A stretch of 62,397 bases of DNA from a virus. A model generated the notes under the pieces. It was not told the DNA's origin. It saw nothing but the letters and a program-made list of their open reading frames with translations, and did not search any database. The translations under genes were made by a program, and so were the position numbers. The DNA lies in the IMG/VR virus record IMGVR_UViG_3300022752_000070, positions 1 to 62,397 of that record; one strand, given 5' to 3'. Shown here in pieces: positions 1 through 62,397 of the stretch; within the stretch, counting starts at the first letter, position 1, and every line of letters begins with the position of its first letter.

Positions 1-387
1 TAACTGCTTCTTCTCTTTTTGAATTCTTCTCAAAAATGCGTAGTGAATAATCTGAGTAAAGTAAGCAAAAGGATTCTTTGATTTCTCTGGATCAAAATTG
101 TGAATGTATTGAACGCAATTTTCAATTCCATCAGAAATCATATCCTCACGGAACATATAATTCACAAAGTTTGGTTTATATGATAAATGAGTCGCAATTT
201 TCAGAAAACATTCGCCAAGATAGTTTGGAATCGGAGGTTTACCGTCCCAATGCTTACCTCTATCTTCCTTAGTAGGTTTTCTATCATACTTCTTTAAAAA
301 TGAATTTTCAACCTTAGAACGATACACAATCATCGCTTCTAATAATTCTTTATTGTTTACATAATGTTCTGTTTTCTTTTTAGACAT
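1..387 (-). CDS. 55: gp55-like sigma factor for late transcription (C-terminus cut by window)
   Basis: I read this frame directly: 129 codons from the ATG at 385-387, open to the window edge, so the stop is missing. The protein is basic at its start (MSKKKTEHYVNNKELL) and later carries a sigma-70 region-2-like stretch, with an FDPEKSKNPFAYFTQIIHYAF segment ending in an arginine-rich helix. In T4, gp55 is a 185-residue diverged sigma factor that directs host RNA polymerase to TATAAATA late promoters, and such boxes occur in this window. Position beside uvsW/uvsY/gp23 is the usual cyanophage arrangement. The function rests on sequence resemblance and synteny. Confidence 0.85.
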   Translation of the reverse strand, partial: MSKKKTEHYVNNKELLEAMIVYRSKVENSFLKKYDRKPTKEDRGKHWDGKPPIPNYLGECFLKIATHLSYKPNFVNYMFREDMISDGIENCVQYIHNFDPEKSKNPFAYFTQIIHYAFLRRIQKEKKQL

Positions 388-495
388 ACCATCGGACTCA
401 TTTATAATTTTTCTTTATTATACCACACTTTTCAAGGGCTTGACAATATATAAAAATATGAGTAGAATCCCTTTGTTATCGTTGAAGATGAAAAT

Positions 496-903
496 TTAAC
501 TTTCTTTAATACCTTTAAAAAGATTCTCAAGTTTTTTACGAGCATCTTCAACCGAAGAAATATAACCCATTTTAGATGAGGGTTTTACCTTACCAGAGGG
601 ATTGTAAATATCTATAGAATCATCACCAGTAATATAATCATTATAGATATCGATAATTCTTTTATCTTTAGTCTCAGTCATTGTAATAATTTTATCAAGT
701 TTAACTATAAAAAAATCATCATCAGATAATTCCATCCAAGATTTTACTTTAATGTGAATTCCTTGATGATTGTGGAATGTTTTCATTGTAACTGGATTTT
801 GAAGAACAATGACAGGATCACCATCATTCTCATCTACCATGACTAATGATAGAATTTCTTCACCTGATACTAGTTTAATAATTGCGTAAAACTCTTCTCC
901 CAT
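496..903 (-). CDS. conserved small phage protein of unknown function
   Basis: 135 residues, acidic and beta-rich by eye. It opens MGEEFYAIIKLVSGEEILSL, which resembles the start of small Sm/LSm-like barrels, and ends in a charged helix. Its ATG overlaps the uvsW stop as TAATG, so it is probably translationally coupled to uvsW and transcribed with it, ahead of gp55. I recognise it only as a conserved neighbour of uvsW in T4-like cyanophages. The LSm-like idea is inference. Confidence 0.75.
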   Translation of the reverse strand: MGEEFYAIIKLVSGEEILSLVMVDENDGDPVIVLQNPVTMKTFHNHQGIHIKVKSWMELSDDDFFIVKLDKIITMTETKDKRIIDIYNDYITGDDSIDIYNPSGKVKPSSKMGYISSVEDARKKLENLFKGIKES

Positions 904-2366
904 TAGTTTTTTATCGGAATGTTTACAATATCATAATTAAAGTTTTCTTCGTTATAAACTTTGATTCTTTCGATTAGATGATTGAGTGTATAATTTTTTC
1001 TTGACTTGTAACTGATATCATCGGCAATGTCATATAGAGTTGCCTTTGTTTTAGTGTCCCCTTTCCTTAGGACTCTTCCGATTGATTGGAGATTTCTGAT
1101 TCTTGATTTACTAGGGGAAGCAAAGATGACATTATGTAGATTTTTAATGTTAACACCAGTAGAAAAAGTCCCGTAAGAAGCAACGATGATTGCATTATTT
1201 TCCTTTTCGGTAATTTCTCTAACCTTCTCTCTATCTTCAGTATCCACACCGCCATGAACAAAAAATACATGACGATTATCAAGTTTGCTATTATTTATGA
1301 GTTCGTATAAAGGTTGTCCGTGACCTTCGACTCTGGAAAATAAAATCAGAGTATTACCTTTAAGATCAAGTGCAAGGTTCTTGATAAATTTATTTCGTTT
1401 TTCGTGATTGATAATATATTGAACTTCTTCCTCAAAGTTTTCAAACTTATTTGGTGGATGTTTCAATAAAAGAATGTTAATATCTAAAGTTGCAACGTGA
1501 CCCTTCTGCATCAGTTCTTCTGTTCTGATAATTTTGTATGAAGGTCCAAATAAACCTTCAAGAACCCACTTATGCGTTTGTGTTCCGTCAAGTGTACCAG
1601 TAAATCCAAAACGATATTTTGCATCAGAAAGTTTTGTCATTATAGATACTAATGACTTCGATTTAAACTGGTGTGCTTCATCTCCAACGACCACATTAAA
1701 TCTTGAGAAATATTGTCGGGGAAGTTTGTAGATGGACTGCCAGGTCGTAATGATTACCTGAGAGTCGGTTTCTCTTTCTTTACCAGCATAGATCTTGTGG
1801 CAAAATGAACCCACATCCCACCCATAATCTGCAAAATCTTTATACATCTGCTCTACAAGGGATGTCGTCGGAACGACTATCAGAGTATTTTGTCCTTTCT
1901 CAACGTAATATCTCACAATTGAATATATCATCAAGGACTTTCCTGATGCAGTTGGAGATATCAATAACTTTCGATTATGTTTTAAAGCGTCGTATACTCC
2001 CTCAACTTGGTAATCTCGGGGAGCGTACTTGCAAATAGAGTTCATATAATCCTTTACACCTTCCTTTGAAATCATTTCATTGACTTCAAAAGGAAGACCA
2101 TAATACTTATTATTTCTGAACTCATAAGTATAATCGTGTTGCTCACAAAATCTTATAAGTTTATCCAATAATCCAACGTATATTTCTCTCGTATTAACAT
2201 TAAACAAATAAATGAAACCATCCCACCACTTATTTTTATAAGCAGGAGCAAACTTTGCGTTTGGGACTTCAAACTGAAAAGCATCTCTCAGTTCATAATA
2301 CACATGAGGTTCTGCTTCTATCTGTAAGTAAACCTCATTCTTTTTTGATATAACCAAATGAGACAT
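903..2366 (-). CDS. uvsW: UvsW-like superfamily 2 DNA/RNA helicase
   Basis: 487 residues, close to T4 UvsW (about 500). The N-terminal ~110 residues match the substrate-binding region. Walker A is SPTASGKS at 137-144, the DEAH box is at 229-232, and the C-terminal helicase lobe carries an SIGRVLRKGD motif-VI-like segment. In T4, UvsW unwinds R-loops and branched DNA, shutting off origin-primed replication and processing recombination intermediates. It lies in an operon with uvsY upstream and a small gene overlapping its stop. An AATAAATA box sits 22 bases before its start. Confidence 0.95.
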   Translation of the reverse strand: MSHLVISKKNEVYLQIEAEPHVYYELRDAFQFEVPNAKFAPAYKNKWWDGFIYLFNVNTREIYVGLLDKLIRFCEQHDYTYEFRNNKYYGLPFEVNEMISKEGVKDYMNSICKYAPRDYQVEGVYDALKHNRKLLISPTASGKSLMIYSIVRYYVEKGQNTLIVVPTTSLVEQMYKDFADYGWDVGSFCHKIYAGKERETDSQVIITTWQSIYKLPRQYFSRFNVVVGDEAHQFKSKSLVSIMTKLSDAKYRFGFTGTLDGTQTHKWVLEGLFGPSYKIIRTEELMQKGHVATLDINILLLKHPPNKFENFEEEVQYIINHEKRNKFIKNLALDLKGNTLILFSRVEGHGQPLYELINNSKLDNRHVFFVHGGVDTEDREKVREITEKENNAIIVASYGTFSTGVNIKNLHNVIFASPSKSRIRNLQSIGRVLRKGDTKTKATLYDIADDISYKSRKNYTLNHLIERIKVYNEENFNYDIVNIPIKN

Positions 2367-2387
2367 TCATAAAATATCAGTTATTAA

Positions 2388-2395
2388 TATTTATT
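2388..2395 (-). promoter_or_regulatory. candidate late promoter, variant AATAAATA, for uvsW
   Basis: The minus strand reads AATAAATA, one base from the T4 late box TATAAATA. It lies in the 32-base gap between uvsY and uvsW, 22 bases before the uvsW ATG. Spacing matches the exact boxes elsewhere in the window. Chance occurrence in A/T-rich DNA cannot be excluded. Confidence 0.4.
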
Positions 2396-2398
2396 TAA

Positions 2399-2830
2399 TT
2401 AATTAAACCCTGCCTGGAATCTATGCCATTCAATAGCATTTTTAATTTGATATGTTCTATTTGAAATTGTTTTAATAATCTCCTCTAAGAACTTCAACAT
2501 AATGTCATAATATCTGATCTTGAGTTCTACCTTACTTAGTTTTTCATCACCATCCATATGCCTCTGTAATGCCTCTTTGTCCCTAACTTTATATGGAAAG
2601 GGATCTTCCTCATAAACCTCTATCGGTGCCTTTCCAGTGTAGTAATTATAACGTTCAAGTTTGACTTTATTGTAAGTTTCTCTTGCTTTTTCACGCAACA
2701 AAATAATTGTATTATAGATTGTATAATACTTGGAGTGAAGTTGAGGAATTTTTAAAGATTCATCGTGTAGGTTATCAGGATCAATGACAGAATCTCTCTG
2801 CCACATCTCCTGAATTTCATCAAGATTCAT
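2399..2830 (-). CDS. uvsY: UvsY-like recombination mediator
   Basis: 143 residues (T4 UvsY is 137), highly charged and helical. It begins MNLDEIQEMWQRDSVID and includes a YKVRDKEALQRHMDGDEKLS segment typical of cyanophage UvsY. UvsY loads the UvsX recombinase onto gp32-covered single-stranded DNA. Its start overlaps the gp3 stop as ATGA, and uvsW follows 32 bases on, keeping the T4 uvsY-uvsW order. The identification rests on length, charge pattern and synteny. Confidence 0.9.
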   Translation of the reverse strand: MNLDEIQEMWQRDSVIDPDNLHDESLKIPQLHSKYYTIYNTIILLREKARETYNKVKLERYNYYTGKAPIEVYEEDPFPYKVRDKEALQRHMDGDEKLSKVELKIRYYDIMLKFLEEIIKTISNRTYQIKNAIEWHRFQAGFN

Positions 2831-3369
2831 AAAGGTTGACCGTTTTTATCCAGGATATTATAGACAGTATACTTGAAAGTGACATCTGCTGTAAAGTAGT
2901 TGATGTCCGTATCACTTGCTTCAAACTCTAGAGAACTTAAATAAACTGGAAACAAGTCTTTAAATTTTACAATTGAAACAGTCTGATAATTGCTGTTCAA
3001 AATGTAAACACTTCCATCACTAAAGGCATTTAATGGATTTGAAATATTATCTTCTACAATAAAATCTTTATAATCCTTTGTGCTTTCTGGATATCCAAGA
3101 CCAGTTAACCAATTATGAATTGCCATGTAGTTCTCAAGATTTTCGTCAATCAAAAACCTTAATGAAAAATCACCATAGGTTAATTTGTCTCCAGGAACGT
3201 CAATATCCTTGAGGTAAGTTGGTTGTATCGCAGTACCCAAAGAAATTTCTGGTATTCTTAATGAATTGCAAAAAAAGGCAACCTTAGGTTCTTTTGCCAA
3301 AGTAAATTTAAATCCAACAGGAGACAAAAAATTTCTGTTCCCTATTTGCCCATCAAAAGCAGTTGCCAT
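2827..3369 (-). CDS. 3: gp3-like tail completion / sheath stabiliser protein
   Basis: 180 residues (T4 gp3 is 176). It shows a tail-tube-like beta pattern (GDKLTYGDFSLRFLIDENLE; late EASDTDINYFTADVTFKYT), as expected for proteins that cap or complete the tail tube. In T4, gp3 ends the tube and stabilises the contractile sheath. The gene follows the gp23 terminator and overlaps uvsY by four bases, an arrangement standard in T4-like cyanophages. It could be mistaken for a second tube protein, but its position argues for gp3. Confidence 0.8.
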   Translation of the reverse strand: MATAFDGQIGNRNFLSPVGFKFTLAKEPKVAFFCNSLRIPEISLGTAIQPTYLKDIDVPGDKLTYGDFSLRFLIDENLENYMAIHNWLTGLGYPESTKDYKDFIVEDNISNPLNAFSDGSVYILNSNYQTVSIVKFKDLFPVYLSSLEFEASDTDINYFTADVTFKYTVYNILDKNGQPL

Positions 3370-3390
3370 GAGTTTTATTTTTATTTAGAT

Positions 3391-3420
3391 AAAAAAAGAG
3401 GGTTCCCGAAGGAACCCTCT
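3391..3420 (-). terminator. rho-independent terminator after gp23
   Basis: On the minus strand a perfect 10-base-pair stem (3397-3406 with 3411-3420) closes a UUCG tetraloop and is followed directly by seven U. It lies between the gp23 stop and the gp3 start, so most capsid transcripts should end here, giving gp23 its own expression level. Confidence 0.95.
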
Positions 3421-3438
3421 AGAAGAATGTGAATTAAC

Positions 3439-4830
3439 TCACATGAGGTTGGTAACACGTACTCTTCTGTAGTAACGGTTTGCGTTAGCAGTAAGAGCAC
3501 TGGTTCCAGCAGCAGTACCAGACGAAAGAGCACCGTTATTGGCGAATGGGTTAGCAACAACACCATAACGGGTCTTAAAGCCGATCTTAGGTTGGAAGGT
3601 GTTCTCACCAACGGCACGTACCATTTGGAGAGGAACGTATGGGCAATAGAACAGACCTGCATCATAAGGGGAAGAACCCTTATAACCAACAACGTAGTAC
3701 TGAGCACCAGATCCAGCAGAACCTACGTTTGCCGAATATGGGTCGATGTATACTCTGTACTTACCTTGAAGAACACCAGCAAAGGTATTGCCAGTATCAT
3801 CAACGTTGAGGTTAGCATTGAGTGCAGGGGTGTAATCGAGGACACCAGCCATGGTCAGTGCTGAAGCAACGTCAGCAGAGCACATGATGATGTTGCCCTT
3901 CCCTCTACGAGTTCTTTGTGCAATTGCGTTTGCATCACGCTCGATTTGGAAAATCAGACCCTTGAACTTCTCAACCGACCAACGACCGTTGGAGTCAACA
4001 TCAAGGTCGAAAGTACCAGCAGTAGCAACGTTTGACTGAGCACCAGCTTCAGCAACGTTATAGATGGTACGGATGATTTCACGGTTGATTTCAGCAAGAA
4101 TCTCAGTTGACAGAATGTTTGCCAACTCAGCTTCAGCATTCAGACCGTGAATTGCCTTGAGGTCCTGTGCAAGTTCGAGTGAGTACTCAGCTTTCAGAGC
4201 TCTTGAACGTGCGGTAACGGTAACCTTCTCGATCGAGAATGCCATCTCGTTGAACGAACCCGAATCACCACCAAGGTTTTCCGAGTCACCAGTGTTCATA
4301 CCGGTGTTAACGTTATAAGTACCCGAGTCGTTCAGAACTGCTGGGTTGTCACCAGTTTGTGCTGCGGTAGTACCGATACCAGTTGCGGTAAGAGTTCCAG
4401 CAGCATTCTGACCCGAGAATCTGGTGTTAGCTTCGTTGAAGAATGCTTCATCACCAGTCTGGGTGCTGTAGCGTGAACGCATTGCGAAAATGAGTCCAGT
4501 AGGACCGTTCATTGGTTGAACACCTGCGAGGTCATATGCGACCAGGTTAGGCATTGAACGTCTGATCAGTGAGATCAGAACAGGATCGAAACCTGCAACA
4601 GGGGCATTAGCTGTACCACCAAAAGCACCAGAAGCACCGGTAGCATTACCTGAGTTGGTGATTGGGGTTTCGTAGAGAAACTCACGCTCTTCACGGAGTG
4701 CTCTTTCTTGGTTCTCCAGGAGAACTGCGGTCACCATTCTACGATGTGCATCTTTGATGTCACTGAGACCATTATGGTCTAGGAGTGGTGCCCACTTCTC
4801 CTGCAGTTGTTCTGCATTGAACATTTGCAT
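3439..4830 (-). CDS. 23: major capsid protein gp23
   Basis: 463 residues (T4 gp23 is 521). It forms the hexameric lattice of the head. The N-terminal ~54 residues are charged and helical and end in a (L/I)xE site, LYE at 52-54, the expected gp21 cleavage point. A glycine/alanine-rich segment follows, then the HK97-type body with GLIFAMRSRYSTQ and NIIMCSADVASAL. It sits between gp22 and the gp3 terminator, preceded by an AGAGGT ribosome site. No separate gp24 vertex gene is seen, as in other cyanophages. Confidence 0.97.
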   Translation of the reverse strand: MQMFNAEQLQEKWAPLLDHNGLSDIKDAHRRMVTAVLLENQERALREEREFLYETPITNSGNATGASGAFGGTANAPVAGFDPVLISLIRRSMPNLVAYDLAGVQPMNGPTGLIFAMRSRYSTQTGDEAFFNEANTRFSGQNAAGTLTATGIGTTAAQTGDNPAVLNDSGTYNVNTGMNTGDSENLGGDSGSFNEMAFSIEKVTVTARSRALKAEYSLELAQDLKAIHGLNAEAELANILSTEILAEINREIIRTIYNVAEAGAQSNVATAGTFDLDVDSNGRWSVEKFKGLIFQIERDANAIAQRTRRGKGNIIMCSADVASALTMAGVLDYTPALNANLNVDDTGNTFAGVLQGKYRVYIDPYSANVGSAGSGAQYYVVGYKGSSPYDAGLFYCPYVPLQMVRAVGENTFQPKIGFKTRYGVVANPFANNGALSSGTAAGTSALTANANRYYRRVRVTNLM

Positions 4831-4876
4831 TTGAATTTACCTCTTTAAAAAAGTTAGTTTGACTATGATCTATAAA

Positions 4877-6076
4877 TCACTTTTTAGAAACTCTATTCAG
4901 AGTTTGAATATATGATTCCATCAAACCAGAAACTGGTTGTAGAATACTATCCATTCCTTCGGAAATTGTCTCTGAAACGTTTCTTTGAGTACCAGCATTA
5001 GATGGGAAATATGATTCCCTCAGGGTTACTAGTTTCTCACGATAGTTCTCTTCACTATCAAACTCAACATTTTCGGCAAGAGAAGCGAGTTTGTCCTTCT
5101 GAGAAAGTGCTAGACCCTCAGCGACATCTGCAAAGATTACATCGGCAACCGACTCTGCTAATCTTCTATTCAGAGCAATATTTCTTTCGATTTGCTCGTT
5201 GAGTTTTCCTTCCATTTCATCAAGTTTATCTACCATGCTCTCGATTACATCATATCTATCTTCAGGGATTGTTACATAATGATCTTCAAAAAGACCCTTC
5301 ATTCCTTGGAGAAATGATTCGGTCATTTCACTCTTGAGACCGTGCTCGACTGCAAGTGCATTCTCTTGAATCCACTCGTCAGCAACATACTCAAGGTATG
5401 CATCAACACGATCGGTTAATTCTTCTTTAATTAATTGAATTTCTTCAATTAAAGTCTCTTCATATTGAGATTGAATTTGCTCTTTGATTTCTGCAACTTT
5501 AGTTCTAATAGCTGCTTCAAAGATAGTACGTGCTTTCTCTTGGAATTCCTCAGAAAGATCCTCACCTTCGAGAAGAGCATTGACATCTTCTTCGATGTCA
5601 AACTCTTCTTTCATTTCATCTTCATCTTCTTTCTTTTCGTGTCCCTTACCTTCTTTCTTCTCACCCTTCTCTTTCTTACCTTCTTTATGGGGAGCCTCAC
5701 CAGGCTCTTCTTCTTCTTCGGCAGCTTCAGCAACTACTTCCTCTTCGTCTTCGAGAACCTCTTCTTCATCAACAAGATCTTCTTCATCTTCGGTCTCTTC
5801 CTTAACAGCACCTTTTGCTAAATGCTGCATAGGATCTGCTGCCTTTGCTCCTTTGTTGACAATATTCTTGACTTGAGCAAGAGTCTTGCCTGGAGTATTG
5901 AGTTTAGCAGAATCATCGTCTGAACGATAATTTTCTGGAGTAGGTCCACCGAGATCTTCCCAATTACCTGTTTGACCATCAGGAATACCTGTGGTTAACT
6001 TTTTCATTGGTTCAGCTGCAGCAGCGCCTTTGGTTACTACGTTTTCCATTTCTTGTAAATTGCTACCAACGGACAT
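4877..6076 (-). CDS. 22: prohead core scaffolding protein gp22
   Basis: 399 residues, longer than T4 gp22 (about 269). It forms the internal scaffold around which gp23 assembles and is then degraded by gp21. The N-terminus holds two related short units (VTKGAAAAEPMKKL near 14 and VNKGAKAADPMQHL near 73). A long run of Glu/Asp and Lys/Gly low complexity follows at about 95-160, then a coiled, glutamate-rich helical domain with several potential (L/I)xE cleavage sites. A TATAAATA late box lies 32 bases upstream, so gp22-gp23 probably form one late unit. Confidence 0.92.
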   Translation of the reverse strand: MSVGSNLQEMENVVTKGAAAAEPMKKLTTGIPDGQTGNWEDLGGPTPENYRSDDDSAKLNTPGKTLAQVKNIVNKGAKAADPMQHLAKGAVKEETEDEEDLVDEEEVLEDEEEVVAEAAEEEEEPGEAPHKEGKKEKGEKKEGKGHEKKEDEDEMKEEFDIEEDVNALLEGEDLSEEFQEKARTIFEAAIRTKVAEIKEQIQSQYEETLIEEIQLIKEELTDRVDAYLEYVADEWIQENALAVEHGLKSEMTESFLQGMKGLFEDHYVTIPEDRYDVIESMVDKLDEMEGKLNEQIERNIALNRRLAESVADVIFADVAEGLALSQKDKLASLAENVEFDSEENYREKLVTLRESYFPSNAGTQRNVSETISEGMDSILQPVSGLMESYIQTLNRVSKK

Positions 6077-6107
6077 TTGTTTAGATATTTTTGTATTAAT
6101 CTATATT

Positions 6108-6115
6108 TATTTATA
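6108..6115 (-). promoter_or_regulatory. late promoter TATAAATA for gp22-gp23
   Basis: Exact match to the T4 late consensus on the minus strand, in the 41-base gap between gp21 and gp22, 32 bases before the gp22 ATG. It should be read by host RNA polymerase carrying gp55. Confidence 0.75.
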
Positions 6116-6117
6116 AA

Positions 6118-6768
6118 TTATAGATTTGAAAGAAAATCTTGGAAAAGATTTAACTTATGCTCTTCCAATCTTTTTTGATCAACAAGAGTGTTAATTCTTC
6201 TTTGAGTTTGTTCTGCCAGTTTTTCACGAAGAATTCCTCCTTCCCAAACCCACTCTTTACCTTCCATAATTCCCTGAACAAAGGCATCGGGAGCAGAAGG
6301 ATCTGCCACGATATCGGCAGCAGTTGCAAGCATGAAATCTTCACCAACAATTTTATGACCCTCATTGGTCATCTTAAGTGAACCAACACCACGAGAAGAA
6401 ACACCGAGACAAACTCCTTCACCAATAAGAGATTTTGCAATCTTACCCATTGGAGTTTCAAGAAGTTGTGCCTTACCTCTAAAGTTTGTTCCATCTTGCT
6501 CAAGAGAAACAATCTTATGAGAAACACGATCAAGGTTTACGGTTGGACCATCTGGGTGTCCAAGTTCTCCAAGAGCACGACCCTTTTGAACAAAATTTTC
6601 ATTGTATCTGGAAACTTCTTTCGAGAGAGTTGCCATAGGATACATTCTTCCATTACGATTGCAAATGTCTCCTTGAAGAAAAATTCCCTCAATAAACATT
6701 TTTTTGTCGGCACCTTTACCTTCGACAATGAATTCTACTTTTTGAATTTCTTCTGTGATGAGTTTCAT
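6118..6768 (-). CDS. 21: prohead core protease gp21
   Basis: 216 residues (T4 gp21 is 212). A herpes-assemblin-type serine protease that matures the T4-like head. The GELGHPDGPTVNLDRVSH stretch gives candidate catalytic His71 (or His84), and LGVSSRGVGSL at 121-131 gives the catalytic Ser124/125. It removes the scaffold and the propeptides of gp23 and internal proteins at (L/I)xE sites. The order gp20, two small core genes, gp21, gp22, gp23 matches T4. Confidence 0.93.
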   Translation of the reverse strand: MKLITEEIQKVEFIVEGKGADKKMFIEGIFLQGDICNRNGRMYPMATLSKEVSRYNENFVQKGRALGELGHPDGPTVNLDRVSHKIVSLEQDGTNFRGKAQLLETPMGKIAKSLIGEGVCLGVSSRGVGSLKMTNEGHKIVGEDFMLATAADIVADPSAPDAFVQGIMEGKEWVWEGGILREKLAEQTQRRINTLVDQKRLEEHKLNLFQDFLSNL

Positions 6769-6773
6769 TTTTA

Positions 6774-7040
6774 TTAATTGGTAAATCCTACTTTTGCTGC
6801 TTTAATTGCTGGAGTTGTATAAATTACATCAGACGGTAATTTAGTTAAAAACTCAACTGAATTTGCAGGCATAGAGAAGAAAATAGTTGTTGCAGCTCCA
6901 ACTAATGTGGAAATGCCAACTGTTGCGATACCACCAGTATTGTTATGAAGTCTGACGCAAGTTGCCTGACTTATGCTTGAAGCACTTCCTGCTACAGTTG
7001 GAGTTGCAACTTCTGTCGCAACCATTTTAGTTATTTGCAT
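6774..7040 (-). CDS. small conserved protein in the gp68 position
   Basis: 88 residues, rich in Ala, Thr and Val, predicted beta-structured (TGGIATVGISTLVGAATTIFF). Its ATG overlaps the stop of the 55-residue gene upstream as TAATG, and gp21 follows five bases on. T4 has prohead core protein gp68 in this slot, but I see no clear similarity, so it may instead be a small head-decoration or virion protein. It is the usual neighbour in cyanophages. Confidence 0.7.
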   Translation of the reverse strand: MQITKMVATEVATPTVAGSASSISQATCVRLHNNTGGIATVGISTLVGAATTIFFSMPANSVEFLTKLPSDVIYTTPAIKAAKVGFTN

Positions 7041-7207
7041 TATTCTTCCCCTGTGTCTGGTTCATCTTGATCAAACATTATATTTGCAACTACTGGTCTA
7101 AGACTTTCAATTCTTTCAGATGCTTTTGCAAATAATGCATTCTTAATAACATCACTAACTTGTGATGCTGAGGAATCAGTAGCAATCAAATTTACAATTT
7201 CTTCCAT
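7040..7207 (-). CDS. small acidic gp67-like prohead core protein
   Basis: 55 residues, read directly: MEEIVNLIATDSSASQVSDV, then a helical KNALFAKASERIESLRP segment and an acidic tail ending GEE. It lies immediately after the portal gene, where T4 has the 80-residue core protein gp67, and has the same helical, charged, acidic-ended make-up. It is coupled to the next gene by TAATG. A TATAAATA box lies 26 bases before its ATG. The gp67 role is inferred from position and composition. Confidence 0.7.
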   Translation of the reverse strand: MEEIVNLIATDSSASQVSDVIKNALFAKASERIESLRPVVANIMFDQDEPDTGEE

Positions 7208-7232
7208 AAAATTTTAATACTGTTTATAGATG

Positions 7233-7240
7233 TATTTATA
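7233..7240 (-). promoter_or_regulatory. late promoter TATAAATA for the gp67-like/gp21 operon
   Basis: Exact late consensus on the minus strand, overlapping the last codons of gp20 and 26 bases before the ATG at 7207. It would give the core proteins and protease a transcript independent of the portal gene. Confidence 0.7.
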
Positions 7241-8903
7241 TTTCTGCCTTTTTAGTATCTTTTTGCAGATTGGCATCTGTTACTGATGCTTGGTTAGTTA
7301 AATCCGGTTCTTGAGGGACATTCCCTAAAGAACCCATTTCTCCTTGTTGAGGCAATGGTTCACCAGTAATTGGATCAATAGCACTTGGATCTGGTATTAC
7401 TCCATTTTCAATTTCTTTTTCTATTTGCTCATCTATTTCGATTATTTCTGAATCAGTTTGACGAAGAACTTTCTTACGAACCCATTCTGTTGAATAATAC
7501 TTTCCAATATATGGTTCAATAGTTGCAAGAGTTCCAAGTCTTTCATTCAGTAGTTCAGACTCTTTTAGTTCCGCAAATTGATTATCATACAAGAAGTCAT
7601 ATTGAATATGATCTGCCATTATTTCCCAATCTTCTGGAGAAACAATGTTCTTTAGAATCAATTGTGTGCGAAGCATATCATTAAACATTTGAGCAAATCT
7701 TTTTCTCAAACGTCCAACAAATTTAGAGAATTTAAGTTCATCTCTTAAAATCTCAGAAGATCTTCCAAGATTAAAACCACCATCGTTTGCAATTCTGGAT
7801 TCTGGAACACCAAGTGCTCTATAGAGTTTCTTTTGGAAATATTCAATATCGGAAAGTTCACCAAGATTTTGACCACCAGGAAGAGTTGTGATTTCTGTAC
7901 CACGACCACCTTCTCTTCTTGGAAGCCAAAAGTCTTCAAGCATACTCATGAACTTGCGATCATCACGAACTTCACCAGTATTTGCGTCGTAAACAAGTTT
8001 GTTACGATAACGACTCATAACCTCTTTGAGGTATTGTTCGGCCTTTACTTTAGGAAGATTTCCAACATCAATATAAAATATTCTTCTTTCTGGTGCTCTA
8101 GATAATCTATAAATCACCAAAGAGTCTTCAATCATACGAAGTTGATTGAGAGCCTTAATAGCTTTGTGAAGATATGAAAGAACAGTTCCCTTATTTCTAT
8201 CTACTAAACCAGAACTGCAATATGTAATTGAATCTTTTGCAATTTTCACAGATCCTTTACCAGATCCTGAAATCATACCAGATGGATAGTTTGGTTTTGG
8301 AGTATATAAAAAGTATTCTTCAAGATCTGGTTCTACTATTGGTTCATCTCTACCACCTCTATTATAATTAATAACATCTCTCTTATCTTTTTTCTTTTCT
8401 TGACGGATATATTTCATTTTCATGGGATCAATATATCTAAGATCCTGAATGCCCGCCTGAGGATTTTTTGTATCTATAACTTTTAAATAATAAATTCTAC
8501 CATCAATATACCAGTTTCTAAAAATTTCGTGAGATTTTCTATCAAAATCTAAAATTTCTTTGAGATATCTAAATTCTTCTCTGATTACTTTTTTTAGTTT
8601 ATCACTTGCATTTAAATTTGATAATTCAATTTCTACAGGTGAATCGTATAAATCACTGACTATTGCTTCATTTACAACATCTTCAATAGCATTATCACAC
8701 TCAGGGTGCAATGCCATTTCACGATATCTTCTGATTAAATCGTGTTCGGTACGATATACACCTTCAATATCTATGTAAGATCCATAAAAACCACTAGCAA
8801 TATAATTATCAACCCCGTCCTCATTAGTTTGAGGAACGGGGGATAATACTGAAGGTGATTTATCTTGTTTATCGTCAATAGAAAAACCAAAAAGTTTTGC
8901 CAT
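7236..8903 (-). CDS. 20: portal vertex protein gp20
   Basis: 555 residues (T4 gp20 is 524). It forms the dodecameric portal through which DNA is packaged and to which the neck binds. The sequence has the T4 portal signature: an ALHPECDNAIEDVVNEAIVS segment near residue 50, a SGLVDRNKGTVLSYLHKAIKA segment, and an APERRIFYIDVGNLPKVKAEQ segment. The C-terminal 60 residues are acidic and Pro/Gln-rich and look disordered. This gene is the standard cyanomyovirus marker (g20). Confidence 0.97.
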   Translation of the reverse strand: MAKLFGFSIDDKQDKSPSVLSPVPQTNEDGVDNYIASGFYGSYIDIEGVYRTEHDLIRRYREMALHPECDNAIEDVVNEAIVSDLYDSPVEIELSNLNASDKLKKVIREEFRYLKEILDFDRKSHEIFRNWYIDGRIYYLKVIDTKNPQAGIQDLRYIDPMKMKYIRQEKKKDKRDVINYNRGGRDEPIVEPDLEEYFLYTPKPNYPSGMISGSGKGSVKIAKDSITYCSSGLVDRNKGTVLSYLHKAIKALNQLRMIEDSLVIYRLSRAPERRIFYIDVGNLPKVKAEQYLKEVMSRYRNKLVYDANTGEVRDDRKFMSMLEDFWLPRREGGRGTEITTLPGGQNLGELSDIEYFQKKLYRALGVPESRIANDGGFNLGRSSEILRDELKFSKFVGRLRKRFAQMFNDMLRTQLILKNIVSPEDWEIMADHIQYDFLYDNQFAELKESELLNERLGTLATIEPYIGKYYSTEWVRKKVLRQTDSEIIEIDEQIEKEIENGVIPDPSAIDPITGEPLPQQGEMGSLGNVPQEPDLTNQASVTDANLQKDTKKAEI

Positions 8904-8936
8904 ATTATAAAGTTTAAACTCTTATTATTTTACTAT

Positions 8937-9521
8937 TTAGGTGATATCTTCACCACCTTTTATTCCTTTATAAGCTTCCCACCAGTGAACTTGCAGTTCT
9001 ACCGTAAACTCTTGAATTGTATCTGTGGTTTCATAATTTAAATCAATAGTAGAAATATTAGTTGGGAAAATATCCCAGAACTTGTACGATCTCAAAATTG
9101 CACCGTCACGATCTAATTGATGAACGGTAGCATCTTTTTGGTAATCAACTGGGTTGGTTAAACCAGTTGCATCCGACATTTTATTGATAGTATTCATCCA
9201 CTTTTCAAATGCGGATCTAATTCCAAAGTCAGTATCATTAATAACGGTAATTGTCCAAGTATCAAAGGTTCTGTCACCAGCAATTTTAAGAATACGACCT
9301 CTGAAAGGAACCTCAATAGGAGTTACATTTGATGCTGGCAAAGCAGCTGCTTTTACAAGAAATCTTGACTTTTGAAGTACATCACTATCAATACCAACAC
9401 CGGTAGGAAATGCTAATTCAACTTCAAAAAGATTGGGTCTTGCTCCACCACCAGATAACTTACTCTTGAAATCGGTAATTTTTCTGAGTGGAATTGTGTT
9501 TTGTTGTTGACGAGTTGCCAT
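8937..9521 (-). CDS. 19: tail tube protein gp19
   Basis: 194 residues (T4 gp19 is 163). It forms the rigid inner tube inside the contractile sheath. The core FDTWTITVINDTDFGIRSAFEKW and a C-terminal ETTDTIQEFTVELQVHWWE strand pair are typical of T4 tubes. It sits between sheath gp18 and portal gp20 as in T4. Confidence 0.95.
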   Translation of the reverse strand: MATRQQQNTIPLRKITDFKSKLSGGGARPNLFEVELAFPTGVGIDSDVLQKSRFLVKAAALPASNVTPIEVPFRGRILKIAGDRTFDTWTITVINDTDFGIRSAFEKWMNTINKMSDATGLTNPVDYQKDATVHQLDRDGAILRSYKFWDIFPTNISTIDLNYETTDTIQEFTVELQVHWWEAYKGIKGGEDIT

Positions 9522-9544
9522 AGTTCTTTAAACCTCTAAATTAA

Positions 9545-11983
9545 TTAAACGTTACCAATTACTTCTTCAAAAGCAACACCAGTTCTGGTGGCAACAAAGG
9601 TAAGACCAATGTAGTTGATTGACCTTGCTGGTTTGATATAAATGTCAGCAACAAATTCATTATTATCAATAATAGCAGCAGTGTTATTTGTTTCATCACA
9701 AATTACAACATAATCAAAGATTCCCCTCTTTGCTTGAACATCACGAAGGAATGGTTCAATGATGTTTACAAAGTTAGTTCTTGTAATTTCATCATTGAAT
9801 TCGAAGAGTTGATCTCTTGCTGCTGCAGAAATCGCATCCTCAAGATAGATAAAGAGACGACGAACATTAATGCGGTCAAATGCTGATGCTTTTGCAAGTC
9901 CAGTCTTATCACCAAATAGAATAATACCCGAACCAGGTGAGAAGATTACTGGGTTAATTCTGTTTGAATAGAGACGATCTCTTTGTGTTTTTGAAGGATT
10001 GTATGCAAGTTTTACTGCATTAAGAATTGCTCCTCTGGTTGTTCCTGCAGGTGAGAACCATGGAAAATTATTAATGTCATTGCGAGCACAAAGACCTGCA
10101 ATGTCACCATTAAGTGGAACATATCTGAATGTATTGGCAAATCTGTCATACATGTACTTGTATCCACTGTCAAATACTGCATATGAAGATGAAGTCACTG
10201 GAGAATAGAAACTAATGACATTATCAGTAATAGTGTCATCATTCTCTACAGTTACAGTTCCAATAGATGTATCATTAATAAATGCTTTTCTATATGGTGA
10301 AATAAATGCAACAGCATCTTTTCTTGCTTCGGCAACTGCAATTAACTTATTAGCAAGTGCTTGACCTTGCTCTTTCGTATAATTTGCAGATCCCATCAAG
10401 AGGAAATCTACAGTATAATTTTCTGTATTTTCAAGTAAACCATAACCTGTTACAATTTTATCAAGATCCACTGAAAGTGCATCAATTACTCCAACACCAG
10501 TCTTACCGTTATAATCAGCACCACCACTTAGTTTTTGATTGTATGCACCGATTGCATTGAAAACCGCACCCTCAGCCTCTTGGTCCCAAGCTTTATCTGT
10601 TACTAGAGTAAATCCTCCAGATTGGTAACCAGTTTCTACTGTTCCTGTTGGTTGAGATCCACCAAAAATAAATCCAGAATTTTCTGCAAGATACTTTCTC
10701 CAATAAGATGGAGATCCTACAGAATACTCTGCATCCTTTGCCTTTGAAAGTGATAGGTGCTTTTCAAGAATTGTTCCTGCATTACCAGTAACTTTTCCAT
10801 CACCATCGATAACTACAACATGAACCTCATCAAATCTAGAACCTCTTGCATCAGCATATGCCGAAGTTGATGGTCTGTCTGCGACGGTATTCCACTTAAT
10901 TGATACTTCGGTTGTTGCTCCACCAACAATTGCGGTGTTTGTGACCAGATATTGCTGATCAAACCAATCAGATGATGATGACACTGCAGTGCTACCATAT
11001 GAAGTCGTTTGTCCAGTTGTAACAAGTCCTACTGAACCTGCGTTAAACGACCAAACTCCCGATGGTTGATAATCAACAGCAGTCTCAGTTCCAGCAGCAG
11101 AAACGTGTGTGAGAACCTTTACTGCAACTTGCCCAGAACCAACTTCGGTAATGATACCCTTTAGATATCCATTTAATACTGTGGTTGTACCTGCTCCAGG
11201 ATTTACTCTACCAGCAACTGACTGAGTAACACCATATCCAACTGCAAGAGCAGCAGAAGTAGTTACTGTTGTGTAACTTCCAAAAGATAATTCCACATTA
11301 TCAAGTGCAACTGTATTTGAAGTTGCTGGGTTAACGAAAACCGTTCCTACTCCAATAGAAGTAACTGTTACCCCTGAACCAATAATTCCTGCTAATTGTT
11401 TTAAGGTCTGACCAACAACAATACCAGTTGTTGTAATTCCAGTAATTCTTGTAGTTGCAATTCCTATATCACCATTGGAAGCTGTTGCAACTCCAACAAA
11501 GGTGGTATTCGTAACCGCAGTTGTGTTGATTCCAAGAATTTGATCTGCCTTGGCATCGATGATACCAACTCTTAATCCATTTGCCCAAGAACCTGGGTTT
11601 CTGGCAGTAACTACAACACCATTAATTGTATTTTCATCATAACCTAGTTGCTCATAGTGCTCAATACTCTTAATTTTTGTAGTGCTTCCGACCCCAGCAT
11701 TTACGAATTCACTGTCATCTGCTCTTATAACACGTAGAGCTCCACCGTAAGCTAAGAACGATGACGCAGTTAACCAATACTCATACTGCTTATCTGTTGA
11801 GTATGACTTTCCAAAAATGTCCAACAGGTCCTTTTCACTCTGAACAAGTGTTGGTAGTTCTACTGGACCTTTTTCAAAGGGTGCTACGATAGCACCAATT
11901 TTATCAGATGTTGGATCAACTCGTCCAACAGTTAAATCAACTTCTCTTACAACAATTCCAGGAGATGCTAAATTTAGTGGCAT
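9545..11983 (-). CDS. 18: contractile tail sheath protein gp18
   Basis: 812 residues against 659 in T4. It polymerises around the gp19 tube and contracts at infection. The N-terminus (MPLNLASPGIVVREVDLT) and the C-terminal domain (RTNFVNIIEPFLRDVQAKRG, then ADIYIKPARSINYIGLTFVA) match contractile sheath proteins. The extra length is a Thr/Val/Gly-rich beta insertion at about 150-400, likely a surface-exposed domain. A strong ribosome site (GAGGGGA) precedes the ATG, with an AATAAATA box 36 bases upstream. Confidence 0.96.
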   Translation of the reverse strand: MPLNLASPGIVVREVDLTVGRVDPTSDKIGAIVAPFEKGPVELPTLVQSEKDLLDIFGKSYSTDKQYEYWLTASSFLAYGGALRVIRADDSEFVNAGVGSTTKIKSIEHYEQLGYDENTINGVVVTARNPGSWANGLRVGIIDAKADQILGINTTAVTNTTFVGVATASNGDIGIATTRITGITTTGIVVGQTLKQLAGIIGSGVTVTSIGVGTVFVNPATSNTVALDNVELSFGSYTTVTTSAALAVGYGVTQSVAGRVNPGAGTTTVLNGYLKGIITEVGSGQVAVKVLTHVSAAGTETAVDYQPSGVWSFNAGSVGLVTTGQTTSYGSTAVSSSSDWFDQQYLVTNTAIVGGATTEVSIKWNTVADRPSTSAYADARGSRFDEVHVVVIDGDGKVTGNAGTILEKHLSLSKAKDAEYSVGSPSYWRKYLAENSGFIFGGSQPTGTVETGYQSGGFTLVTDKAWDQEAEGAVFNAIGAYNQKLSGGADYNGKTGVGVIDALSVDLDKIVTGYGLLENTENYTVDFLLMGSANYTKEQGQALANKLIAVAEARKDAVAFISPYRKAFINDTSIGTVTVENDDTITDNVISFYSPVTSSSYAVFDSGYKYMYDRFANTFRYVPLNGDIAGLCARNDINNFPWFSPAGTTRGAILNAVKLAYNPSKTQRDRLYSNRINPVIFSPGSGIILFGDKTGLAKASAFDRINVRRLFIYLEDAISAAARDQLFEFNDEITRTNFVNIIEPFLRDVQAKRGIFDYVVICDETNNTAAIIDNNEFVADIYIKPARSINYIGLTFVATRTGVAFEEVIGNV

Positions 11984-12018
11984 CTTGATTCCCCTCGCAA
12001 TCCAAATTTATCTACAAA

Positions 12019-12026
12019 TATTTATT
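12019..12026 (-). promoter_or_regulatory. candidate late promoter, variant AATAAATA, for gp18
   Basis: One base from the T4 late consensus, on the minus strand in the 84-base gap before gp18, 36 bases from its ATG. An independent sheath promoter is plausible because sheath protein is needed in high copy. Confidence 0.4.
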
Positions 12027-12067
12027 AAAACTACTTATTTCAATGGGGAAACAATGCGTGAACAATG

Positions 12068-12298
12068 CTACCAGTCAGGATATTCCCACTTTGTAACAAT
12101 TTTTTTAGATTTTCTATCTTTGGTAACTCTTTTAACAGTGCATTCTTTACATTCATAAGAGTAAGCCGATGTAAAAGTAGATCGATTTCTTCTGGTTAGA
12201 TAAAAATCATCCATTAAACTTTTTATTTGACCACACACTCTACATTTTCTTTCTGTAAATAAAATATGCTCTAGTTCAATTTGGTCATCTAAATCCAT
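12068..12298 (-). CDS. small zinc-ribbon protein downstream of terminase
   Basis: 76 residues from the ATG at 12298, chosen because it overlaps the gp17 stop as TGATG; an in-frame ATG 15 bases earlier is less likely. It has two CxxC pairs (CRVCGQIK and CKECTVKR) separated by about 30 residues including DDFYLTRRNR, the pattern of the zinc-binding start of endonuclease VII-like and other phage zinc ribbons. No catalytic domain follows. Role unknown; a DNA- or RNA-binding packaging accessory is possible. Confidence 0.7.
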   Translation of the reverse strand: MDLDDQIELEHILFTERKCRVCGQIKSLMDDFYLTRRNRSTFTSAYSYECKECTVKRVTKDRKSKKIVTKWEYPDW

Positions 12299-13947
12299 CA
12301 AAGATAATCCCACATATAAGACCTATCGCCATATTCATCTGTATACCACCTATCACCATCATTATCAACAAAACTTGTCATTTCATCAATACCATCAGAT
12401 ATGAAACCAAACGGAGCCATGTCTTGTTCAATTTGATTTTTTTGTTCCTCATAAATTCTTTTACGAACATCATTGTCCGTCATTTCTTTAAAATAGTCTT
12501 GAGCAACTAACCAAGAGAAAATGACAAGACACATTGCTAAGTCATCATTACAACCTTCTTCTGCTTCAAATGAATTGTGTCGTTGGGCAAAGGTCGTTAG
12601 TTCGGAAATGATGTCATAATCAACAGTAAGAAGTTTATCATCTTCCATCAAAGTTTTTAAATTTGAACATCCTAACTTTTTAACAGCAGCAGTCATTCTG
12701 ACACCAAGTTGAGATTTCTTTCCACTGAATCCAGAACCTACGATTTGACCGGCACGACCTCTCATAGAGCACATTAAGACATTATCATACTCTAAGTCAA
12801 AATGTAGTATATTTGCCACTTGATCTCCAATATCATTAACTTCAACTAATAACCAAGCATTATTATATCCTCTTGCTACTTCATTGATAATGTTTGGAAA
12901 CAGCATTGGTTTTATTTCATTATTTCTATACTTTGCTACAATCTTATATGGGAAGTTTGTAATATCAAAAACTATAAATGCCGAATAGTCGTTGCCAAGA
13001 CCACGAGCAACATCTACTGTTATTAAATAATTATTTTCTTCTTTTGGTTCTTCGTAAATATCCAATCCAGCATTTCTTTTAATCGGATCTTCATATACAA
13101 GATTTCTAAGTTTTGATGGGTTGATAAGAGTATTGACCGATCCTAAAAATTCACATTCAAACTCAACTTTAAACTGTTGCTCTGAAGTGTTTGCAATTGT
13201 CTGCTCCTTCCAGGCAGAGTCTCTACCAGGCACTTCGGACCAATGAACGTCTGTGGGTACATATTCGTTTTTGCCCCTTTCAGAGTCATGCCACATACGG
13301 TAAAAATGATTCATACCTCGTGGTGTTGATACAATAATTACCTTCGTGCTCTGTCCAGAAGAAATAGTAGGATAAACAGAGGCAAAGAAGTCATCAGCAA
13401 TGTGATTCGGGATGAAAGCGAACTCGTCAAGAAAGATGACATTATAGGATCCGCCTCTGACAGCAGATGAAGAAGTAGAGTTAGATGAAATCTTGGATCC
13501 ATTTTCTAATTCTAGACTACCTTTGTTCCAGGATATAATACCCTGTTGCATCCACTTTGGTAGATTTTCATAAGCAAGTTGTAATCTTCCGAGTAGGTCT
13601 CTGGCAGTGGATGCTTTGTTTGCCAGAATAGCTATATTGACATTATCGTTAAACACTGCATAGTGTAACAAATATGAAACAACTGTCGTGGACTTACCCG
13701 TCTGACGGGGCATTTTGCAAATATTGAATCGATTATCATGGAAATTTTGAATAAGTCTCTCTTGAAATGGATACATCTCAAAAGGAACAAGACCGTGATC
13801 CAGAGAAACAATTTTAATATAATTCCTGGCAAAATAAACAGGATCTTCTTTACACTTTAAGAACTCAATGATTTGTTCTTCCGTAAACTCAATTTGAGTA
13901 TTTGCCTTCTTAAGGTTAGGATTACCAAGATAAATGTTATCACTCAT
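12298..13947 (-). CDS. 17: terminase large subunit gp17
   Basis: 549 residues (T4 gp17 is 610). ATPase and headful nuclease that packages DNA. Walker A MPRQTGKSTT is at about 79-88 and Walker B VIFLDE at 170-175, followed by an STPRG coupling motif at 207-211. The RNase-H-like nuclease begins TVDVARGLGND with Asp312, and a late acidic pair lies in CNDDLAMC. It lies downstream of the small-subunit gene and several virion genes, and couples to a zinc-ribbon gene. Confidence 0.97.
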   Translation of the reverse strand: MSDNIYLGNPNLKKANTQIEFTEEQIIEFLKCKEDPVYFARNYIKIVSLDHGLVPFEMYPFQERLIQNFHDNRFNICKMPRQTGKSTTVVSYLLHYAVFNDNVNIAILANKASTARDLLGRLQLAYENLPKWMQQGIISWNKGSLELENGSKISSNSTSSSAVRGGSYNVIFLDEFAFIPNHIADDFFASVYPTISSGQSTKVIIVSTPRGMNHFYRMWHDSERGKNEYVPTDVHWSEVPGRDSAWKEQTIANTSEQQFKVEFECEFLGSVNTLINPSKLRNLVYEDPIKRNAGLDIYEEPKEENNYLITVDVARGLGNDYSAFIVFDITNFPYKIVAKYRNNEIKPMLFPNIINEVARGYNNAWLLVEVNDIGDQVANILHFDLEYDNVLMCSMRGRAGQIVGSGFSGKKSQLGVRMTAAVKKLGCSNLKTLMEDDKLLTVDYDIISELTTFAQRHNSFEAEEGCNDDLAMCLVIFSWLVAQDYFKEMTDNDVRKRIYEEQKNQIEQDMAPFGFISDGIDEMTSFVDNDGDRWYTDEYGDRSYMWDYL

Positions 13948-13953
13948 AATACA

Positions 13954-15288
13954 TTACCTACTAATTTCTTCCCAGTCCATAGAAGTATGAATATCAGCAT
14001 TCGCAACATTAGATGCTGCTGCAACTGAAAGTTCATAAGGAGTTCCAGTTAATCCATCTCTTTCCAACTGGAATTTAAATAGTGCTTCTTTGAGAATATC
14101 AACAGCAGATACTGCTTGATTGGATGCACTACAATAACCTTGTGCTAATATTCTTCCACCAGTGATACTACCACCACCAAGTTTGTATTCAACTGCCCCA
14201 TCTGCAGAAGCACTCACCCAAACTCCACCAGTAGTAGTTCCTCCTGCAATTACTCTCCAATTATAATGTGCATTATTGGTAATACCCATAATAGATAGAG
14301 CAGTCAGGATTACAATTGCATCTAATCTATTTGGAGTTGTTTTTAGTCTTATTGAAATGACTGGGTAATAAGTTCCTGCAGTTGGAAGATTTACTGGACT
14401 TGTGATTGTTGTTCCTATACCTTGTTGCAAACCACGAAGTTCATAACCACCCTCAGACATTACTGAAGAACAAACCTGTTTGAGTGTACTTGTGCTTGTA
14501 GTCACTCCAGTGTTTGTAATCTCATATCTTAAAGGTAATGATGCGGTAGTAATATATGTTGAAGAAATTTTATTTGCGTGGTGGAATGAGTGGCAGTGAA
14601 TAAATTGACCATCAATTACAAAACCAACTCTAACTGTTCCAAGTCCTAACCACTCAATATCTGTCCACATAATCTGTCCTTTGGTTACATCCAAAGTCAT
14701 TCCAGATTCACCAGTTCCATCTAACTTATCTTGGTTCCATTGTGATTGTGGAACTCTGGTTTCGGAAGTAATTCCCGTCACCAAACTTCTTTCTACAAAA
14801 TATGCAGTAGTCCCATCTGTTCCATCAAGTTCAAAATAAATTCCATTATCTGCACCAAAATATCCCACCCTTTGGCGAAGATTTTGTTTGGGTGGATTCA
14901 TTACAAAAGTATTCAAAATTTGTAATGATTTTCCTGGTTGATATGAAAATACTTTTGTGGTTTCTCTGATAACTGATGCAGTGCTTCCAACACCAACGGT
15001 TATATCTACTAAACCCTGTGTAGTCACAAATCCAACTGTAGAACCAGTTCCTACAATTAAATTTGTCCAAAGATTATTGTCTCTATATCTGTGAGAAGAA
15101 TCAAATAATGTGAGAGGTGCTGATACTCTTGTTCTTCCAAAAGCATCTGCATTTGCTGGAAGAACATCAACTGGAAATCTGTTTGTCTTAGTTACTACTT
15201 GCCCATTTTTATTGGCAATCATATTCACTTCAAAAAGAGTTCTCTCTTGATTTAAAAAATCTTGAGTATTTTTATTAAATTGTGCCAT
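13954..15288 (-). CDS. conserved virion structural protein
   Basis: 444 residues, almost entirely beta-strand-like, rich in Thr, Gly and Val, with repeated short GVGST-type turns. It is recognisable as the protein found between gp16/gp17 in many T4-like cyanophages and generally treated as a structural protein. The central part (GYFGADNGIYFELDGTDGTT) resembles carbohydrate-binding jelly-roll folds, which would fit a head fibre or decoration role, but that is inference. Confidence 0.7.
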   Translation of the reverse strand: MAQFNKNTQDFLNQERTLFEVNMIANKNGQVVTKTNRFPVDVLPANADAFGRTRVSAPLTLFDSSHRYRDNNLWTNLIVGTGSTVGFVTTQGLVDITVGVGSTASVIRETTKVFSYQPGKSLQILNTFVMNPPKQNLRQRVGYFGADNGIYFELDGTDGTTAYFVERSLVTGITSETRVPQSQWNQDKLDGTGESGMTLDVTKGQIMWTDIEWLGLGTVRVGFVIDGQFIHCHSFHHANKISSTYITTASLPLRYEITNTGVTTSTSTLKQVCSSVMSEGGYELRGLQQGIGTTITSPVNLPTAGTYYPVISIRLKTTPNRLDAIVILTALSIMGITNNAHYNWRVIAGGTTTGGVWVSASADGAVEYKLGGGSITGGRILAQGYCSASNQAVSAVDILKEALFKFQLERDGLTGTPYELSVAAASNVANADIHTSMDWEEISR

Positions 15289-15291
15289 TAA

Positions 15292-15600
15292 TCACTCACT
15301 CCAAGATAATCTTTCTGGTTGGTATCTTTGTGCGTTTTTAACTCTTGAAGTATTTACCTGACTTGGATAAATGTTATGAACAATTGCTCCAGGATATTCT
15401 CCTTGAATTTGTTCTGCAAGTTCATTTTTGGAAAGAATTTTACCTTCTACTTCTAGACGATACATCTTTCCTTCCCAAACTACATCAGCAAAAAAAGACT
15501 CACTTGCTTGTTCTGGTTGTGATGAACCTACATTTAAAGTTCCATTAAAATCACCATTAATCGTGATGCTTTCTGATAAAAACTGTTGAAAGGATTTCAT
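15292..15600 (-). CDS. small protein with a T4 capsid-targeting-like N-terminus
   Basis: 102 residues. It begins MKSFQQFLSES, closely resembling the capsid-targeting sequence of T4 internal head proteins (MKTYQEFIAEA) and ending in an LSE that fits the gp21 (L/I)xE cleavage rule. The rest has a short repeat-like SITINGDFNGTLNVG segment and a compact domain (VVWEGKMYRLEVEGKILSKN). The inference is that it enters the prohead and is trimmed by gp21, possibly to be injected with DNA. Its neighbours are virion genes. Confidence 0.65.
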   Translation of the reverse strand: MKSFQQFLSESITINGDFNGTLNVGSSQPEQASESFFADVVWEGKMYRLEVEGKILSKNELAEQIQGEYPGAIVHNIYPSQVNTSRVKNAQRYQPERLSWSE

Positions 15601-15601
15601 T

Positions 15602-17050
15602 TTAGTTACAGTTCCAACGACGTAGTGCTTTGTTGATTCTCGAATCTGGGTCTCTTGCAGTTTTTGCAGAAGTCAGTTTCTTCTTCATCCCAGACATGCG
15701 ACGGCAGAAGTTTGCACGTCGTTTTGCTCTTTTACCTTTTGGTTTCTTTTCCGTTACTGCAGTTTGGAGTTTTGAACCAGGATTCTCACGACGGTAAGCA
15801 TTTACTGCTGCTTGACTCAATCCATCAGTTTTATCTTGACGATTGACTTTTTGCCAATCTTCAGATAATTCATCTCTCCAGTTAGAATAGTTTTCTTTTA
15901 CACAATTTGGAACTAATCTTTTACCTTTCTTTTTCATTCCAACTTGCTTATATCCGTCCCAACATGCTTCATCAACTTTACCTTGACCACTATCCAAATA
16001 ATCTGCTGCAGTATCGATATAATCTGCAGCCTTGGTAATCTTGGACTGAACCCATGCCTCAATATTACCCTCACCCTTCATCTTTTTACGAAGTCTCTTT
16101 GCTGCAGAGATGATTGTAGAAAGTTCAGAACGTGCCATTGAATACTCGTGATCTTTTTCCTCATTTGCTGGATGAGGTCTATTTGGATCATACTTTAACT
16201 GATTTGAAGTTAATGCTGATGGAGTAGAGAACATTTCCCAGTACTGTGGTCCATACTTACATTCTGATCTAGTCTCATCTTTTTGGCATTTAGGACAATA
16301 TCTAATCATTTCCAATGCCTCTTCCATATTTTTTGGTTTAATTCCCTTCTTTTTCATATTAATTGCAATTGCAGCTTGCTGTGCTGGATTTACTGCCTCA
16401 CTTTTTGTTCCCCAATTATCGGCACCAACTTTACGACATTTGACAAGTGCTCCAGATGCATATGCACTTGGCCAAATTTTATATCTACTTTTTACTTTAT
16501 GATAACAAGCATCTTTTTCACCTTCTTTTTCTTGAATGTATTCTTCCTTTGACACGATTTTTGCGGCTCCTGATCTATCTGGATTTGGATCTTCTCTACG
16601 TTTTTTAGAAGCTCTTCTATTTCTTTCTTTTTTACTCATATTTGCACGATCATCGGGATCACGACAAAATGGTTTTGTAGTTTGCCCTGGTTGTTTAGCA
16701 CATGGTTTTCCATCATATTTACCACCTGCTTGAACCCAACCACCATCATCAAACCATCTGTGCAGGTTATATTTTGCTGATGATGCCCCAACACCATCAG
16801 TTGCTTCTTTCACATCTTTGAATCTTTTATGATGCTTTTTAGCATCATCTTCCATTTTTTTCAATCGAGTATAATAATCTGGAATCTCATCTAAATGTTG
16901 AAGAGCAATATCTGTAGCAAGGTCTTTGTCTTTTGTATGTTCATGCTCAATGGGAATTCCAATTCTGAGTTGATTCCTCACAAAGGAAACTTCAAGACGA
17001 TGTTTCTTTGCAATTTCTTCAACTGTTTTGTGGGATTTTATCTTATGCAC
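15602..17050 (-). CDS. mosaic basic, cysteine-rich multi-domain protein
   Basis: 482 residues, strongly basic. The N-terminal ~75 residues match the DUF5661 type (AlaLeuGlnHisLeu then IPDYYTRLKKME). Residues about 93-165 match the DUF5872 type (YNLHRWFDDGGWVQAGGKYD and a CRDPDD segment). About 185-220 has YHKVKSRYKIWPSAYASGALVKCR, and a later unit reads CWDGYKQVGMKKKGKRLVPNC. The end has the ARDPDSRINKALRRWNC signature of DUF6321-type proteins. Each module occurs alone in phages, and their fusion here suggests a head-internal or DNA-bound protein. An LSE site at ENYSNWRDELSE could be cut by gp21. Function unknown. Confidence 0.75.
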   Translation of the reverse strand: MHKIKSHKTVEEIAKKHRLEVSFVRNQLRIGIPIEHEHTKDKDLATDIALQHLDEIPDYYTRLKKMEDDAKKHHKRFKDVKEATDGVGASSAKYNLHRWFDDGGWVQAGGKYDGKPCAKQPGQTTKPFCRDPDDRANMSKKERNRRASKKRREDPNPDRSGAAKIVSKEEYIQEKEGEKDACYHKVKSRYKIWPSAYASGALVKCRKVGADNWGTKSEAVNPAQQAAIAINMKKKGIKPKNMEEALEMIRYCPKCQKDETRSECKYGPQYWEMFSTPSALTSNQLKYDPNRPHPANEEKDHEYSMARSELSTIISAAKRLRKKMKGEGNIEAWVQSKITKAADYIDTAADYLDSGQGKVDEACWDGYKQVGMKKKGKRLVPNCVKENYSNWRDELSEDWQKVNRQDKTDGLSQAAVNAYRRENPGSKLQTAVTEKKPKGKRAKRRANFCRRMSGMKKKLTSAKTARDPDSRINKALRRWNCN

Positions 17051-17062
17051 AAAATTATATGA

Positions 17063-17485
17063 TTACTCTTTATTATTTAGAAAACCTTGCTTGAGTAGTT
17101 TTGAAAGTTCTGATGTAGATCCAACAAACACCGCATTGTTAGTAACATTATTCGTCGTCTTGATACTCTCATCCTCAACATCTTTTAACTTTTTCTGAAG
17201 ATCAATAAGTTTATCTGTAACATCACCAACAGACTTAATAAGTTGTCCAGCAACTTCATATGCTCTGGGACTACCACCTTCTCCAGCCAATTCCATAATC
17301 CCATTAATTGCTTCTTGCCCTTTCTCAATTAATGAGTATAAATTTGCACGAGTATATTCGTAGTCCTTTTTAATATCATCGGACTTTAGAGGAGTAATAT
17401 TTAACTCTTCTTTAACCTTTTCTACTTTTACAATATCACTTTTGATATTAAGTGCAGAATCCAAATCATCATATTTACCTTTCAT
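17063..17485 (-). CDS. 16: terminase small subunit gp16
   Basis: 140 residues (T4 gp16 is 164). It recognises DNA and regulates gp17. The central GEGGSPRAYEVAGQLIKSVGD helix followed by LIDLQKKLKDVE coiled coil is the T4 gp16 oligomerisation signature. It lies between gp15 and the structural genes before gp17. Confidence 0.92.
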   Translation of the reverse strand: MKGKYDDLDSALNIKSDIVKVEKVKEELNITPLKSDDIKKDYEYTRANLYSLIEKGQEAINGIMELAGEGGSPRAYEVAGQLIKSVGDVTDKLIDLQKKLKDVEDESIKTTNNVTNNAVFVGSTSELSKLLKQGFLNNKE

Positions 17486-17490
17486 AATCT

Positions 17491-18288
17491 TTACAGGTCT
17501 CTTTGTTGAGTTGGGCTATAAACTCTAGAATCTGCAAACTTTTCCCAGGTCTCACTAAATCCAAAGTCGTCATCTGGTTCAGCATTAATTGGATCAGGAA
17601 CAACTGTGTATCTCATTTCTCTCTTTGCAGTCGCAAGATCAGTACTCATATGAGTATCTACTTGTACTTTTCTAATGAGACCATCAGTAGTTTCTGCAAT
17701 TGGTCCGAATAAATATGTCTTAGCAGTAAATCTTAAGGTATAAATTAAAGCTCTTCTGGTCGAAAAATCACCCTCATAATCATCTTGAAAATCTACAGAA
17801 TCCAAGACAATGGGAATATCTCGTTTTTCACCAATAGAATCAACCAAGTCAATTGTAATATTGAAAGATGGTTGAAAGTAAGGTAAAATTTGCTCAACTA
17901 TCTGTAAAGCATCATCATTTAACTTTGTTAAAATGTTTAATTCAAATCCTATGTTGTAAGGAACTGGCATGAAAACTTTTTTCAAGTTATTTCCATCCAA
18001 TGCCTTAAATGTTTGTGTTACCCCAGACTTTCTTGTTGGATCATATTGAATAGAAGTCATCTCAAAAGACATTCTTGGAAGAGTAATGGCAATTGGTTTA
18101 GTCAGTTCTGCTTGCTGTTCAATTTTTGCTAAAAACTTTTGCATTGGGCCATAAGCAATTCCAACTTTTGTTTCGTCAATAGTTTGATCTTGCTTATTTT
18201 TATGCCTAATGTAAATATCATTAAAAAGTGTTCCAAAACCAATGATGGTTTTTCTAATGATTTCGTGATAATAATAAGTTCCTAACAT
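17491..18288 (-). CDS. 15: tail sheath stabiliser / terminator gp15
   Basis: 265 residues (T4 gp15 is 272). It caps the sheath and joins the tail to the neck. It begins MLGTYYYHEIIRKTIIGFGT, the characteristic gp15 start, and has a FLAKIEQQAELTKPIAITLPRMSFEM segment. The start overlaps the gp14 stop, and gp16 follows after five bases. Confidence 0.94.
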   Translation of the reverse strand: MLGTYYYHEIIRKTIIGFGTLFNDIYIRHKNKQDQTIDETKVGIAYGPMQKFLAKIEQQAELTKPIAITLPRMSFEMTSIQYDPTRKSGVTQTFKALDGNNLKKVFMPVPYNIGFELNILTKLNDDALQIVEQILPYFQPSFNITIDLVDSIGEKRDIPIVLDSVDFQDDYEGDFSTRRALIYTLRFTAKTYLFGPIAETTDGLIRKVQVDTHMSTDLATAKREMRYTVVPDPINAEPDDDFGFSETWEKFADSRVYSPTQQRDL

Positions 18289-19703
18289 TAATAATCTCCA
18301 AAAGGATTAGATTCCGAAAAATCAATAATTAAATCTGCTGCTTCTTCTATTTCTTCATTTTGATCATAAGGATCTTCATAACTATCTGCCGTATATGATT
18401 TAACCAAGTATCTTGCAGATGATATTCCACCAACAATAATTTCACCTGGATAAAATTTACCATTATTTATAGATACTCTTAAATATGTGATGGGATCGGC
18501 ATCTTCGGGAGTTACTATGCTAAAGTCTCTCATTCTTGCTATAGTGCCTGATGTTTGTCCGATAATGGGTTCATTATATATAAACGTCCCTATACCAATT
18601 GTAGATACTCCAGAAATAATAACCGATGGTTGAGATGTGTATCCATATCCAGTATTTGCAAATCTAAGTGCTGTTACTGCACCATTTAAAATAACTGGAT
18701 CGGCAATAGCAGTAGTTCCAACAGACGGTCCAGATATAATTACGGTTGGTTTTGCATAATAACCACTTCCACCACTGATTGTAAAACTAGAAATTCCACT
18801 ATTGACAACAAGTGCAGTTGCTGCAGCTCCAACACCATTTCCACCAGAAATAGTAACAGTTGGTGGATTTGTGCTTGTGTACCCTGAACCTGGATTTGTA
18901 ATTAAAATTGATTCAATTGATTTTACACCTGCTCTTGATGTTGTAATCGCCACTGCAGTTGCCGTAGTTCCTGAAGTAGGACTAGATATTGTAACAGTAG
19001 GTGTTGATGTATAACCAGATCCATCATCATTTAAAATAATTTGTCCAATCATTCCGATACCACCAATAGTTGGAATTGCCGTTGCAGTAACTGCAGAACC
19101 AACTAAAGTTAAAGTTGTAATATATCCTTCCTCTTTTACCAAATCATCAATTTCCTCAATGGATGTATCAATTAACTCATTTTCATATTCATACAATTCA
19201 CATGTAAGTTCATAGACATAAGTTTTTCCTAATTGATAAAAAGGCTTTTCTAACTCAACATGCTTAATTTCAAAAATTCTTTCTCCAAGTGGAAAATAAA
19301 TTAAATCACCCTCTTTTGGCCTACTTGTAAGAATTTTTTCCTGATCAGTAATCGAACCAATATCTATTCCTAAATTAGTTCCTTCTAAAAGTGGTGCAAT
19401 AAATTCTTCATACCTTTCTCTGGATATTATTAATCTTATTTCATTTTTTAATTTTAATCCAAATTTAGTCATAATATCACTTCCAGGAGAATATCCATCA
19501 TAATTATCCAAATATGCTTCAATAATGAAGTTATCATCAAATTGAGATGTTTCAATTTCTCTTAAAATATTATCCCTGTTTAATATCTTTCTTGGTATAT
19601 AATAAACTTCAATTCCATAAATTTTCAATTGCTCATTAATCAAATCTTGTATTAAAAACTGTTCTCTAGGGGATCCTTGAAGAAAAAATGGATTTAATGT
19701 CAT
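18288..19703 (-). CDS. 14: neck protein gp14 with an inserted repeat domain
   Basis: 471 residues against 256 in T4. The first ~190 residues match gp14 (start MTLNPFFLQGSPREQFLIQDL). Residues about 210-375 are four related beta repeats, recognisable by YTSTPTVTI, YTSTNPPTVTI, YYAKPTVII and YTSQPSVII, each followed by a Gly/Ser/Thr turn. The gp14 tail resumes after them. Gp14 with gp13 forms the neck that joins head to tail. The repeat insertion probably forms a surface-exposed decoration, as related repeats occur in the baseplate giants of this phage. Confidence 0.9.
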   Translation of the reverse strand: MTLNPFFLQGSPREQFLIQDLINEQLKIYGIEVYYIPRKILNRDNILREIETSQFDDNFIIEAYLDNYDGYSPGSDIMTKFGLKLKNEIRLIISRERYEEFIAPLLEGTNLGIDIGSITDQEKILTSRPKEGDLIYFPLGERIFEIKHVELEKPFYQLGKTYVYELTCELYEYENELIDTSIEEIDDLVKEEGYITTLTLVGSAVTATAIPTIGGIGMIGQIILNDDGSGYTSTPTVTISSPTSGTTATAVAITTSRAGVKSIESILITNPGSGYTSTNPPTVTISGGNGVGAAATALVVNSGISSFTISGGSGYYAKPTVIISGPSVGTTAIADPVILNGAVTALRFANTGYGYTSQPSVIISGVSTIGIGTFIYNEPIIGQTSGTIARMRDFSIVTPEDADPITYLRVSINNGKFYPGEIIVGGISSARYLVKSYTADSYEDPYDQNEEIEEAADLIIDFSESNPFGDY

Positions 19704-19705
19704 AA

Positions 19706-20542
19706 TTATCCAATAAAATCGTAAGGTGGTAATTCATATTCTAAAGTCATTCGTTGTTTAATATCTTCTAACTCTCTTTCAGCATCTTCATATAATTGTC
19801 TTCCATTTAGTTCAATTCCACCTGGCAATTTAACACCTTGGAATTTAATTAAATTTTGTCCCCATTGCTTTTTAATAAGTGCAGTTAAATATTTTTTAAG
19901 AAAACTGTCATTATAAACATTAGTAAACGTATTTGGATCTAAAATTCTATAACAATCTATGACAATAAATTTATCTGGGGTTTGCGATGCCCAGTCAATA
20001 TCAAGATATAATCTATTTTGTCTTTTATTAAATCTAACTTGTTTATCTGTAGTCAATAAAAAGTCAATATCCTCTAGATAAGACTTAACCATAGAATATT
20101 GTAATAATTCTACTGAGTTAAAATAATAAAGGTCATTAAGGAATAATTGATATTTAATACTAAACATACCTCCAGAAATAGAGCTAGTATCAAATTTAAA
20201 AACCTTTTCTATACCAATCACCGAATCTGGAACTTGAATAAAATTAGATGATTCATAAAAATTAAAAGATGTACTAGCAACTCCTACTGATGTCCCCGTT
20301 GTAGTTACTATTCCTACACCATCAGTATTTCTACCTCTTCCTCTATCAATATCTTGTTGAGTTATTTTGTACTTCAAATACATTCTCTCGACACCATCAA
20401 AATGTCTTTCTTGAAAGTATTGTAAAGCATCATCGACCAAATCATCTATCTGATCATCATCCACATTAATTTCGAGCACCGGTGCTCCCAACCTTCTTAG
20501 GCAATAATCTATCAAACCTTGTCTACTGTTTGGTTTTGCCAT
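19706..20542 (-). CDS. 13: neck protein gp13
   Basis: 278 residues (T4 gp13 is 309). Forms the ring under the portal. It has the expected start (MAKPNSRQGLIDYCLRRLGAP), the acidic IDDLVDDALQYFQERHFDG segment, and a C-terminal ALIKKQWGQNLIKFQGVKLPGG segment. It overlaps the upstream small virion gene by one base. Confidence 0.94.
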   Translation of the reverse strand: MAKPNSRQGLIDYCLRRLGAPVLEINVDDDQIDDLVDDALQYFQERHFDGVERMYLKYKITQQDIDRGRGRNTDGVGIVTTTGTSVGVASTSFNFYESSNFIQVPDSVIGIEKVFKFDTSSISGGMFSIKYQLFLNDLYYFNSVELLQYSMVKSYLEDIDFLLTTDKQVRFNKRQNRLYLDIDWASQTPDKFIVIDCYRILDPNTFTNVYNDSFLKKYLTALIKKQWGQNLIKFQGVKLPGGIELNGRQLYEDAERELEDIKQRMTLEYELPPYDFIG

Positions 20543-20937
20543 TAATATTCTCCTCCATCAATTAATCCGGATGTTAAAGTACCAGTTACGATAACGTCGT
20601 TTTGAAATGTTGTTATACCAATAAAATTTGATACTCCAGACACTATTAAATTTCCACCAATATTGGTATTGCCACCAACTCCAACACCACCTCTAACTGT
20701 AAAGGCACCAGTAGATGTTGATATAGAAACAGTATTATCATTGATGAAAAGATTTCTATCAATAACACTTGTCATTATAAATGTTTCTGATGGTAAATCC
20801 CATACTAGGATTACTCCATCAGAAGTATTTGACGAGTTAACGTCGGTTAAATTAATTAACTTTGTTGGGGGTGATGATGCATTTGATAGTACACGAACTA
20901 CATTTTGAGACCCAACCCTGGCTCTTATAGTGGGCAT
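20542..20937 (-). CDS. small fibre-like virion protein
   Basis: 131 residues. The second half is a run of short beta turns (TSTGAFTVRGGVGVGGNTNI, then GGNLIVSGVSNFIGITTFQN) typical of the repeating shaft units of phage fibres and spikes. Genes at both sides are coupled by one-base overlaps. It is probably a neck or whisker-like structural protein, but this is inference from composition and position. Confidence 0.65.
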   Translation of the reverse strand: MPTIRARVGSQNVVRVLSNASSPPTKLINLTDVNSSNTSDGVILVWDLPSETFIMTSVIDRNLFINDNTVSISTSTGAFTVRGGVGVGGNTNIGGNLIVSGVSNFIGITTFQNDVIVTGTLTSGLIDGGEY

Positions 20938-21275
20938 TATTTAGTTACCCCTGCTCTTACTAGTGCAGAACCTTCTACCGCTTTAAAAACATCACCATTA
21001 GAGGAAATTAATTTAACATCATACAAATATCTTCCAGGTTTTAATTGAGAAGTTGTAGTCGATCCTAAAGATATTTCAATTTTTCCTTCAGAGGGACCTG
21101 TAACTGATGATGCAAATGAAACTGATGTAGAACTACTGTATGTTTTTCTAAGTTGTGATTGTATTTGATACCCACTCAAATTCAATAGATTATTTGTGAC
21201 TGTATCTTCCAATTCAAAAGTAGTGTCAAAATCGAATCCCTGCTCAATTACTATATTAGATACATAAACTGCCAT
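20937..21275 (-). CDS. small Ig-like virion protein (BppU N-domain type)
   Basis: 112 residues. The pattern IVIEQGFDFDTTFELED, NLSGYQIQSQLRKTY and PGRYLYDVKLISSNG matches small beta-sandwich domains found at the start of phage baseplate proteins of the BppU type. It opens an operon leading to gp13-gp14-gp15-gp16-gp17, with an exact TATAAATA box 25 bases upstream. Virion role inferred. Confidence 0.65.
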   Translation of the reverse strand: MAVYVSNIVIEQGFDFDTTFELEDTVTNNLLNLSGYQIQSQLRKTYSSSTSVSFASSVTGPSEGKIEISLGSTTTSQLKPGRYLYDVKLISSNGDVFKAVEGSALVRAGVTK

Positions 21276-21299
21276 TATTCAGATTAACATACCTTTAGA

Positions 21300-21307
21300 T
21301 ATTTATA
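21300..21307 (-). promoter_or_regulatory. late promoter TATAAATA for the neck/terminase operon
   Basis: Exact late consensus on the minus strand, 25 bases before the ATG at 21275 and just after the stop of the preceding small gene. It would drive the neck, terminase and associated virion genes. Confidence 0.75.
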
Positions 21308-21309
21308 TT

Positions 21310-21480
21310 CTAAAGATTCATAAGAGATAGAACTGTTTCTTGCTGCTTCAGATATAACTTGCAGTACAACTTAGCAAAAGTTTTTAGTTCATCTTCATTT
21401 AAAGTATCGATAGTACGAGCATGTTTTTCATATTCAAATAATTTATCTATTGAATCTAAAGTTATTTCATTTGGATCCAT
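21310..21480 (-). CDS. small conserved helical protein
   Basis: 56 residues, read directly. It starts MDPNEITLDSIDKLFEYEKH and has a conserved-looking NEDELKTFAKLYCKLYLKQQ amphipathic helix. I recognise similar short proteins with the same KLY-KQQE ending in cyanophages, but know no function. Its start overlaps the end of the 66-residue gene upstream by 14 bases, which supports translation of both. Confidence 0.65.
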   Translation of the reverse strand: MDPNEITLDSIDKLFEYEKHARTIDTLNEDELKTFAKLYCKLYLKQQETVLSLMNL

Positions 21481-21667
21481 TTAGAAACTCCCTTAATAAA
21501 CTTTTAATTTCATTAATATCTTGTTTCATAGATTCGATTTCTTTTTTTTGCGTTTCTCTTTGGATGACCGAATTTACATATTGATTATATCCAATAGAAT
21601 CACAATTAATTATAGCACCACTTTTTTCATCACGATATAAATTTTGGTGCCCTTCAACTTTAATCAT
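21467..21667 (-). CDS. small conserved protein after the giant DUF4815 gene
   Basis: 66 residues. The N-terminal half (IKVEGHQNLYRDEKSGAIIN) looks like a beta hairpin, and the rest is a charged coiled coil (TQKKEIESMKQDINEIKSLL). Proteins of this form occur in T4-like cyanophages beside baseplate genes. It follows the 2480-residue gene directly, so it could be a small chaperone or baseplate component. Function unknown. Confidence 0.65.
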   Translation of the reverse strand: MIKVEGHQNLYRDEKSGAIINCDSIGYNQYVNSVIQRETQKKEIESMKQDINEIKSLLREFLNGSK

Positions 21668-24600
21668 TTATCTTACCGCAATAGTTCTTAAATCTTTGAT
21701 TCTTGGTGGTCTTGCCTGATTCGTTCCCGACATAACAATTTTAATTGTATATCCAACGAATAAATCTAAATTATCCGCAGTAAATTCATACTCTAAAAAT
21801 TCATTGTCAAGACTTGGTTGAACATAAGAGTCTGGTTTTCCACTATTTTTAGATGAATCTATAACAAGTAGACCTTGATCTGTAGTATATTTTAAATTAT
21901 CGTAACCAGGGAATAGTTCAAATGCTTGGGGAACTTCACTAGAATCTGCTCTAATCAAACTATAAAGAACTCTAAAATCTGCACTTTCATGTCTATATGC
22001 ACTCAAAATAACCTTTAATGATGTTGCTGGTTGAACAAGATTTACAGTATTTGAAACATAAATTGCAGCATGTGGATCTTCTAAAATAGAATTAACTCTA
22101 TTATCTGATGAATAATCTGAGACCGGATTATCTAATCTATTAATTCTAAACTCTGTAAATGCATTATCCAAGTAAATTAATGGAGAAAGATTCGAATCTC
22201 TAGTTGATAAGGTTATTGCCGTAGTAAATGATTTTTTCCTCAACAGATTACTTAAACCTGGTTGATTTTTTTCATTTACATCAGAAGCAACTAATCTTAC
22301 AGTTTTCAATGTATTTAATACATTTAACTGAACAGGTTCTGGTAATTGCTCGATAAATGAATTTTCATTTCCATCAATACTAGTACCACTTACTGTTTTT
22401 ATAGAGGCACTTACTGAAGTAGAAGATCCTGGAGTAATTAAATCATATGTGGGTATTAGTCCACTAAAATTAATATTTTCTGATACCTTAACATTTGGTC
22501 CTCCAAAAGATCCATCATTGGTAAATGATAATTGTGGTGCATTTGCTAGAGAACCATCTGAAGATCTATTTGCTCCATTTTCAGATCTGGATATTTCGAT
22601 ATAATAATCGTCCATGCCAATATCTGTAGAACTCATAGTATGTTCTTTGTTTATTCTACGTAAAGAAACCCCATTTAATTCGTATTTGTAAACTAAACTG
22701 CGAGAATCATGTGGTGTAATAACAGTGCCATCAATACCTCTTCCACCACTAGCAATGGTTAGTGTTCCATTATTTACACCCGAGTATGCAATAATTTCAT
22801 CTCCAATCTTAACATATCCACTATTTGCAGCCCCGACATTTACACCTTCAAAGGTTGAAAAGATAGAAGTATTTGCAATACTAATTGTATTAATTTCATT
22901 TGAAGACATTGCAACGGATAAAGTTGTAGGTGAATAACTGGATTGGGCATCATTAATTTTTACTTTATCAATTCCTGAATACATGCCATGATCAAAGTGA
23001 TCTACTTTAATATAGTTTCCAGAATTAACTCCGCCATCGATGTTAAAACTACGTATTGTAGTTGATGCTAAAGATACTATTGGACTAGTTGGATAATTAT
23101 TAGGATAATAACTAACTCCAATTCCAATTGCAAACGAAGAAGATTCTCCTTGCAGTCCAGAAAGATATAATGTATCTAAACCAGTAATAGAAGAAATTGA
23201 AACTCTTGCATTTCTACCTAAATTGGTAACAATTCCAACAACATCACCTACTTGATATCCGTTACCAAATGCAGTTACTATAGGTATACCTGTAATGGAA
23301 CCACTTGAATTTGTTGTTACGCTTAATCTCAATCCAGATCCTTTACCAACTATATTAGTTGTTTCTAGATTAGTGAATGTGCTACTTGCTGGATAATTTG
23401 TACCACCACTAGTAACTTTTACACTGGAAACTGAACTTCCTGTTCCAATTATGTAACCATAAGTATTTGCATTAGATCCTGAAATTTTTCTTCCTACTTT
23501 CAATATGTCATTAATGATTGATGAATTTGTGGATGTGGTAATTCCAAGAGTAGCTGTTTTGGGTAAAGTTGTGATCGGATTATTGTTTAGTCTTGACACA
23601 TATCCATTACTCTCATCTAGAGTTGGATTGCTAAAGAACACTGTTCCAGTTGTTGATGTAAATTTAGCTTTATAAAGTTTAAACTTAAGATCTTGATATT
23701 GATTTGCTGTCCATATAGAACCATTTTGTGATTTGAACAGACTTCCCAATGCAAACTGCTTTGAATAAATTACTGATTCAGAATCTGGTAGTGATTGTGT
23801 TTTTTTTGTCTTTTCACCCATTGTCGCAATCCACATCTCATACTTATCACTATGGGCAGAAATGATCACAACAGCATATTCTCTACCTGGAGATAGGTAA
23901 ACTGGTTCTGGGAAAGTTACCTTTGTTTCGGTCTCACCATCATCCGAAACTGTAATATCTGAAGGTCTTAATATTACTGGTTTTCCAACAATCATCATAG
24001 TTGGGGTCCCCAATTCTACAGTTCTTATTTCAACTCGTAATGGTGCATTTCCATCATCCTTTGAGGCAAAGAACAGACCAACTGAAGTTAAGAATGCACC
24101 ATTGATATCATCACTCGTATCATACTCTGAAGGTGCCTGTATATTTCCACCAACAGTAAATGATTGAGCTAATGGGTCGTAATACTCTGCAAGAACAGTT
24201 TCCGTATGCCTGTTTTGCGTTGTTAATGAAGCATTAACATTTGTTGTTAAATTTGTAACAGTGGTTGTTGTGAGATTATTCGATATGGTAGTTACTTCAT
24301 TTTCCCACTGATTTAAAGTTCCATCAGAATTATAATTTGTTTCTGCAAAAGATATTGAATTACTTCCTGGAACTCCAGAATCATTTGTGCTACTTGAGGT
24401 AATTCTAAATGTTTTAGTTCCTGTAGGAATTCTTACTGAAGGTGCTGGAATTGTATTTGGATCTTTTAAGAAGAATGTTCCTATTAAATCACCAAAATTA
24501 TCCGATAATAATTTAAGATCTTTAACATATGCTACAGCACCACTTTCTTGACCAACTAAAAGCATACCAACAGTAAGATATCCAGAATATCTACCTTGTG

Positions 24601-27600
24601 CTTCTTCTGATAAAGATGCGGTATCTACATTCAATACTTTTGAAGATTGACTATACAAATTTGATAAGGATTCAGTTCGAACATATGGATTTATTGTGTA
24701 TGTTGTAGTTGGTGAATTATATGGACCATACTTATGGTTAGGGGTGCAAAGTCTAAAAGTTATTAGTCTTGTACCATTTACGGATCCAACTACAGTTTCT
24801 CCAATTTTAAATGTTCCTGAAGATCCATAATTTGTTAAAGTAGAATCATTTGCAATTTCTACTAATTTTGGAACAAAATCAACAGAACTACTTCCGTCTA
24901 AAAATTGATAGTATCTAGTAGATGGTTTGAGATTAGATACTGAGAACTCAGTATTTCTAGATCTCATGAATGATTCATCTGAAGTAGATGTAAGAATATT
25001 TCTTATAGATACATCTGTATTAGATACGGTATCTGTAGAAATGTCCGTACTTACGTTTGTTGAATTACTTCTAGTAACAATTTCTGAAGTGGTAACATTA
25101 GATGCTATTACTCCGGTCTGTCCCCTTCTGTTAGGATTTGCTATTCTTGCCCCAACTCTTTGTGAAGAAGTTTCCCTGACAATAGGATTATTAAGATTTA
25201 CATTTACATTACTTTGTAGATTTCTTGTAAGTGTTCTACTAGAATTATTAGTAATATTGATGTTTCTATCGGGCAATTGAACTGTTCTAACCCAAGTATC
25301 AATTGATGGATTTAATCTTATAACTCCAGTATAGATTACTACATTGAATGGATTGACATTTTCAACTCCTGTAGCAAAAGTTTGTTGAATCCAGTCAATT
25401 TCAGTATATTTAAGAGTTACACAATTTCCAGTTTTTTTAATATTTGAGTCTAATAATTCGAAATTAGAATTATAATCCAAATCCTCATCTGTTACTGCGT
25501 CAGCAGGAATTAATTTTGATTTGATAGAATTTCTACTTATTAGTGGAATTAATTCATTTGCTGATGGATTGATTTGAACAGTAGATAGTTCACGATTCAT
25601 TAAATTATAATTTTTAAAATCATCAACAAAAAATCCACTCTTAAATCTATTTCTACCCTCAGAATCTTGAATTTGTAAAGTTTGAGTGTCAATTTCTAAG
25701 AAAGATAATGAAGTTACTCTCTCTAAATTTTCAACTCTATTATCAATAAATCCAATATCTCTCATTGTATATCTTCTGTTATCTCTCAATTGTATAACAG
25801 CATCTTGAGGATTGTACAAATATGGTGGCAACTGAATTGTTGCAATTTCCATCATTGCATCATTTTTTGTTGGAGCTTTAGGAGTAAGTGATGAAGTTCC
25901 TTTTTCCAAAACAAAATTACCAATTTTATCCAGATATAGTCTATCAATTCTTGCCAAATAGTAATCATATCCAATTGAAGAGGATTCGTTAGGAGTCAAA
26001 ATTACTTTGGGATCAGTTCCAAAATTTCTAGAAGAAAAGTCAAATGGTGATCTGGCAGTTGAATCTGGATTAAAAGTGGAAACTCTAGGTCTAAAGTCTA
26101 AAGTATCAGATGCTCTTCTCAATCTAGATCCTATTGTGGGAATATCTGTAGAAAATCTTTCTTCATCATAACTCAATACAGTGAATACGTCACCATTATC
26201 ATTAGACTCTACAGTATAACAATCATATACAACCAATAATCTCTTGCTTGGTTCTGGAATATTTTTATTTCTAATTATTCTTGAATAATCGTAATATTGA
26301 TCTTTTTGACCTTTATCCAAGAAGTACGAAGTCGTTATATCTTTATATTTTCCAAGAGTAATAGATTCTATTTCTGTTGTAATATTAGACTCATCAAACG
26401 TCACAGTTTCACCAGTTACAAATCTATCTCCTGTTAGATAGACAATTTCAAGAGTATTTGCTGGAGAATCTACCTTTGTTACAACTCTTGCAATTGCATT
26501 GGAAGTACTTCCTATTATATTTTCTCCAATGATGGCATTAGTTCCTACGTTAGCGGTAGAAGTAAATAAAACTCTGTCTAAAGTGGGACTTGATGAATCA
26601 TAAGATTCATATATCGATATAATTTTCACAACATCAGGAACATTTAATGAAATCTCTTCATCTTGAACTCTAAGACCATAATATTGATTATATGTTAACC
26701 CATCTGAAATTGATGTATTAATTCCAGATCCTGATTGTTTATATTTTGATCTTGTTATCTCTAATTTTTCACTTCTTAAATATTTTTTCAATTTACTCTT
26801 AATGTTATTTTTAACCAGGGTAACATTTACTGTTGCTGTAGTGTTAGTTAAACCCCTAATTGATAGGGTATCGTTGCTAACAGTAACAGAATCAGAAGAT
26901 AATGTTGCTATCGTGCCATTATTATAGTGAACTGAATATTTTTCTTGATCAAAGGAATCGAAATATACGGATGTAATTCCAAGAGTCGATGCAACTGTGG
27001 ATGCATTGAGTGTTAATGTATTTCCAGTAATAGTTTGATTTGGTAATTGAGCAGATATTCTTAATGTCGAGTTGGAAAGATCTACTTTTGATATATTATT
27101 TCCCGGAATATCCGTATATAAGTATGCAGAATCTTGGTTTCTAATGATTGGTGCTGCGGCAAAAATGTCAGTTAATATTTGACTAGATGGTAAAGATCCC
27201 TCATAAACTCCAGAAACATTTGGAAATATAGATGATATACCTATTGATAAACCATCTTGTGATATAGAAGAAACTCTATTGTATGTTTCTGTACTGAATC
27301 CTATTTTCTGATATCTGATAATCGTATCTGTTGTAATTCCAGTAAAAATTCTTCCTATTGCAGTAACAGTAGAAATCCCACTACTTGCGGTTGAAATAGA
27401 AACCTGTATGATATTTCTAGGCATTCTAAATCTTTCCAAAACTGCATTTGCAGAAAAAGTTGCAATACCGGTAACTGCAAAATTGGAATCTTGTCTTAGT
27501 GATTTTATATTTTGAGTTCCATATACTGCAATTGATACAATAGTTCTTGGAAAATCAATTCCATTGATTGATATTTGCTCCCCTGGTGCAAAAGATCCCG

Positions 27601-29110
27601 AAGTTTGTCTTAGTGTAATTGTAGACGATCCTGCTCCAGCAGAAACTGCATATCCACTTGCCCCACTATTTTTACCTTTAACTAAAGAAGATTCTGGTAA
27701 ATCAACTGAACTTATTGTATTGTTTAATGTTAAACCTATATTTGTTTGAATATCATATAAGTATAAATCCCAATTAGTTGCAGCATTAGTATATGCTGCA
27801 TCAGTTAAATTGAAGTTATATATTCTTGCACTACCAATTCCAATTCCAGATCCATTTAATTCATTGTAAAGTGTCGCCACTCCTTTTTGTTGCGGAACTC
27901 CTGCTACATTATTAACTCTCAAAAGATTTCCCATCTCAAAGGAAATTCCTACATTAGATTCTGACTTAGTTTCTCTAGGTTTTTCTACATCTAAAATTAT
28001 TGTAGATCTTTTTTCAACATCATATCCTCTTACATAAGCTTTTCCTGGAGAAACTTTTACACACATTAGATCGTCAGAAGGTGATCTTCCTTCTGGGGTA
28101 ATTTCATTCTTAAAAAATAATCCATTATTTCCTAATCGATTATTTAATGAATTGTGAACTGATGGATTAAATGGTTCTACCGCATAATCTCCAGATTCAT
28201 CATATGTTCTTTGTGCCAAATAGTCTCTAATAATATTATAGTTTGTCTTAGTTTCTATTCTTTTAATTCTACCATTTTCAATTCTTAAAAGTTCAATAAA
28301 GTTGGTGTCGTTTAAATCTGTTAGTAATTTTTTGTCTAAAATAAGATCTATTTTAAATCTGTCTGCTCCAGGTGCTGCATTATTTGTAAATCCCTTAGCA
28401 TTATCGTAAAGATCTTTATCATCATTAGCAGTTACGATAGATTCTTCAATTCTTAATCCAACTCTATAAGATGGTGTATTTGTATAGTAGTCTAAAAGCA
28501 AAGTTTGCTTTAATACATTTACAAAATAACCTCTAACAAAATAAACACCATCTGCAATAAATGCTGCAGAACCTATAGATGTTGCATTTAATGAAATTAA
28601 TGATGCAAATGGTGTTCCAGAGTTAATAGTCGTATTTCCATATGTAATATTTTCACTTGCAATTAAAGATTCACCATCTTGAAATTGAGTAAAATTAAAA
28701 TCATTATCAGAATCAATATATTTTACATAAATTGTAGGATACGAAATATCATTATCATCTGGAATTTCAATATGCTGAATAGTTGCTGTTGTTCCAGAAG
28801 TTTGCCCTGTTACTTTTTTCCCAATATATTGATCCAGATATAAAGTAATATCTGCACCAAAATTTGTTAAATTGAGTTTAACTGCATAAAATTGCCCATC
28901 ATATGCAATATTGCCAGGGATCACCACAGATCCCTCCTTAAACATATGGCTACCAAAAGATTCTATTTGGTTTTGTAGAATAGACTGAAGTGTTGTTAGT
29001 TCCCTTGCCTGAACTGCTCTTCCTGGATTGAATAAGACTTTATAAAAATTTTTTTCAGAATTAAAATCATCATAATATGGACTAATATTTAAATTTGTTT
29101 TTTGTGCCAT
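21668..29110 (-). CDS. giant baseplate/virion structural protein (DUF4815 type)
   Basis: 2480 residues. The N-terminal part (NISPYYDDFNSEKNFYKVLF, FNPGRAVQARELTTLQSILQ) matches the DUF4815 family found in the baseplates of T4-like marine phages. It continues with long beta-rich stretches, many short GIGSTS-type turns, a Ser/Thr/Asn-rich region near 1300-1400, and at least two GG-x-x-Y repeats (VTSGGTNYPASS near 1900). It follows gp8 and is probably a baseplate wedge or fibre-connecting protein, perhaps doing the work of T4 gp10. That assignment is inference from gene order. Confidence 0.8.
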   Translation of the reverse strand: MAQKTNLNISPYYDDFNSEKNFYKVLFNPGRAVQARELTTLQSILQNQIESFGSHMFKEGSVVIPGNIAYDGQFYAVKLNLTNFGADITLYLDQYIGKKVTGQTSGTTATIQHIEIPDDNDISYPTIYVKYIDSDNDFNFTQFQDGESLIASENITYGNTTINSGTPFASLISLNATSIGSAAFIADGVYFVRGYFVNVLKQTLLLDYYTNTPSYRVGLRIEESIVTANDDKDLYDNAKGFTNNAAPGADRFKIDLILDKKLLTDLNDTNFIELLRIENGRIKRIETKTNYNIIRDYLAQRTYDESGDYAVEPFNPSVHNSLNNRLGNNGLFFKNEITPEGRSPSDDLMCVKVSPGKAYVRGYDVEKRSTIILDVEKPRETKSESNVGISFEMGNLLRVNNVAGVPQQKGVATLYNELNGSGIGIGSARIYNFNLTDAAYTNAATNWDLYLYDIQTNIGLTLNNTISSVDLPESSLVKGKNSGASGYAVSAGAGSSTITLRQTSGSFAPGEQISINGIDFPRTIVSIAVYGTQNIKSLRQDSNFAVTGIATFSANAVLERFRMPRNIIQVSISTASSGISTVTAIGRIFTGITTDTIIRYQKIGFSTETYNRVSSISQDGLSIGISSIFPNVSGVYEGSLPSSQILTDIFAAAPIIRNQDSAYLYTDIPGNNISKVDLSNSTLRISAQLPNQTITGNTLTLNASTVASTLGITSVYFDSFDQEKYSVHYNNGTIATLSSDSVTVSNDTLSIRGLTNTTATVNVTLVKNNIKSKLKKYLRSEKLEITRSKYKQSGSGINTSISDGLTYNQYYGLRVQDEEISLNVPDVVKIISIYESYDSSSPTLDRVLFTSTANVGTNAIIGENIIGSTSNAIARVVTKVDSPANTLEIVYLTGDRFVTGETVTFDESNITTEIESITLGKYKDITTSYFLDKGQKDQYYDYSRIIRNKNIPEPSKRLLVVYDCYTVESNDNGDVFTVLSYDEERFSTDIPTIGSRLRRASDTLDFRPRVSTFNPDSTARSPFDFSSRNFGTDPKVILTPNESSSIGYDYYLARIDRLYLDKIGNFVLEKGTSSLTPKAPTKNDAMMEIATIQLPPYLYNPQDAVIQLRDNRRYTMRDIGFIDNRVENLERVTSLSFLEIDTQTLQIQDSEGRNRFKSGFFVDDFKNYNLMNRELSTVQINPSANELIPLISRNSIKSKLIPADAVTDEDLDYNSNFELLDSNIKKTGNCVTLKYTEIDWIQQTFATGVENVNPFNVVIYTGVIRLNPSIDTWVRTVQLPDRNINITNNSSRTLTRNLQSNVNVNLNNPIVRETSSQRVGARIANPNRRGQTGVIASNVTTSEIVTRSNSTNVSTDISTDTVSNTDVSIRNILTSTSDESFMRSRNTEFSVSNLKPSTRYYQFLDGSSSVDFVPKLVEIANDSTLTNYGSSGTFKIGETVVGSVNGTRLITFRLCTPNHKYGPYNSPTTTYTINPYVRTESLSNLYSQSSKVLNVDTASLSEEAQGRYSGYLTVGMLLVGQESGAVAYVKDLKLLSDNFGDLIGTFFLKDPNTIPAPSVRIPTGTKTFRITSSSTNDSGVPGSNSISFAETNYNSDGTLNQWENEVTTISNNLTTTTVTNLTTNVNASLTTQNRHTETVLAEYYDPLAQSFTVGGNIQAPSEYDTSDDINGAFLTSVGLFFASKDDGNAPLRVEIRTVELGTPTMMIVGKPVILRPSDITVSDDGETETKVTFPEPVYLSPGREYAVVIISAHSDKYEMWIATMGEKTKKTQSLPDSESVIYSKQFALGSLFKSQNGSIWTANQYQDLKFKLYKAKFTSTTGTVFFSNPTLDESNGYVSRLNNNPITTLPKTATLGITTSTNSSIINDILKVGRKISGSNANTYGYIIGTGSSVSSVKVTSGGTNYPASSTFTNLETTNIVGKGSGLRLSVTTNSSGSITGIPIVTAFGNGYQVGDVVGIVTNLGRNARVSISSITGLDTLYLSGLQGESSSFAIGIGVSYYPNNYPTSPIVSLASTTIRSFNIDGGVNSGNYIKVDHFDHGMYSGIDKVKINDAQSSYSPTTLSVAMSSNEINTISIANTSIFSTFEGVNVGAANSGYVKIGDEIIAYSGVNNGTLTIASGGRGIDGTVITPHDSRSLVYKYELNGVSLRRINKEHTMSSTDIGMDDYYIEISRSENGANRSSDGSLANAPQLSFTNDGSFGGPNVKVSENINFSGLIPTYDLITPGSSTSVSASIKTVSGTSIDGNENSFIEQLPEPVQLNVLNTLKTVRLVASDVNEKNQPGLSNLLRKKSFTTAITLSTRDSNLSPLIYLDNAFTEFRINRLDNPVSDYSSDNRVNSILEDPHAAIYVSNTVNLVQPATSLKVILSAYRHESADFRVLYSLIRADSSEVPQAFELFPGYDNLKYTTDQGLLVIDSSKNSGKPDSYVQPSLDNEFLEYEFTADNLDLFVGYTIKIVMSGTNQARPPRIKDLRTIAVR

Positions 29111-29113
29111 TTC

Positions 29114-30682
29114 TTAGAATTCCAGGATAATTTTAACGTCTTCTTTTTGTCTTAGATTTCTTGTAACCAGGGGTCTATTGTCAATGTAAATTATATCTCC
29201 CGTCTTTTTATTTATCTCTGGACTTGCAAGACCAGCATTAAAAGTTACACCAAGATCAATTATTTTACCATTGACTGTGACTTTATTTTCACTAAAGGAT
29301 GTATCTATTGGAGCATTGAAAGATGAAGATACAAATTGAATATTATTTGCAACTTGATCGGAAGATTCAAAGTCTAAAACTTCAGAGTCTGAACTAATAT
29401 CCTTGTCATCAGTTTCATCTACTCCATTTGAAAAGTACAAAGATCTATCTCTAAAATATTTTAGAACTTTAGTTGTAGCATCATATGATGCTACATATCC
29501 TTTAGCAATTTTTTCGTCAGATGGTCTAACCTGTCTAATTTGTTCCCCAATGATAGGAGTTTGAGATACAGAAGTCAATTTAATTGCATATAAAGATGAA
29601 AATTGATTTTCTTCAAATAATGTATCTGAAGTACTATATTTGGGATTCTTTAAGATGCCAATTTGAGAAAATGCAGTGCTTATAGGGGTATCTTCTGTCA
29701 GATCATCAAATCTTGCATATACCAAGACTCTATCAGCACCCAATTCTTGATAAATATTGTATCCATGACCTTTTGAAGGTGGGATAACTACTATTAATTG
29801 TGCATCAGTTTGTAGTGTTCCAGATCTTAATCGTCCTAGATCAACTATTCCGTAAGTATAACCCTTACCCCCAAAAGTAACTCTCGCAGAAACTATTTTT
29901 CCATCTGTTACTTTGATAGATGCTTTTGCACCAGATCCATCACCGTTAATATCTACATCTGTATATTCTTCATCCCTACTTAAATATCCGTCTCCAGCAT
30001 TTTCAATATATATTTTTTTAATCTGATTTTCTTCTATATCAGAATTTCCAGCATCTCTAATACGTTCTATTTCACTATCTGTTGAGGTATCCCAGTCATT
30101 TGGAAGTATTATGTATTCTGTAGAATCAAATTTAATAATATCACTGGGAGAAATTGTAAATAAATATTTCCAAACATATCCATCGTTACTTGATCCAGCA
30201 GCGGATGGATCAGCATCAGTAAAAGTGGGTTGATCCTGGGATTTGTTTCCCGATGGATTAGTTCCCGAAGATCCGTTATCTATACAAATATATACTCTAT
30301 AATCACTATTCATCACATAGTAATTAGAATCATACAACCTTGGAAGACCAGAAATTGGTGCTAGGTTAGTTGTACTATAATCATGACGATACATTTCATA
30401 TCTAGTATTTTCCGTCCAGGTTACTTTTCTTACAATTCTTCTCACATTGTTCGATGATGTAATTTTTTTACCAAAAAGTAACGTGTCTTTGTAGTGTGAT
30501 AGATATTGAAAATTATCTACAGGAACTGGTGGATCACTATCCCAATCAGTATCTCTACCAAATTTTGTTGACAAAGAAGGATTTGGTAATCCTAGAAAAA
30601 CATAATACGAGTTATTATTAACAGAATCAACAAAATTTTCTGCATTAAATATTCTAAATTGATCTGTTATGATAGCTGTCAT
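29114..30682 (-). CDS. 8: baseplate wedge protein gp8
   Basis: 522 residues against 334 in T4. The opening TDQFRIFNAENFVDS, the SSNDGYVWKYLFTISPSD segment near residue 165, and the C-terminal IIYIDNRPLVTRNLRQKED then IILEF correspond closely to T4 gp8 as I remember it. An extra region at about 225-290 carries a GDGYLSRDEEYTDVDINGDG and GGKGYTYG repeat pair of the same style as the gp14 insertion. Gp8 is a dimeric wedge component beside gp7 and gp6. Confidence 0.88.
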   Translation of the reverse strand: MTAIITDQFRIFNAENFVDSVNNNSYYVFLGLPNPSLSTKFGRDTDWDSDPPVPVDNFQYLSHYKDTLLFGKKITSSNNVRRIVRKVTWTENTRYEMYRHDYSTTNLAPISGLPRLYDSNYYVMNSDYRVYICIDNGSSGTNPSGNKSQDQPTFTDADPSAAGSSNDGYVWKYLFTISPSDIIKFDSTEYIILPNDWDTSTDSEIERIRDAGNSDIEENQIKKIYIENAGDGYLSRDEEYTDVDINGDGSGAKASIKVTDGKIVSARVTFGGKGYTYGIVDLGRLRSGTLQTDAQLIVVIPPSKGHGYNIYQELGADRVLVYARFDDLTEDTPISTAFSQIGILKNPKYSTSDTLFEENQFSSLYAIKLTSVSQTPIIGEQIRQVRPSDEKIAKGYVASYDATTKVLKYFRDRSLYFSNGVDETDDKDISSDSEVLDFESSDQVANNIQFVSSSFNAPIDTSFSENKVTVNGKIIDLGVTFNAGLASPEINKKTGDIIYIDNRPLVTRNLRQKEDVKIILEF

Positions 30683-30699
30683 ACTAATAGTTTTTTATC

Positions 30700-30707
30700 T
30701 ATTTATA
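30700..30707 (-). promoter_or_regulatory. possible late promoter TATAAATA near gp8
   Basis: Exact consensus overlapping the last codons of the giant gp7-like gene, only 18 bases before the gp8 ATG. The short distance leaves little leader, so it is weaker than the other boxes. Confidence 0.35.
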
Positions 30708-33700
30708 CTTGTTTAGGAAGTGCTCCAGTTTCGTATTTCAATTTTAAACCTATTCCTCTTCTTTGAACAGTTGCAAATGTTGTTAATCCAACATCTACAG
30801 TTTTTCCAGAAACTCCAATCGAAATTGGTGAATTGGATCTAGTAAATCCTGAAAGTTTGCCCCATGAAAACTTACCTATAGGATTTAATGTGGATCCAGA
30901 AGTTGTTAGACCTATAACATTTGATGTAGACAAAACATTACAAGTTATAATTCCTATGTTGTCAGCACCAACAACCTTAGACCAACTGTGTATGCGATAT
31001 ATATTATCTAAATATGTGGTTCCAATTCCAACCAATGAAATGTTGGAATTGTCAATAGAAGTCACACCAGATCCAACTCTAGTATCATAGATATAAATTG
31101 GATATCCAGTTGTCAATCCTGCAAGATTATTTGCATCTAAATTATTAATGTAGAATCTTAATGCCAATGAGGTTCCAATACCAGCACTTGTCGTTATCCC
31201 AGTAACTATACCTGAGAATCCAGCAACTTCAGAAACACCCCTAACAGTTTCAATTGGGAGTGACTCTGTAGTTGATATTCCTACAGTGCTTGAACTCCCT
31301 ACAATTAAAAGGTCAAATGGTTCGAATACTATTTCATTATCATAATTAAAGAATTGAGCATCATCTACAAAAAGTTCAGTGCTTGTTGTTCCAATTCCTG
31401 CAATCAATCTAGATGTTGGGTAAACTTGTGCTTCAATAGAATCTCTTGATTTATAAACGAACTCACCATTTATCTTTTGATCTCTTTTTTGCTTAGTCCA
31501 ACTTATTGGTTTTTCAAAATTTTCATCTATTCCAGATCCAGAATACAAATTAGTTTCAAATTTATCAGAATAAGATAAATTAAATACCGTTCTACTATCT
31601 TGAGTAATCGTTGTTGGATACTTATTGTTTTTATATACTCTTACAATATCACCAGACTTTATAGTTGGATAAATATCAGTCTTTAATAAACTATCATCAC
31701 CTATTGTTCCTCTATAGAAAAATACCGAAATATTATCTTCGGGTTTTGGAGCCTCTGTAAATACAAAAGATGTTCCACCATCAAATGTATATGAAACTCC
31801 TGGTTCTTGTAAAACACCATTTATAAAAATTAAAAGTAAGTTTTGAAGTTCTACATTAGAATTTTCATCTTTTTCAAAGCTCAATAGTTCTTCATTATAG
31901 AAAAGTGGGAATACTTGTCTCGAACCATCTTGATAATTTTTAATAGAATCTATGTAGTCTAATTCTCCAAATTGCCAAAGAGCAAAAGAATCTGAAAATG
32001 TCTCCAAAACAGTTAATGTAAGTTCTGAAAGTGGTTGAGCCAATCTCCTATCAGTTACCAACCCAACTGGTTTAAATACATCACCTTTTCTGAAAGAATA
32101 TCCTTGCCTTGTTATATTAAATCCAGTTACTTCAAAATATGTTGAACCTATACCAGTTGTCGAACTGGCTCCAACTTCAACATTTAATAGTAACCCAACT
32201 CCAGTATCTGTTGTTGCTCCTAGACCAACTCTAGAAACGCCAATAACCTCTAAATTTTCATATGATGGATCGGATACAAAGATTTTGGGATTATTATATC
32301 CTGTTCCACCGACACCAACTGAGAATGAAAGTGTTCCACCTGCACCAACAGATGCCGTAATATTTGCTGGTGTACCTCCAACATTTTGAGTTGGATCATA
32401 TACAGTAACTGAAACAATTCCACTATATCCAGATCCATGTATATCAGTTGTTCCTAGTCCAACTGATACTATTGAACCCCCAGCACCAACAACAGCTGTT
32501 ACTGATGCACCAACTAGTGGAGCATATCCCAATCCAATAGATGATCCAAGAGATACTATGATTCCACCTCTAGGAATTTCATTCTGATTAATATCATATT
32601 CTGAAATAATATCAAGATTTGGTCTGATACTAGAGAAAACTATACTTGTTATTCCAGATGGACTAGTAGTTTCTATAATAGAGAAGTTATTTGATGGATT
32701 ATTCTTGGAAGTTGGTGATTGGAACAAACCATTTATTAATAGAATGCCATTTCCACCCGTTGTTCCTAAACCTACTGTATTTGCACCACCAACCGTTAAA
32801 GTAAACGTTCTTCCTATACCATTAAATTGATTGGATATATTATCATAAACAACATTAGTATCATAATTATTTCTCAAGAACACTCTTCCAGTAAATTCAG
32901 AAGTTTGGAACTTCAAGTTACTAGAGTCTCTTTCTAGTTGTGGATTTCCTTTAGGGGATTCTGTAAAATGAATGTGGCCATTACTAATATTATAAGACCC
33001 TCTATATACTTTTGCGGTAGATCCAGAAATGTGAGAAGTTGCAGAAGATCCAACAAATCCTCTACTCACCTGTACCAACGATGTAGTTCCCACCCCTGTT
33101 ATTGGACCAATACTAGTTGTTCCAAAACCAACACTTATAACTTGCATGTATTCATTGTCAATTTTTAAAATATCTTTGGGAAATACGGTAGATATTCCAC
33201 TCATTTGGAAAATTGTTGAAGTCGATCCAATTCCAGCAGAAAGTGAATGAGAAACCTTTGTAAATGATATTGGATGCTGAATTATATCATCGATTGTTAT
33301 AATAGTTTTTTCATTATTTTTAAGCATTTCAAATAGATGAGCATTTCCACTACCAGAAGAAACGAACGTAACAGCAGTTCCAGCCCTCGTTGTAGAAATT
33401 TGGAAAGTATTCTCTTGCTTATTAACAACAAATACTGATGAAGGTAGAGTTGAAATAACACTTCCAGACTTATACATCATTGGTGTTGCTGCAACACCTA
33501 CAATTGTAGATTTTGGTGTATAAATTAACTCCTCATCATCACTAAAGAAATGATTTTCTGAAGTAAATTCCCCAGTCGTCAAATTAATCTGTGTATTATC
33601 ATCTGGATCAAATTCTCTTGCAAAAATTTTGAGTCCATTTGATGTTAATGGAAAATCCTTTCTATTGATTCTAGTTCCATTAATCGCATTGTAAAAATTA

Positions 33701-36700
33701 GTTTTTATTGATTCTCTACCAAAGATTACATTATTTGTAGAATATTCTAAATCTGGTGCGATATTAATATCATCTACATCTTGATAGAAACATTTATTTA
33801 AATTAGAAATTGCAATATTTTGAGTTATTCCCGCATCAGGATAAAACTTTAATACAAAATTATTTCCTGAATTTTCAAATGTCCCACCAAAAGTTCCCAA
33901 TCCAATTAAAGAATCTGATGTTGATGTTGATCCAACAGATAAAAATTGCATTTGTTGAGTATATACATCCACTCCATCATGAATCATTAAAATTTGATGT
34001 AGTGCTTTGGTAGATCCAGCACTAACTTCTACTAGAGATTTAACAGAATTGAAAAGATTAGTATTTAAATTTAAAATTGATGTAGATGCTGCAGATGTGG
34101 TTGTTGAATAATTTGACATATATATCACACTTCTTTCTGATCCATCTGGACCAGACTTTTTAAATCTGTAAGTTCCACCAATACCAGTGATGCTAGTAGT
34201 TCCAAATCCAACAACACTTGATTTTATTGTTACATCATCATCCGATAGTGTATTTGTATAATTTAGATATAAAATATTAGAAATTATATTTGCACTAAAA
34301 GTACCAATAAAATTACTTGAATAATTGTCTACATCATTATTATCAATATAATATTCTGATATGTAAGTATTTGATCCATCTTGAGTCAAATATAACTCCA
34401 CAAAATTAATTTCTTTTGAGTTATCATTGATAACTTGCATTGAAGCATGTAAAGATTCAAATGATGTTGAGTCTAACGAAACAATATTAGTAGATATTCC
34501 TGGAGCAGCCCTATCTACAGAGTTACTAATTTTTACAAATCCAATTGATGTTGATGCAATTCCTATACTATTTGATTCAAATGAACTTTGAATCCACTTT
34601 AAATCATAATCAGTATTATAAGGATTATTGGGAGTGAATCGTAGGAAAATTTCTTTGAAATCATTTTCTTCTATAGAAAATTCTCCAATTTTCTCCATTG
34701 ATGAATGTGTGAGTCCTATTCCCGAATTTACAAGAGAACCTTTCTCCAATAAAGAAATGTTAGTGCCATCATTTAAAATAACTAAATCTGAAAATTGTAT
34801 TTCAGTATTATCAGATGATGTAACTCTAATCAAAATACCAATGTATTCATTATTTTGTTGTGTCAAATCAATAAAATTTAAGAAATTGGTAGAAGTTGAT
34901 TCTAAGTTTGAAAAAAGTCTATTAATATCATCTATTTTTAAAACGTTATTACTTACGTTATTAATATATGGAGTTAATATTTTGTTTTCTAATTTTAAAA
35001 ACTTAGAATAATTGTTAACAGTGTCAATATCTTTTGATAGATCAAAATTATAAATTGTATCAACTCTTTGCTCATCAATAATATCTTTGGTTATTGTGGT
35101 TGCATTTTCACTATTAACTCCAACTGAAGAAGTAGAAGTTATACCAGTATCTCCAAAATTCTTTGTTCCAACAGTATGTAATAAGTTATTTACAGGAGTC
35201 TTAAATTCATCATATGTTATTGGACTCTTAATTGTATAAGATAGATTTTGATAGTAATCATTGTCTGGGATTACTTGAGAACTATCATTTAGCATTCCAA
35301 TATTATCTGCCCAACCAATATTTTTATCTGTTGAAAGGTTAATTTTAAATTTACCTAAATTTTCTTTTATACTTTCAACAGTTGCGATGGTTCCAGACTC
35401 TCTACCTTTAAATGTCTCATCTTTAGAAAGTTCATAAGTTCCAAAAACTTTTATAGAAGAGTCGTTATAGTCAACAATTTTTAAATCTCTTTCAATTCCA
35501 TCTGAAATAATTGTTTCTCCAACTATAAATGATGCTTTAGTTTTAGAAATTTCAAATGTTGGGTAAGTATCTTGATTAATTATAGTTGGAATAAAATCTT
35601 GAATAGTTTTTGCTATTCCAGTGTTTGTAGTTAATCCAGAAACATTAACAACAACTTTAGCAAAAACTCCACTCGTATCATCAAAACTATCGACATTAAA
35701 TAACTGATATCCATAATCTTCAGAATTAAACCCATCACCGTCTACACTTTGTTTTTGAATTCCTTCAATGAAAACTTTATCTCCAGTTAAAAATGGATCT
35801 GGAGAAAATCCACCGGTTGGTCTAGTAATGAAGCAAGTAAAGATTCCACTCGAAGAAGATTCAACTTTTTGAATACTAAATCCATTTGTATTATTTACTG
35901 CAAATAGATTAACTTCAGTATCTGGTATTCCTTTTGGATCCTGAATTATCTTTACTGAAGAGATTGAAGTTCCTGATAAAACTGCTTCTAAAATTCCACT
36001 ATCAATTTTTTCACCAGTTAAAGAATTCACTATAATAATAGATGGTGGAATGATATAATCGGATCCACCACTAGTTACTGTAACAATTCCGATTGTATTT
36101 GAATCTTTGAGTGATATTTTTGGAGATATGTATGCAATTGGGTGTAAAGTTGGATCTGAAGTATATTCAAATCCTTCATTTATTAGTTTTAATTTATTAA
36201 TATCTCCTATATTTTTTGATCTTGATATAATATTCGCATCTCTTCCATCTGTAGAAATAACTTTCTTAAATATTGGAATATTTTTATAATTTGAACTTGT
36301 AGAAATAATATCAATCTTATCAATTGGTCCTTTTGCAGTCTCAGAATTTGTGGAATAAGTTAATTCCTGGCAATCTGTTTTTGCATAGGACACTCTCTCT
36401 GGTTTATTTTCTAAGTAAATGCTAAAGGTAGTAGATCCAACACCAGATACATTGTAATTTTTATTATATGAACTGTCGATAAAGTTAATTTGAGAATAAT
36501 TTACAACATCACTATCTAAACTAATAATTTCTCCATCTTTCGATAGATTGTAGTATAGTTTATCTGGTAGATTTTCATCATAATTAATACTCAATGTTGC
36601 GGTTGTTGATACTCCGACTGTCCCTACACCAGATAAATTAAATTCTGATGATGATCCTGTTGAAACAAATTCATTATTATAGTTTTGATCATAAAATAGT

Positions 36701-39700
36701 TTCAACTCATATCCATTTAAAGAAGAATCTGATAATTTAAATACAAGATTGTTATTTTTTACAACTGAAATTTCTGGATTGATTAAAGAAATAGTTTGAT
36801 TTGACCCACCTGGACCAGCAATATTTACAGGATTATTTGGATTTGATACTGCATCTTTGTATGTCTCTGCAACTTGAATTTCGTTATTATTTCTCTTAAT
36901 AATATAATATTCACCATCATCCATTGGAATGCCTACGGTAGATGTAGTATTTCCAAGATAGAGAATTTTATCTCCTGTTTTAAATGGATGATTATTGATT
37001 TGGATATAACCTCTAATCTCTGGTACATCATTAACTCCTGGAACAGCAAGACCTTCAAAAGCAGAAAATCGTACTAGCATCAAACCATCACCGAGTGCGG
37101 ACACAGATCCACTACCATCAACATCATAAACAGTGCTTCCTATACCAACACCACCTGTCACAGAATTAATATAACTTCTTATCGAAGATGCCGTTGTTCT
37201 GGTAGCATTGGTTGGGAAAATTATTCCTGCAATTAATTTATCACCAGCAAATGCACCACCAAATAATTCTCTAATAACTACCAAACCATCATTGCCACTA
37301 ACTACACCATCACCATCCATATCAAACAGAGAATAATTATCCCAAATGTAATCATATATCTGTTGTGCATTTCTTGTAGCCGTTGGAGAAATTGCTTTGC
37401 TAGTGAAGGCAATTCCTACTGCAGTATCAATTGTTGCAAGTCTAGTTGGAATTGTATAATAAAATTCAGTTCCAAAAATATTTGAAGACGTAAATCTAAT
37501 TGGATTAATCAAAAGTTTTTTATAGTTATTATTCCATACTACATTTACTGATGTGGATGTGCCTATACCAACATTTAAGTTAGGTCGAATGTTTAATGAG
37601 ATAGAATCTCCATTTGACAATTCATGTGAAGTTGATACTGATACTGTGGTTTTAAATCTTTCTACAGTGCCTTGATATTGTGAGAAAGAACTTTCTAATA
37701 GATAATTATCATCATCATTACCATTTGTATGGAAAAATAGTTCTGGAGCACTAAACGAAGTCTTAAGACCTATTACATTAATACTCTTATTAACAACGTA
37801 AAGTTCTTGAGAACTACCACTAATGGGAATTGAATAAGTGTTTACCCCATCAGTTGATACTGAGAGAGTTCCTGCAGGTGGTGTAAATAATACCTTTTGA
37901 TTTGTGGCAAAAGGATGATTCTCTAAATAAATTCCTTTTATTGGAATATCTCTACTGATCGTAAGATCTGCAAGACTAAAGGTTACTAAATTACTAGTTC
38001 CAACCGTAGTTCCAACTCCAACTGATTCTTTTGGATTAAAATAAACCTTATCATTAACTTTTGATTCAAAATAATCCAGATTCTTTGAGATTGTAAACGA
38101 ATCTGGTATTAGAGAAATTGTAGATGATGCGTCATGAGATGATCCAGCACCAGTAAGTCCTCTTTGAACTCTTAAAATATTCTTATTTTCAAAAATATTT
38201 AAAACTTTAAGAATTTCTGTTCCTATTCCAATACTGCTACCAACAGAAATTGAGTTTGGTATTTGTGATACATAAATTTCTGTAGATCCTATAGATGCTG
38301 CTTGAGGTATATCTCTTACAACAGTTGAATATTCTGAGGTTATTCCAATCTTATAAAATCCATCTATACCAGTAAATGCAGTTGAAAAACCAGTTAAGGT
38401 TACATAATCACCGTCTCTAAAATTATGAGAAGGTAAAATTGTTACCTTTAGTTCATTTTGATTATTCCATGTGATAATAGAATTGTCATAAGTTTCTGTT
38501 GTGGTGATAACAGTTTGAATTTCTTTTCCTTGTAATGAGGAAACTCTAGCTGATAAAGATCCCTGATCTAAATCTTGGAATTCCAATAAATCATTTACCT
38601 TATAGTCTACTCCAGCATTTACAATATCAAATCCATTGACGTTTCCTTTTGAAATAGATTCAACCAATAGTTTTTGATTTTTTAAATCCAAATAACTTGG
38701 AACAAAATCATTTTCAACATTTGGATCTACTAACTTATATGGGAATGTATTTCTCAAAACATTTGAATTTTCAAAATCAAATGATTGGTCTAATGAAAAA
38801 TTATCATCCAATACGTTCGATCTATAAGAATCTCCAACAAAATATGGAAACTGTGGTTTTCTGTTTATGCTATTAATGGGTGAAAAATAAGCATATGTTC
38901 CATTTGGAAATTCTGGAGTCTTACAATATCTGCCATTGTGTTTATCTAAATCACCACTTTCATTGTAACTATAATCCTCTACAAAAAATCCACTTTCAAA
39001 ACTGGATGGTCTATCAGTATATGAAGTATCTAAAACATAACTTGAAGTTAAAAGTTTTACGGAAGAAGTATTTTCTGGATCAGAATATCCATATGCACCA
39101 TAAATTGGATTTCCATCATATGCCCAACCAATTATTTTTGAATGGAATGTTCCATCATCAGAGAATGCATTTTGTAGGGTATCAAAGTATCCAAGAACAG
39201 AATATTTGAGTTTATTATTTAAAGTTTCAGTATAAACCTCATTATCAAATCTTTTGGTATCATTAACCGTTAGATCTCTAACTTTAGAATCGAACAATGC
39301 ATTAGATCCTGCAGGAACTACTTTAATCTTTGATGTTGTTGAATATCCTATTCCACCATTAGTAACAGTTACACTTACAATTTTGCCATCAGTTATAGTT
39401 GGTACTAATTCAGCACCATTTCCTAATCCAGTAGGATCTTCTACAACAAGGTCTGGTAGTGAATAATATTCTTTTCCACCATATTCTACTTTAACAGAGT
39501 TGATAGTACCATTAATAATATTAGGTACTAACTTAGCATCCTTTCCGTTCTTGATAGTAATAATCGGCTTCTTTTCAAAATTTAAAATTGATGATCCATA
39601 ACCGGTTCCTGTTTCATATAGATATGCATCAATTATTTTTCCCTTGACTCTGGGAGTTATTTGTAGCACTTGACTTGTGTTAACACCAGACGTTGTAAAT

Positions 39701-42700
39701 TCTACAAAAACTGAAATTTCTGGGTAACTAAAATATTGATATCCAGATCCGATTGATGAAAATTTAATATAATTTTTTTTATCATAATTTGTTCTTGTTG
39801 ATCCATTAATACCCGCATCACAAATTCTAAAAGAATCTTCATCAATTTTTAATACATAAAATTGATTAGATGCATCTGTCGATATTCCCGATATTGCTGA
39901 AGTTTGATAATTATACTTAATCAAGTCCCCATCATTAAATCCATGATTTGCAAAATTAATTGTGTGACTTTGAGATGATATGCCTGATGGACTAACAATC
40001 AGTTTTCTATTTGTATATTGCTGTCCACCATTAATAACTTTAATTTGTGATAATGTTTTTTTGTTTGATGATGTATAAAATTTATGAATTCCTGAGGTAT
40101 TATCTGTATTAAATCCAACGGTATTAATTCCAAGAGAATAATCTGTAAAAGATTGGTATAATCTTACAGTTCTATTACTTGTTGCCCTTACATAATATGG
40201 TGAGTCACTTACAAGTGTAGAATTTCCTACACCAACTCCAATACCAAGATTGCCATTTGAATTATAAATTACCTCTTCACCATCTAAGAAATTATGATCT
40301 GTTAAAAATGTAAGTTGTCCTGTAGTGGTATTGATTCCTCCCGAATTAGTGGTGGTTCTTCCATCAAAGAAAACTTCTCTGACTCTGGTTTTGAGAACAG
40401 GTTCTAAAACCGCACCAAATCCATTTCCTCCACTTACACCAATAGAAACAATTCTTTGTATATCAAAATCTTGATTGTTTACATAAACTTTTTCAATAGA
40501 TCCACTAACAACTGGTTGAACTAGTGCCGTAGAACCTAATCCAGATGCTACAGATATAACAGGAAGATTGATAACATCATAATTTTTTCCACTATTGAGA
40601 ATAGTTACAGATTTTAATGGTCCGTAATAAATTTTATCTAAGGATTTATAATTACTAATCTCTACACCATTTACTAATAAACCGACTGATCCAGGTAAAG
40701 TTTTTTCATCAGAACCATTTACTATATTATTTGTTAATGGAAATTTTCTAAGTATTTTTTGAGCACCTATTTCTCCAGATCTTTGCGAATATAGTGTAAA
40801 TGTATGAGTTCCCAGACCAGATATGTAAGGTGATTTAAACGTCAAGGACTGCCCTACACCAACAAAAGATGGTGAAGAGTATAATCTTATTCTTTTTTTA
40901 TTTGATTCTAAAACCTCGACATAATATGATCCTGTTTCCAATCCAACAAGAGATTCATTCTCTGGTTGATAGTAAATTCTATCTCCAGTTAAAAATGGAA
41001 CATCATTTGGAAATCCTATAATAGTATATTCATCATCAATTTGACCTGCCAAGGTTCCAGTATTATTATCAATATAAGCAGAATTTAATTCTTTTGTAAT
41101 TTGGTAGTTATAAGGAATAGAAAGTCCTCTATTGCTAGAGGGTAGAGAATTAGATGCTACATATGCATAATCATTGTCGGTGTATAAATTACTTACATCT
41201 GATAAAATTGAATCGTTACCATATTCTATAGGAACATTTAAACTACTAGATTTGTTATTTTTTCTTCTCAAATCATAAGACACACCCTCTTCTGGTGCAA
41301 AACTGAATCCAAATAATTTAATTGATTTTGAATTTGAATCAACTTCTTCACTTACATAACTTGTGAAGACAACATTTGATGCCCCTCTCTCAACTATTTC
41401 CACCTCATCACCATGCTTCAAACTTGTTTTATCAATTGATGATCGTAGATTCAAACTCTTTGGACCATTAAAGTTATCAATGTGATATCTTGAGTTAGTA
41501 TTGTATATCCAAGAATTTACCAATACTTCTTTAAAAGTTTTATCTCCAAATTTAGTTTGTCCAATTGGATTTCCAAGACCTTTAATGTGAATAGAATCCC
41601 CTTCAGATACACCTGTTATTGTTTCTGAAATTTGAATAAAATCTGATAAAGATCCCAATAATTTAAACTCTACTTTTTTGTCAATATTACCATTCTCATA
41701 TCCATAATAGATAATATTCGATCTTATGACATCAGACTGTTTTATTTCAGATTCTATTCCAGAACAACCAAGAAACTGATTTATACTCCTACTAGTATAA
41801 GATATTGTATTGTTTCCAGAAACAATATTTCCAGATTCTGGAAACCCAATTGTAGAATCGACAGATATTACTGAAGAACCAATAGATACTGTTTCTAAAA
41901 CTTTTGTGGATGGCGTGATCTCAAAATCACCCTGAATCGTTGGTGATTCATCATATCCAACAAAAAGAGATAATTTATAATATTTTTTTCTATTTCTAGT
42001 AATAATTTCAACTTCAGATACTGTGGCATTTGTATTTGGATCTGTTTCTCCATCAATAGATTTATAAATTGTTTGACCAACTAATCTATTTGGTTCACCA
42101 GAAATTCTTTCTACTAAAACAATTTTTCTTCTGATAAATTCTGCGGAAGATGGTTTAAGTAAAAAGTTTTCTAAATTTACAAGAGTAGAATCTACACCAT
42201 ATAAAATCTTAAATAGTATTTTAAAGGACTCATCAGTTCCCTTTGCCTTGTAAAAAGATCTTGCTTCTTTTATGAAGTTACCAACATTTAACCCAGAAAC
42301 AAAATCTAAATTTTCAAAACCTGGAGTAAAAGAATACTTTAATTTTTTATAAAACTCTTTTAAAAATAAAGAACTTAAATTTTGTACAGATGTAGATTCT
42401 TCATGTGAAGAAACATTGGTTGATTCAAAGACCAATTCTTCTTGATTTAAATCTTCATGGTAACTTGTAATGCCACTGAATCCTCTTTGACAATTTAAAA
42501 AGGAATTTGTAGTTATTCCTGTATATGTGATAATTTCTTCATCAATTCTTAATAACCCATACTCTTTTGGAAATCCTTTAGTGCTGTTTACGTTTATTGT
42601 AATTTTATTATCAGTTCCAATACCTGATGTTAAATATGTGCTATCAACAACAACTTCTGGTGTAAGATTATCAAGTTTTAAGTATTGATCTAAGTTTTCT

Positions 42701-42855
42701 GCAAGATCAACAGGACCACTTTGATATTCCTGAGATATATAATATTGCTTCAAAAATTCTGAAGCCTTTGGATTTTCATCCAAAATAAAACTTGGAAGTT
42801 GATTTTCAATAACTTGATAAACCTTAACTCTTGAATCAAATCCAGTTTGTATCAT
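30703..42855 (-). CDS. 7: giant gp7-like baseplate wedge protein with YHYH and dockerin-like modules
   Basis: 4050 residues against 1032 in T4 gp7. Near residue 205 the sequence FYKAKGTDESFKILFKILYG, and near 258 RLVGQTIYKS, match the C-terminal part of T4 gp7, so the conserved wedge core is here at the N-terminus. Near 1247 is a YHYH-type domain (WAYDGNPIYGAYGY, later NGRYCKTPEFPNGTYAYF). Near 1845 and 1912 are two calcium-loop units (DMDGDGVVSGNDG and DVDGSGSVSALGDG) of dockerin type. The rest is beta repeats with GIGTTS-like turns and GG-x-GY motifs. It is likely a wedge core with a huge peripheral arm. It sits between gp6 and gp8, as gp7 does in T4. Confidence 0.8.
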   Translation of the reverse strand: MIQTGFDSRVKVYQVIENQLPSFILDENPKASEFLKQYYISQEYQSGPVDLAENLDQYLKLDNLTPEVVVDSTYLTSGIGTDNKITINVNSTKGFPKEYGLLRIDEEIITYTGITTNSFLNCQRGFSGITSYHEDLNQEELVFESTNVSSHEESTSVQNLSSLFLKEFYKKLKYSFTPGFENLDFVSGLNVGNFIKEARSFYKAKGTDESFKILFKILYGVDSTLVNLENFLLKPSSAEFIRRKIVLVERISGEPNRLVGQTIYKSIDGETDPNTNATVSEVEIITRNRKKYYKLSLFVGYDESPTIQGDFEITPSTKVLETVSIGSSVISVDSTIGFPESGNIVSGNNTISYTSRSINQFLGCSGIESEIKQSDVIRSNIIYYGYENGNIDKKVEFKLLGSLSDFIQISETITGVSEGDSIHIKGLGNPIGQTKFGDKTFKEVLVNSWIYNTNSRYHIDNFNGPKSLNLRSSIDKTSLKHGDEVEIVERGASNVVFTSYVSEEVDSNSKSIKLFGFSFAPEEGVSYDLRRKNNKSSSLNVPIEYGNDSILSDVSNLYTDNDYAYVASNSLPSSNRGLSIPYNYQITKELNSAYIDNNTGTLAGQIDDEYTIIGFPNDVPFLTGDRIYYQPENESLVGLETGSYYVEVLESNKKRIRLYSSPSFVGVGQSLTFKSPYISGLGTHTFTLYSQRSGEIGAQKILRKFPLTNNIVNGSDEKTLPGSVGLLVNGVEISNYKSLDKIYYGPLKSVTILNSGKNYDVINLPVISVASGLGSTALVQPVVSGSIEKVYVNNQDFDIQRIVSIGVSGGNGFGAVLEPVLKTRVREVFFDGRTTTNSGGINTTTGQLTFLTDHNFLDGEEVIYNSNGNLGIGVGVGNSTLVSDSPYYVRATSNRTVRLYQSFTDYSLGINTVGFNTDNTSGIHKFYTSSNKKTLSQIKVINGGQQYTNRKLIVSPSGISSQSHTINFANHGFNDGDLIKYNYQTSAISGISTDASNQFYVLKIDEDSFRICDAGINGSTRTNYDKKNYIKFSSIGSGYQYFSYPEISVFVEFTTSGVNTSQVLQITPRVKGKIIDAYLYETGTGYGSSILNFEKKPIITIKNGKDAKLVPNIINGTINSVKVEYGGKEYYSLPDLVVEDPTGLGNGAELVPTITDGKIVSVTVTNGGIGYSTTSKIKVVPAGSNALFDSKVRDLTVNDTKRFDNEVYTETLNNKLKYSVLGYFDTLQNAFSDDGTFHSKIIGWAYDGNPIYGAYGYSDPENTSSVKLLTSSYVLDTSYTDRPSSFESGFFVEDYSYNESGDLDKHNGRYCKTPEFPNGTYAYFSPINSINRKPQFPYFVGDSYRSNVLDDNFSLDQSFDFENSNVLRNTFPYKLVDPNVENDFVPSYLDLKNQKLLVESISKGNVNGFDIVNAGVDYKVNDLLEFQDLDQGSLSARVSSLQGKEIQTVITTTETYDNSIITWNNQNELKVTILPSHNFRDGDYVTLTGFSTAFTGIDGFYKIGITSEYSTVVRDIPQAASIGSTEIYVSQIPNSISVGSSIGIGTEILKVLNIFENKNILRVQRGLTGAGSSHDASSTISLIPDSFTISKNLDYFESKVNDKVYFNPKESVGVGTTVGTSNLVTFSLADLTISRDIPIKGIYLENHPFATNQKVLFTPPAGTLSVSTDGVNTYSIPISGSSQELYVVNKSINVIGLKTSFSAPELFFHTNGNDDDNYLLESSFSQYQGTVERFKTTVSVSTSHELSNGDSISLNIRPNLNVGIGTSTSVNVVWNNNYKKLLINPIRFTSSNIFGTEFYYTIPTRLATIDTAVGIAFTSKAISPTATRNAQQIYDYIWDNYSLFDMDGDGVVSGNDGLVVIRELFGGAFAGDKLIAGIIFPTNATRTTASSIRSYINSVTGGVGIGSTVYDVDGSGSVSALGDGLMLVRFSAFEGLAVPGVNDVPEIRGYIQINNHPFKTGDKILYLGNTTSTVGIPMDDGEYYIIKRNNNEIQVAETYKDAVSNPNNPVNIAGPGGSNQTISLINPEISVVKNNNLVFKLSDSSLNGYELKLFYDQNYNNEFVSTGSSSEFNLSGVGTVGVSTTATLSINYDENLPDKLYYNLSKDGEIISLDSDVVNYSQINFIDSSYNKNYNVSGVGSTTFSIYLENKPERVSYAKTDCQELTYSTNSETAKGPIDKIDIISTSSNYKNIPIFKKVISTDGRDANIISRSKNIGDINKLKLINEGFEYTSDPTLHPIAYISPKISLKDSNTIGIVTVTSGGSDYIIPPSIIIVNSLTGEKIDSGILEAVLSGTSISSVKIIQDPKGIPDTEVNLFAVNNTNGFSIQKVESSSSGIFTCFITRPTGGFSPDPFLTGDKVFIEGIQKQSVDGDGFNSEDYGYQLFNVDSFDDTSGVFAKVVVNVSGLTTNTGIAKTIQDFIPTIINQDTYPTFEISKTKASFIVGETIISDGIERDLKIVDYNDSSIKVFGTYELSKDETFKGRESGTIATVESIKENLGKFKINLSTDKNIGWADNIGMLNDSSQVIPDNDYYQNLSYTIKSPITYDEFKTPVNNLLHTVGTKNFGDTGITSTSSVGVNSENATTITKDIIDEQRVDTIYNFDLSKDIDTVNNYSKFLKLENKILTPYINNVSNNVLKIDDINRLFSNLESTSTNFLNFIDLTQQNNEYIGILIRVTSSDNTEIQFSDLVILNDGTNISLLEKGSLVNSGIGLTHSSMEKIGEFSIEENDFKEIFLRFTPNNPYNTDYDLKWIQSSFESNSIGIASTSIGFVKISNSVDRAAPGISTNIVSLDSTSFESLHASMQVINDNSKEINFVELYLTQDGSNTYISEYYIDNNDVDNYSSNFIGTFSANIISNILYLNYTNTLSDDDVTIKSSVVGFGTTSITGIGGTYRFKKSGPDGSERSVIYMSNYSTTTSAASTSILNLNTNLFNSVKSLVEVSAGSTKALHQILMIHDGVDVYTQQMQFLSVGSTSTSDSLIGLGTFGGTFENSGNNFVLKFYPDAGITQNIAISNLNKCFYQDVDDINIAPDLEYSTNNVIFGRESIKTNFYNAINGTRINRKDFPLTSNGLKIFAREFDPDDNTQINLTTGEFTSENHFFSDDEELIYTPKSTIVGVAATPMMYKSGSVISTLPSSVFVVNKQENTFQISTTRAGTAVTFVSSGSGNAHLFEMLKNNEKTIITIDDIIQHPISFTKVSHSLSAGIGSTSTIFQMSGISTVFPKDILKIDNEYMQVISVGFGTTSIGPITGVGTTSLVQVSRGFVGSSATSHISGSTAKVYRGSYNISNGHIHFTESPKGNPQLERDSSNLKFQTSEFTGRVFLRNNYDTNVVYDNISNQFNGIGRTFTLTVGGANTVGLGTTGGNGILLINGLFQSPTSKNNPSNNFSIIETTSPSGITSIVFSSIRPNLDIISEYDINQNEIPRGGIIVSLGSSIGLGYAPLVGASVTAVVGAGGSIVSVGLGTTDIHGSGYSGIVSVTVYDPTQNVGGTPANITASVGAGGTLSFSVGVGGTGYNNPKIFVSDPSYENLEVIGVSRVGLGATTDTGVGLLLNVEVGASSTTGIGSTYFEVTGFNITRQGYSFRKGDVFKPVGLVTDRRLAQPLSELTLTVLETFSDSFALWQFGELDYIDSIKNYQDGSRQVFPLFYNEELLSFEKDENSNVELQNLLLIFINGVLQEPGVSYTFDGGTSFVFTEAPKPEDNISVFFYRGTIGDDSLLKTDIYPTIKSGDIVRVYKNNKYPTTITQDSRTVFNLSYSDKFETNLYSGSGIDENFEKPISWTKQKRDQKINGEFVYKSRDSIEAQVYPTSRLIAGIGTTSTELFVDDAQFFNYDNEIVFEPFDLLIVGSSSTVGISTTESLPIETVRGVSEVAGFSGIVTGITTSAGIGTSLALRFYINNLDANNLAGLTTGYPIYIYDTRVGSGVTSIDNSNISLVGIGTTYLDNIYRIHSWSKVVGADNIGIITCNVLSTSNVIGLTTSGSTLNPIGKFSWGKLSGFTRSNSPISIGVSGKTVDVGLTTFATVQRRGIGLKLKYETGALPKQV

Positions 42856-42856
42856 A

Positions 42857-44785
42857 TTACTTTCTTATTAGATTTCCGTTTAAGTAACTAGACGTATAGT
42901 AATTTTTGGAGAATTCTGTGCCAGATATTTCTTCTCCAGAAGATATCACATCTCTTACCATATTTATTTCACTTTTATCAAGACTAAGGCTAAGATATAA
43001 TTCTTTTAATCCAATAACATCGTTTGACTCTGGAACAGCCTGTATTTGTATAATATTATTTGGTAGTGACGTTGAAAGAATATTTATTGTTCCTAAATTT
43101 ATCTCACCTTTCTCATAATCCACAGTTCCAACAGACTTTACAACAACTCTAGTTTCAGTAGATGAAATTGGTTTTACAATTGATAAAACTCCTGTTTTCC
43201 CATCAGAGTTTGGTTTATCAGTTATATAAACAGTATCTGGATCTCCAAGAACAATAAAACCAGTAGATTTTATGTTGTATCCTTCACTATTAATGTGGAA
43301 TCTATTGCCAAAACATAATTCGTATTGTGCAGGTTGATTAATAAGAGCTTTTAAATCTCTTCTAATTTTTACTTTTGTAATATTTGATGTTATGGCAGTG
43401 TCAGTATTATCGATAAGTTGCAGAACTTTACTATATTTAAATCTTCCACCAAACTTATTTAAGTCTATGGAGTTTGCATATTTTGTAAGTGAATTAACAA
43501 CTTTTGTTTTTAGTGCATTTGCAGATGAAGTTTTTGAATAATCATAGTAAATCGAAGAATCAAGTTCAACATATAAAATTTTAAGATCAACAATTTTTTG
43601 ATTTATTCCTGAAATAGTATATTTTTTTAATTCGTTTAGTATTCTTCCTTTGTTAAAGTCAGACACAAAATTACCATTTTTTGGCTTAATGCTGATTTGA
43701 ACCGTACCATACTCTGGAGGATCTAACTCCTCACCACCAACTACAGATACAGATTCTGTGTCTGAATATATTCTTTTAATAAGAGTTTCATAATCGTTAG
43801 CAGTTACGGCACGATGTTGTGCTGAATATACTCTTGGAGCAAAGTACTTTATGGAATTGATTTGTTCAATATCGTCACCATTTTGTGATGATTGATTTGT
43901 GGTGACTGATACTGGACTACTCAATACTAGAATGCTTCCATTTGATTTCTCTAGTGTGCCGGAAAATAAGAATCTAGATGCTCCATTACCATCCTTACCA
44001 TCTGTTATGATATAACTGGCAGTTATGACTGTTCCATCTAGACCAGACCCATTTCCTAATTTCTTTCCAATATATCCATCACCAAAAAGTATTTCATATT
44101 TTTCATCTTGAACTTCTTGAATAAGATAAATTCTTGATGATGAATCTAAGTTTAAAATATCTTCTACTTGATAATATTCATATCCCAGTCCTTCATCCGA
44201 TGTTCTTTTGACATAAACACGAATTGTAGAAGTATCGATAAAGGAATTATTTAAAATAAACCTTTGATCTAGAGAACCATCAAAATTAAATCTATTTGTT
44301 AAAAATGTTCCTTGATAGATTTCTATATTATCAAAGGATGCGGTTCCAGATTCATTTACATTGACAGTAATGTCTTCTGGTATGGAAAAGATGTATGATG
44401 AATTTTCAATGTCTCCAGTACAAACTAAACCTGCCTTTAAAGTTAATGTTTGAGTTGTTAGTGAACCTGATTCGTCTGTGAGTCCAGTAATCTGAAAAGA
44501 TACCAGAGCTTTCGCTGCTGCTCTTGATCTTGGTACATATCCAATATTTCTTGCAAGTGAAACTACGTTTTCACGAAGAGTTGCCGAGTCTAAAAAAGAC
44601 TCATTCACAATCATGTTTGAATTGAACGCAGTGATATATGTGTTATATGCTAACGTATCAATTAAAACAGAAAAGTTAGATCCTTCAAAATCAAAGTCCG
44701 TGAAATTTGAATTTTCACGAAGATAGTCTTTGATTGAAGACTTTATCTGATCAAAATCTAGATTGGTAAACTTAGTAAAAGGCAT
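42857..44785 (-). CDS. 6: baseplate wedge protein gp6
   Basis: 642 residues (T4 gp6 is 660). It forms the continuous ring of the baseplate and drives the sheath contraction switch. The start (TKFTNLDFDQIKSSIKDYLR) and the segment FSVLIDTLAYNTYITAFNSN followed by ESFLDSATLRENVVSLARNI are characteristic of gp6/gpJ-type wedge proteins. It starts one base after gp25 ends and is followed by gp7 with the same spacing. Confidence 0.95.
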   Translation of the reverse strand: MPFTKFTNLDFDQIKSSIKDYLRENSNFTDFDFEGSNFSVLIDTLAYNTYITAFNSNMIVNESFLDSATLRENVVSLARNIGYVPRSRAAAKALVSFQITGLTDESGSLTTQTLTLKAGLVCTGDIENSSYIFSIPEDITVNVNESGTASFDNIEIYQGTFLTNRFNFDGSLDQRFILNNSFIDTSTIRVYVKRTSDEGLGYEYYQVEDILNLDSSSRIYLIQEVQDEKYEILFGDGYIGKKLGNGSGLDGTVITASYIITDGKDGNGASRFLFSGTLEKSNGSILVLSSPVSVTTNQSSQNGDDIEQINSIKYFAPRVYSAQHRAVTANDYETLIKRIYSDTESVSVVGGEELDPPEYGTVQISIKPKNGNFVSDFNKGRILNELKKYTISGINQKIVDLKILYVELDSSIYYDYSKTSSANALKTKVVNSLTKYANSIDLNKFGGRFKYSKVLQLIDNTDTAITSNITKVKIRRDLKALINQPAQYELCFGNRFHINSEGYNIKSTGFIVLGDPDTVYITDKPNSDGKTGVLSIVKPISSTETRVVVKSVGTVDYEKGEINLGTINILSTSLPNNIIQIQAVPESNDVIGLKELYLSLSLDKSEINMVRDVISSGEEISGTEFSKNYYTSSYLNGNLIRK

Positions 44786-44786
44786 T

Positions 44787-45188
44787 TTATCTTGTTGCCT
44801 CTAAGAGAAATGTATATTCTTGTGTCGGAAACTCTTGACCAATGACATCAAAGATCACGGTAACATCAAACGAATTACTATCAGGATTTGGTTCAACCTC
44901 AACTCTCAAATTTTCAATTCTGGGTTCAAAGTTAGTTACTGCAATTTCAATTTGATTTTGAATGATGGATGCAGTACCAAAATCAACAAATTCAAATAAA
45001 CTGGATCTAACATCAGATCCAAATATTGAATTGAAAAATTTTTCGGTTGGAATGGTTTCAACAATATTTCTTACAGATCTACGAATCGCAGTTTCATTCT
45101 TTAAAATCTGTAAGTCTCTTGTGACAGGATGAGGCTCAAAGGATAAACTAATATCCTTAAAAGATCTAGATATCCTCTGTGTTGCCAT
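44787..45188 (-). CDS. 25: baseplate wedge protein gp25
   Basis: 133 residues (T4 gp25 is 132). Small lysozyme-like wedge protein that nucleates sheath assembly. It has the expected KDISLSFEPHPVTRDLQILKN start, a conserved RNIVETIPTEKFFNSIFGSD segment, and an IENLRVEVEPNPD strand. It opens the gp25-gp6-gp7-gp8 operon with an exact late promoter 24 bases upstream. Confidence 0.96.
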   Translation of the reverse strand: MATQRISRSFKDISLSFEPHPVTRDLQILKNETAIRRSVRNIVETIPTEKFFNSIFGSDVRSSLFEFVDFGTASIIQNQIEIAVTNFEPRIENLRVEVEPNPDSNSFDVTVIFDVIGQEFPTQEYTFLLEATR

Positions 45189-45211
45189 TGAGTCAAGAGT
45201 TTTCTTTGCTT

Positions 45212-45219
45212 TATTTATA
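45212..45219 (-). promoter_or_regulatory. late promoter TATAAATA for the baseplate operon
   Basis: Exact late consensus in the 32-base gap before gp25, 24 bases from its ATG. Probably drives gp25, gp6, the gp7-like giant and gp8. Confidence 0.8.
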
Positions 45220-45220
45220 T

Positions 45221-45463
45221 TCAGTGCCAGGGAGATCCATAGGTTGGTTCAGTCCCGTACTCCCAATCATCATAATCTTCATCATTACGAATCTTTTCAT
45301 GCAGTTCAACTTGTTTTTTAAGGTCATGTCGTGGTGCAGGATCGTGCATGACTTCTTGAATCACTCTTTTTTGCTGTGGGTGCTCATAATCCGTAACTAA
45401 TCCTTTGGTTCCCCACATTTGATACATGTAATTTGAGTCTCTATCGACTGGTAAATTAGACAT
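45221..45463 (-). CDS. small conserved hydrophilic protein
   Basis: 80 residues, charged, with a YDYEHPQQKRVIQEVMHDP-like helix (actual start of that segment at VTDYEHP) and a Trp/Tyr-rich acidic tail (DDWEYGTEPTYGSPWH). I recognise this kind of protein upstream of gp25 in cyanophages, without known function. An AGGAG ribosome site 7 bases before the ATG lies at the edge of an 8-base-pair hairpin (45472-45492), which could limit its translation. Confidence 0.65.
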   Translation of the reverse strand: MSNLPVDRDSNYMYQMWGTKGLVTDYEHPQQKRVIQEVMHDPAPRHDLKKQVELHEKIRNDEDYDDWEYGTEPTYGSPWH

Positions 45464-45502
45464 TTTAGCTCCTGTTTTAATGAATAAAACAGAACTTTTA
45501 TA

Positions 45503-45522
45503 AAGGAGGTTGCTATCTCCTT
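45503..45522 (-). terminator. weak hairpin terminator after speD
   Basis: A six-base-pair AAGGAG/CTCCTT stem with an eight-base loop lies eight bases after the speD stop on the minus strand, followed by an A/U-rich but not pure U stretch. A second hairpin (45472-45492) follows. Termination is possible but not certain. Confidence 0.4.
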
Positions 45523-45530
45523 ATTTCTAT

Positions 45531-45872
45531 TTAACGATCGACTTCACGCAGAGAATAATTGTCGGAATTGAGATATTTCAGCATTTCTAGAGCAATCAAT
45601 TTGGGATTTCCTTCACCACAAGTATAAACATCCACTGCCAGACACCTATTTTCTGGCCAAGTATGACAAGAAACATGACTTTCAGAGAGTGCAATGACCA
45701 CCGTACACCCCTGTGGAAGAAAACAATGGGAAAAAGTGTTCAAGATTGTCATTTTTGCACGATTAATACCTCTAATCATGACGTTCTGTAGAGATTCTAC
45801 GTCATTAATGAGATTAAAATTGACATCATACACCTCTAGGAGCAGGTGTTTACCCATTGAAAACTGTTCCAA
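45531..45872 (-). CDS. speD: S-adenosylmethionine decarboxylase proenzyme
   Basis: 113 residues, the size of bacterial class 1B enzymes. It makes decarboxylated S-adenosylmethionine for spermidine synthesis. The self-cleavage motif SESHVSCHTWPE places the processed serine at 65, with His70 and Cys85 (VYTCGEG) at the spacing of the known catalytic set, so it looks active. It is a known accessory gene of T4-like cyanophages, probably boosting polyamines for DNA packing or host translation. An AATAAATA box lies 22 bases upstream, suggesting late expression. Confidence 0.95.
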   Translation of the reverse strand: MEQFSMGKHLLLEVYDVNFNLINDVESLQNVMIRGINRAKMTILNTFSHCFLPQGCTVVIALSESHVSCHTWPENRCLAVDVYTCGEGNPKLIALEMLKYLNSDNYSLREVDR

Positions 45873-45893
45873 CTCAAATTTTTAGTAAAAATT

Positions 45894-45901
45894 TATTTAT
45901 T
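45894..45901 (-). promoter_or_regulatory. candidate late promoter, variant AATAAATA, for speD
   Basis: One mismatch to the late consensus. It overlaps the stop of the upstream gene and sits 22 bases before the speD ATG, the same distance as before uvsW and cp12. Confidence 0.4.
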
Positions 45902-46496
45902 TGACCCAAAAACCTTTGCGTTCATAACTTTCATCTTCAATAAAACGATATTCTTCACTTTTTTCTCCCATTTCTTCATCCCAAACTGGTATTGCGACGG
46001 AATTTTCATATCTAAAATTTGGATTTCTACGGAATTGCACTTCTATTAAGCGTCCACCAATAAATTCGCAGTTAATACATTCATAATTACCCTTCAATTT
46101 TTTTAAAACTTCTGGAAAATCTACTTTTCTTTCAACTTTTTCCCACTTTTTCCATTTATAAATTGGATCACTCTCATTTTTTGTTCCTAAAATAACCAGA
46201 TCCTGTTGATGATGGTGGAAATCAACACTTAAGTGCTCTCCTTCAAAGATTTCACACCAGAATTCTGAAGGGTGCATCGTATCTGTTCTCTTTTCAATCC
46301 ATTCTTTACGAGCAAAACGGATCATACCAAACAAATTAAAGGAAGGACGAACAATATAAAAGTCGGGTTTGGGAACCGTAGTCCCTGCGGGACCACAAGT
46401 ATACCCTAAAACCCGACCTAGAAATAACTTATTATAGACCCAAAGGTCGTCAGAATGTATATGATTCCATTCATCATCACATTCTAGTAAGTACAT
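45897..46496 (-). CDS. conserved cyanophage protein, possibly ATP-grasp-like
   Basis: 199 residues. It begins MYLLECDDEWNHIHSDDLWV and has GPAGTTVPKPDFYIVRP near residue 35, EFWCEIFEGEHLSVDFHHHQ in the middle, and NCEFIGGRLIEVQFRRN late. The late Glu-Val-Phe with basic residues and the overall order are reminiscent of a minimal ATP-grasp fold, but no signature is decisive. It is a conserved neighbour of speD in cyanophages. Its ATG overlaps the stop of the 49-residue gene as TAATG. Confidence 0.7.
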   Translation of the reverse strand: MYLLECDDEWNHIHSDDLWVYNKLFLGRVLGYTCGPAGTTVPKPDFYIVRPSFNLFGMIRFARKEWIEKRTDTMHPSEFWCEIFEGEHLSVDFHHHQQDLVILGTKNESDPIYKWKKWEKVERKVDFPEVLKKLKGNYECINCEFIGGRLIEVQFRRNPNFRYENSVAIPVWDEEMGEKSEEYRFIEDESYERKGFWVK

Positions 46497-46645
46497 TATC
46501 CTTTACCTTGACCCCTATACTTTTTACGTGCTCCATTACGAGACGAAGCGGCATACTTAGTACCCCCTCCATTACCTTGACGAGATTTCTTAGGGGGACC
46601 TGGAATATAAGAGCTCTTATTCAGTCCTACTTTTGCCTTTGCCAT
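46496..46645 (-). CDS. small very basic Gly/Ser-rich protein
   Basis: 49 residues, read directly: starts MAKAKVGLNKSSYIPGPPKK, then SRQGNGGGTKYAASSRNGAR and ends KKYRGQGKG. About a third of residues are Lys/Arg and Gly. It overlaps the genes on both sides (TAATG at its end; 19 bases at its start), so it is embedded in an operon. Nucleic-acid binding is likely from composition; the exact role is unknown. Confidence 0.75.
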   Translation of the reverse strand: MAKAKVGLNKSSYIPGPPKKSRQGNGGGTKYAASSRNGARKKYRGQGKG

Positions 46646-46812
46646 AGTTTATTCTCCACTAGAATTTCAGTTTCAAGATCTTCAGGTCGAGGAGAACCTG
46701 TCTGATAAAATTCAATTGACAGATCCTCCATGACATCGAAATATTCTTCCTCTGTAAGATTCGAATATATTCTTCTTCCCTTACAAAGTATATTGTAAGA
46801 TTCGTTAGTCAT
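46627..46812 (-). CDS. small conserved phage protein
   Basis: 61 residues from the ATG at 46812, chosen because it lies one base after the glycosyltransferase stop. A longer frame reaching further upstream would overlap that gene heavily. The stretch IYSNLTEEEYFDVMEDLSIE followed by YQTGSPRPEDLETEI is a recurrent small cyanophage protein. The acidic helix suggests a protein-binding role, but function is unknown. Confidence 0.75.
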   Translation of the reverse strand: MTNESYNILCKGRRIYSNLTEEEYFDVMEDLSIEFYQTGSPRPEDLETEILVENKLWQRQK

Positions 46813-46813
46813 A

Positions 46814-47572
46814 TCAAATAATTCTTGTCTTTTCGTGACCAACTCTGATACGAGGGTCGCACCAGATTTCAAAACCTGCTTCCTTTGCATCCAAACAGAA
46901 CGATACATCTTCTCCACACATGTCCTGAACCTCACCAGATTCGAAGACTTGCATTTTTGGTGCAAACCAGGGATACTTCATTTCAGGGTGTTCAAAGACT
47001 CCATTCTTAATCAGAAGCCATCCGAAACCAGTATAATCCACTGTGAATGGTTTACGACGTTTCGAAATACTTTCAATGGTTTCATGATTCATGACACCAC
47101 CATTATTTCTGAAATCATCCTCTTCCAACCAGTGTGCAACGGATGTTGTATGTCCATCTTCGGTGCAGTACCAACCTGCGGCAATATCTTTTTCCATCAG
47201 AACCAATTGCCAGAATTTTTCTGTGTTAAAAATAATATCAGAATCAATCCAGAGTTGCCAATCGTAGTTCAGTTTGCCGTCCCAGGGAATCTGATCAGGT
47301 CCACGCAGAACATTCGCACCTAGACATTTGCATCTTGCAAAATTCACCATCGATGAATAGTCCTGCGAGATTTGAATGCTTGCTCCCGATTGTACAAGAT
47401 CAAAACAAAGTTGTACAAAGTTTTTCAGGTAAGCATAAGAAACACCTCTGCCAGGTAGACAGAATACGATTGATTTGCCTCTTACAAGTTCTTTTGCTCT
47501 TTTATAATCCCATTCTTCTGTTAAAGATGATGGGGTTGGGCTTTTTGCTTTTACGGTAAATCCTTTAGCCAT
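46814..47572 (-). CDS. glycosyltransferase, GT-A fold
   Basis: 252 residues. It has a nucleotide-sugar-binding start (KSIVFCLPGRGVSYAYLKNF) and a metal-binding DxD motif, WIDSDIIF with Asp110 and Asp112. Acceptor-side residues follow in GEDVSFCLDAKEAGFEIWCD near the end, as in family 2-like enzymes. It probably glycosylates a virion or host component. Cyanophages carry this gene near speD. Target unknown. Confidence 0.85.
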   Translation of the reverse strand: MAKGFTVKAKSPTPSSLTEEWDYKRAKELVRGKSIVFCLPGRGVSYAYLKNFVQLCFDLVQSGASIQISQDYSSMVNFARCKCLGANVLRGPDQIPWDGKLNYDWQLWIDSDIIFNTEKFWQLVLMEKDIAAGWYCTEDGHTTSVAHWLEEDDFRNNGGVMNHETIESISKRRKPFTVDYTGFGWLLIKNGVFEHPEMKYPWFAPKMQVFESGEVQDMCGEDVSFCLDAKEAGFEIWCDPRIRVGHEKTRII

Positions 47573-47619
47573 AATTGAATGTAATTACTTCAGTATCATA
47601 CAGTATTATCTATGCGTTG

Positions 47620-47793
47620 TCAATCTTCCTTTTCTGAGAGAACAATTTCTTTCCCAGACAATTCAAGTCTAATTTCGGTATCTTCATACCATGAGAGATC
47701 GTTCACAAAGTGCTCGGGAATCACCAGGTAATACTCACCCGTAATTGAATCGACTTGTAGGGGCTCAAAAATTTCTCCGGAATTTTTTTTCAT
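47620..47793 (-). CDS. AbrB/SpoVT-like small protein
   Basis: 57 residues from the ATG at 47793. The core (PLQVDSITGEYYLVIPEHFV, then WYEDTEIRLELSGKEIVLSE) follows the swapped-hairpin AbrB pattern, in which a beta strand, an IP turn and a short helix are followed by two strands. AbrB-fold proteins bind DNA as dimers, often as antitoxins or transition regulators. No toxin gene is adjacent. It could act as a phage transcription regulator. Confidence 0.7.
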   Translation of the reverse strand: MKKNSGEIFEPLQVDSITGEYYLVIPEHFVNDLSWYEDTEIRLELSGKEIVLSEKED

Positions 47794-47848
47794 TTCTACT
47801 AAACTTATTTTATTTTTTATATAGTAAAAAATTTTTATGAGTAATAAA

Positions 47849-48763
47849 TTAATATTTCTTTTTTTTCTGATAAATCCATTTACCATTTTGTTTTTTCCAT
47901 GTAGTGCCATCAGCACGAGTTCTAATGCTCCCTTCTGGTAATGATTGTCTAGGTTGACTGTCTTTCTTACTCTTACTCTTTCTCTTTTTCTGATAAATCC
48001 ATTTACCATTTTGTTTTATGAAAGTTCCTGGTTTTCCATTTACTTTTCTTGTTGTAACCGTTCCATCGGGTAATGTATTCCAAGAACTTCCTTTTAATCC
48101 TTTATTCCAAACAGGTTTATCAGTTGGAATTAAAACCCACTCACCATCTTTCTTGATATACTTTGTTGGGTTTTGAGAATTACCATATCTTTTATGTTCT
48201 TTAACAGTACCTTCTGGTAATCCAATCATTTTCATGTTTTCTTTATGTGTTCCCCATTTTAAATTCGTGTAATGATTATTCCTATTATTCTCATCCATAT
48301 GCAATATCTCTCTATGTCCCTCTAGATTGGGGACAAATGCTTCTGCAACTAATTGATGAATACTTTTCTTGATTTGTTTTAGAAACTTTCCATTTTCATC
48401 CCGTATTGAAATGTTAATACATTCATATTGATACTCTGGACGACCTGGATGACCTCTTAAGGCTGGTTTTAGGTATATTAATCCATATTCATTAATCTTA
48501 CCGTACTGCTCATTTCTATCATATTTGCCAGGTTCACGGTAAGCTTTGCCATCATCACTAATATAATAACCAGAAAATTCAGTCTCTCTCATCCCCTTCG
48601 GTATTCTTACTGGAGGATAATTGTACTCTACTCTAGATCTCTCTTTTATTTTCTTTGGTTTTTTTGGTTTCTTAACATATACCCATCTTCCATTTTCTTT
48701 AATATACTTCGTACCTTGTGTCGTAATTTTTATCGTTCCTTCTGGAAAAATCTCTCTGGTCAT
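47849..48763 (-). CDS. HNH homing endonuclease with flanking NGKWIYQKK repeats
   Basis: 304 residues from the ATG at 48763 (MTREIFPEG); earlier in-frame ATGs at 48820 and 48910 cannot be excluded. The central HNH core reads HQLVAEAFVPNLEGHREILH then MDENNRNNHYTNLKWGTHKE, the NUMOD/HNH type of free-standing phage homing enzymes. It is flanked by four short beta repeats with the form PEG-TI-GT-IK-NG-W-Y, one before and three after the nuclease, likely DNA-binding. No intron is evident. It appears to be an inserted selfish gene between virion-side and early-side genes. Confidence 0.88.
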   Translation of the reverse strand: MTREIFPEGTIKITTQGTKYIKENGRWVYVKKPKKPKKIKERSRVEYNYPPVRIPKGMRETEFSGYYISDDGKAYREPGKYDRNEQYGKINEYGLIYLKPALRGHPGRPEYQYECINISIRDENGKFLKQIKKSIHQLVAEAFVPNLEGHREILHMDENNRNNHYTNLKWGTHKENMKMIGLPEGTVKEHKRYGNSQNPTKYIKKDGEWVLIPTDKPVWNKGLKGSSWNTLPDGTVTTRKVNGKPGTFIKQNGKWIYQKKRKSKSKKDSQPRQSLPEGSIRTRADGTTWKKQNGKWIYQKKKKY

Positions 48764-48883
48764 AATTTTTACATCCGGAATTTTTTGGTTTTCAAAGTTT
48801 TTATGATTACATTTTAGCATACAATTTAGCTGCCTTTCGTAACACTTTATAGCCTTAAGGGACCCATTGATTTTAAACAACAC

Positions 48884-48905
48884 GGGGGCAACCCCCCGAA
48901 GGGGG
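48884..48905 (-). other. G/C-rich competing hairpins upstream of the HNH gene
   Basis: On the minus strand CCCCC-UUCG-GGGGG (48892-48905) is followed by a second C5 run (48884-48888), so the G run can pair with either C run. Such G/C content is unusual in this A/T-rich region. It lacks a U tract, so it is not a standard terminator. It may control translation of the HNH gene. Confidence 0.5.
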
Positions 48906-48946
48906 CGCATATAAAACAACTGTCAAATCACGAACGAATGATATAC

Positions 48947-49144
48947 TTAACCACGGCATTCGTAATCACAATGAAGACCCGCAATCTCCCAGGCAGGGAA
49001 TCCATCAATGCCCGCACGATTGAGTGAACGACCCAACGAATCATCACGGTGAGAGTTAAGTTGCGGACGACCCTTAACAACGTTGGTGCTCACCCATACG
49101 GTCTGACGGGTGTTAAGATCGGATGCGATGTTGTAGAGTGCCAT
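48947..49144 (-). CDS. small hypothetical protein
   Basis: 65 residues, starting MALYNIASDLNTRQTVWVST and ending AGLHCDYECRG. It has no motif I recognise beyond two C-terminal cysteines. The codon use is higher in G/C than the HNH gene beside it and matches the small genes to its right. It lies after the 86-residue gene with a 39-base gap and is probably in the same transcript. Confidence 0.55.
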   Translation of the reverse strand: MALYNIASDLNTRQTVWVSTNVVKGRPQLNSHRDDSLGRSLNRAGIDGFPAWEIAGLHCDYECRG

Positions 49145-49183
49145 GATAACGAAGAAGAAAATGTGTGTGTGGTTCAGTGTAAC

Positions 49184-49444
49184 TCAGTCACGGGCAGAAT
49201 CGAACACCGAATAGAAACAATCCCATGCCCAAGTGTCGGCAACGAATGTATCAATCCCGCACTGATCACAAACCCAATCATAGGCACTGTCACAGTTAGC
49301 ATTAGTCTCAACCACGAAATCATAGAGAGAAGCAATAGCACCACGGAAGCAATCATTCTCCATTTCAGACACCCACCACTTGCCAGTTTCGGTGCTCTTG
49401 TTGATCATCTTGCCATCGATGGAGAATGCTTTGATCACGGACAT
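49184..49444 (-). CDS. small acidic Cys/Trp-rich hypothetical protein
   Basis: 86 residues, acidic, with five Trp or Cys clusters (GKWWVSEMENDC, YDWVCDQCGIDTF, DTWAWDCFYSVF). It follows the strong hairpin terminator of the 45-residue gene, so it presumably has its own promoter in the 36 bases before its start. The single CxxC is not enough for a zinc ribbon. Function unknown. Confidence 0.6.
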   Translation of the reverse strand: MSVIKAFSIDGKMINKSTETGKWWVSEMENDCFRGAIASLYDFVVETNANCDSAYDWVCDQCGIDTFVADTWAWDCFYSVFDSARD

Positions 49445-49480
49445 TTGAGTTGCTTTTCTTTGACTCTTTTAGTATTGCAC

Positions 49481-49513
49481 AAAAAAAGTGTCCACGGGGA
49501 GAATCGTGGACAC
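49481..49513 (-). terminator. rho-independent terminator after the 45-residue gene
   Basis: A perfect nine-base-pair stem (49488-49496 with 49505-49513) closes an eight-base loop and is followed by seven U on the minus strand. It lies 11 bases after the stop of the small gene, so it ends the 50.0-49.5 kb transcript. Confidence 0.9.
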
Positions 49514-49524
49514 CTTATCAACTG

Positions 49525-49662
49525 TCACCAGATAACAGGATTGCCCTGCAGATCGGTTACAGTTCCCTGTTCATCATCGGTTGCAATGGTATCAAGAATC
49601 TGCAGGATTTGCTCACCATCTTTACCTTGACGGAGCAGAGAGATAGCAAGTTCGGAAGTCAT
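49525..49662 (-). CDS. small hypothetical protein
   Basis: 45 residues, read directly: starts MTSELAISLLRQGKDGEQIL and ends QGNPVIW. It has a leucine-rich helix followed by an acidic turn, and is followed immediately by a strong terminator, which supports its being a real terminal gene of its operon. Similar 40-50 residue proteins with a LLRQG..GEQIL start occur in cyanophages. Function unknown. Confidence 0.65.
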   Translation of the reverse strand: MTSELAISLLRQGKDGEQILQILDTIATDDEQGTVTDLQGNPVIW

Positions 49663-49724
49663 GAAAGTGAAGAAAAAAGATTAACGAATGATGGTGCTTT
49701 TAATGTCATCACCAGGACAGATGT

Positions 49725-50048
49725 TCAGGCAATTCGCATACCTGAGAAGAAGGGAATCACACCATAGTCGTTAGACTTGAAGAACCATTGAAAGTTCTTT
49801 TGAAAGACACCTTCACCAGGCAATCCGTGTGCAGAGAGAATAGCATTCAGACGGGATTTGGTGGTGGCAGTTTGATACCCACCATCGAACAGTTGAACAT
49901 AAGTCGGACCGATTTCTGCAATCAGGTTATCGAACAGATAGACACGGGAGATATCAAGACCAGAGAAGTATTGAACCTCGGTGTTATCGAGTTTCCAATC
50001 TTTGCTGGCAGTGATAGCAGCATTCATCAGACGTTCGATCTTACGCAT
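49725..50048 (-). CDS. conserved cyanophage protein
   Basis: 107 residues from the ATG at 50048, chosen because a GAGAG ribosome site lies nine bases before it; the ATG nine bases earlier is too close to that site. Segments MRKIERLMNAAI, DISRVYLFDNLIAEIG and GGYQTATTKSRLNAILSAHG are familiar from T4-like cyanophages. I know no function. A CATACT -10-like box at 50075-50080 lies just upstream. Confidence 0.75.
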   Translation of the reverse strand: MRKIERLMNAAITASKDWKLDNTEVQYFSGLDISRVYLFDNLIAEIGPTYVQLFDGGYQTATTKSRLNAILSAHGLPGEGVFQKNFQWFFKSNDYGVIPFFSGMRIA

Positions 50049-50112
50049 TTGGTGCATCTCTCAGGAACAAACGTAGTATGGCACGGATTGGGGGGTCATC
50101 ACAAGGGGGTTT

Positions 50113-50134
50113 GTGCCACTTCCTCAACTGGCAC
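50113..50134 (-). repeat. inverted repeat GTGCCA...TGGCAC of the intergenic promoter cassette
   Basis: Perfect six-base inverted repeat at the 3' end of the ligase-like gene. Related copies lie at 51073-51079 (half), 51403-51424, 52280-52301, 52561-52581, 60436-60455, 60614-60635 and 61114-61134, each at a gene end just before a G/C-rich spacer and a promoter for the next gene. Confidence 0.65.
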
Positions 50135-51029
50135 ACTGGAAACGACCCGAGTTGAAATTGTGATAAGAAAAGACCTCACGATTCACCAGTTTGAACATAC
50201 CAAACTCATTGCTCATCACATAACCTTCGGCATCGATTCTGTTGCCGTTGATGTATGCTGCAGGACCCATGTTGCGGCACAGGAACAAACAATCATCTTT
50301 GATCGACTTCACCAGCAACCACAAACGGATCAGGTTAGGGTCACAATCAAACTCATTTACACTCTCTACACTGATCTGTTGACCAGCACGAATGCAGGCA
50401 TTAAGTTGTTGTTTGATCTTTGCTGCTTCCTTATCAGAAACAAAGGTCACAGTTTGTGCCATCTGACGGGCAAACTTGCAGACCTCATCAACATCGGCAA
50501 AGGACTCTTGACCGTGCAGAATGTATGCTTCGGGGTTCACGAATTTGCAGTAAGCAGTATCCGTGATGATAAAGTGCATCGGATATGCTACAGCATCACG
50601 CAGATCATTCTCTGCCATGTAGTAAGTATGAGGAGCAATAATGATCTCCTGAGAGATTACCTCTGGGAATTGGTAAGTAATTGTGTTGGGGGTGTATTCA
50701 GTAGATCCACCAAACCCGATAAAATCCCCTTGAATAATGGAGTTTGTACGAGGAAGATAATCAAAACAAGAGTGAAGAATTTCTGCAACTTGTCCATCGT
50801 AGAATTGATCAATTTCTTCATGATTGTGAGCAATACGAATCTTTTTCTTGTTGAACACTGCTTTAGTGCCAACGAAGAACGTACCAGTTGCAGGATCAAT
50901 TCCCCAGACAATTGCAGGGGCACCATCAATCTTCACCGACAGATTGCCAAGTTCGGTGAACCAATCCAGGACAGAAAGATCACCCGTGAGGATGGTATCT
51001 TCGGGGTGTTCGAGGTGTGTGTTTTTCAT
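50124..51029 (-). CDS. nucleotidyltransferase (ligase-fold) protein of unknown target
   Basis: 301 residues. The motifs of covalent nucleotidyltransferases can be read in order: motif I KIDG at 33-36 (Lys33 as the AMP-accepting residue), a motif III-like IQGDFIGFGG at 99-108, motif IV EGYVM at 268-272, and motif V FKLV with Lys280. T4 Rnl-type RNA ligases and DNA ligases share this set. There is no C-terminal ligase domain I recognise, and the gene is usually called hypothetical in cyanophages (MKNTHLEHPED start). A role in nucleic-acid repair or capping is inferred. A cassette promoter lies upstream. Confidence 0.75.
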   Translation of the reverse strand: MKNTHLEHPEDTILTGDLSVLDWFTELGNLSVKIDGAPAIVWGIDPATGTFFVGTKAVFNKKKIRIAHNHEEIDQFYDGQVAEILHSCFDYLPRTNSIIQGDFIGFGGSTEYTPNTITYQFPEVISQEIIIAPHTYYMAENDLRDAVAYPMHFIITDTAYCKFVNPEAYILHGQESFADVDEVCKFARQMAQTVTFVSDKEAAKIKQQLNACIRAGQQISVESVNEFDCDPNLIRLWLLVKSIKDDCLFLCRNMGPAAYINGNRIDAEGYVMSNEFGMFKLVNREVFSYHNFNSGRFQCAS

Positions 51030-51080
51030 GCTTTCAGTATTGCACGGATTGGGGGAGAAGTCTAGGGGGTGTGTGCCAGT

Positions 51081-51341
51081 TTACAGATCGGCCATCATTT
51101 CGTTAATCTGACGATCGTTAATCTTAGCACTATCCCATTTCACACCGTCTGGAGTCTGCATCAGGTGCCGTCCAATCTGACCCTCAACCATGCAACGCAC
51201 GAACTTCTCAAAGGGGGTTTCCCAATCTGCACAGTAGGTCACACATGCCTTGGCGGTGTTATACAGAAACTCATCATTCTGAATCCACAAAGCAACATTC
51301 CAGGTTTCGTAGTTTGTCCAACCGTTGTAGTCAAGTGCCAT
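51081..51341 (-). CDS. conserved small protein with TNYETWNVALWI motif
   Basis: 86 residues from the ATG at 51341. The longer frame upstream runs through the promoter and is rejected. The N-terminal YNGWTNYETWNVALWIQND is a widespread phage and bacterial motif (DUF7249 type as I recall), followed by a helical EKFVRCMVEGQIGRHLM and a C-terminal DRQINEMMADL. The function is unknown. A CATACT -10-like box at 51366-51371 precedes it. Confidence 0.75.
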   Translation of the reverse strand: MALDYNGWTNYETWNVALWIQNDEFLYNTAKACVTYCADWETPFEKFVRCMVEGQIGRHLMQTPDGVKWDSAKINDRQINEMMADL

Positions 51342-51425
51342 GGGGGTTTCCGTTTCAACAAAGGTAGTATGGCGCCGATCGGGGGGCATTGCAACCCCCC
51401 TTGTGCCACTTGCTCAACTGTCACC

Positions 51426-51617
51426 CTAGAGGTCTGGATCCAGCAGGTCGGGATAGTAAGACTCAACCTCTGAAATCAGTTCCTCATCAGTATAACTGGT
51501 GAGATTTTCTTCCATCTGATCACCAACAATACGGAGCAGATCTTTGGTGCTCATGTTGTCAAGCAAACGGTCGATGTATGCTTCAACCAGTGCTTCACGA
51601 TCGAAAGTGTTGGTCAT
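51426..51617 (-). CDS. small acidic helical protein
   Basis: 63 residues, acidic and helical: MTNTFDREALVEAYIDRLLD, then STKDLLRIVGDQMEENL and a DEELISEVESYYPDLL end. It lies four bases after the 65-residue gene and is followed by a copy of the intergenic inverted repeat. Similar proteins are common in cyanophage early regions. No function known. Confidence 0.7.
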   Translation of the reverse strand: MTNTFDREALVEAYIDRLLDNMSTKDLLRIVGDQMEENLTSYTDEELISEVESYYPDLLDPDL

Positions 51618-51621
51618 GGTT

Positions 51622-51819
51622 TCAGTTCAGAATGTGACGATAATCAATGGATTTGATGCACCAACCTGTTGCACAGGTGATCTCTTCTACGAGGTCATCT
51701 TCATCATCTGCCTCCCAGATTTCACCAATGATTTCAGATGTGAGGCGGTCTTTATCATACGCATCCATCTCATCTTCATCATCAAAATCAAACTCAACGT
51801 AGAGGATTTGAAATTGCAT
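51622..51819 (-). CDS. small acidic protein with TGWCIKSIDYRHI ending
   Basis: 65 residues, very acidic in its first half (DFDDEDEMDAYDKDR) with a conserved-looking CATGWCIKSIDYRHIL end. Its ATG overlaps the upstream stop as TAATG. The composition suggests a DNA mimic or protein-binding inhibitor, but nothing in the sequence proves it. Confidence 0.7.
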   Translation of the reverse strand: MQFQILYVEFDFDDEDEMDAYDKDRLTSEIIGEIWEADDEDDLVEEITCATGWCIKSIDYRHILN

Positions 51820-51968
51820 TAGACTTCATCCCTCATTTCAGAAAGTTTTTCATAGAGTTCAGAAACATCTACGTTCAGTTTTTCACTCACGAAACTCCAA
51901 TCATCATGAAACTCAATCAGTGCCAGAATGGCATCCAGTTCCTCAAAGGTGAGAGTGGTAAGTGTCAT
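51819..51968 (-). CDS. small helical protein
   Basis: 49 residues, read directly: MTLTTLTFEELDAILALIEF then HDDWSFVSEKLNVDVSELYE and a KLSEMRDEV end. Acidic and helical. Joined to both neighbours by overlapping start/stop codons (ATGA upstream, TAATG downstream), strong support for translation. Function unknown. Confidence 0.7.
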   Translation of the reverse strand: MTLTTLTFEELDAILALIEFHDDWSFVSEKLNVDVSELYEKLSEMRDEV

Positions 51969-52093
51969 TTACGAAGAGGAGAATTGTAGTAACGACGAAA
52001 AGCAGTGAGAAGAATAATGCCCGTTGAAACAACACCAACCAAACCAAGGAAGGTGATAGCATCTCCAGAAAAAGTATAGGTATCAGGTGTCAT
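51965..52093 (-). CDS. single-pass membrane peptide
   Basis: 42 residues, read directly. A short polar start (MTPDTYTFSGDA) is followed by one hydrophobic segment (ITFLGLVGVVSTGIILLTAF) and a basic tail (RRYYNSPLRK), so the tail should face the cytoplasm. It is held in the operon by ATGA overlaps at both ends. A role at the host membrane, such as blocking competing phages, is possible but unproved. Confidence 0.7.
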   Translation of the reverse strand: MTPDTYTFSGDAITFLGLVGVVSTGIILLTAFRRYYNSPLRK

Positions 52094-52218
52094 CAGTAAT
52101 CGTAGTTTGCGTTCAGGTACTCATTGACATCGAACTTTTCATCTTTGAGTTCAGGAATGTCAAGGTCAAAAATCTCACCAGGCATGTCTTGAATCTCAGA
52201 CCAGAGTTCATCAAACAT
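52093..52218 (-). CDS. small acidic protein
   Basis: 41 residues from the ATG at 52218 (MFDELWSEIQDMPGEIFDLD), chosen over a longer frame because the upstream part runs through the promoter cassette. A CCTGAG ribosome-site-like stretch precedes it. Acidic (pI low), with an ELKDEKFDVNEYLNANYDY end. Couples to the membrane peptide by ATGA. Function unknown. Confidence 0.65.
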   Translation of the reverse strand: MFDELWSEIQDMPGEIFDLDIPELKDEKFDVNEYLNANYDY

Positions 52219-52297
52219 TGTGGAAATCTCAGGAACAAATGTAATGTAGAACGGATCGGGGGATTCCGCAACCCCCCTTGTGCCACTTATCCGACTG

Positions 52298-52501
52298 TCA
52301 CACCTCATTCATTAATTTTAAACGATTCATAATATTATAAACTTCCATCTCATCCATATCGATCTCACTCATATCGACAGGGGCAAATTCTTCGAGATTA
52401 ATATTACCATTGGCATAAATCGGGGCATAATATAACTCATCCCCATCTTCCTGCGACAAAGTATACACACAACCGTGATTGGTGGAGGTGAGAAAAATCA
52501 T
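52298..52501 (-). CDS. small acidic conserved protein
   Basis: 67 residues from the ATG at 52501 (MIFLTSTNHGCVYTLSQEDG), chosen because the region before it carries a cassette repeat and a -10-like box. It has a beta-strand start, a YYAPIYANGNINLEEF centre and an acidic EIDMDEMEVYNIM helix. It is followed by a copy of the intergenic inverted repeat at 52280-52301. Function unknown. Confidence 0.65.
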   Translation of the reverse strand: MIFLTSTNHGCVYTLSQEDGDELYYAPIYANGNINLEEFAPVDMSEIDMDEMEVYNIMNRLKLMNEV

Positions 52502-52583
52502 GTTCAATTGCGACAACGAAGGTACAATATCCCAGATCTTCGAAGATATCAAGTCCCCATGTGCCAGTTCCTCAACTGTCCTT

Positions 52584-52639
52584 ATTCTCAATAAGATCTT
52601 GTTGTTGAGAATCAATAAGGATTAATAATTGAGAATAAG
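52584..52639. repeat. left arm of a 56-base inverted repeat pair flanking the control island
   Basis: Three boxes, ATTCTCAATAA, TTGAGAATCAAT and TTGAGAATAAG, occur in a 56-base span. The reverse complement of 53297-53352 has the same three boxes at the same spacing. The outer boxes of this arm also form a perfect 13-base inverted repeat (52580-52592 with 52628-52640). Confidence 0.85.
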
Positions 52640-52661
52640 GACCAATATTCGAACTGGCACA

Positions 52662-52814
52662 TTACTCGAACGGATCGAATTCTTTTACCCTACAATGTAC
52701 ATCTTCCCCTGGTTCGAGTTGCAATAACTCACACCAATCGATATCATCTAGATCTAGATCATCATAACACATGATGTCTAGTGTCACCTGTACGATACGC
52801 TTCTGTGCTAACAT
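52662..52814 (-). CDS. small acidic protein inside the control island
   Basis: 50 residues, read directly: MLAQKRIVQVTLDIMCYDDL then DLDDIDWCELLQLEPGEDVH and a CRVKEFDPFE end. The IDW-ELL-LEP-E-V--RV-EF-PFE pattern is familiar from short cyanophage proteins. It is the first gene of the leftward small-gene array and lies just after a good sigma-70 type promoter (52839-52867). An early regulatory role is plausible from position only. Confidence 0.7.
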   Translation of the reverse strand: MLAQKRIVQVTLDIMCYDDLDLDDIDWCELLQLEPGEDVHCRVKEFDPFE

Positions 52815-52838
52815 GATGCTCTCGTGCGATGTGATTAG

Positions 52839-52867
52839 ATTATATCATGCATAATGACGATATGCAA
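52839..52867 (-). promoter_or_regulatory. sigma-70-like promoter reading left
   Basis: On the minus strand TTGCAT (52862-52867), a 17-base spacer and TATAAT (52839-52844). It is 25 bases before the 50-residue gene. It faces away from the plus-strand promoter at 53181-53210. Confidence 0.7.
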
Positions 52868-52934
52868 GTGATTCGTAATCATGCCCATCTCGTGCATAAT
52901 CCTCATCTAGATCTCGTGCGTCTTGTGTATAATA

Positions 52935-53148
52935 CTCTTCGAGATCGTATGAGTAATCCGATGCGTATGTATAGTCGAGATCGTAGTCGTCGTACATAAC
53001 TCGTCGAGATTGATTGAATACTTGTACAGTGTAGCACGTTCTCGACGAGATTGCAATCCCTTATGATGCACCATCTCGTCGAGACTCATAATGATATATA
53101 TGTATCTCGTCGAGAAATGTTAAGATATGCTTATAATTCTCGTCGAGA
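52935..53148. repeat. iteron-like array of the palindrome CTCGTCGAGA
   Basis: Copies start at 53000, 53041 (CTCGACGAGA), 53075, 53106 and 53139, with degenerate copies at 52935 and 52971. Spacing is 29-41 bases, mostly 31-36, near three helical turns. No protein gene is convincing from 52815 to 53422. The array looks like binding sites for a dimeric regulator or a replication initiator. Confidence 0.8.
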
Positions 53149-53180
53149 GATGTGTGAGTCTCGCAGGATCTCGTGGGGGG

Positions 53181-53210
53181 TTGACATCTCGGGGTCTCGT
53201 GTGTTATAAT
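53181..53210 (+). promoter_or_regulatory. near-consensus sigma-70 promoter on the plus strand
   Basis: TTGACA (53181-53186), an 18-base spacer and TATAAT (53205-53210) with an extended TG motif before the -10. It is the best promoter in the window and the only good one on the plus strand. No plus-strand protein gene follows. Confidence 0.85.
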
Positions 53211-53352
53211 GCGCTCGCTAAGGTCACAAGTCTCGGAGGCATTTAGAAGACTTTATGAACACAAGTCTCGGAGGTCCTTTATAAGCATTTAGAAGACTTA
53301 TTCTCAACTATAATACTCAATTGATTCTCAATTAATTTAAATTATTGAGAAT
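53211..53352 (+). ncRNA. candidate small RNA with tandem GGAGG hairpins
   Basis: Downstream of the plus promoter, CACAAGTCTCGGAGG occurs at 53225 and 53260, and GCATTTAGAAGACTT at 53239 and 53285. Each pair can fold AAGTCT with AGACTT, leaving GGAGG in the loop. The transcript would then enter the right 56-base arm, which can form alternative hairpins. The 3' end is undefined because no U tract follows. A nine-codon reading frame (MNTSLGGPL) starting at 53256 is possible but unconvincing. The RNA has not been shown to exist; the call rests on the promoter and repeats. Confidence 0.5.
53297..53352. repeat. right arm of the 56-base inverted repeat pair
   Basis: Contains CTTATTCTCAA, ATTGATTCTCAA and TTATTGAGAAT with box centres 24 and 20 bases apart, the mirror image of the left arm. 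Boxes 2 and 3, or 1 and 3, can pair in RNA but not both at once. Confidence 0.85.
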
Positions 53353-53357
53353 GTTAT

Positions 53358-53384
53358 AAAAAAAACATATTAGTTCTTTAATAT
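53358..53384 (-). terminator. weak A/U hairpin terminator for the 54.6-53.4 kb genes
   Basis: On the minus strand ATATTA-AAGAAC-TAATAT (53367-53384) is followed by G and eight U. It lies about 40 bases after the stop of the zinc-ribbon gene and would stop leftward transcripts from entering the control island. The stem has no G/C pairs, so efficiency is doubtful. Confidence 0.5.
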
Positions 53385-53422
53385 ATTAATTAATTAAATT
53401 TAACTTATTTTAGTATAATTTG

Positions 53423-53680
53423 TTACCATTTATCAATCGGACAGGATGCAGCCTTGAACTTAGTCTTATGCACCAACCAACAACCACAATGCTTACAACG
53501 TTCCTGTCTTACACTATAATACTCACACGTCTTACATATATCCAACCTTTCTTGAATTTGTTTATCGGATGCATAGATCTGAGGATCCTGAGCAACAACA
53601 ACATCCTTCACCACTTCAAATGTGAACTTTGCTAGATTCTTTCCTTGTTCGGCAATTGATGGAAACTGTTTTTCTGACAT
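53423..53680 (-). CDS. small zinc-ribbon protein
   Basis: 85 residues from the ATG at 53680, which has a GGGGAGG ribosome site. The end carries CKTCEYY, then RCKHCGCWL, and a final CPIDKW, a four- or five-cysteine zinc ribbon seen in many phage and bacterial small proteins (DUF6171-like). The first half is helical. A second protein with the same ending is encoded two genes away at 54265-54591. It may be a chaperone or recruitment factor for the oxygenase between them. Confidence 0.8.
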   Translation of the reverse strand: MSEKQFPSIAEQGKNLAKFTFEVVKDVVVAQDPQIYASDKQIQERLDICKTCEYYSVRQERCKHCGCWLVHKTKFKAASCPIDKW

Positions 53681-53684
53681 AAGA

Positions 53685-54278
53685 TTACCTCCCCAAATAG
53701 AACCATCCAGTGACAACATACTTAGTCCCTTCCAGAACTAATCCTCCACGATGAGCATGAGTCATACCAGCAGGCCATATCAATAACTTACCTTTCTCTG
53801 GTTGAATACGTTTCTTATAATACAAGAACTCAGTCTCTCCTCCCTTATAATCATCATTCAAATATAACATCCAAACCAGTGCTCTGGATGAATGTTCTAA
53901 TCCACTGTTCTCATCGTGCCAAACATGATAACCACCACCAGCAGGAGTCTTTTGTACCTTCTGTGACAATGAATACAAGGGCACCTGTTTCATATGACCG
54001 AAGACTTGTGTATACTCTTCTAAACAAGATTTCAGAACCTCATTTAATTCATGTGCAGAGTTTCCTTTCATAGACTGTTGCATATTGATTAAATCAAGTG
54101 CCCAGTCGAATCTTCCTGCATTGGAATTATCAAACTGTCGATCCTCACAATAGACAGAATCAATGCTCTGATAATAATCAAATGTACGAATGATTTCATT
54201 ACAAAAATCAGAATTTACAATACAGGAATATGATCCTATGAAGTCTTCATATATTCCTTTGAGTTCAATCTTTTCCAT
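53685..54278 (-). CDS. 2-oxoglutarate/Fe(II) oxygenase, prolyl-4-hydroxylase-like
   Basis: 197 residues. The iron site reads GYHVWHDE with His121 and Asp122/Glu123 and a distal THAHRGG with His174/His176. LYLNDDYKGGETEFLYY is the classic P4H strand before it, and a late Lys186-Tyr187 in TKYVVTGWF may hold 2-oxoglutarate. Such oxygenases hydroxylate proteins or bases, and T4-like cyanophages carry several of unknown target. It lies between two zinc-ribbon genes and overlaps the upstream one by 14 bases. Confidence 0.9.
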   Translation of the reverse strand: MEKIELKGIYEDFIGSYSCIVNSDFCNEIIRTFDYYQSIDSVYCEDRQFDNSNAGRFDWALDLINMQQSMKGNSAHELNEVLKSCLEEYTQVFGHMKQVPLYSLSQKVQKTPAGGGYHVWHDENSGLEHSSRALVWMLYLNDDYKGGETEFLYYKKRIQPEKGKLLIWPAGMTHAHRGGLVLEGTKYVVTGWFYLGR

Positions 54279-54591
54279 TCAAGTGCTCTTCTAATTCTGG
54301 ATACTTTGATATTAATTTTTGTTTGAGAAACTCATAATGTTCTTGATGCCATTGTTCTGAATTTGAGATCCACTTATCCAATGGACAATCACCCCAGGGA
54401 TCACTGATTTTATTGGGCAGGTAACAATGACAATACTTACATCCTTTTTCTGGTTCATCATAGTGTTCACATGCTTTACAATGTGCCCAACGTTCTTCTT
54501 GACAGGATGATGATGCACTGAGATCGATTCCCTGTGATTCCTGAATAAAGAACTCATCGATAAAACGAAATACAATTTGAGATAACTTCAT
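54265..54591 (-). CDS. zinc-ribbon protein with CPLDKW ending
   Basis: 108 residues. The start is helical (MKLSQIVFRFIDEFFIQE), followed by CKACEHYDEPEKGCKYCHCY and CPLDKW at about 42-76, then a charged C-terminal helix. It shares its zinc-binding core with the 85-residue protein at 53423-53680, so the two are probably duplicated. Its start follows the adhesin-like gene by 15 bases. Confidence 0.8.
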   Translation of the reverse strand: MKLSQIVFRFIDEFFIQESQGIDLSASSSCQEERWAHCKACEHYDEPEKGCKYCHCYLPNKISDPWGDCPLDKWISNSEQWHQEHYEFLKQKLISKYPELEEHLNGKD

Positions 54592-54606
54592 TATAACACA
54601 AACTCC

Positions 54607-55830
54607 TTATGATTTCGATCCTTTGATTCTTTGTAAATGTCCAGTGCCAGTGTCACCAGAAACGATCTTATATAGTGAACCAGATAGTGCCGCACCTTTG
54701 ATTCCACCAGCACCATCGGAGCCCCAGTCACCTCCAGGATTTCCAGTTGCTCCAGGATTTCCAGTCGAACTGACTGCATTTGCGGCACAGTTATTTGTTC
54801 CTGGTGAATTAGGTGCTCCACCACCTCTACCAGAACTATTGTATTCTGCATCATTGAGTGGATAGTTTGTACTCCAGGATCCTTTGTTTGAGAATCCTGC
54901 ACCAAGTCCAGGATTTCCTCCTCCACCACCAGCACCACCAGTGACATTAAAGTTCTGTCGAGCCCAACACAATACATCCCAGTTTGTGGCACATGAATAT
55001 CCAGATCGTTCGGAAGTCCTCCATCCACCATCACCTTTTCGATAACCACCACCACGACAACGGTCTCTTACATCTGTCGGATTGCCATGAATGGCATAAC
55101 CAGAACTATAACCAGACGGAGCATTGTTTGCACAATAATCATCGGCAATTCCCTGATACCAGGCACGATTGTCGTCTCCGAAGTTGAGATTAACCGAATA
55201 ATTTGTATCCTGAAAACATCCGAGTGTCGGTCCCACATTACCATTTGCACCCTGAGATCCATATCCACCACCAGCCCAGATTCGACCAGTATCATTAACA
55301 TTCACATTGATGAATCGTGCATTACCACTGGCTACCGTCGTGGTATTGTTCAGGTACAGAGCACTTCCACCATTTCCAGATGATGCATTGCCACCCTGTC
55401 CATAAATCTGTCCACTGATGTCAATCTTAAGATTGATCGCACTTGCATTCAGTGATGCGGCTGTGGTCGTATTTGATGATGCCGTAATCACACCACCGAT
55501 ACTTAAATTCTTAATGATATTCTTATTCAGATTCGATCCCCAGACTGCACTGCTGCCAAGATTTAAATCAGTATCAGATCCAGATTGCACTGCATTCAGT
55601 TCCTTGACTGATGCACGAAATGTCTGAACACTGAGATTATTTCCAGTTGAAATATCCGAATTTTCATCTGCATCCGGTACAATCGGACTTGTGTTCGTTT
55701 GATCCGTATCTCTTCGATAGGTTGAAAATTTGACATTAGTTGAATTTCCACCAAATGTCGTCTGCAATGAACGAGCACTGATCGAACCCGTATTAAAATA
55801 TGTTGTTGCAGTATATGCTGGAAGTGACAT
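54607..55830 (-). CDS. glycine- and cysteine-rich fibre/adhesin-like protein
   Basis: 407 residues. The N-terminal ~130 residues are Ser/Thr/Asn-rich beta structure (AYTATTYFNTGSISARSLQT). From about 140 the protein becomes glycine-rich, with six cysteines between about 205 and 355 and polyglycine stretches (TGGAGGGGGNPGLGAGF, GRGGGAPNSPGTNN, NPGATGNPGG). This is the make-up of polyglycine-II sandwich adhesins such as gp38 at the tips of T4-like long fibres. Host-receptor binding is therefore a reasonable inference. An AATAAATA box is 28 bases upstream. Confidence 0.7.
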   Translation of the reverse strand: MSLPAYTATTYFNTGSISARSLQTTFGGNSTNVKFSTYRRDTDQTNTSPIVPDADENSDISTGNNLSVQTFRASVKELNAVQSGSDTDLNLGSSAVWGSNLNKNIIKNLSIGGVITASSNTTTAASLNASAINLKIDISGQIYGQGGNASSGNGGSALYLNNTTTVASGNARFINVNVNDTGRIWAGGGYGSQGANGNVGPTLGCFQDTNYSVNLNFGDDNRAWYQGIADDYCANNAPSGYSSGYAIHGNPTDVRDRCRGGGYRKGDGGWRTSERSGYSCATNWDVLCWARQNFNVTGGAGGGGGNPGLGAGFSNKGSWSTNYPLNDAEYNSSGRGGGAPNSPGTNNCAANAVSSTGNPGATGNPGGDWGSDGAGGIKGAALSGSLYKIVSGDTGTGHLQRIKGSKS

Positions 55831-55857
55831 TCTAAAGTCTTCTGCGCCTATTTTTTG

Positions 55858-55865
55858 TATTTATT
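55858..55865 (-). promoter_or_regulatory. candidate late promoter, variant AATAAATA, for the fibre-like gene
   Basis: One mismatch to the late consensus, 28 bases before the ATG at 55830 and overlapping the stop of the oxygenase upstream. Late expression would fit a virion adhesin. Confidence 0.4.
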
Positions 55866-56343
55866 GCGGTGAATACTTAATTGCAATGGTAAACCGATGC
55901 ATACTGCGAAATGATGTGGCACGATGCAGAATCATTCCATCAAAACCAACCAATCGATTTGGTTTGGGAATGATACCATAAATGTTCTCATCAATATAAA
56001 ATTGTGTCTCTCCACCTTCCTGAACGTGCCAATCCAAATTTGGATAATACAGAAATGTCAGTCCCTCACCATCAATGTGAAAGAATGGATTCTCCTGTGG
56101 TGCAAAACAGTTCACATACATTCGGTACAGTTTCATGTTCCGAACGACTTCAATTCGATCCTGAATATGTTTTCTGAACAGTTTATACACAAATTCGGTC
56201 TCTGGAATATTATGAATCATTCCAGTGACTGGTAAATCTTTATCATCCTGCTCACCATAGTGATATGGTGCATTCTCACAGTAATTTAAGACAATCTGTT
56301 GTTCTTTCTGTTCTAGAAAGTCATCAATAAAATTAACTTCCAT
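55861..56343 (-). CDS. 2-oxoglutarate/Fe(II) oxygenase, small P4H-like
   Basis: 160 residues. The iron triad is clear: FFHIDGEG with His89 and Asp91, and MILHRATSF with His140; Arg150 in HRFTIAIKY should bind 2-oxoglutarate. It is compact, the size of the smallest members of this family in cyanophages. It overlaps the upstream oxygenase by 11 bases, indicating co-translation. Substrate unknown. Confidence 0.9.
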   Translation of the reverse strand: MEVNFIDDFLEQKEQQIVLNYCENAPYHYGEQDDKDLPVTGMIHNIPETEFVYKLFRKHIQDRIEVVRNMKLYRMYVNCFAPQENPFFHIDGEGLTFLYYPNLDWHVQEGGETQFYIDENIYGIIPKPNRLVGFDGMILHRATSFRSMHRFTIAIKYSPQ

Positions 56344-56983
56344 CTTGGAAATAGTCTCCGTATTGTGATACGTGCAAATTAAATGCTACGGTGATTCTTG
56401 GTGAATCTGGAGTCGGATCCGACTTTTGCACGAAATGTTGTAGATAACTTGGGAACATAATCAAATCACCTTCACGCACATGCGGATGATACTTGGGACC
56501 ATAATGATTTGATTCCATCTCCAAAGAGTGTGATCTTATCTGTTCAATGGGATCCACAAATGTCGTGGGAACATGAACATTTGAATCATACTTCAAATAG
56601 TGAATGCAAGAGAAATGTGCCTTCTTTAAAAAGATATTGCTGTTCAAATGATCATGTATTTCCTGATATTCCCCGTCATCATAATAATTATACCAGATAT
56701 CAACAATCTCCAGTTGACTTGGTTTATCAAAGAACTTTGAGACATATTTAATATAATATTGACATGCGGCACTTTGTTCGGAAAACAATGATTGATTGAT
56801 TTCAGCAATATCAAAAGATGTATGTAACTTTGTCGTCTCCCATCCGTCTGGAATCAGTGATTTCTTTCTCTGATGAATATCTTCAATAACGGGAACAATC
56901 TCATCCTGAATGATTTGATTCTCACGAATGTTGCACTGATAAATGTGAACTGGAAACAGTATTTTTTTATATGGATTGCTCAT
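56333..56983 (-). CDS. 2-oxoglutarate/Fe(II) oxygenase, cyanophage-type (PF13759-like)
   Basis: 216 residues. The conserved DIWYNYYDDGEYQEIHDH segment gives the proximal histidines near 110-112, MFPSYLQHFV the distal His183, and RITVAFN Arg196. The pattern fits the putative 2OG-Fe(II) family common in marine T4-like phages. It is the third oxygenase within 3.3 kb. It is preceded by a 33-base gap and a membrane peptide gene. Confidence 0.88.
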   Translation of the reverse strand: MSNPYKKILFPVHIYQCNIRENQIIQDEIVPVIEDIHQRKKSLIPDGWETTKLHTSFDIAEINQSLFSEQSAACQYYIKYVSKFFDKPSQLEIVDIWYNYYDDGEYQEIHDHLNSNIFLKKAHFSCIHYLKYDSNVHVPTTFVDPIEQIRSHSLEMESNHYGPKYHPHVREGDLIMFPSYLQHFVQKSDPTPDSPRITVAFNLHVSQYGDYFQDGS

Positions 56984-57016
56984 GTCTTATGCACTGATTA
57001 TCGTTCCAATGTCTTA

Positions 57017-57106
57017 TCACGCCAGAAACAATGAATACGTTAGTAATGAAATAAGTGAGAAGTATAAGAGTCCGTATATAAGCAACGTGGTCTGATTCTC
57101 TGTCAT
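57017..57106 (-). CDS. 29-residue membrane peptide
   Basis: Read directly: MTENQTTLLIYGLLYFSLIS followed by LLTYSLFLA. It is almost wholly hydrophobic after the first seven residues, so it should span the membrane once. Its ATG overlaps the stop of the 97-residue gene as ATGA, which is the main support for translation. Function unknown. Confidence 0.6.
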   Translation of the reverse strand: MTENQTTLLIYGLLYFSLISLLTYSLFLA

Positions 57107-57396
57107 TTTTTGATGCCTTCTGGCCAAGTGCCTTCGCCCACAATCTCCACACAATTTTTTTCTTCTTCATTTTTTGATTTTCTGGACCTCACATATGTTA
57201 ACTCTTTCCATTGATTAGGATAACACAATACCATCAATCGATCATTGCGATGAATTGAACAGGCTTCATAGTTCTCTTCATCTTTTGGTTTAACTCCCAT
57301 TTCGATCGTAATATAATCTTTGGATTTGAAATACACCCATCCTTCAATATGAGGTTTCCACTTTACATAATGATCGACTTCGGGAATGTAACTCAT
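57103..57396 (-). CDS. conserved small phage protein
   Basis: 97 residues. Beta-rich centre (HIEGWVYFKSKDYITIEMGV and CSIHRNDRLMVLCYPNQWKE) and a lysine-rich end. It is coupled to the gene upstream (ATGA at 57393-57396) and to the membrane peptide downstream. Seen in cyanophages as a hypothetical; no motif gives a function. Confidence 0.75.
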   Translation of the reverse strand: MSYIPEVDHYVKWKPHIEGWVYFKSKDYITIEMGVKPKDEENYEACSIHRNDRLMVLCYPNQWKELTYVRSRKSKNEEEKNCVEIVGEGTWPEGIKK

Positions 57397-57674
57397 ACAA
57401 ATGCAGATTCAAGTGGAGTTTGCTTTGGAATCATTGCAGAATACGGTGTCGTATCAGATATATTTACACACTTACCAATTGTCTTACTATTGATGGGTGC
57501 GAAATATTCTTTTGTTTTGGTGTTGTAGAATCCCCAGATACAACGGACTGGATCACCAAGGTTGTAATCAAAATGCCGACAATGATGAATCCAGATTGCA
57601 ACAACATTACGTTTAAAGGATTCAGTCTCATATCGATATCCTTTCGGTGCTTTGTGTGGAAACTCAATTATCAT
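57393..57674 (-). CDS. conserved small phage protein (MIIEFPHKAPKGY start)
   Basis: 93 residues. Starts with MIIEFPHKAPKGYRYETESF, then RNVVAIWIHHCRHFDYNLGD and CIWGFYNTKTKEYFAPINSK. These segments are recurrent in T4-like cyanophages. A single domain of strands with conserved aromatic residues is likely. It overlaps the 55-residue gene upstream by 11 bases. Function unknown. Confidence 0.75.
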   Translation of the reverse strand: MIIEFPHKAPKGYRYETESFKRNVVAIWIHHCRHFDYNLGDPVRCIWGFYNTKTKEYFAPINSKTIGKCVNISDTTPYSAMIPKQTPLESAFV

Positions 57675-57831
57675 CAGGAACAGCTCTCAAATACTGGGGA
57701 TTATGTCCTTGGGCAAGATACATATTCAGTTGTTCTTTACATTGTTCTTTAGTCAGTTTTACTTGACGAGAATCAATCAGTTCCCAACCACTTGTGCAAA
57801 ATTCTTCGATTCGATACAGTGTTTCAGACAT
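57664..57831 (-). CDS. small conserved helical protein
   Basis: 55 residues, read directly: MSETLYRIEEFCTSGWELID, then SRQVKLTKEQCKEQLNMYLA and GHNPQYLRAV. The LTKEQC-EQL helix and final NP-YLRA-PDD are a pattern common in cyanophage small proteins. It overlaps the gene downstream by 11 bases. Function unknown. Confidence 0.75.
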   Translation of the reverse strand: MSETLYRIEEFCTSGWELIDSRQVKLTKEQCKEQLNMYLAQGHNPQYLRAVPDDN

Positions 57832-57836
57832 GGATT

Positions 57837-58067
57837 TCAAGTGGTAAATGAATCAATGATGCCAGACTCATACTCATCTGCAAGTTTGAACCTTTGAGCA
57901 TTCACAACGTTGGGCATGATGCGATCAACATAGTTCTCATCATAGGATTCTTCCTGAGAGAGAATTTCAAATGCTTCAGTATCAGTTTCGGCAATGAGAT
58001 TAATGACACCACCGTACTCCGAAGAAGGAAACGGAACCCAATAATCAACAACGTAAAGAGATTTCAT
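57837..58067 (-). CDS. small conserved protein
   Basis: 76 residues: MKSLYVVDYWVPFPSSEYGG then NLIAETDTEAFEILSQEESY and a helical middle. The alternation of strand, Asp-rich helix (ETDTEAFEIL) and RFKLADEYESGIIDSF end gives a compact alpha/beta fold. Recurrent in cyanophages; no function known. It follows the 56-residue gene by 13 bases. Confidence 0.75.
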   Translation of the reverse strand: MKSLYVVDYWVPFPSSEYGGVINLIAETDTEAFEILSQEESYDENYVDRIMPNVVNAQRFKLADEYESGIIDSFTT

Positions 58068-58080
58068 TTTCTTTTGTAAA

Positions 58081-58251
58081 TTACTCCTTGATTTTAGATG
58101 AATGGTTCAGATTTGTCAACTGACGTTGGAGTTCAACTTGTATTGAAATTAAATGAGAATGCAGAAACTTTTCATACTCATTGCCTTTGGTCAAAGAAGC
58201 AAGATTATCAATCTGCATTAGTGCCAAAATCAATTTGGTTTTCTCATTCAT
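58081..58251 (-). CDS. small helical protein
   Basis: 56 residues, read directly: MNEKTKLILALMQIDNLASL then TKGNEYEKFLHSHLISIQVE and a basic end. Entirely helical, probably a helical hairpin. It is coupled to the upstream gene by an ATGA overlap at 58248-58251. Function unknown. Confidence 0.65.
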   Translation of the reverse strand: MNEKTKLILALMQIDNLASLTKGNEYEKFLHSHLISIQVELQRQLTNLNHSSKIKE

Positions 58252-58430
58252 ACAAACTCTTGAATGTAGTAATCAACTGTCACTTCTAGTTCTGCAGCTT
58301 TTTGTTCATAGTAATGATCAGTGTATTTCTTGGCAGCAGTCCAGGCACTGTGATTGAATTGTTCAGTTTCAGAATGTTGCATAAAATCTTCAAAGGCAGT
58401 CATAAATTGTTTGATATCTTCTTCGTTCAT
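58248..58430 (-). CDS. small acidic helical protein
   Basis: 60 residues from the ATG at 58430, chosen because it overlaps the stop of the membrane-protein gene as AAATGA. The sequence MNEEDIKQFMTAFEDFMQHS is followed by a Trp/Tyr-containing helix (HSAWTAAKKYTDHYYEQKAA). Function unknown. Confidence 0.65.
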   Translation of the reverse strand: MNEEDIKQFMTAFEDFMQHSETEQFNHSAWTAAKKYTDHYYEQKAAELEVTVDYYIQEFV

Positions 58431-58576
58431 TTTTGATCGTAAGGGCAATCGGGATGATGTGCATAATGAGCACAGGCATTGTATGCCTTGAACAATTCTG
58501 CATCACGGTGAATCAAAAAAACATTCCAACCAATCATAAACCCAATTCCACCCAAAATAAGATAACGCAATTTCAT
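58427..58576 (-). CDS. small membrane-anchored protein with two cysteines
   Basis: 49 residues, read directly: a basic start (MKLRY), one hydrophobic segment (LILGGIGFMIGWNVFLI), then HRDAELFKAYNACAHYAHHP and DCPYDQK. The N-in arrangement would place the His/Cys-rich tail outside. Coupled by overlaps at both ends. The tail could bind metal or form a disulfide in the periplasm. Role unknown. Confidence 0.7.
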   Translation of the reverse strand: MKLRYLILGGIGFMIGWNVFLIHRDAELFKAYNACAHYAHHPDCPYDQK

Positions 58577-58809
58577 CAGCAAGCACCTGCCATAGGATTC
58601 ACATTGACTGCTTCAGTGTTGAAACCAGTCACTTCATAACCAAGACCAATGCGTTCCTCACACTCACGTTGAAAATCACGTTTGGTGATACACTTGGTGC
58701 TCATCGTATCCACACCTTGAAACTTCAGAACCTTGTAGATAAATTGAGTGCTACCTTCGATGGGATAATAATCCACAACCATCGTGCCAGTGCTGGAGGT
58801 CAGTTGCAT
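58576..58809 (-). CDS. small conserved protein
   Basis: 77 residues: MQLTSSTGTMVVDYYPIEGS then TQFIYKVLKFQGVDTMSTKC, with a helical ECEERIGLGYEVTGFNTEAV end. It overlaps the membrane-protein gene by one base and has its own TATAAT promoter (58836-58841) and GGGAG ribosome site. No function known. Confidence 0.65.
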   Translation of the reverse strand: MQLTSSTGTMVVDYYPIEGSTQFIYKVLKFQGVDTMSTKCITKRDFQRECEERIGLGYEVTGFNTEAVNVNPMAGAC

Positions 58810-58835
58810 GGGGTGTCTCCCTTGATTACCTTTGT

Positions 58836-58841
58836 ATTATA
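58836..58841 (-). promoter_or_regulatory. TATAAT promoter box with shared AAGGTAATCAAGGG leader
   Basis: Minus-strand CCTATAATACAAAGGTAATCAAGG, 27 bases before the ATG at 58809. The same -10 and leader recur at 59404, 60399, 60579 and 61078. Confidence 0.65.
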
Positions 58842-58843
58842 GG

Positions 58844-59047
58844 TCAGAACGACGGCACCACGTCGTTGCGTAGACCAGTTTGCGAAGTGTCCATCTGTTC
58901 AAAGACTGTGTACAGTTTGTTATACAATGCCGATGCACTTCCATATTCTCTTGCAATTCGATTTTCTTCTCTAATGTCAAGTAATTGAAGTGCAGACAGA
59001 ATGACTCCAATTTCTTGAACATTCAGTTGTACGGTTGCTTCAGTCAT
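58844..59047 (-). CDS. small conserved helical protein
   Basis: 67 residues from the ATG at 59047; an ATG nine bases earlier overlaps the upstream stop as ATGA and is also possible. Segments TVQLNVQEIGVILSALQLLD and REENRIAREYGSASALYNKL are familiar from cyanophage early regions. Helical, probably a dimer. Function unknown. Confidence 0.75.
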   Translation of the reverse strand: MTEATVQLNVQEIGVILSALQLLDIREENRIAREYGSASALYNKLYTVFEQMDTSQTGLRNDVVPSF

Positions 59048-59052
59048 AATTC

Positions 59053-59214
59053 TCATACAGAAAGAGTAACGTCAATTTCTTTAATATTCAGACCACACAG
59101 TTGATCATAGACACGTTTCAGAATAATGTCAACTGCTTTCTTTGCTTTGGACCTCTCATACCAGACGGTGCGAAGTCCATCAAACGTTTCAACTTGAATG
59201 CGGTAGGTTTTCAT
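59053..59214 (-). CDS. small conserved protein
   Basis: 53 residues, read directly: MKTYRIQVETFDGLRTVWYE, then a lysine-rich helix (RSKAKKAVDIILKRVYDQLC) and a final strand (IKEIDVTLSV). The strand-helix-strand layout is a small alpha/beta fold. It follows the 53-residue gene upstream by three bases. Function unknown. Confidence 0.7.
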   Translation of the reverse strand: MKTYRIQVETFDGLRTVWYERSKAKKAVDIILKRVYDQLCGLNIKEIDVTLSV

Positions 59215-59217
59215 TCT

Positions 59218-59379
59218 TCAGTCCTCGGGATAGAGTTTCCAACCATCAGGTCGAATACCCAGTTCTTCACAACGCACCTCATAAACAATCCGTTTCAGAA
59301 GTTGCAGAGGCATTTCATTCTCAATCTTTTTCTGAATCGTGCGACGGATCTGTTGATCCTGAATCGTGTCGGTGACCAT
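59218..59379 (-). CDS. small hypothetical protein
   Basis: 53 residues from the ATG at 59379 (MVTDTIQDQQIRRTIQKKIE), chosen because the leader AAGGTAATCAAGGGAACC with a TATAAT box lies directly before it. Helical, followed by YEVRCEELGIRPDGWKLYPE. Function unknown. Confidence 0.7.
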   Translation of the reverse strand: MVTDTIQDQQIRRTIQKKIENEMPLQLLKRIVYEVRCEELGIRPDGWKLYPED

Positions 59380-59403
59380 CTTGGTTCCCTTGATTACCTT
59401 GTA

Positions 59404-59409
59404 ATTATA
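59404..59409 (-). promoter_or_regulatory. TATAAT promoter box inside the end of the metalloprotein gene
   Basis: Minus-strand CCTATAATTACAAGGTAATCAAGGG, 25 bases before the ATG at 59379 and overlapping the stop of the upstream gene. Same module as at 58836 and 61078. Confidence 0.65.
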
Positions 59410-59881
59410 GGGCAATCATCAGACGATTCGGAAAGAACTGTGCCACTTGATGATCCGTCCACCCATTCTTCTCAAATAGGTACTCAAGATATAGGGTTTC
59501 TTCCTGTTCCCGTGCCTCTATTTCGTGTGGTTGATGCCAATAGTCGTACTTTTCGACAGGTTCTTTAGAATAACACAATTTTCCGTATCGGACCCGCAGT
59601 GAACCGACTACCCACTGTCGCAGGTGGACCAGTTCATGCAAAAGAGTTTTTATATACAATTCCTCATCCATATGAGTCTGAAGTTCAATCAGAAACTCAC
59701 GAGGAAGACGTGATTCACCCACATAGTCGCAATAACCATAAACCTGCTCACGACGCAGACCACGATGAAGAATCTCTACCTCAATCTTATGACGGGGTAG
59801 AAACTTATTCAGAAACCAAGTGGTAACGTCCTCACAGAGGCGTTTAGAATAACCATATCCAGAATGCGTGATGTAAGACAT
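59405..59881 (-). CDS. HExxH metalloprotein, SprT-like
   Basis: 158 residues from the ATG at 59881 (MSYITHSGYGYSKRLCEDVT), which follows a GGGG ribosome site. The zinc motif LLHELVHLRQW places His82, Glu83 and His86. A later HQPHEIEAREQE segment supplies the probable third ligand (His119 or Glu). The size and layout fit SprT/WLM-type DNA-associated proteases or zinc-binding phage proteins. It recurs in T4-like cyanophages. Substrate unknown; DNA-protein crosslink repair is one option. Confidence 0.82.
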   Translation of the reverse strand: MSYITHSGYGYSKRLCEDVTTWFLNKFLPRHKIEVEILHRGLRREQVYGYCDYVGESRLPREFLIELQTHMDEELYIKTLLHELVHLRQWVVGSLRVRYGKLCYSKEPVEKYDYWHQPHEIEAREQEETLYLEYLFEKNGWTDHQVAQFFPNRLMIAL

Positions 59882-59943
59882 TGACCCCAGTGCAAAAACC
59901 AAATGAACGAAGAAATGAAGATGAGTTTGTCTTTAGCAGTCAT
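59809..59943 (-). CDS. possible overlapping small membrane ORF
   Basis: 44 codons from the ATG at 59941-59943 to the TGA at 59809-59811. It starts MTAKDKLIFISSFIWFLHWG with one hydrophobic segment, then runs 73 bases out of frame inside the metalloprotein gene. The ATG lies three bases after the previous stop, so translation is possible, but the overlap and shadow composition make it uncertain. Confidence 0.3.
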   Translation of the reverse strand: MTAKDKLIFISSFIWFLHWGQCLTSRILDMVILNASVRTLPLGF

Positions 59944-59945
59944 AA

Positions 59946-60377
59946 TCATTTAAGGTACAGATAAGAACCTGCCCAGTCTGCATTTTCAAGCAACCATTCA
60001 CGATGCTCAATGATGCGAAGATCGTAGCGAACACCTTTGGCAGGAGACTTCCAAGATGCAGACTTATAAACTTGACCAGTCTTCTTATCCACAAAGGCGT
60101 GGACAGATCGAGAACCAGAAGCATTCATAATGATCTTATGATACTTACGGCCAGTTTCGGGATAAAACTCATAATCACAAATACCCTGCTTCAGTTTATC
60201 AATACAAGAATCGTGGTATTCGACATCTTCAGTACGAAGCGCGTGATACTTGATGCTATAATCGATGTAATTCTGACGTAGTGCCTCACAGAGAGCATAG
60301 GTGTGCCCCAGAACTGCCTCTGCAATGTTCTTCCGTGCCTCTTGCTGGGCAGCATAGTCGGCAAAGGTGGTAGTCAT
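59946..60377 (-). CDS. conserved small phage protein
   Basis: 143 residues from the ATG at 60377 (MTTTFADYAAQQEARKNIAE), chosen because a TATAAT box lies 22 bases before it. The longer upstream frame runs through another gene. The C-terminal half, KIIMNASGSRSVHAFVDKKT then GQVYKSASWKSPAKGVRYDL, is a small beta domain common to many phages. It may bind nucleic acid, but no function is known. Confidence 0.78.
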   Translation of the reverse strand: MTTTFADYAAQQEARKNIAEAVLGHTYALCEALRQNYIDYSIKYHALRTEDVEYHDSCIDKLKQGICDYEFYPETGRKYHKIIMNASGSRSVHAFVDKKTGQVYKSASWKSPAKGVRYDLRIIEHREWLLENADWAGSYLYLK

Positions 60378-60398
60378 CGGTTGATTGCGTATGAAGGT

Positions 60399-60404
60399 AT
60401 TATA
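60399..60404 (-). promoter_or_regulatory. TATAAT promoter box
   Basis: Minus-strand GGATGCCCTATAATACC, 22 bases before the ATG at 60377. The preceding GGAT-CCC is shared with the box at 61078. Confidence 0.6.
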
Positions 60405-60429
60405 GGGCATCCTAGAGGGGTTTCTAGGG

Positions 60430-60555
60430 TCAGTATGCCAGTTCCGAATCTGGCACCCAGGAGTCGTCTTCTCCCATGTATCCCATCCAATCTTGAGGGT
60501 CGGTTTCATACATCGCAATCTCCCGCAGTTCATCAATCAGTTCGGACAGGTCCAT
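60430..60555 (-). CDS. 41-residue acidic protein
   Basis: Read directly: MDLSELIDELREIAMYETDP then QDWMGYMGEDDSWVPDSELA and a final Tyr. It has its own TATAAT box, a GAGGAG ribosome site and a terminator before the promoter. A copy of the intergenic inverted repeat covers its last codons. Acidic; function unknown. Confidence 0.65.
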   Translation of the reverse strand: MDLSELIDELREIAMYETDPQDWMGYMGEDDSWVPDSELAY

Positions 60556-60578
60556 AATGACTCCTCAGATACCTTGTT

Positions 60579-60584
60579 ATTATA
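60579..60584 (-). promoter_or_regulatory. extended -10 promoter box
   Basis: Minus-strand TGCTATAATAACAAGGTATC with a TGn extension, 24 bases before the ATG at 60555. Confidence 0.6.
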
Positions 60585-60588
60585 GCAG

Positions 60589-60610
60589 AAAACCCGCCTT
60601 GTGAGCGGGT
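60589..60610 (-). terminator. hairpin terminator after the 142-residue gene
   Basis: ACCCGC (60605-60610) pairs with GCGGGT (60592-60597) around a seven-base loop, followed by a short U run. It separates the upstream gene from the next promoter. Confidence 0.7.
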
Positions 60611-60623
60611 CTTGTGCCAGTTT

Positions 60624-61052
60624 TCAAACTGCCAGTGCTGCAGAAGGAATCTCTACACTTTCAAGGTAGGTTTCGTGCCAATCGCAGGTATCATAGCACA
60701 ACCAACCTTCCTCTTGAGTATAGACATATCCGTACTCTTCACCGTTTTGAAGAAACTCACCCAGGTTTTTATCAAGGCGAGGAGGGCAATTCTCCCCACG
60801 GGCAGAGTAATATTGGGGACCATATTCCTCAACCTTAGTAGGATAAGAACCCCAACGGTCTCCAGTCCAACGCTCATTAGTCCAACAAGTGCTCATATCG
60901 CCACCATCAATCAGTTCGGCAGCGAGTTCTTTGCTATTGTAGTGCGTCTTCAAGATGCGACCCAACCATTCGGGATAAGAATCCCAGTGATGATAAGCAG
61001 AGAGCACAGAACCATCAGAGAGTTCGATACCGATGCGTCCACGAGTTGCCAT
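60624..61052 (-). CDS. conserved phage protein (MATRGRIGIELSDG start)
   Basis: 142 residues. The N-terminal strands GRIGIELSDGSVLSAYHHWD and YPEWLGRILKTHYNSKELAA, the ELIDGGDMSTCW centre and CPPRLDKNLGEFLQNGEEYG are recurrent in cyanophages and other phages. It probably folds as a compact alpha/beta domain with acidic and aromatic surface. A TATAAT promoter lies 26 bases upstream and a terminator follows it. Function unknown. Confidence 0.8.
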   Translation of the reverse strand: MATRGRIGIELSDGSVLSAYHHWDSYPEWLGRILKTHYNSKELAAELIDGGDMSTCWTNERWTGDRWGSYPTKVEEYGPQYYSARGENCPPRLDKNLGEFLQNGEEYGYVYTQEEGWLCYDTCDWHETYLESVEIPSAALAV

Positions 61053-61077
61053 TGAGGTGTTTGTTGATTACCTTGTT

Positions 61078-61083
61078 ATTATA
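61078..61083 (-). promoter_or_regulatory. TATAAT promoter box with shared leader
   Basis: Minus-strand GGATACCCTATAATAACAAGGTAATC, 26 bases before the ATG at 61052, after a copy of the intergenic inverted repeat (61114-61134). Confidence 0.65.
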
Positions 61084-61134
61084 GGGTATCCTGTGCCCCC
61101 TGTGAGGGTCTGTGTGCCAGTTTACTAACTGTCC

Positions 61135-61347
61135 TCAATTATCGTAAATTCTACACTCGATTGCATCAGGATTGGCATCACAATAAAGTTCAAAAGCATT
61201 CGGATCGTGATCATCATCGGGATGATTTACTCTATATGATTTTAGTGCTTCTAATTTTGCTTCAGTATGTCTTCGTGCTTGTGGGGAAATCATAGGATCA
61301 TTCAAAAGATTCTCATCTTTCTGAATGTGTTGATCGATATTGTCCAT
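61135..61347 (-). CDS. cp12: CP12-like Calvin-cycle inhibitor
   Basis: 70 residues. The C-terminus FELYCDANPDAIECRIYDN has the CP12 signature, with Cys56 and Cys65 eight residues apart, the spacing of the C-terminal disulfide loop that enters GAPDH. The N-terminal helix (NIDQHIQKDENLLNDPMISP) replaces the first cysteine pair of plant CP12, as in cyanophage forms. CP12 ties up GAPDH and phosphoribulokinase, slowing carbon fixation and favouring the pentose phosphate pathway for nucleotide supply. An AATAAATA box is 22 bases upstream. Confidence 0.85.
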   Translation of the reverse strand: MDNIDQHIQKDENLLNDPMISPQARRHTEAKLEALKSYRVNHPDDDHDPNAFELYCDANPDAIECRIYDN

Positions 61348-61368
61348 AGTTTTATGTCGTAATGATGA

Positions 61369-61376
61369 TATTTATT
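61369..61376 (-). promoter_or_regulatory. candidate late promoter, variant AATAAATA, for cp12
   Basis: One mismatch to the late box, 22 bases before the cp12 ATG, in the gap after the 68-residue gene. The spacing is identical to the boxes at uvsW and speD. Confidence 0.35.
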
Positions 61377-61378
61377 TT

Positions 61379-61585
61379 TTATTCACCTAGAGAAGATCCT
61401 CTCCAGTTTTTAGGTGGGGGTGGATCACACTTGCCTTCAAGTGAACGAACCATTAACTCAGCAAACTTTTCCATTTTTTCGGCAGAAACAGATGCTGGAC
61501 GATAAGTAATTGCTTCTTTAAGTGCAACAAGTTCGTCCCATTCTTCAGTTGTAAGGATTTCGTTGCTGGTTTTTGGTAAAGTCAT
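61379..61585 (-). CDS. small conserved protein (MEKFAELMVRSLEGK)
   Basis: 68 residues. A TTEEWDELVALKEAITYRPA helix is followed by SVSAEKMEKFAELMVRSLEG and a proline-rich end. This pattern is familiar from T4-like cyanophages. Helical and probably protein-binding. Function unknown. Confidence 0.75.
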   Translation of the reverse strand: MTLPKTSNEILTTEEWDELVALKEAITYRPASVSAEKMEKFAELMVRSLEGKCDPPPPKNWRGSSLGE

Positions 61586-61669
61586 AGAGTTTTTGCGATG
61601 TGTCCCAATGTTAGCATTTCAGTACACTACTATCTAGAAACTTAATGTTTTCTTCGGGATCGGGTTACA

Positions 61670-62017
61670 TTACTTAATAAAATCTTCAAGAGTATTTAAG
61701 TCATCTTTAAGTTCTTTTTCTCGTTTCTTATCGTGATAATAACTCCAGAGTGCGTTGTGTGTATCCATCAGATTATCAATCCAAAAACCTGCAGGATAGA
61801 TTCCGAGAGCATCTTGAAGACCACGATGACTAGTACCTTCCTCCTCTGCCTTACACATAATATAACAGATTGCCTGAACCATATCAAGTTTATCTTCTTC
61901 AGAAAGCATATAATACTTTCCTACTGCTCGTTGCTTTGCCTCTTCATTTGCTTTTTGAAGATTCTTACAAGCATCAGAGTCCCACCACTCTTGCCAGGAG
62001 TTTTTCGTTTCAGTCAT
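61670..62017 (-). CDS. conserved helical phage protein
   Basis: 115 residues from the ATG at 62017 (MTETKNSWQEWWDSDACKNL), which overlaps the upstream gene by eight bases. The central AICYIMCKAEEEGTSHRGLQ and GIYPAGFWIDNLMDTHNALW segments are strongly conserved in my memory of cyanophages, and the end is a charged coil. Function unknown. Confidence 0.78.
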   Translation of the reverse strand: MTETKNSWQEWWDSDACKNLQKANEEAKQRAVGKYYMLSEEDKLDMVQAICYIMCKAEEEGTSHRGLQDALGIYPAGFWIDNLMDTHNALWSYYHDKKREKELKDDLNTLEDFIK

Positions 62018-62240
62018 CTTTTCCAAAAAATGTTCCAAAGAAACCAGAATCTCCTGGTTTGCGATTTTCCAGTTTATCTAGCAGTGCATCAGTATGCATA
62101 ACACTATCAATACGACTAATAAGGTCTGCTATAACTGAGCACACCATTGGACGTTCTTGACGAGCAGCATATGCAAGTGCATTTCGCAATGATGCTTCTG
62201 CTTCTTTCAGAGATTCTTCTACTGATTGTGATAATGCCAT
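62010..62240 (-). CDS. small conserved helical protein
   Basis: 76 residues: MALSQSVEESLKEAEASLRN then ALAYAARQERPMVCSVIADL, ending in a flexible GDSGFFGTFFGKDD. Helical core with conserved-looking Ser/Ala face. Coupled to the gene at the right edge by TAATG. Function unknown. Confidence 0.72.
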   Translation of the reverse strand: MALSQSVEESLKEAEASLRNALAYAARQERPMVCSVIADLISRIDSVMHTDALLDKLENRKPGDSGFFGTFFGKDD

Positions 62241-62397
62241 TAAAATTCACTCCGTAGTCTTGGTATAAAAGGTTTATCGTTCCATTTGCAATAATCTGGA
62301 AGTTCTGCTTTTTGTTCCTCAAAATATTGACAAATTATAGCATTATCTGGAGGATATTTGGGTCTTGAATATTCCGATTTAACGCTATTAATATGAC
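62240..62397 (-). CDS. partial gene at the window edge
   Basis: 51 codons of a C-terminus, open at the right edge. It includes SEYSRPKYPPDNAIICQYFE then EQKAELPDYCKWNDKPFIPR and ends LRSEF. The stop overlaps the next ATG as TAATG. Proline and aromatic rich, no family recognised from this part. Confidence 0.6.
   Translation of the reverse strand, partial: HINSVKSEYSRPKYPPDNAIICQYFEEQKAELPDYCKWNDKPFIPRLRSEF

Follow-up and report, generated by a model that had tools for sequence, protein, structure and literature searches.

Two inverted three-box arms bracket a small control island in the genome of a T4-like cyanophage, and these arms share both sequence and geometry with the operators of cyanobacterial fur promoters. 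They are best read as DNA operators, and the regulator that can best be named for them is host Fur, whose binding is suggested by sequence likeness. On balance we lean towards a scheme in which host Fur would bind both arms and control a divergent early region, itself a candidate origin of replication. The island consists of known kinds of parts; as a combination that is unreported in the literature searched, it is a new variant.

The island and its two arms

The window analyzed here, 62,397 bases long, is a T4-like cyanophage fragment recorded in IMG/VR. Among annotated phages, Synechococcus phage S-SRM01 (Kyanoviridae) is its closest relative, and the phage is a virus of freshwater cyanobacteria. 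Genes flanking the island lie on the minus strand. The first-pass annotation had called the island non-coding, which does not hold, since two small minus-strand ORFs with homologues in relatives lie inside it. One (52662 to 52814, 50 aa) belongs to PHROG 12516, function unassigned, and its homologues mark the island in relatives; this 50-aa ORF gave no match as a tblastn query, and its SynMITS9220M01 homologue, used in the same way, did give matches. The other (52845 to 52997, minus strand, 50 aa) is rich in Asp and Tyr, with a similar reading frame in S-SRM01 and S-T4, read directly.

The left arm (52584 to 52639) is placed just past the ORF at 52662 to 52814, outside the promoter region proper. 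Its boxes occupy 52584 to 52592 (plus), 52604 to 52612 (minus), and 52628 to 52636 (minus); those of the right arm (53297 to 53352) occupy 53300 to 53308 (plus), 53324 to 53332 (plus), and 53344 to 53352 (minus). The arms had been described as inverted copies, and so they are: 41 of 56 positions match (73%), with box centers 20 and 24 apart in one and 24 and 20 in the other, as claimed. Chance pairing in A/T-rich DNA does not account for the match, as 100 dinucleotide shuffles, scored by the best 56-nt inverted match within 52001 to 54000, averaged 31.2 with a maximum of 34, none reaching 41. In the same 2 kb, exact ATTCTCAA occurs six times on either strand against 0.22 expected, each time inside an arm. 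Each arm comprises the inverted repeat ATTCTCAATWA-N7-TTRTTGAGAAT once, together with a third half site.

Whether the arms are conserved was asked in relatives retrieved through the small ORF at 52662 to 52814, independently of the arms (80 loci, reduced to 44 distinct islands). The right array is present in 29 of the 44, accompanied by the left array in 23 of these 29. No left array without a right array was found among the 44, and the co-occurrence (Fisher p=2e-7) should be taken as descriptive because the loci are not phylogenetically independent. Seven distinct islands carry neither the right array nor DnaA boxes. Isolates display a similar range: S-SRM01, whose host is KCZYC6, retains two boxes of the right array (2 and 3) and a weak left-type site, TGTTTGATTCTCAATAA; DSL-LC03 combines the right array with seven DnaA boxes; Bellamy and S-T4 each have a single box; and SynMITS9220M01 has promoter and AT-rich DNA without boxes. 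A pattern scan of IMG/VR contigs recovered more than 120 three-box arrays, and across 128 distinct arrays the box starts lie 22-25 and 21-23 apart. Host oriC was considered as a carrier of the array and rejected, because only 11 three-box matches, scattered and chance-like, turned up in 257 Gb of genomes from bacteria and archaea.

Likeness to cyanobacterial fur promoters

Within the left arm, the fur-type dyad (52584 to 52612) reads ATTCTCAATAA-GATCTTG-TTGTTGAGAAT; its counterpart on the right (53324 to 53352) reads ATTCTCAATTA-N7-TTATTGAGAAT. Both have the geometry 11-7-11, and at 21 of 22 each they are the joint best N7 dyads of the 62-kb window, where the best unrelated match scores 17. 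The Anabaena FurA consensus AAATAAATTCTCAATAAAT was derived from DNase I footprints, with FurA binding to its own promoter as the positive control (PMC4005646); this consensus and the phage box TTATTCTCAATAA have the 11-mer ATTCTCAATAA in common. The arms thus resemble a cyanobacterial fur operator (FurA boxes) in half site (ATTCTCAATAA / TTRTTGAGAAT), in inversion, and in the 7-bp gap. Of the possibilities raised at first pass, two sites for one regulator is the one that these shared features of sequence and geometry favor.

The pattern holds for fur promoters across cyanobacteria, whose inverted repeat is ATTCTCAATAA-N7-TTRTTGMRAAT. Among 40 such promoters, spacing peaks at N7 (16.15 versus 12.28±0.14 in shuffles), the gap found in both window arms. 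A scan of 244 cyanobacterial genomes located the dyad in 69, mostly larger than 3 Mb, with few matches to a reversed-pattern control. Where fur could be located, 45 of 87 sites among the matches listed fall within 250 bp upstream of it, and the dyad lies upstream of fur in 31 of 35 checked genomes having both the repeat and a located fur. In many cyanobacterial fur promoters (for example, L365 and L367) the dyad occurs twice, at a distance of exactly 48 bp. As a host motif, the single palindrome TTATTGATTCTCAATAA was also tried and set aside: it is over-represented in cyanobacteria, but most inspected sites belong to coding sequence or repeated gene families, and one site only among them is upstream of fur. 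This poor placement led to the dyad test.

There are also differences. The arms sit in a phage genome with no fur gene alongside, and the window phage has two of them, inverted, about 710 bp apart, and with three boxes each, an arrangement that differs from the cyanobacterial fur operator. Neither the third box nor the palindrome TTATTGA-N3-TCAATAA has an established counterpart in fur promoters. In picocyanobacteria, the likely hosts (a group assigned here from genome size, GC content, and family search), the half site CTRTTGAGAA is preserved upstream of fur and the gap is N6, also where genomic GC exceeds 65%; in Cyanobium-like GC-rich genomes this half site reaches 15.16 against 9.82. Among 128 phage arms, by comparison, the gap is N8 in 71 and N7 in 50, with N6 rare, so that most are 1-2 bp off the picocyanobacterial spacing.

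Such departures could also be expected if the boxes were iterons whose reader, an initiator or repressor encoded by the phage, recognizes fur-operator-like sequence, with host Fur uninvolved. That the three-box arrays are practically confined to related phages, that the full palindrome and third box exceed the fur dyad, that the gap departs from that of picocyanobacterial fur promoters, and that box sites are interchangeable with DnaA boxes would all suit such a protein. Fur promoters, however, have the same 11-7-11 dyad, alike in sequence and in geometry, and such a match is hard to obtain by chance. No Fur domain (PF01475) was found in 11 phage records and no DnaA C-terminal domain (PF08299) in 10, nor is a candidate protein of phage origin known. 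We regard a phage-encoded reader as doubtful. Since the phages checked lack Fur, the reader of a Fur-type operator would be the host protein.

DNA sites rather than RNA switches

The arms had also been likened to symmetric attenuators or RNA switches, in which outgoing transcripts would pair box 3 with either box 1 or box 2. Part of this picture fits, as transcripts leaving in both directions would cross the arms from the promoters predicted at 53181 to 53210 (plus) and 53056 to 53028 (minus), and in sequence the boxes complement one another. The expected signature of selected pairing does not follow: a comparison of boxes 2 and 3 in 26 distinct right arms, collected without requiring intact boxes, gave 37 one-sided deviations and 0 compensatory changes. 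Pairing of the bases just outside the boxes is not above re-paired controls in right arms, and left arms have a weak excess (p 0.03; 0.21 on the mean). Folding of the right-arm leader RNA does not exceed that of shuffled sequence (z -0.8 and -1.3). Left-arm RNA of the window does fold strongly (z -5 to -6), partly owing to a surrounding generic GTGCCA hairpin, and the extended pairing is lost in most relatives. An Rfam search returned no match. In sister phages, moreover, the right arm is replaced by DnaA boxes, which are same-strand repeats and cannot form the right-arm hairpin. The want of compensation, of additional right-arm pairing or folding, and of inverted symmetry in the replacement boxes argues that the arms act as DNA sites, and an RNA switch seems very improbable.

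An intergenic hairpin, GTGCCANTT-N-AACTGKCAC, repeats at 50113 to 50134, 51403 to 51424, and 52280 to 52301 (3 exact copies versus 0.01 expected). It also flanks the left arm (52559 to 52570 / 52651 to 52662) and is frequent in relatives.

Divergent promoters, unstable DNA, and a candidate origin

The rightward sigma-70 promoter (53181 to 53210, plus strand; TTGACA-18-TATAAT) matches consensus at 12/12 positions, runs antisense to the flanking genes, and is conserved in relatives; in SynMITS9220M01, the sole 12/12 gene-opposed promoter of the genome sits at the island. A leftward promoter is predicted at 53028 to 53056 (minus strand; TTGCAA-17-TACACT, with TGC before the -10), and S-SRM01 has TTGCAT-17-TATAAT in the same place. 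Between the two lies a cluster of CTCGWCGAGA palindromes (53000 to 53148), candidate operators that account for nearly all of the 12 matches in the window (1.2 expected). The predicted leftward promoter has one copy in its spacer. S-SRM01 has three separate clusters (85571-85730, 88165-88252, and 90908-91005), so this palindrome may be a phage-wide operator.

Downstream of the rightward promoter, the leader (53225 to 53299, plus strand) contains the duplicated units CACAAGTCTCGGAGG and GCATTTAGAAGACTT; it is built from short tandem units, which vary greatly in copy number among relatives, the distance from promoter to first box ranging over 53-258 bp. An AT-rich region of duplex-unwinding type follows at 53332 to 53432. 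In a nearest-neighbor profile it holds the window's least stable stretches at lengths of 60, 80, and 100 bp, about 120-150 bp downstream of the rightward -10. The right arm thus sits between the 12/12 promoter and the least stable DNA. In S-SRM01, SynMITS9220M01, and S-SKS1, island DNA likewise ranks within the least stable 0.02-0.08% of the genome; in DSL-LC03 it is not among the least stable (2.6%). What changes among relatives is the array type; the promoter, the leader repeats, and the AT-rich tract are kept.

Directly downstream of the right arm, many relatives have an ORF with a GIY-YIG-like start (for example, L010 1507-2340 (-), which is plus strand in window orientation). The ORF is absent from the window, and the island could be read as what remains (promoter and leader) of a homing-endonuclease-like gene that this phage has lost. 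Promoter, boxes, and unstable DNA nevertheless persist in relatives and isolates that have no such ORF, and the Pfam GIY-YIG match (13 bits, E 0.13) is below cut-off, which makes a lost endonuclease gene extremely unlikely as the explanation.

A different comparison is with T4 oriF and oriG, each a promoter with a DNA unwinding element (PMC4412123). The island, in a T4-like phage, has the same layout of a promoter reading into the least stable DNA. It departs from the T4 origins in having a host-consensus instead of a middle-mode promoter and in placing host-regulator operators or DnaA boxes between promoter and unwinding element. On this layout we consider the island a candidate replication origin. 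GC skew in four complete relatives is uniform, without reversal at the island, and T4-like phages, which have several origins, may show none. Our literature search found no replication origin for T4-like cyanophages and no relevant pairing of cyanophages with Fur boxes or DnaA boxes.

The origin reading is strengthened by exchange of the arm with the cyanobacterial DnaA box, TTTTCCACA (PMC4674748). This box occupies the right-arm slot in 8 of the 44 distinct islands and also in S-SM2, S-SCSM1, and S-SKS1. Within the 172.8-kb genome of DSL-LC03, 7 of 10 TTTTCCACA boxes fall within 460 bp at the island (80123-80579), as do 2 of the 3 in S-SM2 at its own island. Sister phages that carry 2-3 TTTTCCACA beside AT-rich DNA resemble the DnaA-box arrays of cyanobacterial oriC (PMC4674748). 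The window does not: it is without TTTTCCACA, TTNTCCACA is absent from its island, and fur-type boxes fill the slot.

Replacement at one slot bears as well on the idea that the arms are a Fur sponge, in which high-copy phage DNA would titrate Fur and derepress host iron-stress genes, with no role for the sites at an origin or promoter. Six host-type boxes per genome and many genome copies during infection would be well suited to titration. Yet titration leaves unexplained why the right arm is fixed between promoter and unstable DNA and why DnaA boxes replace it there, and we think a pure sponge unlikely.

With Fur-type operators here and DnaA sites in sister viruses, the island looks like a replication-start region wired to host regulators. 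In the scheme we prefer, with host Fur on both arms, the arms would bracket a divergent early control region: the leftward promoter would drive the two tiny genes and read towards the left arm, and the rightward sigma-70 promoter would send its transcript over the right arm and on into the window's least stable DNA. Metal-loaded Fur on both arms could block or slow both outgoing transcripts and might bridge the arms by looping. Fur would leave when iron runs short, under oxidative stress, or when replicating phage DNA titrates it; transcription could then enter the unwinding region and assist in starting phage replication, in the manner of T4 origins. The slot held here by Fur-type boxes would be occupied by host DnaA in sister phages.

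More tentatively, the island may represent an iron-responsive viral origin: in T4-like cyanophages, a host DNA-binding protein would gate the firing of a transcription-started origin, lineages would swap host DnaA boxes for host Fur operators at one slot, and replication would read the iron or redox state of the host. If so, abundant aquatic viruses would couple early transcription or genome replication to the iron regulator of the host, and related viruses could exchange iron-regulator control for a replication initiator. The island offers an exact locus for asking where replication starts and whether iron status sets the timing of infection.

Other arrangements of DnaA boxes occur. Three loci (L294, L303, and L309) have them on the other strand, adjoining promoter-like sequence that faces them, and have a second inverted box pair past the AT-rich tract, a differently arranged candidate origin. 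A further family, outside the reach of the small-ORF search (L285, L287, L290, L296, L301, L302, and L312), has TTGACTTTCGAGTG promoter-like DNA, ATGTTTTTTAATACATTTAG, and two DnaA boxes.
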